Assembly (NCBI GenBank): GCA_002887195.1
Contig: PJAB01000752.1
Location: forward strand, 1-21,263
Direction: 5' to 3'
DNA: 21,263 bases
Origin: Chrysochromulina parva
Taxonomy: Eukaryota; Haptophyta; Prymnesiales; Chrysochromulinaceae
Shown: in pieces, positions 1-21,263 of the stretch
Layout: the number at the start of each line of letters is the position of its first letter
Position numbering within the stretch: position 1 is the stretch's first letter
Notes under the pieces: model-generated
Databases searched by the model: none
Seen by the model: the letters and a program-made list of their open reading frames with translations, nothing else
Told to the model about the DNA's origin: nothing
Position numbers and translations under genes: made by a program

Positions 1-118
1 CCCTCGAGTCGGACGGGGCGCCGTCGTGGGCGCCGTCTGAGTCGGTCCAGGCGCCATCGTGGGCGCCCCTCGAGTCGGACGGGGCGCCGTCGTGGGCGCC
101 GTCTGAGTCGGTCCAGGC
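1..118 (-). repeat. 66-bp tandem repeat inside the PWWP gene
   Basis: Two near-identical copies with a 66-bp period start at positions 1 and 67. The period is a multiple of three, so it encodes a 22-residue repeat rich in Asp, Gly, Ala and His (units like SDGAHDGAPSDSR) in the open minus-strand frame. Confidence 0.85.
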
Positions 119-712
119 GCAGATCGAGGCGCCGATCGAGGCACCAATGGACGCCAAGGTCGAGCGATCGAGCGCGCTGTGGTGAGCGCATGACGCGCTG
201 TGATGAGCGGGTGGAGCGCTGTGGTGAGCGGATGGCGCTGTCCATGGTGCGCAGCGCGGCAGCATGTCCGACAGGCCGATCGCATTCACACCCGGAGCAT
301 TCACACCCGGAGCATTCACACCCGGCAGCATGTCCGACAGGCCGATCGCCGCTGCGACGGCGGATACTTCAGTGCACTCCATCCCGATCGCCCAGGACGC
401 GTCGTCGTGAGCGTCGCTCCTCCCCGTGTCGACGCTCACGACGACGCTGTCGTCCGCCGCGCCTGCCGCCGCGCTCGCCGCGGCGCTCGCCGCGGCGCCT
501 CCCATCACGGCCACTCGACGCGCCGCAATGGCGGCCTGCAGCAGCTGCGCCGGCGGGATTGCATGCGTCGCGCCCCGGAGCCGGCGCTCGCCTATTGCCA
601 AATCGGGGATCCTATGAAGCCCTCGGTGCTTGTCGGGCAGGGTGCACCCGAATGTGCCGCATGCATCATCGCCGGGCCGCTTGATCTGCCTCTGCTGCTG
701 CGGCCGAGGGCA

Positions 713-746
<34 letters not shown>

Positions 747-1315
747 AGTGAGGGCGGTGGCGGATGCAGCGGTGCCCGAGACGGCGCCGTCTCGTCCGCT
801 GTGGCAGATGCCTTCATCTGCCACAGCGCCCGCCCCCGCCCCCGCCCTCGGTCTCGGCCTCGGCCTCGGCCACAATCTCGGCCATAATCTCGGCCTCGGC
901 CTCGGCCATGGGGCCCCGGCTTCGGTTTCGGCTTGGGCGGTCCCACCGCAGCTGCAGCGGTGCAAGCGGTCGTGCATGCATCCGGCATGTGCTCTTTCCA
1001 TATTAGGACCTGCTCGCTGTGGAAGAGGCACGTGGTGTGGTCGTGTGGGAAATAAAGCTCCGTGAGCTCTCGGCGCCCCTGCCAGCTCGAACCGACGATG
1101 CGCGCGTCCCAGCTGTCCAGCGAACCTGATGAGGGCGCAATCAGTCAGACGCACTCAGGTGGCAATCAGAGGCCATCCGAGAACAGACGAGGCTTGTCCC
1201 AGCGTTCAGGTGTGAAGAGCGAACCTGGTGTGAAGAGGTGCGCGGGCACCCGTAGCCACGCGCCGATAGGCAGTCTATCCGCTGAGATGCCGCTGCTGCC
1301 GCCCTCGCAACCCCC

Positions 1316-1350
<35 letters not shown>

Positions 1351-2071
1351 AGCCGCTTCCAGAGCCGTCAGGCGCTACCCTGTCGTACTCGCCCTCGCTC
1401 GCCTGCGCGGCGACCCAGGGGTGAGCTGCGAAGCCGCGGTACTCCAAATCTTCGAGCGGCGCATGGCGCCTCGCATACGTCTCGTCGTCGCTCCCGTCCT
1501 CGCTCCCGTCCGCCTCGCCGTCCGCCTCCCCGTCCGCCCCGTCGGCCTGGTCCTCCTGCTGCTCGTCGCCCTCGCCTGCGCTGGTGCCGGCGCACGTTGA
1601 CGACGGTGCAGGGAGGACGCGAAACGACGCGCGTGGCATCGCATCCGGCTTGATCGCTTGATCCATCGGCGGAAGCCGAAGCGCTGCAGCCCGGCAGATG
1701 GCGGCGGGGGAGATGACCGTGCCGTTGATGGACCACGCTTCGTCTTCGTCCGGCGCGACGCCGGCATCTTGATCGCCCTGGGCAGTGGCAGCAGCTGGTC
1801 GATGCATCGCAACCCAAGCGTCCGCAGCCTCGATGGCGTCATGCCATGCCTGCCCTTGTCCACGCGCGGACATTGGGAGCGTCGGGAGATCCGCGTACGG
1901 CCGCAGCCTGCTCAGGCTGCACAGGCCTCGCTTGCTGTCGCCGAAGAAGAGGAGGGACGCGGTGGCGGTGTCGATGAACTGCACTATCGCAGGGTACCAA
2001 AGTCGCTTGCCGAGCCGGGCGAGCACGACGTCGCCGCGGACCAAACTGACACCATGGACAGGAGACAGCAT
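1..2071 (-). CDS. PWWP-domain protein, two exons, 3' end beyond the window
   Basis: Exons on the minus strand are 2071-1225 and 1125-1 (continuing off the window), with a 99-nt GT-AG intron in phase 1. Residues 11-60 read as a PWWP domain: RGDVVLARLG, then LWYPAIV in place of PWWPA, then LFFGD and LSRLRPY, followed by a helix with AWHDAIEAADAW. This fold usually binds methylated histone tails and DNA, so a chromatin role is likely but inferred. An acidic linker and a glycine run (about residues 247-258) follow. Exon 2 is open for all 375 codons (I checked every codon for stops). It begins GSLDSWDARIVG and contains YFPHDHTTCLF, a GR-rich repeat, a polyproline run and, near residue 437, CGTFGCTLPDKHRGLH, a motif I believe recurs in algal proteins. 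If the intron were not spliced, the protein would stop at 1166 after 301 residues. The start ATG lies 226 bp from the divergent LETM1-like start. Confidence 0.72.
262..352 (-). repeat. 15-bp x3 repeat flanked by a 24-bp direct repeat
   Basis: Three copies of a 15-bp unit (CATTCACACCCGGAG type) sit between two copies of CAGCATGTCCGACAGGCCGA. In the coding frame the array reads as PGVNA repeats between two IGLSDML segments, so all lengths keep the frame. Confidence 0.75.
714..915 (-). repeat. Low-complexity coding repeats (polyproline and Gly-Arg)
   Basis: A GCG/CGG trinucleotide run at about 714-747 encodes polyproline on the minus strand. A hexanucleotide CTCGGC-type run at about 850-910 encodes alternating Gly-Arg with occasional Asp. 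Neither breaks the reading frame of the PWWP gene. Confidence 0.8.
1126..1224 (-). other. Intron of the PWWP gene
   Basis: The donor is CACACCAG|GTTCGCTC and the acceptor is CCCTCATCAG|GTTCGCTG. The intron's first seven bases, GTTCGCT, equal the first seven bases of exon 2. The 3' end carries the TGATTGCG...CCTCATCAG motif seen in the other genes. A short copy of the exon end (CTCTTCACACC) lies just inside the donor. Confidence 0.7.
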
Positions 2072-2297
2072 GATCCGAAAGCAGGACCCACACGCCTTGT
2101 GCGCCAGTTCGCTTCCACAGACGGCGGACGAAAAGCGGGGAGGAGGTTCTGGGCGTCGCTTTGGGAGGGGATGTTGCGATTAACGGCGCGGGTATCACCG
2201 AAAGTGTGTTCGTTTCGATATGTGAAATTCCACCCAGATTGTCCCGAGACTTGTGGTGCGCTGCTTTTCTGCGGCAATTCCCAAGTGGCTTGACAAG
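2072..2297. promoter_or_regulatory. Divergent promoter region between the PWWP and LETM1-like genes
   Basis: This 226-bp gap separates the two start codons. It is less GC-rich than the flanking exons. I see no clear TATA box. Assignment as a shared promoter rests on position only. Confidence 0.45.
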
Positions 2298-5200
2298 ATG
2301 CACGCGGCAATGCTCGTCAGCTTGCTGTACCCGCCGATCACGGGCTACAGCGTGGCGTACGGCCCCGGGGCACACAGCGTGCCGCCGATCGCTCCGCAGC
2401 GGCGACCCGCGCCAGCGCGTGTGGCAGCTCTGAGGATGGAGGTGGAGGCGGCGGCGCCATCGGCGGTCCAGTTGGCTGTGTCCTCCACTTTCCAGCTCCC
2501 AGGTGGCAGCGCCGGCAGCAGCATAGGCAGCAGCAGCAGCGATGGCGGCGATGGCGGCGTCGGAGAGGAGGACTGGTCGTTCTGGCTGTCGCGCCCGCGA
2601 TACGCCCGCTTGCGCGACATCGCCCTCTCCATCACCGTGCGAAGGACGGTCAACGAGGCGGAGCTCGCGCTCAAGCTCGCTCGGGAGTACTCGTCGAATC
2701 CGTCGCTGCTCCAGGATATCGACTTCTCGTCGCTGATCCTGCGGCTACAGAGAGACATCGACGTGAACAACGCGCCGCTCAGCGCCTCCGGGATGCTCTC
2801 GGCGGCCGAGCTCGACGAGATCTTGAAGCGCCAGATCGACGCGATCGCCGAGCTGAAGGCCAACCCTCTGGCGCTCGAGCTGGCGCTGGATGGAGCGGTG
2901 AGCGGCGCGGCGGGAAAGCTGCCCAAGCTGCGCCGCGTCATCTCGCGCGCTCGTGAGCTCCCATTAACGATCGATCTGCCCGCCATCCAAGGAGACGGCG
3001 GTCTGGACTTCCGACTCGCTCTCAATGAGAGCAAGAACGTCGTCGAGGCGGTCCAGCAGGCGTGGCAGCGGCTGAGCGGCACGTCGCCCGAGAAAGAAGA
3101 GACTCTCATGACCCTCCAGCAAGAGTCGCGGGCGTTGCTCTCTCTACGCGCCGAGGCGACGAAACTCCGTGGAGGTGATGGCGTCTGATTGCCACTGATT
3201 GCCATTGATTGCCATTGATTGCCATTGATTGCCATTGATTGCCATTGATTGCCACTGATTGCCATCAGAGGCGACGAAACTCCGTGGAGGTGATGGCGTC
3301 TGATTGCCACTGATTGCCACTGATTGCCATTGATTGTCATTGATTGCCATTGATTGCCATTGATTGCCACTGATTGCCATCAGAGGCGACGAAACTCCGT
3401 GGAGGTGATGGCGTCTGATTGCCATTGATTGCCCTTGATTGCCATTGACTGCCATTGATTGCCATTGATTGCCATCAGAGGCGACGAAACTCCGTGGAGG
3501 TGATGGCGTCTGATTGCCATTGATTGCCCTTGATTGCCATTGATTGCCCTTGATTGCCCTTGACTGCCATCAGAGGCGACGAAACTCCGTGGAGGTGATG
3601 GCGTCCGATTGCCATTCGAGTGCGGCTGATGGCCACACGAGTGCAGCTGATTGCCACCCGACGCCCCTTGACGAACCCGACTCCCCTTTCGCAGGCATCA
3701 AGCTCGTGCAGCGCCAAAAGGAGCTCAAGGCGGCCTACCTAATTAGGTTTGGCACCTCGGCAGGATTGATGGAGGAGACGTTACGCGCGGACGTGGCCAT
3801 CTGCAAGCTCCAAAAGGAGCTCGGGCTTAAGTACGTTGATTGCCATTGATTGCCATTGATTGCCATTGATTGCAGATGATTGCCGATGATTGCCAATGAT
3901 TCGCGAGCTGGAAGAGGGATCGTGGGCTCAAGTCCGCTCTCATCTTCGTGATTGCCTTATGATTGTGACTCGATTGCGACTGATGATCCCTGATTGCGTC
4001 TCCCTAATATGGCAGGTCCGCTCTGCTCGAAATGGAGCGCATCTTCCTGACTCTCGAGTCTGAGCTCGCACTCACCTCGTCCCTCATCGACCAGGTGATT
4101 GATTACGTCTGATTGCATCCTGATGGGGACTGATTACTCTCGAGTCTGAGCTCGCACTCACCTCGTCCCTCATCGACCAGGTGAGGACCACTGAGGACCA
4201 CTGAGGACCACTGAGTGCTATTTGATGACCTCCCATGACCTCCCATGACCTCCCATGACCACGGATGCTCCCCCGTCCGTCACCGGCCAGCTGCTCGAGG
4301 CCGTGCAGCGCTACGGCGAGATGGAGGCGAGATTGCACGCGATGGTGACCGAGGTGCAGCGAGATCAGCATGCACGCGTGGACGAGGATCAGCTACTTCA
4401 GCTCGAGCAGCAGATCTTCGTAGAGCTCTTGCAACTGGGGCTGCAGTCACAGGTAATTGACAACCTTTGAGTGCATTCTGACGACATCCGATGACCTTTG
4501 AGAGCATACTGATGACATCCGATGACCTTTGAGAGCATGCTGATGACATCCGATGACCTTTGAGAGCATACTGATGGCATCCGATGACCTTTGAGTGCAT
4601 ACTGATGACATCTGGTCGCATCTCGCAGGACACGGGTAGACCGGAAAGCTTCTCGTGGCCGCGCACGCGCGAGGCGCTCCAGGTCAATGCCAAGCGTGCC
4701 GGCGAAGGGCTTGCGTTCTACTCCCGAGGCCTCCGGCTCATGGGCGAGGATGTTCAGCTGATGGTCAATATGATCAGCCGCGCCGTCGTCCAAGGGTGCG
4801 CTGATTGCGTCTGATTGCGTCTGATTGCGTCTAATTGCCTAATATGATCAGCCGCGCCGTCGGCCAAGGGTACGCCCAAGACGACGCGAAGCTCTCTCAC
4901 TGATGACTGATGACCTCACTGATGACCGTTGATCTCTCACTGATGGCCGTTGATTACCAAGGGTATGGGAAGCTCTCCCCACAGCAGAGGTAGGGGAGGC
5001 ATGACAGTGCTCCCCACGGCGCCCTCTCCCCACAGGTACACCCTCAAGCCGCGGGAGGCGAAGTTGCTGCAGCGCATAGCCAAGGACCTCTTCACGCTCG
5101 TGCCCTTCGTCATCATCCTCATCATCCCTCTCTCGCCACTCGGGCATGTGCTCGTCTTCTCCTTCATCCAGCGCTTCTTCCCAGGTGATCTCCCGCTGAT

Positions 5201-5753
5201 CTCCCGCTCATCTCTGACCTCGGATGACCTCGGATGACCTCGGATGACCTCGGATGACCTCGGATGATCACGGATGATCACGGATGATCACGGATGATCT
5301 CGGATGACACCTGATGACCCTTTGGAGTGCCTCTGAGCGCGATCTCGTCCTCGGCAGATTTCTACCCGTCGCAATTCACAGAGTCTCGTCAGAACATCAT
5401 GTCGATGTACTCGGCCATCACAGCCCCGAGCACAGGTGCGCTGACGAACCTCTGACGAACCTCTGATGACCTATGATTGCCTTCCTCATCACAGCCCCGA
5501 GCACAGGTGCGCGGCTGAGCCTCGGTGCGGACCTCTGATGACCTATGATGAGGACCTCTGATTGCCTCCCTCATCAGGTGCGCGGCTGAGCCTCGGTGCG
5601 GACCCAGCAGAGCAGACGGAACAGGCGGGGGAGGTGGCGCAAGCAGTTGCGGGTGCGGTCATTGGCACCGAGGTGGCGCTGATGAAGGCCGAGGTGACGG
5701 AGACGGGCAAGGCGGAGGCGGAGGCTACGGGCAAGGCGGAGACGAAGTCCTGA
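2298..5753 (+). CDS. LETM1-like membrane protein, eight exons, probably plastid-targeted
   Basis: Exons are 2298-3174, 3695-3830, 4016-4094, 4291-4452, 4629-4795, 5036-5184, 5358-5435 and 5578-5753. All seven introns are GT-AG and every phase closes, giving 607 residues. Residues about 475-545 form the LETM1 core: [20 protein letters not shown], then the membrane helix ending [20 protein letters not shown], then [12 protein letters not shown]. The PLSPLGH form resembles the plastid LETM1-like branch more than mitochondrial LETM1. LETM1 proteins act in inner-membrane cation/proton exchange and organelle volume control. The N-terminus ([16 protein letters not shown], then a basic/alanine stretch [10 protein letters not shown]) could be a bipartite plastid leader, but the start and targeting are inferred. 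Exons 2-5 are rich in predicted helix and coiled-coil-like sequence. The C-terminal tail is Ala/Glu/Lys-rich. The ATG at 2298 is the first one in frame. Confidence 0.88.
3175..3694 (+). repeat. LETM1-like intron 1: TGATTGCCAT decamer arrays and four exon-end copies
   Basis: This 520-nt phase-1 intron has donor GGAG|GTGATGGCG and acceptor CCTTTCGCAG|GCATC. It holds long runs of the 10-bp unit TGATTGCCAT. They are interrupted four times (near 3268, 3388, 3478 and 3574) by CAGAGGCGACGAAACTCCGT followed by GGAG and GTGATGGCG, which repeats the end of exon 1 and its 5' splice site. Confidence 0.9.
3831..4015 (+). repeat. LETM1-like intron 2: decamer repeat and partial exon-junction copy
   Basis: This phase-2 intron opens GTACGTTGATTGCC and ends ATATGGCAG. 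It has TGATTGCCAT-type repeats at 3838-3900. At about 3926-3949 the sequence GGGCTCAAGTCCGCTC closely matches the spliced junction of exons 2 and 3 (GGGCTTAA|GTCCGCTC). Confidence 0.82.
4095..4290 (+). repeat. LETM1-like intron 3: exon-end copy and two decamer arrays
   Basis: A nearly 50-bp copy of the exon 3 end and its donor (ACTCTCGAGTCTGAGCTCGC onward to GACCAGGTGA) recurs at about 4135-4184. It is followed by the 10-bp arrays CTGAGGACCA x3 and TGACCTCCCA x3. The acceptor is CACCGGCCAG|CTGCTC, phase 0. Confidence 0.88.
4453..4628 (+). repeat. LETM1-like intron 4: about 31-bp tandem repeat
   Basis: This phase-0 intron is largely four to five copies of a roughly 31-bp unit composed of TGATGACATC, CGATGACCTT and TGAGAGCATAC. 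The acceptor is GCATCTCGCAG|GACACG. Confidence 0.88.
4796..5035 (+). repeat. LETM1-like intron 5: TGATTGCGTC decamers and exon-end copy
   Basis: The intron starts GTGCGCTGATTGCG with three TGATTGCGTC units. At about 4841-4869 it carries AATATGATCAGCCGCGCCGT plus CGGCCAAGG|GTACG, a copy of the exon 5 end and donor with one changed base. The acceptor is CTCCCCACAG|GTACACC, phase 2. Confidence 0.86.
5185..5357 (+). repeat. LETM1-like intron 6: CGGATGACCT and CGGATGATCA decamers
   Basis: Tandem 10-bp units fill 5218-5309: first CGGATGACCT, then CGGATGATCA. The donor is CCCAG|GTGATC and the acceptor is CCTCGGCAG|ATTTCTA, phase 1. Confidence 0.88.
5436..5577 (+). repeat. LETM1-like intron 7 containing an unsplit copy of the exon 7/exon 8 boundary
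   Basis: The exon 7 end is ATCACAGCCCCGAGCACAG|GTGCGCTGA. The exon 8 start is CATCAG|GTGCGCGGCTGAGCC. Inside the intron, at about 5489-5533, ATCACAGCCCCGAGCACAG runs directly into GTGCGCGGCTGAGCCTCGG. This looks like the intron-free ancestral order. Confidence 0.88.
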
Positions 5754-5880
5754 TCATGGCATGCTGGTGATGGCATGCTGATGATGGGCACTGTGGAGAC
5801 AAAGTCATAAGTAGATAAAGGAGCAATGGCCGTCAGAAGCGTGAGTGCTGCGGCCGACACCGGCGCCGTTGGCGGCGCGA

Positions 5881-6020
5881 ATCACCGTAACGAAACGTCC
5901 ATGGCCTGTGGGATCATCACCGTAACGAAACGTCCATGGCCTGTGGGATCATCACCGTAACGAAACGTCCATGGCCTGTGGGATCATCACCGTAACGAAA
6001 CGTCCATGGCCTGTGGGATC
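5881..6020. repeat. 35-bp tandem repeat, four copies
   Basis: Four near-perfect head-to-tail copies start at 5881, 5916, 5951 and 5986; the unit begins ATCACCGTAACGAAACGTCC and continues ATGGCCTGTGGGATC. There are no spacers, so it is a minisatellite and not a CRISPR array. It lies about 130 bp past the stop codon of the LETM1-like gene. Confidence 0.95.
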
Positions 6021-6425
6021 AGCCTTTGGGACGCGATGAGGCCTCATGGCGGGCGTTATGAGGCGTCATGGCGGGCGCACACACGCACACACGCTATGAG
6101 CAGGCGCGCGCGTGCGGGGTGCCAGGTGAGAGAGAGAGAGAGAGGAGGACCTGAATCCCGCACTCTCGCAGTCACTTAGCCCCCCACTTTGCCTCCCCGC
6201 TTTGCCCCCCCCACCTCCAGCTGCTGGGGTGGGGGAAGAGCAGAGAGGACCTGAATCCCACAGTGCCGCCAGTTACTTTCGCCCCTCCCCCCTCAGTCTC
6301 GGGCGAGTGGTGAGACGAAGGTGCAGGAGCGCAACGGACTGCGCGTACAGTGGGAGAATCGTCTCGGAATACATGTTGTAGTGCGTGTGTGTCGAATACA
6401 TGTTGCACAGCAAAAACGAAAATAC

Positions 6426-6445
6426 CGTCGTACAATTGTACGACG
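6426..6445. other. Perfect 20-bp palindrome
   Basis: CGTCGTACAATTGTACGACG is its own reverse complement with no spacer. It lies in a low-GC patch about 145 bp upstream of a weak ORF. A related core, GTACAATTGTA, occurs near 20468 upstream of the second U-box gene, so it may be a binding site for a dimeric factor. That role is inference. Confidence 0.6.
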
Positions 6446-6588
6446 TCCCCCCAATTGGATGAATTTTCTACTCAACTTTGTTGTCCGATTTGGAAAATCT
6501 CTGAAATCTCCGATGTGGCAAGTAGAAGTTTGAAAAAAGGGCGTTCGCGTGATTGAACACCCGATTGTGGAATCGCAAGTTTCGCGAC

Positions 6589-6942
6589 ATGCTTGAGGAC
6601 TCTCTCGCGTCGCGGCTTGCCGAGAGGCGTCAGCTCAGTCAGCGCCGCCGCAGCGAAAGACCGGCTTCCCCCTGGGCTCAAGCGAGCATGAGCCTACGTA
6701 CTCTATCACCTCTGTCACGTCGCGCAGAGACAGCGCGCACGAAGTTGTTTTCCGATGAGAAGGAGCCCTTGGCCATGTTCTCGCCCGAATTCTTTTCGTT
6801 GGTGTACACCGAGCAGAAGCAAGATCGCGCGACCGGCACCACGGAGCAGCAGAGGCGTGTGCTGCTCGCGCCCCGCTCACGCGATTCGTCGCCTCGACAC
6901 GGGGGGACGCCATCACCGACGCTCGTACTCCCCATCTGGTAG
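6589..6942 (+). CDS. Weak hypothetical ORF, 117 residues
   Basis: The frame starts at the first ATG (MLEDSLASRL) and ends LVLPIW. It is Arg/Ser-rich with one more ordinary stretch (KEPLAMFSPEFFSLVYTEQK). I recognise no domain, and an overlapping minus-strand frame is equally long. It sits downstream of an AT-richer region that could be a promoter. It is listed only as a candidate and may be non-coding. Confidence 0.2.
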   Translation: MLEDSLASRLAERRQLSQRRRSERPASPWAQASMSLRTLSPLSRRAETARTKLFSDEKEPLAMFSPEFFSLVYTEQKQDRATGTTEQQRRVLLAPRSRDSSPRHGGTPSPTLVLPIW

Positions 6943-7575
6943 CCCCCCCCCCGTCGCGCGCTCGTGGGGATCCGCCCACATCCGAATGTCGACGATCTGC
7001 TCACCTACGGTCGGATAGGCTTCGATCGGGTAGGTGACGAACCCGGCCTCTCTGCTGACTAATGAGCTTCGCGGAGTGCTCTGCGATCTCATGCTCCGGT
7101 GTACCCTTGTAAAGGGTCTGGCTCAGTTGCGTGTGGCCTTCAGGATGAGCGTGACTCGCTCAGGCCGCGTACGGCTCCAGTGATGTCTACTTGTGCATTC
7201 CATGTATTCAGTGCGCGTGCGTGTCGGTGTGGAATCTGACTCGTGCGCGTGCCGAGGTCAAAAGGGGAGGGGCTCAGGGCCGCCGGCTTGATGAACAAGC
7301 GGTGTCGTGTGTGTATCGGTCTGTATGGCGCTGGGTGTCTGCTGTGTCGGTCTCTCGCCGCCTTGAGCGCGGCGCGATCGTCGACGGTTCCTTATTTCTT
7401 CTAAGTCGAGAGTATCGGGAATAAATTTTAATATCCCGTATGTGGTATGACTTCGATCGCCCGTCGCTAACGACACCTAAATAGAAACGATCAAAGGGAT
7501 CGTGCGCGATCGCGATCGGGAGGCGAGATGTGGCGTGGATCGACAAGTTGACTCTCGATACTCAAACTCGATCGG

Positions 7576-10500
7576 TCATCGCGTGCGCTTGGGCGCTGCT
7601 TTGGAGGGTTGCCTCGCTGTCGCGCCGCTCGACCCCTTGCGAGGCGTCGTCTTGGGCGCATGGCCGGACGAGGCTCGATCTCGCTTGGAGCTCGATCTCG
7701 GCTGAGCTGACGCCGCGCGCGGTGGCGTCGGGCTCGGCGGCGGCGGGTTCGGCGGCGGCAGCGGCGTGTGCCGCTGCCGCTTGCGTGCGGCCATGATGGT
7801 CTCGAATGCCATCTTTGTCTTCACGAAGACTTCGGTTGTATCACGAGCCCTGTAATGACCGACGCAATCAGGTGGTCATCAGGAGTCATTATTAGTCATC
7901 AGGAGTCATCAGTAGTCACTCAGGGGGCAATCAGGTGTCATCAGGAGTCACATCTCACGTTTGAGAGTCGAAGGCCGACGTTTTATCTGGGTGATAGACG
8001 AGCGACAGCTTCCGATATGCGGATTTCACTTCACTCGTCGAAGCGAAACGGCTGAGACCAAGCGTCGCGTATGACTCCACCAATGAGAGCCCGTCCCTCG
8101 CCCAGCGTGTGCCTGATGTGGACGAGAGACGAGGCGCCGTGGTGAGCACACGCATTCTCGGGCAGGAGCTGAGGGCATGGAAACCCCTTAATGTCCCAAT
8201 CGAAGCATTTGGAGGTGCACTCAGAGGCACCCAGAGGCACTCAGAGGCACTCAGAGGCACCCAGAGGCACTCAGAGGCACTCAGAGGCACTCAGACGCAC
8301 CCAGAGGCACTCAGAGGCACTCAGAGGCAACCAGATGGGCACACCTTTAATGTCCCAATCGAAGCATTTGGAGGTGCGCCGGTCGCCACTGAAGATACAC
8401 AAGCGCTCGAACGCCGTGCCGAGCGCGCGTGACCATTCGATCTTGAGGCAGGCGTGCTCTTGCCAGCCACCGCCACCGAGCGCGTGAATGACGAACCTGG
8501 CGAGCCGATCGGGTCTGAGCATGCACATGCCGCCGCTGACGAAACGCGCCGCGTTGAGCGTGCGCTCTCGCCCGTCGACGGTGAGTGGCACCTGATGAGG
8601 GAGGCAATCAGCCACCATTAGGACGCCATCAGTCGTACTCTGGACGTAATCAGTCCCCATCAGAATGCAATCAGACGTAACCGGTCCCCATCAGGATGCA
8701 ATCTGACACAATCAGCGTACCGTCTGGCGCATGAGGAATGCAATCAGCCTGATGAGGGAGGCAATCAGACACAATCAGCGTACCGTCTGGCGCATGAGGA
8801 ATGCAATCAGCCTGATGAGGGAGGCAATCTGACACAATCAGCGTACCGTCTGGCGCATGAGCAGCCCTGCGAGCACCAGAGCCCAGAACGACGCGGCGAC
8901 GAACCTGATGAGGGAGGCAATCAGTCTGATGAGGCATGCAATCAGATATGTGAGCCCAGAACGACGCGGCGACGCACGTGACGGCCAGTGCCGCGAGCAA
9001 AGAGCGGCGCGGCTGTCGTGTGGACGGACGTCGACGTAACGACCGTATATTGACCGCCATGGCCGCGAGCAGCAGAGGTAACGTGACGCCGCCGCGCCCG
9101 GCATCCGTCGCGGCGGCGGCGGCGCCGGGAAGCCAGAGGGGCGCATAGCCACACCTGATGAACGACGCAATCAGAGGCCATCAGAGGCCATCAGAGGCCA
9201 TTCAGAGGCCATTCAGAGGCCATTCCGAGGTCATCCGAGGTCATCAGAGGTGATCAGAGGCCATTTGAGGTCATTTGAGGTCATCACCTCTCGATCACAG
9301 CGCCACCGAAAGCGCTTAGCGCGAGGAGCCTGTTGGGTACCGGTAGCCCCGTCGTGCCGGCAGCGAGGAAGAGGGTCAGCAGCGCGCAGCTTGCATGCAC
9401 CTGATGAGGGACGCAATCAGAGGTATTTAGAGGTCCTCAGAAGAGGCACTCAGGGTTTCATGCATACAGTCATGCACCTGATGAGCGACGCAATCAGACG
9501 TATTTAGAGGTCCTCAGAAGAGGGTTGCATGCATACCGTCATACGGAGCGTGGGCGACAGCAATCAGTCTGATGAGGCATGCAATCAGAAGAGGCTCTCA
9601 GGGTTGCATGCATACCGTCATACGGAGCGTGGGCGACAGCAGTGGCGGGTCTAGACTGCTGCTGAAGCGCAATGCGTGATATGTGAGCCACGAACCTGTC
9701 GTGCGAGAGGCGACCCGTCGCTGTCAGTCGCCATCTGTCGCAATCAGACGCAATCCGACGCACTCAGTCGCACACACTCGCACTCAGTCGCACACAGCAC
9801 GTGATGCGTGCGCCAGAGGCCATCAGAGGCGATACGCACCCTGAGCAATCAGAGGCAATCCGTTTCAATCAAGTGCAATCAGAGGTCATCAGAGGCCATC
9901 AGAGGCCATCAGAGGTCATCAGAGGCCATCAGAGGCCATCAGAGGCGCCACGCACCCAGGGCAAGGTGCCAGCTCAGACGATAGAGCAGCCGCACCGCGC
10001 CGGAGAGTACGCTGAGCTCCGAGGCCATCATCACCGTCTCACTCGCTAGAGGCTGGGCGCTCTCAGCGTGAGTTGCCATATTTTGGGCGACCTTCGCGAG
10101 TTGCCATTTTTGGGTCGGCGCGCCGCGCGTCGGCGCGCCGCCGTGGGCACCCTTGTCAAGCACCGAGGCTAGCGAGGCTGGAGAGGCTTCGAGGCTAGCG
10201 AGGCGGGAGAAGGCCTTCGAAGCGTCTCTCGAGGCAGGCTTTGACGACACCGCACCTCGAAGCCTCGCGATGGCTCCGACGGCCCACCGGCTCAGCTTGC
10301 CCACAGCGTCGAACGCGCCACCGCGGCTGCCGCCGCTCGGCTGGGCTTCGGCCTCAGCCTGGCCGAGCTGTCGCACGTAGCTCGGGATGCGGAACGCGTC
10401 GCGCACCCAGCCGAGCAGGAACCCGTTGAGCGAGATCGACGAGACGAGCGCCTCGCAGTTCCGGCCGAGGTACAGATGATGTGCGCCGAAGATGCCAAAG

Positions 10501-10799
10501 AGGGCCCAGAGCACGTACGCGACGAGCATCCGGAACACCGAGAACGGGACTCGCACGGCAGGAGCACCAGCCGGTGCGTATGCCTCGTTGGAGACGGCGG
10601 CAGGCGCGGAAGCCGCCCGTGCTGCGCGCAGCTCCGAGGCGATCAGCAGCTCTCTGCGTGCTGAAACGGTACGCCCGACGCCATGGAGGTGGCCATCAAT
10701 GGCGGCGGTGCTGGAGAGCATGAGAAGCAGCAGGATGCTGGCTATGGGTGGCGAACTTCGTCTCATTGTGGCTTTTGCTGTGGCTTTGAGGTATCGCAT
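7576..10799 (-). CDS. DNAJC22/wurst-type TM2 and J-domain membrane protein, eight exons
   Basis: Exons (minus) are 10799-9956, 9695-9616, 9400-9288, 9154-8978, 8904-8847, 8591-8345, 8112-7959 and 7849-7576. All seven introns are GT-AG and all phases close, giving 648 residues. A second ATG at 10766 would give 637 and puts the signal-peptide-like core (SILLLLMLSSTAA) nearer the N-terminus. Residues about 88-142 are a TM2 domain with GIFGAHHLYLGR and GWVRDAFRIPSYV. Further hydrophobic segments follow (CALLTLFLAAG; VTLPLLLAAMAV; SFWALVLAGLL). The J domain starts near 519 with YATLGLS and AYRKLSLVYHPDK; HPD is at 547-549. This order matches animal DNAJC22 (wurst), linked to clathrin-mediated endocytosis and Hsc70 recruitment. 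The roughly 60-residue Pro/Lys/Ser tail and the N-terminal signal peptide are additions to the animal form. Only the full exon chain shows the whole architecture. Confidence 0.9.
7850..7958 (-). repeat. DNAJC22-like intron 7: TGACTCCTGA-type repeat
   Basis: This 109-nt phase-2 intron interrupts the J domain shortly after HPD. Its body is short TGACTCC/TGATGAC units with spacing mostly near 10 bp. The donor is CAAAC|GTGAGA and the acceptor is GTCATTACAG|GGCTCG. Confidence 0.85.
8113..8344 (-). repeat. DNAJC22-like intron 6: TGCCTCTGAG decamers and exon-end copy
   Basis: A run of about a dozen 10-bp units TGCCTCTGAG occupies 8332-8220 (minus sense). It is followed by CACCTCCAAATGCTTCGATT GGGACATTAAG at about 8187-8218, a copy of the exon 6 end whose donor GT is lost (AAGGGGTTT). 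Confidence 0.9.
8592..8846 (-). repeat. DNAJC22-like intron 5: 63-bp repeat carrying the donor twice more
   Basis: CTCATGCGCCAGACG|GTACGCTGATTG, the end of exon 5 plus its donor, recurs twice downstream at a period of about 63 bp. Each copy is preceded by CCTCATCAG. The acceptor is TGCCTCCCTCATCAG|GTGCCAC, phase 0. Confidence 0.9.
8905..8977 (-). other. DNAJC22-like intron 4: 73-nt intron framed by a 26-bp direct repeat
   Basis: The intron begins GTGCGTCGCCGCGTCGTTCT then GGGCTC. Exon 5 begins GTTCGTCGCCGCGTCGTTCT then GGGCTC, so 25 of 26 bases match. The rest of the intron is two copies of a CTGATTGC...CATCAG end motif. This is the clearest tandem-duplication intron in the window. Confidence 0.92.
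9155..9287 (-). repeat. DNAJC22-like intron 3: TGACCTCAAA / TGGCCTCTGA decamers
   Basis: Nearly the whole 133-nt phase-2 intron is tandem 10-11-bp units of the TGAYNNCCT type, in the sense of the minus-strand transcript. The acceptor is TCGTTCATCAG|GTGTGG. Confidence 0.88.
9401..9615 (-). repeat. DNAJC22-like intron 2: exon-end copy and repeated donor
   Basis: The exon 2 end and donor (TGTCGCCCACGCTCCGTATG then ACG|GTATGCATGCAACCC) are repeated at about 9525-9558. A third, degraded copy of the donor lies near 9450-9475. Exon 3 begins GTGCATGCAAGC, resembling the donor GTATGCATGCAACC. The acceptor is TGCGTCCCTCATCAG|GTGC, phase 0. Confidence 0.86.
9696..9955 (-). repeat. DNAJC22-like intron 1: TGATGGCCTC decamers
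   Basis: Read on the minus strand, the phase-1 intron opens GTGCGTGGCGCCTCTGATGG and has tandem 10-bp units TGATGGCCTC/TGATGACCTC at 9945-9870. Exon 2 begins GTTCGTGGCTC, resembling the intron's own first bases. A second donor-like GGTGCGTATCGCCTCTGATGG lies near 9825-9840. Confidence 0.85.
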
Positions 10800-11729
10800 G
10801 CCAGGACGCCACCCTTTCTGCGAGCGCGCCGTGGAGGTCTTCGAGGTGTGTGATGACGCGTGTGAATGGTCAACGGCCCTGTGAGTGTAAGTAAGTTTTC
10901 TCTGCTCAAGCAAGGACAAAGTTTGTGGGGGTCCTGTAAATCGTGAAGCAAGTTTGGTAGTTGACCTACCTGACAACACCGCCATGGCTCTTGCCGTGCG
11001 CGGATGCCGTGACTGCCGTGCCCCATCGCATGACGGATAGACCGAGGAGGTGGCAGGTGCGTCGAAGCATTGCATGGTAATGACGTGGCCCCGACCCACC
11101 GCCATATCATAGCTGGACACGTCTCCGGGGGTGGCAGGAGCAGGAACACGGCCAGGAACTCGGCCCGAGCCACCGAACTCGCCGAGAGCACGTCGGAACA
11201 CATGTGTGTGCTGAGAGCACAGATCACAGCTCCGGGCGGGCGCTGTGGCGGGCGCGCGACCAGACTGAGAGCACAGATCACAGCGTCGTCCGGGCGGGCG
11301 CTGTGGCGGGCGCGCGACCAGACGGTGCTCTCCCCACAGTACTGTCTCCGCTGTGCTGCCTCGGAGCTCTGCTACCCAAATCAGGCAAGTATCTCCGCCC
11401 AAATCAGGCAAGTATCTCCGCTGTCTCGGGGCCGCCGTTAGGCGCTCTGCTGGGCACCCTCTGCTGCCGATAGGCGCCCTGCTGGGCACCCTCTGCCGCG
11501 TATGTCCACTCGTCCGCATGCCGCATGCATCGGCCGCCGCGCCGCGCCGTATCGGGCGCGCCGTCGTCCTCATGCCGCATGCATCGGCCGGTCTGGCCGC
11601 GCCGTATCGGGCGCCCGCTGCGCACATCTCTCTCGCTCTCAGTGAGTCAGATGCCCCCTTACGCTCACACGCACGCACGCGCGCGCACCTCCCTCACCCT
11701 CTTTCGCGCGCGTACGTGCGAACATCTGC
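10800..11729. other. Intergenic region between the helicase 3' end and the DNAJC22-like 5' end
   Basis: Both flanking genes are on the minus strand, so this should hold the promoter and 5' leader of the DNAJC22-like gene and the 3' end of the helicase. It contains short tandem duplications: an imperfect 54-60-bp unit (CTGAGAGCACAGATCACAGC) at about 11211-11323 and a 23-bp unit (AAATCAGGCAAGTATCTCCG) twice near 11378 and 11401. A 54-bp unit with GCATGCCGCATGCATCGGCC recurs near 11517 and 11571. The minus-strand frame of the DNAJC22-like exon stays open upstream to 11678 but is compositionally unlike protein. Confidence 0.55.
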
Positions 11730-14396
<2,667 letters not shown>

Positions 14397-14541
14397 GGAC
14401 GGCGGTGTCGTGCGACGTCACCCAGGGGCTCGATTCCGCAAGAGACTGAAGATTCCTTTTGGACGAAAAACGGACGTCGACCCCCTCTACTAGAGTCTTC
14501 GCAAAACTTCCGAATCCAGCGTGAATATCCCATCGCGCCAA
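14397..14541. promoter_or_regulatory. Divergent promoter between the helicase and U-box gene 1
   Basis: Only 145 bp separate the two start codons. The segment CTTTTGGACGAAAAACGGAC at about 14456-14475 resembles CTTTTCGGCGAAAAAAGCCG upstream of the paralogous U-box gene 2, so this may be a shared promoter element. An in-frame TAG upstream of 14542 supports that ATG as the start. Confidence 0.5.
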
Positions 14542-15321
14542 ATGCCGCCAAAGCGCGGCCGCGCGGCTGCCGAGGCCGAGGATGAGACGGCGCAGCTGCG
14601 CCGACACAAGAGCGCATTCGAGGAGGCCATGAACGAGTTCCTCTGCCCCATCACCTTCTCGCTGCCCGTCGACCCCGTCATCGCGGAGGACGGCAAGGTG
14701 TACGAGCGCTCGGCCATCGAGGAGTGGCTCGAGCAGCAGCACAAGAGCCCGGTGACGAACTTGGAGATGGGCACGAGGCTGCTGCCGGCGCTGCAGGTCA
14801 AGAACATGATCCGCACGATGGTCACCTCGGGCGCTCTCACGGGTGACAAGGTGGACGCGTGGAAGCTGAAGCTGGAGGAGGAGGAGAAGGTGGCGGTGAT
14901 GCTGCGCTTGGCTGAGGCTGGTAATGGCGGGGCGATGTTCATCCTGGGGCTTTGGTACTGGCTTGGTCAGAAGGGCCTCGCAAAGGACTTGGCCAAGGCG
15001 TTCGAGTGGTACAAGAAGAGCCACGAGGCTGGGAATGCAAGTGGGACTGGCTGCCTTGGCCTTTTCTACTTGCGGGGGAATGGCGTGCCAGAGTGCCAAT
15101 CGCGTGCCAATACGCTGCTGAGTGACGCCGCCGCACGCGGCAGTAAATACGCGTGCCACAAATTGGGGCAATCATACGCAAATGGCCTCGCGGGCTTCCC
15201 GAAGGACGAGCCGATGGCGCGCCGCTACTACTCGATGGTGGCGAGCGCCTCGCTCGATGATTGCGACGACGACTCAAAGGAGGAAGCAGTCAAATGGCTG
15301 AGTGAGCATCCAGCAGCTTGA
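14542..15321 (+). CDS. U-box protein with Sel1-like repeats, intronless
   Basis: The 259-residue product has a basic N-terminus (MPPKRGRAAAEAEDE). Residues about 31-95 are a U-box with FLCPITFSLPVDPV, GKVYERSAIEEWL and SPVTNLEM. A U-box is a RING-like fold without zinc that recruits E2 ubiquitin-conjugating enzymes, so the protein is probably an E3 ubiquitin ligase. A charged helix follows (KLKLEEEEKV). Then come about three Sel1-like repeats: AMFILGLWYWLGQKGLAKDL (129-164), GCLGLFYLRGNGV (165-200) and KLGQSYANGLAGFPKDEPMA (201-240). Sel1 repeats usually bind partner proteins. There are no introns and no decamer repeats. The segment from residue 2 to 42 is closely repeated in the second U-box gene at the right edge. 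Confidence 0.9.
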   Translation: MPPKRGRAAAEAEDETAQLRRHKSAFEEAMNEFLCPITFSLPVDPVIAEDGKVYERSAIEEWLEQQHKSPVTNLEMGTRLLPALQVKNMIRTMVTSGALTGDKVDAWKLKLEEEEKVAVMLRLAEAGNGGAMFILGLWYWLGQKGLAKDLAKAFEWYKKSHEAGNASGTGCLGLFYLRGNGVPECQSRANTLLSDAAARGSKYACHKLGQSYANGLAGFPKDEPMARRYYSMVASASLDDCDDDSKEEAVKWLSEHPAA

Positions 15322-16099
15322 CTCGGCTTTGGCACGCCTGAGTGCTTCGTTGGGTGTCTCATCAGTGGCTGAGCTTCCTCACCTACAAACATGCTCGGGT
15401 GGGAGTCTGCGCATCTGAGGCATGTGCCAGTGAACTCTTGTGTGTCTCGAGGTCTTGAGGTAAGTCCAAGTCCGCTCGCAAGGAACGAGGCGTTCACGCC
15501 ATTCAGCTTTCACGCAGTGGAAGCTGCACAGTCTGTGCCCCCACGCACACGCTCCGTCTGTGCCCCGCCCAAGCCCCATGGCCACATGCGCCATGCCCCC
15601 GATGCCCCGAATCCGCCCAACATGTACATGATGCCCAAACCCGATTCGCGATTCCAAACGCCCGACCATGCGCCCGACGCCCGACCGTGGTCCGGTCGAC
15701 GGGCGCTCGGTCCCTGGCTCTGCCTCTTGCGGCCCTCGTTTCTCGTCTGCTTTCTCATTTGTATTTCTTTTCCCGGATGGGTATGAATTTGTTAGTACTC
15801 CGCTCTGCAGACTTGAGACTCTGATACAATGCTTGCAGCTATCGTCGTCGCGTGTATGAAGTCTCCTGTCGTGACTCGTGTCGCACCGTGTGAATTAATA
15901 TTAAAGCTGGCCCCCAGGCCGAATCGCTCGACGATGGAGCAAACAGCAATAGGCAGCAATAAAGGCGGTCTCGTCTGTCACGCAAGGGTCGCGACGCTCG
16001 GCCCCCTCGGCGTGAGGCGTCTAAACGCGGTAGAAGCTCTTGTACTCGCACCACACTGTTTACTTGCATGTCATTTTATGTTGACGGACAACGCATTTT
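15322..16099. other. Convergent intergenic region between U-box gene 1 and the proline-rich gene
   Basis: This 778-bp stretch holds both 3' ends. It has a C-rich part (15530-15700) with short ATGCCC/CCGAC repeats and an AT-richer part (15760-15920) that includes GAATTAATATTAAAG. No domain is recognisable in the frames that cross it, and I see no RNA gene. Confidence 0.5.
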
Positions 16100-19000
16100 T
16101 CAAATCTTCCCACGCCAAGAAGATTCTAAAGAGACGAGTTCGCTCGCCTCCTTGACGGACACCTGCACGTTCTCCTCAACCTGTTGCACGCGGCTTGGGC
16201 CGGGTGGCCGAGAGGCAGCGATGGCGGCGTCGAGGGCGGCGGTGACAGTATCGGTCCTTGACAACGGCATCACCGGCGTCACGCGTGAGCGCGCCGCGAA
16301 CGCACAAGTTCCCTGCTGGTTGGAAGCGCGAGCTGTGGCACGTGGTGTGAACATATCATCCGCGGCAACGAGGGCCGGTCTGTCGTCAGTGGTGCCGATT
16401 GTAGTGGTATCAGCTGTGATGGCACTGCCGCTGCTGCTGCTGGCCGCTGGAACACGACGTTCAGGTGGTGGGAGACGTCCAGGTGGTGGGAGACGTCCAG
16501 GTGGTGGGAGACGTCCAGGTGGTGGGAGACGTTCAGGTGGTGGGAGACGTCCAGGTGGTGGGAGACGTCCAGGTGGTGGGAGACGCCGGGCCGGAGGCAT
16601 CGCGCTCGTCAAGTCGGCATGCGGCAAGGCAGGGCGCGCAGACGCCCCATGTAGGTCATTCGACGACGTGAGACCACGAGAAAGGCTCATTGCCGTTGGC
16701 GTCGCTCGGGAGAGTCTCCCGAGGGTAGAGCGCCCGCGCGACGACCTGGAACTATCAAAGCCTCCACGCTCAGTCGCAGCCGATGCATCCAACGCCGGGA
16801 CCCCGGAGGACGGGCGAGAGTCTGCCTTCTTGCCATAGGCGGACCTGTCTGATGGAGCCACTTTCTCATCTTCTTGCACAAAAGATGAGCATGAGGGAGT
16901 CGATGAGGTGGCCGCCACATTCCATAGTCCATCATCATCTTCTATTCTTCTCACTTTTGCGGCGGCGAAGGCTGCAGAGAGGGACTGGCCTGCTCGTGCA
17001 GCGACGCGTGCTCGCTCGAGCTTCGCGGTCACGTTGTCGCCTAATTTGGTATCGAGCTTTGCGGTCGAGTTGTTGATACGAGATGGGAATGGGTCATGTG
17101 ATCGCGTCCTCTCGTGCGCCGTTACGGGCGTCATCGCGGAGGTGCGACCTCTATCTCGTTGCGATTCTTTCCTTAGGTCAACATCGTCCGATGTGGGGGC
17201 TGTTGGGGGGGCTGCAGTTGTGGGTGCTGCAAGAGCAGCAGAGCGAGCGGGGGTAGAAGCGTGTCCGACCTCGACCTTGGCGAGATCGGTCATATCGATG
17301 CCCGAGTTGCCATCGCGTTCATCGTTGGGCCTGCTCGGGGTTGAGCCTTGCCCCAGCTTTGCACGGCGTCTGCGGCGCCTTCGAACCATGAGCACTGCAA
17401 TCCCAAGCGCACAGGCCACATTCGAAACTCCCGCCATGATCAGAGCGATCAGCAGAAAGGACGATGAGGCGCTATCTTTGGCCAACAACGCTGCAGCCGA
17501 ACTGGCGTCGAGCCGCTCCGTGTCATCCGGCACAAGGACAGTGGCGACCTGGGGCGCCGTGATGCCCTGCACCTGCACGTTCGTAAACTGTGGGTTGGCG
17601 CGGAGGTTGTGTGTGAAGGAGGCGGGGGCCATCGCGACCATGCTGACGGAGTTTCTGATCTGGACGGCGGAGGTTGCGTCTGGGGTGACGATTCTGGTGG
17701 TCACGATGATTGAACCCTCCTCAACCTCGAGCGAAATGCTATCCGCGCTCACGCCAACCTGGGCGGCTACGGTGTTCTTGTATACGGCTCGCGCATTCAC
17801 GTCGAAGTCGTCCAACGACATGCTGAGTGTAACGGCGAAAGAGACTTGCTGCTGCGTCACTGCGCCCGGGGGGTACGGCGGTGGCGGCAGGGGGTCGGGC
17901 GGCGGTGGCGGCGGCGGAGGCGGCTGCCACGGCGGTGGAGATGGTTCAGGAGGGCGAGGCGATGGTGGGGGTGGGGGCGGAGGCGATGGCTCCGGAGGCG
18001 TGCGCGGAGTTGGCGGTGTTGATGGGGGGTACGGCTGCGAAGGTTGGGAAGGAGGAGGTGGAGAGGGCTCAGGTGGTGAAGGTGAGGGCGGAGGAGGAGG
18101 AGGGGGACATGGTTCAGGAGAGGGTGGCAGAAGCACGGGAGGTGCTGATGGCTGTGGGAATGGCGATTCTGGAGCTTGCAACGGTGGAGACGGCGGCGGG
18201 GGTGGTAATAAAGATGGAGGCGGCGGCGATGGTGACAGAGGCGGCGGCGGTGGTGGTGGTTGTGGTGGTGATGGAAGCGGCTGCAAGGGCGGCGATGCTC
18301 GCGGGATGCGCGGGCCACAGTCGGTGCAGTCGGTGCCATAAGGACACGACGACAACACAGCGCCGGCGCCGCCGTCGCTGCAGACTGGGCTGACGAAGTC
18401 GCACGTGTTCGAGCAGAGAGCAGAGGGCGGTGAGGGCGGGGCCGCAGGAGGTGGAAGATTCGGCGTGATGCCCGTATCGAGTACTGCCCGCAGTGCATCA
18501 AGCCCGGACGGACTGAGCTGAGTCTGGATGTTGAGCCCCACGTTGAGAGCTGTGCTGTCAGTGGACCCGGCAGTAACACTCCCGATGGCGGAGGTGGCGC
18601 TCAACACGTCGTTCGTGAGCTGACCAGCGCATGCTGCCACCACCACCATGTCAGCCGGAGTAGAAGTAGGCGCAGAGGCCGAGGGGATGCATGCATCGCC
18701 TTGTACGCCAACGGATGCGAAAGTTGGGGGCGGCGGCAGGCTCAGTGGAGGTGCAGTCGGCCGGCTCGGGGAGTTGACGAAACCCCCTGGAGGGAAAGGT
18801 GGGGCCGACGGAGGGCTGGGTGGCCTGCTCGGCCGCGGCCTGCTTGGTTCGGGAGTGAACGGTGATGGCGGCGGCGGCGGGAAAGGCGTGGGGCTCCGCG
18901 GTGGAGTGACTAGAGGCGTCGGAGGGGGTGGCGACGGCGGAGGCGGCAGCGGCGGCGGCGGAAATGGAGGCGGTGGCCTTGGCGGCGGCGGCGAGGGAGG

Positions 19001-20191
19001 GGGTCGGGTAGGCGGCGACGGCGGCGGGGGCGACGGCGGGGGCGGCGATGGCGGTGACGGTGGGGGCGGCGACGGCGACGGTGGGGGGGGCGACGGCGGT
19101 GGAGGCGAAGGCGGGCGAGCGGGCGGCGGCGGCGGCGACGGCGGGGGCGGCGACGGCGGTGGGGGAGTCGAAGGTGGAGGCGGCGGAGGCGACATTGGCG
19201 GGAGCGAAGGTGGCGACGGCGACGGAGGCGGGGGAGGTGAAGGCTCGGGTGACAGAGGCGACGGAGGGGGTGGCGACGGCGGAGGCGGCAGTGGCGGCGG
19301 CGGTGGCGGCGGAGGTGGCGGGGGAGAAGGCGGTGGGCTCCGCGGTGGAGGAGAGGCTGGCGGCGCCCCGGGTGGTGGACGCGGAGGGGGGAGATCTGGA
19401 GGAGGGAGATCTGGAGGGGGGCGATCTGGAGGAGGGAGATCTGGAGGGGGGCGATCTGGCGTTGGCGGCGGCGGCCGTGAAGGCTCTGGAGGAGGGAGAT
19501 CTGGAGGAGGAGGAGCCTCAGGGCTGGGCGGCGGCACCGAAGGTGGCGGCGACGCCGGCGGCAACGATGGCGGGAGGGCAGGTGGCATCGGAGGCGGAGA
19601 GGGCGGAGGTGGAGAAGGCGGAGAGGGCGGAGAGGGCGGAGAGGGCGGTGAGGGCGGTGAGGGAGGCGGAGAGGGCGGAGAGGGCGGAGGCGACATCGTG
19701 ACCGACATTCCCGCTGGCACTGCAGCAGAGGGATCGATGGCAACCTGAGCTTGGACGCTGACGCTCATGCTCAACGTCGAACCAGGGCACGATACAATAG
19801 CAAGAGCCGCAATCGTCTCGTTGAGCAACACCAAGAGAGCGTGAGTAGCAGCCGTGCCGCCGATTGCAGGTGTGGGTGAGGCGATGACGATTCTCACGGC
19901 CTCTGTACAAGCCTGGAATGACCCCTGCAGCTCACGGCGACGAGATTGAACGACGTCGAAATCATAGTGCTCGTGATCGAGGATGCGAAGACGCGCTCCC
20001 GAGGGAAGCACCCCGCTGAGCTGGCCACGTCCAGAGCCCGTCGGCGCTGAAGGTGCTCCATACATCCCAGGAGAGTAGACGTAGTACGGGCCAGTCGACG
20101 GCAGTGGCAGCGGCGGAGTACGTGAGTTGTTCGTCGCTGCTGGCGGCGGTAGGTCCGGCAGGGAGGGCGATCCCTGCGTTCCCCATGGCAT
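16100..20191 (-). CDS. Large proline-rich single-pass membrane protein, pherophorin-like architecture
   Basis: The frame is open for 1363 codons without an intron; the first ATG is at 20191. It has a short Pro-rich start, then a globular segment (about 67-152, with ILDHEHYDFDVVQSRRRELQ and one Cys pair). Long PPSPPP stretches follow (about 164-465 and 630-770). Between the two Pro stretches lie a segment at about 494-575 and a Cys motif near 592-629: CSNTCDF, CSDGG, CPYGTDCTDCGPR. A SEA-like segment follows (about 775-835: VTLSMSLDDFDV, GSIIVTTRIV). The membrane helix is at about 905-932 (FLLIALIMAGVSNVACALGI), followed by RRRRRRR. The roughly 430-residue tail is Ser/Arg-rich and holds seven RLPPPG-type repeats. 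PPSPPP is typical of hydroxyproline-rich algal wall and surface proteins. No clear signal peptide is visible at the start, so an upstream exon may be missing. Glycine-rich frames on the other strand are shadows. Confidence 0.75.
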   Translation of the reverse strand: MPWGTQGSPSLPDLPPPAATNNSRTPPLPLPSTGPYYVYSPGMYGAPSAPTGSGRGQLSGVLPSGARLRILDHEHYDFDVVQSRRRELQGSFQACTEAVRIVIASPTPAIGGTAATHALLVLLNETIAALAIVSCPGSTLSMSVSVQAQVAIDPSAAVPAGMSVTMSPPPSPPSPPPSPPSPPSPPSPPSPPSPPPPSPPPMPPALPPSLPPASPPPSVPPPSPEAPPPPDLPPPEPSRPPPPTPDRPPPDLPPPDRPPPDLPPPDLPPPRPPPGAPPASPPPRSPPPSPPPPPPPPPPPLPPPPSPPPPSPLSPEPSPPPPPSPSPPSLPPMSPPPPPPSTPPPPSPPPPSPPPPPARPPSPPPPSPPPPSPSPPPPSPPSPPPPSPPPPSPPTRPPPSPPPPRPPPPFPPPPLPPPPSPPPPTPLVTPPRSPTPFPPPPPSPFTPEPSRPRPSRPPSPPSAPPFPPGGFVNSPSRPTAPPLSLPPPPTFASVGVQGDACIPSASAPTSTPADMVVVAACAGQLTNDVLSATSAIGSVTAGSTDSTALNVGLNIQTQLSPSGLDALRAVLDTGITPNLPPPAAPPSPPSALCSNTCDFVSPVCSDGGAGAVLSSCPYGTDCTDCGPRIPRASPPLQPLPSPPQPPPPPPPLSPSPPPPSLLPPPPPSPPLQAPESPFPQPSAPPVLLPPSPEPCPPPPPPPSPSPPEPSPPPPSQPSQPYPPSTPPTPRTPPEPSPPPPPPPSPRPPEPSPPPWQPPPPPPPPPDPLPPPPYPPGAVTQQQVSFAVTLSMSLDDFDVNARAVYKNTVAAQVGVSADSISLEVEEGSIIVTTRIVTPDATSAVQIRNSVSMVAMAPASFTHNLRANPQFTNVQVQGITAPQVATVLVPDDTERLDASSAAALLAKDSASSSFLLIALIMAGVSNVACALGIAVLMVRRRRRRRAKLGQGSTPSRPNDERDGNSGIDMTDLAKVEVGHASTPARSAALAAPTTAAPPTAPTSDDVDLRKESQRDRGRTSAMTPVTAHERTRSHDPFPSRINNSTAKLDTKLGDNVTAKLERARVAARAGQSLSAAFAAAKVRRIEDDDGLWNVAATSSTPSCSSFVQEDEKVAPSDRSAYGKKADSRPSSGVPALDASAATERGGFDSSRSSRGRSTLGRLSRATPTAMSLSRGLTSSNDLHGASARPALPHADLTSAMPPARRLPPPGRLPPPGRLPPPERLPPPGRLPPPGRLPPPGRLPPPERRVPAASSSSGSAITADTTTIGTTDDRPALVAADDMFTPRATARASNQQGTCAFAARSRVTPVMPLSRTDTVTAALDAAIAASRPPGPSRVQQVEENVQVSVKEASELVSLESSWRGKI
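16461..16586 (-). repeat. 18-bp tandem repeat, seven copies
   Basis: Seven units of AGGTGGTGGGAGACGTCC, with C/T variation at one site, encode RLPPPG/RLPPPE hexapeptides in the cytoplasmic tail of the proline-rich protein. The period keeps the frame. Confidence 0.93.
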
Positions 20192-20789
20192 CAAAGACGT
20201 CGGGGCGGGGCGAAGGGAAGTCGACTCAGAATCGCGCCACTTCAAGTCAAGTCAAGTCAAGTCAAGTCAAGACAAGTCGCCGCTTCGGGCGACAAACATC
20301 GTAAGACACCAAAAGTGCAGCGGTTCCTCGAGGACTTCCCCTCCTCTAAAGAATGGCTCAAATTTTAGATCTTCACTTTCTGCAGTGAGTTCCCGCGTCA
20401 AGAAAACAATCAAGCGTCTGGCGCCGCTGGGCTCTGGGGTGGCGCTCTGACTCGTCTCTGTCTGAGGGTACAATTGTATTTGGGAATCGAGTCATATTTT
20501 ACGTTATATACGGCTCGACTGGTCACGGGGTTATGCATGGGGGTACCCGAGGTTCGCCTTCATGTTTCCCGCTTCGCAACTGCTCGCCACGCACGACGCG
20601 GCTACGTGCGAACGAGGGTATCGTGTCGGCCGTTATAACGAATAATTATGTGTACATGTAATACATAAAATACACAGATCTTTTCCAATGGAATCCATGG
20701 TTTCCCACCCTTCCCGTTGGGTAAGTTTGGTAAGTTTGCAAAACGCGCACTTTTCGGCGAAAAAAGCCGACGAGTCGTGAAATCCGACG
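20192..20789. promoter_or_regulatory. Divergent intergenic region before the proline-rich gene and U-box gene 2
   Basis: It contains a five-base repeat (CAAGT, about seven units) at 20243-20278, just upstream of the proline-rich gene's ATG, in its likely 5' leader. It also has GTACAATTGTA near 20468, AT-rich TATTTTACGTTATATACGG near 20496 and AT-rich TAATACATAAAATACAC near 20659. CTTTTCGGCGAAAAAAGCCG at about 20750-20769 resembles a segment before U-box gene 1. Promoter roles are inferred. Confidence 0.5.
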
Positions 20790-21263
20790 ATGCCGCTTGC
20801 GAGGGTGGTGGCGGGCAGCCGCGGTGGCGATTCGGCAGCAGCAGCATCACGCGCAGCGTCAGCAGCAGCAGCAGCAGGAGCAGGAGCACGAACAGCAGTC
20901 GCTGACGCGGAAGACGGCCCACCTTCGCCAGCGCCCGCCCCGCCCTCCTCGAAGGCGCTCTTGAAGAGGGAGCGTAAAGCGGAGCGGCATCCACCGGGCG
21001 GCAGGTTCGCCGACCTGCAGATGCTAACAGCTAAATGCAATGCTCTCGTGGAGCAATCCAAGGCCGATTTGGCAATCTTCCTGCACAAAACAGAGCGAGG
21101 CGTTGCGCGAGCTGGAGCTGCGGCAGACCAACGCAAAAGGCCGCCCAAGCGCGGCCGCGAGGCTGCCGAGGCCGAGGACGCGACGGTGCAGCTGCGCCGA
21201 CACAAGAGCGCCACCGAGGAGGCCTTTGCCGAGCTCGTCTGCCCCATCACCTTCTCGCTGCCC
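20790..21263 (+). CDS. Second U-box protein, 5' part only (runs off the right edge)
   Basis: The frame from the ATG at 20790 stays open to the window edge (158 codons). It starts MPLARVVAGSRGG, then an Ala-rich stretch, a Pro/Lys segment and a helical region (LQMLTAKCNALVEQSKADLA). It then enters PPKRGREAAEAEDATVQLRR and VCPITFSLP, the beginning of a U-box. The last roughly 125 bases are very similar to 14543-14667 in U-box gene 1, so the two are paralogues about 6 kb apart. Where gene 1 has its ATG, gene 2 reads AGG within a longer protein; gene 2 therefore has about 115 extra N-terminal residues. Likely an E3 ubiquitin ligase; whether Sel1 repeats follow cannot be seen. Confidence 0.85.
   Translation, partial: MPLARVVAGSRGGDSAAAASRAASAAAAAGAGARTAVADAEDGPPSPAPAPPSSKALLKRERKAERHPPGGRFADLQMLTAKCNALVEQSKADLAIFLHKTERGVARAGAAADQRKRPPKRGREAAEAEDATVQLRRHKSATEEAFAELVCPITFSLP

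What the first reader, a model, noticed from the sequence alone, without database searches (positions are those of the whole stretch)
3175..13573. A family of 10-bp, transcript-sense tandem repeats fills the introns of at least three genes
Arrays of different 10-bp units recur in intron after intron: TGATTGCCAT, TGATTGCGTC, CGGATGACCT, CTGAGGACCA, TGACCTCCCA, TGATGGCCTC, TGCCTCTGAG, TGACCTCTAA and TGCCACTCCT. They share a TGAYNNCYNN-like plan and the same length but not the same sequence. In the plus-strand gene they read this way on the plus strand, and in the minus-strand genes on the minus strand, so they follow the RNA. I found none in the intronless genes or intergenic stretches. Ten is not a multiple of three, so a run puts TGA stops in all three frames of any unspliced transcript. 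TGAY also resembles a branch-point core. A role in marking introns, in splicing or in decay of unspliced RNA is inference.
Basis: partly seen in the sequence, partly recalled or inferred. Interest (0 to 1): 0.85.

Follow-up and report, generated by a model that had tools for sequence, protein, structure and literature searches.

The report
Spreading introns carrying ten-base repeats
The ten-base repeats lie in predicted introns of a likely algal genome; one intron 3' end recurs more than 1,600 times in that genome, and at about half of the copies examined a 13-40-base piece of the neighbouring gene sequence is repeated on both sides, so these introns likely arose by inserting into genes and borrowing a splice site from them.

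Summary
In 19 modelled introns of three genes, lag-10 self-match is 0.475 against 0.274 in exons and 0.274 between genes; TGAY runs 206 sense to 31 antisense. The arrays belong to a larger system. Many introns end in a shared 20-mer, CTGATTGCCTYCCTCATCAG: 1,627 hits genome-wide, 0 for the reversed pattern (tandem copies counted). Its first ten bases resemble the array unit. A second family, core TGCTCACCACGGCGCC, has 1,472 hits, control 4. At 44 of 80 fetched copies the insert is flanked by a 13-40 bp direct duplication, read as exon; true versus shuffled flank pairs score 50 of 80 versus 7 of 400. I read these as introner-like introns with long, variable target duplications. The arrays would be later expansions, sense because only sense inserts could be spliced. 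A decay role through stops is not supported: 0 of 19 second-family unit introns have stops in all three frames. Splicing, branch points and mobility are untested here. Earlier introner duplications were 3-9 bp, and the published screen's stated rules would likely discard this class.

The parts
2298..5753 (+). LETM1-like gene, 7 GT-AG introns: 3175-3694, 3831-4015, 4095-4290, 4453-4628, 4796-5035, 5185-5357, 5436-5577
   Evidence: Model; Pfam LETM1_RBD; no gap at junctions 1-6 against P0001, junction 7 in a variable tail
11730..14396 (-). DEAD-box helicase gene, 5 introns: 13280-13573, 12921-13109, 12808-12874, 12635-12745, 12206-12432
   Evidence: Model; Pfam DEAD and Helicase_C; no insertion at the five junctions against DBP2 8ark
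7576..10799 (-). TM2+DnaJ gene, 7 introns: 9696-9955, 9401-9615, 9155-9287, 8905-8977, 8592-8846, 8187-8344, 7850-7958
   Evidence: Splice anchors; TM2 and DnaJ domains in separate exons; joined frame not checked by homology
3185..3570 (+). CTGATTGCCA decamer arrays in LETM1 intron 1, within 95/115-bp units that repeat the exon end GAGGCGACGAAACTCCGTGGAG
   Evidence: TRF
3836..3901 (+). TTGATTGCCA array, LETM1 intron 2
   Evidence: TRF
4182..4260 (+). TGAGGACCAC and ATGACCTCCC arrays, LETM1 intron 3
   Evidence: TRF
5215..5319 (+). TGACCTCGGA array, LETM1 intron 6
   Evidence: TRF
8217..8329 (-). CTCTGAGTGC array, TM2-DnaJ intron 6; this intron has no YTNAY
   Evidence: TRF
9170..9286 (-). GGCCTCTGAT array, TM2-DnaJ intron 3
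   Evidence: TRF
9878..9946 (-). GGCCTCTGAT array, TM2-DnaJ intron 1
   Evidence: TRF
12661..12744 (-). GACCTCTAAT array, helicase intron 4
   Evidence: TRF
12940..13016 (-). TCCTTGCCAC array (no TGAY), helicase intron 2
   Evidence: TRF
5558..5577 (+). First-family 3' end, exact 20-mer, LETM1 intron 7
   Evidence: family count
13280..13299 (-). First-family 3' end, helicase intron 1
8905..8924 (-). First-family 3' end, exact 20-mer, TM2-DnaJ intron 4
8592..8611 (-). First-family 3' end, exact 20-mer, TM2-DnaJ intron 5
12220..12235 (-). Second-family core, one mismatch, helicase intron 5
   Evidence: family count
4050..4184 (+). 49-bp perfect direct repeat (4050-4098, 4136-4184): exon end plus donor copied inside LETM1 intron 3
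5504..5604 (+). 30-bp perfect direct repeat (5504-5533, 5575-5604): start of the last LETM1 exon also inside intron 7, beginning CAG|GT
12635..12774 (-). 29-bp direct repeat, one mismatch, at the two ends of helicase intron 4; here the exon copy supplies the AG
12797..12887 (-). 24-bp direct repeat, two mismatches, at the two ends of helicase intron 3
8188..8377 (-). 31-bp perfect direct repeat at the two ends of TM2-DnaJ intron 6

Best explanation
The arrays are the repetitive interior of a genome-wide set of predicted introns, many of which share one 3' end (CTGATTGCCTCCCTCATCAG), and which likely formed when this piece inserted into exons just before a GT, likely duplicating 13-40 bp of exon so that the inner exon copy would supply the 5' splice site and the inserted piece the branch point and AG. 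Shown here: the 3' end in 1,627 places, a second core in 1,472, flanking duplications at 44 of 80 fetched copies, and a sense bias. Inferred: that copying and not convergence spread the ends; that excision by the spliceosome restores the exon; that CTGAT and CTCAC are branch points; that the decamer arrays grew later by tandem expansion of the branch-point unit; and that they read in the RNA sense because only sense insertions could be spliced and persist. On this view the arrays need no function of their own.
For: Shared ends: 1,627 and 1,472 hits within one mismatch, backward-pattern controls 0 and 4 (hits include tandem copies within one intron). Duplications: 44 of 80 fetched sites, 13-40 bp, median 24.5, 16 of 44 perfect; exact excision by GT-AG at 24 of 44, GC-AG at 6, GA-AG at 3; GT-AG in antisense at 3; control dinucleotide pairs 0-9 of 44. 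Shuffled flank pairs: 50 of 80 true against 7 of 400. In the window 12 of 19 introns hold or abut an exon copy scoring at least 15 (no shuffle run for these). In the unselected stretches plus the window, 20 of 42 second-family cores within two mismatches have a nearby repeat (some are tandem units, not exon). Orientation: 59 sense, 10 antisense, 5 unclear, 6 not scorable of 80 sites (p 1.4e-9); strand model right in 148 and wrong in 3 of 156 held-out pieces. Canonical U1 5' end and U2 branch region are present.
Against: No RNA data. 36 of 80 sites show no duplication under my thresholds, and 11 of 44 with one have no GT, GC or GA-AG exact excision. 7 of 19 window introns have no exon copy scoring 12 or more. 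Two cruder orientation tests in unselected DNA were weak (10/7/2 and 20/13/16). No autonomous element or empty-site allele was found or sought. The fetched sites are exact matches, so young copies are favoured. The second-family insert has no constant 5' end, unlike a classical transposon.
Confidence: 0.68

Rival explanations
1. Tandem duplication of an exon piece holding AG|GT made each intron (Rogers model), and its 3' part was later overwritten by sequence that splices well, including the decamers.
For: Unit introns measure 73 +/- 9 bp, and duplication and insert lengths compensate (r -0.60, 44 sites), as if a fixed length had been partly overwritten. Whole exon-plus-intron units are duplicated in tandem in the window. 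Fission yeast has two gained introns made of tandem repeats (PMC3629103, passages).
Against: The overwriting sequence is a shared module at very many loci, which local duplication does not give; identity falls to background just outside the duplicates (0.27 and 0.31).
Confidence: 0.15
2. Functional convergence: a strict branch-point and acceptor consensus is selected in every intron, and decamers arise by slippage; nothing is mobile.
For: Each conserved core holds a YTNAY followed by pyrimidines and AG (sequence); the sense bias follows.
Against: Sixteen to twenty near-identical bases exceed usual splice consensus, there are two unrelated cores, and exon duplications flank them.
Confidence: 0.1
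3. One reading: the arrays are kept because they mark introns or put stops in all frames of unspliced RNA.
For: 16 of 19 window introns have stops in all frames; YTNAY is enriched.
Against: 8 of 33 unit introns, and 0 of 19 of the second family, have them; no avoidance of lengths divisible by three; some units lack TGA.
Confidence: 0.07
4. Assembly artefact: collapsed or chimeric repeats mimic duplications.
For: The source is a fragmented assembly of 2,199 contigs.
Against: Where GT-AG excision works, 18 of 24 have it within 3 bp of the duplication's left edge; modules follow gene strand; excision gives intact LETM1 and helicase proteins.
Confidence: 0.02

Closest known systems
Introners (Gozashti et al. 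2022, PMC9860276: abstract, passages, sections 15 and 17 seen; Huff et al. 2016 recalled, not held)
   Same: Many similar introns in unrelated genes; the element carries one splice site and the other comes from the duplicated target; a Chrysochromulina (a haptophyte, recalled) is among the hosts.
   Different: Target duplications of earlier families 3-9 bp, 4 bp in the Chrysochromulina, against 13-40 bp and variable here. That screen required similarity within ten intronic bases of both borders and filtered low-complexity families.
Staggered-break neointrons of Daphnia (PMC4202315, passages)
   Same: A piece of exon is repeated at the far end of the intron; repeats inside introns; introns near 78 bp.
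   Different: Repeats of 4-12 bp there; source of most inserts unknown, whereas here a shared module recurs.
[quoted passage not shown] fission yeast PMC3629103, passages)
   Same: AG|GT (or AG|GC) in a duplicated exon piece gives the splice sites; introns with tandem repeats.
   Different: Here about a third of the intron is exon copy; the rest is a dispersed module.
Amoebophrya introners (PMC7789003, passages)
   Same: Repeated introns with direct repeats at the borders and non-GT donors.
   Different: Direct repeats of 3-5 nt and inverted repeats of 8-20 nt there; I saw no such long inverted ends here but ran no systematic test.

Membership tests
Introner elements | Family of near-identical introns at many non-homologous gene positions | tested here: met
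   1,627 and 1,472 hits; different exon flanks at the 80 fetched sites. Only 3' modules, not whole introns, are shared
Introner elements | Similarity starts within ten intronic bases of both borders (screening rule of PMC9860276) | tested here: not met
   At the 44 sites with a duplication the intron's first bases are locus-specific exon copy; it is a screening rule rather than a definition
Introner elements | Creation of the intron by insertion (empty site in another allele or strain) | not tested
   No second strain at hand; exon duplications are indirect evidence
Introner elements of DNA-transposon type | Short target duplication (3-9 bp) | tested here: not met
   13-40 bp, variable; shorter ones would escape my threshold of score 12
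Introner elements of DNA-transposon type | Terminal inverted repeats | not tested
   By eye only a 5-bp CTGAT...ATCAG within the first-family 20-mer
Introner elements | Splicing shown by RNA | not testable with these tools
   No RNA reads; protein continuity only
Tandem-duplication introns (Rogers) | Intron body derives from the duplicated exon | tested here: not met
   Duplication mean 24.7 of 72.6 bp; beyond its edges identity is background
[quoted passage not shown]
   but the filler contains shared modules, unlike the described cases

The most novel reading that the evidence does not exclude
A distinct class of intron-spreading system: a short branch-point-plus-acceptor module, in its first family built of decamers, is captured at staggered breaks in exons, giving long variable exon duplications (13-40 bp) that become the 5' part of a ~73-nt intron, with no transposase-type ends. 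It has seeded hundreds to thousands of introns in one likely haptophyte and is invisible to the published introner screen.
Probability: 0.45. Interest if true: 0.85.

Novelty: new variant of a known kind. Interest (0 to 1): 0.72.

Why it matters
Where introns come from is an open question. Here very many apparent births can be read in one 45-Mb genome, some with both exon copies still identical, so the insertion event itself can be dissected. Long variable duplications point away from a cut-and-paste enzyme and towards repair of staggered breaks with copied intron pieces. The stated rules of the published introner screen would likely reject this class, so it may be more common than known. It also explains the strange sense-strand decamers without a special function.

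Tried and rejected
General test of GT-AG excisability over 115 repeat pairs in the unselected stretches and the window: 34 of 115, but five control dinucleotide pairs gave 29-42 and the others 7-16 (CT-AC, the reverse complement, also 34); decamer repeats dominate the set. Dropped in favour of motif-anchored sites.

Local copying of modules between introns of one locus: variants within a locus and strand are no closer than between loci (3.37 against 3.42 mismatches, permutation p 0.45, 27 sites). Not supported.

Special U2 pairing to the decamer: the U2 region reads AAGTGTAGTATCTGTTCTTATC, which I recall as canonical.

Known RNA families at gathering score, or tRNAs, in the window: 0. First-family 20-mer in viral contigs: 0 exact matches.

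Codon-model scripts used wrong frames or strands and are void; one search replaces them. The random-window control was loose (55 of 400 against 62 of 80 at score 12), as stretches rich in coding repeats and arrays entered it; the shuffled-pair control is used. An open-frame test across excision was uninformative, antisense frames being open more often (39 against 31 of 44). An early test on 27 first-family ends in the window and loci then held found 8 above the 99% control.

Literature on 10-bp intron repeats in haptophytes: the listings of searches (titles and abstract starts) showed no such report; the library lacks most subscription papers, so this is no proof of absence. The E. huxleyi genome paper is recalled only and was not looked up.

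Full report
Setting. The window is contig C752 of an assembly of 45.07 Mb in 2,199 contigs; G+C is 0.636 in 200 kb of unselected DNA. The only relative of its LETM1 protein with an organism name, among 42 hits, is from a Prymnesium sp. assembly (42% identity), so the organism is likely a haptophyte alga; this is inference.

Observation. I modelled three intron-bearing genes. LETM1 (+) gives one open 607-aa protein after removing seven GT-AG introns, has a LETM1_RBD match, and aligns with its closest relative P0001 without a gap at junctions 1-6; junction 7 lies in a variable tail. The helicase (-) gives an open 592-aa protein after removing five introns and aligns with DBP2 (8ark) with no insertion at any of the five junctions. 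A TM2+DnaJ gene (-) has seven introns by splice anchors only (domains). In these 19 introns lag-10 self-match is 0.475 against 0.274 in exons and 0.274 between genes, 10-bp arrays cover 30.4% against 0% and 0.6%, and TGAY is 206 sense to 31 antisense. In 200 kb of unselected DNA the 10- and 11-bp classes stand out among lags not divisible by three, with their multiples 20 and 22.

A shared intron end. LETM1 and the helicase have closely similar introns, starting GTGCGCTGACGAACCTCTGA and ending GATTGCCTYCCTCATCA. The 20-mer CTGATTGCCTYCCTCATCAG occurs 1,627 times in the genome within one mismatch, 0 times read backwards; hits include tandem copies in one intron, so introns are fewer. Its first ten bases match the CTGATTGCCA array unit at nine of ten positions; CTGAT fits YTNAY; the last ten are mostly pyrimidine and end in CAG. 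A second motif, seen in helicase introns, TGCTCACCACGGCGCC, occurs 1,472 times (control 4); it too holds a YTNAY (CTCAC) and is mostly followed by pyrimidines and CAG.

Exon duplications. I fetched 40 copies of each family, exact matches, from the first 61 and 58 listed places. At 44 of 80 the insert is flanked by a direct repeat, 13-40 bp, median 24.5, perfect in 16 of the 44 (18 of 40 first family, 26 of 40 second). With downstream flanks paired to wrong upstream flanks, 7 of 400 reach the score that 50 of 80 true pairs reach (Fisher 5e-39). Removing exactly one repeat period by GT-AG is possible at 24 of 44 (within 3 bp of the left edge at 18), by GC-AG at 6, by GA-AG at 3, by none of these at 11; by GT-AG in antisense at 3; control dinucleotide pairs gave 0-9. 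So in the typical case the inner exon copy would supply the donor and the inserted module the branch point and acceptor. In the window the reverse also occurs (12635-12774: the exon copy supplies the AG). 12 of 19 window introns hold or abut an exon copy scoring 15 or more (no shuffle run for these). In the unselected stretches plus the window, 20 of 42 second-family cores have a repeat, some of them tandem units rather than exon; of 27 first-family ends in loci then held, 8 exceed the 99% control.

Orientation. A codon model trained on three window genes and eight kinase domains calls held-out 120-bp pieces right in 148 of 156 and wrong in 3. Sequence just after the module is sense in 59, antisense in 10, unclear in 5 and not scorable in 6 of 80 sites (p 1.4e-9). 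In unselected DNA 9 of 11 family arrays are sense, 1 antisense, 1 unclear; of 42 second-family cores there and in the window 21 are sense, 4 antisense, 1 unclear, 16 not scorable. Two cruder scorings were weak: 10 sense, 7 antisense, 2 unclear for 19 first-family ends, and 20 sense, 13 antisense, 16 without bias for 49 arrays.

Mechanism. I propose insertion of a short intron module into exons with duplication of the target, borrowing one splice site, then tandem growth of the decamer and sometimes of exon-plus-intron units (68-bp units in helicase intron 1, 95- and 115-bp units in LETM1 intron 1). Sense orientation would follow because only sense copies splice. Unit introns measure 73 +/- 9 bp, and duplication and insert lengths compensate (r -0.60, 44 sites), which suggests a length that splices well or one set at birth. 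Variable duplications and the lack of a constant 5' end fit repair of staggered breaks with copied intron DNA better than a transposase; this is inference. Local copying of modules is not supported.

Function of the arrays. Stops in every frame are found in 16 of 19 window introns, but in 8 of 33 unit introns, all first family, and 0 of 19 of the second family; lengths divisible by three are not avoided (17 of 44). Predicted introns here do not need such stops. Extra branch-point-like sites remain possible: YTNAY is 173 sense, 29 antisense, mean 54.5 in shuffles, but 0 in one 158-nt intron. U1 and U2 were found, one copy each, and look canonical (canonical form recalled).

Comparison. Introners are known, including in a Chrysochromulina with 4-bp duplications; earlier families had 3-9 bp (PMC9860276, abstract, passages and sections 15 and 17 seen). 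That screen required similarity to start within ten intronic bases of both borders and removed low-complexity families, so the present class would likely be lost. Daphnia neointrons have 4-12 bp exon repeats (PMC4202315, passages). A survey of 213 introns found direct repeats of 4-30 bp, mean 11.4 (PMC11782384, passages). The present system works like an introner but does not meet the short-duplication feature of the transposon type.

Limits. No RNA and no second strain; exact-match sites favour young copies; TM2-DnaJ exon joins were not checked by homology; outer gene ends used are off by about 20 bp.

Noticed in passing
L117:4260-4554 (IMG/VR contig IMGVR_UViG_3300027760_000958): The end of a phage-like contig carries a second-family core, a short TGACGAACCC decamer run and a repeated flank like those of the window's genome: a chimeric contig, or DNA carried by a virus.
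   Followed up: partly
window 8133-8148, minus strand: An exact second-family core lies in what reads as open coding sequence of the TM2-DnaJ gene: an unspliced or exonised copy, or an intron that I missed.
   Followed up: no
L044, L049, L081, L082, L090: Several copies have GC or GA where the donor GT is expected (6 GC-AG and 3 GA-AG of 44 sites), which suggests relaxed donor choice.
   Followed up: no
window 14542-15321 and 20781-21263: A U-box plus Sel1 gene without introns, and a partial second copy of its N-terminal part at the window end.
   Followed up: no
window 5881-6021: Four perfect copies of a 35-bp unit between genes.
   Followed up: no
window 16100-20251, minus strand: A 1,383-aa open frame rich in PPSPPP, without Pfam match.
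   Followed up: no
window 3153-3616 and 13280-13595: Tandem units that repeat an exon end with its 5' splice site several times; each could act as a small extra exon.
   Followed up: no
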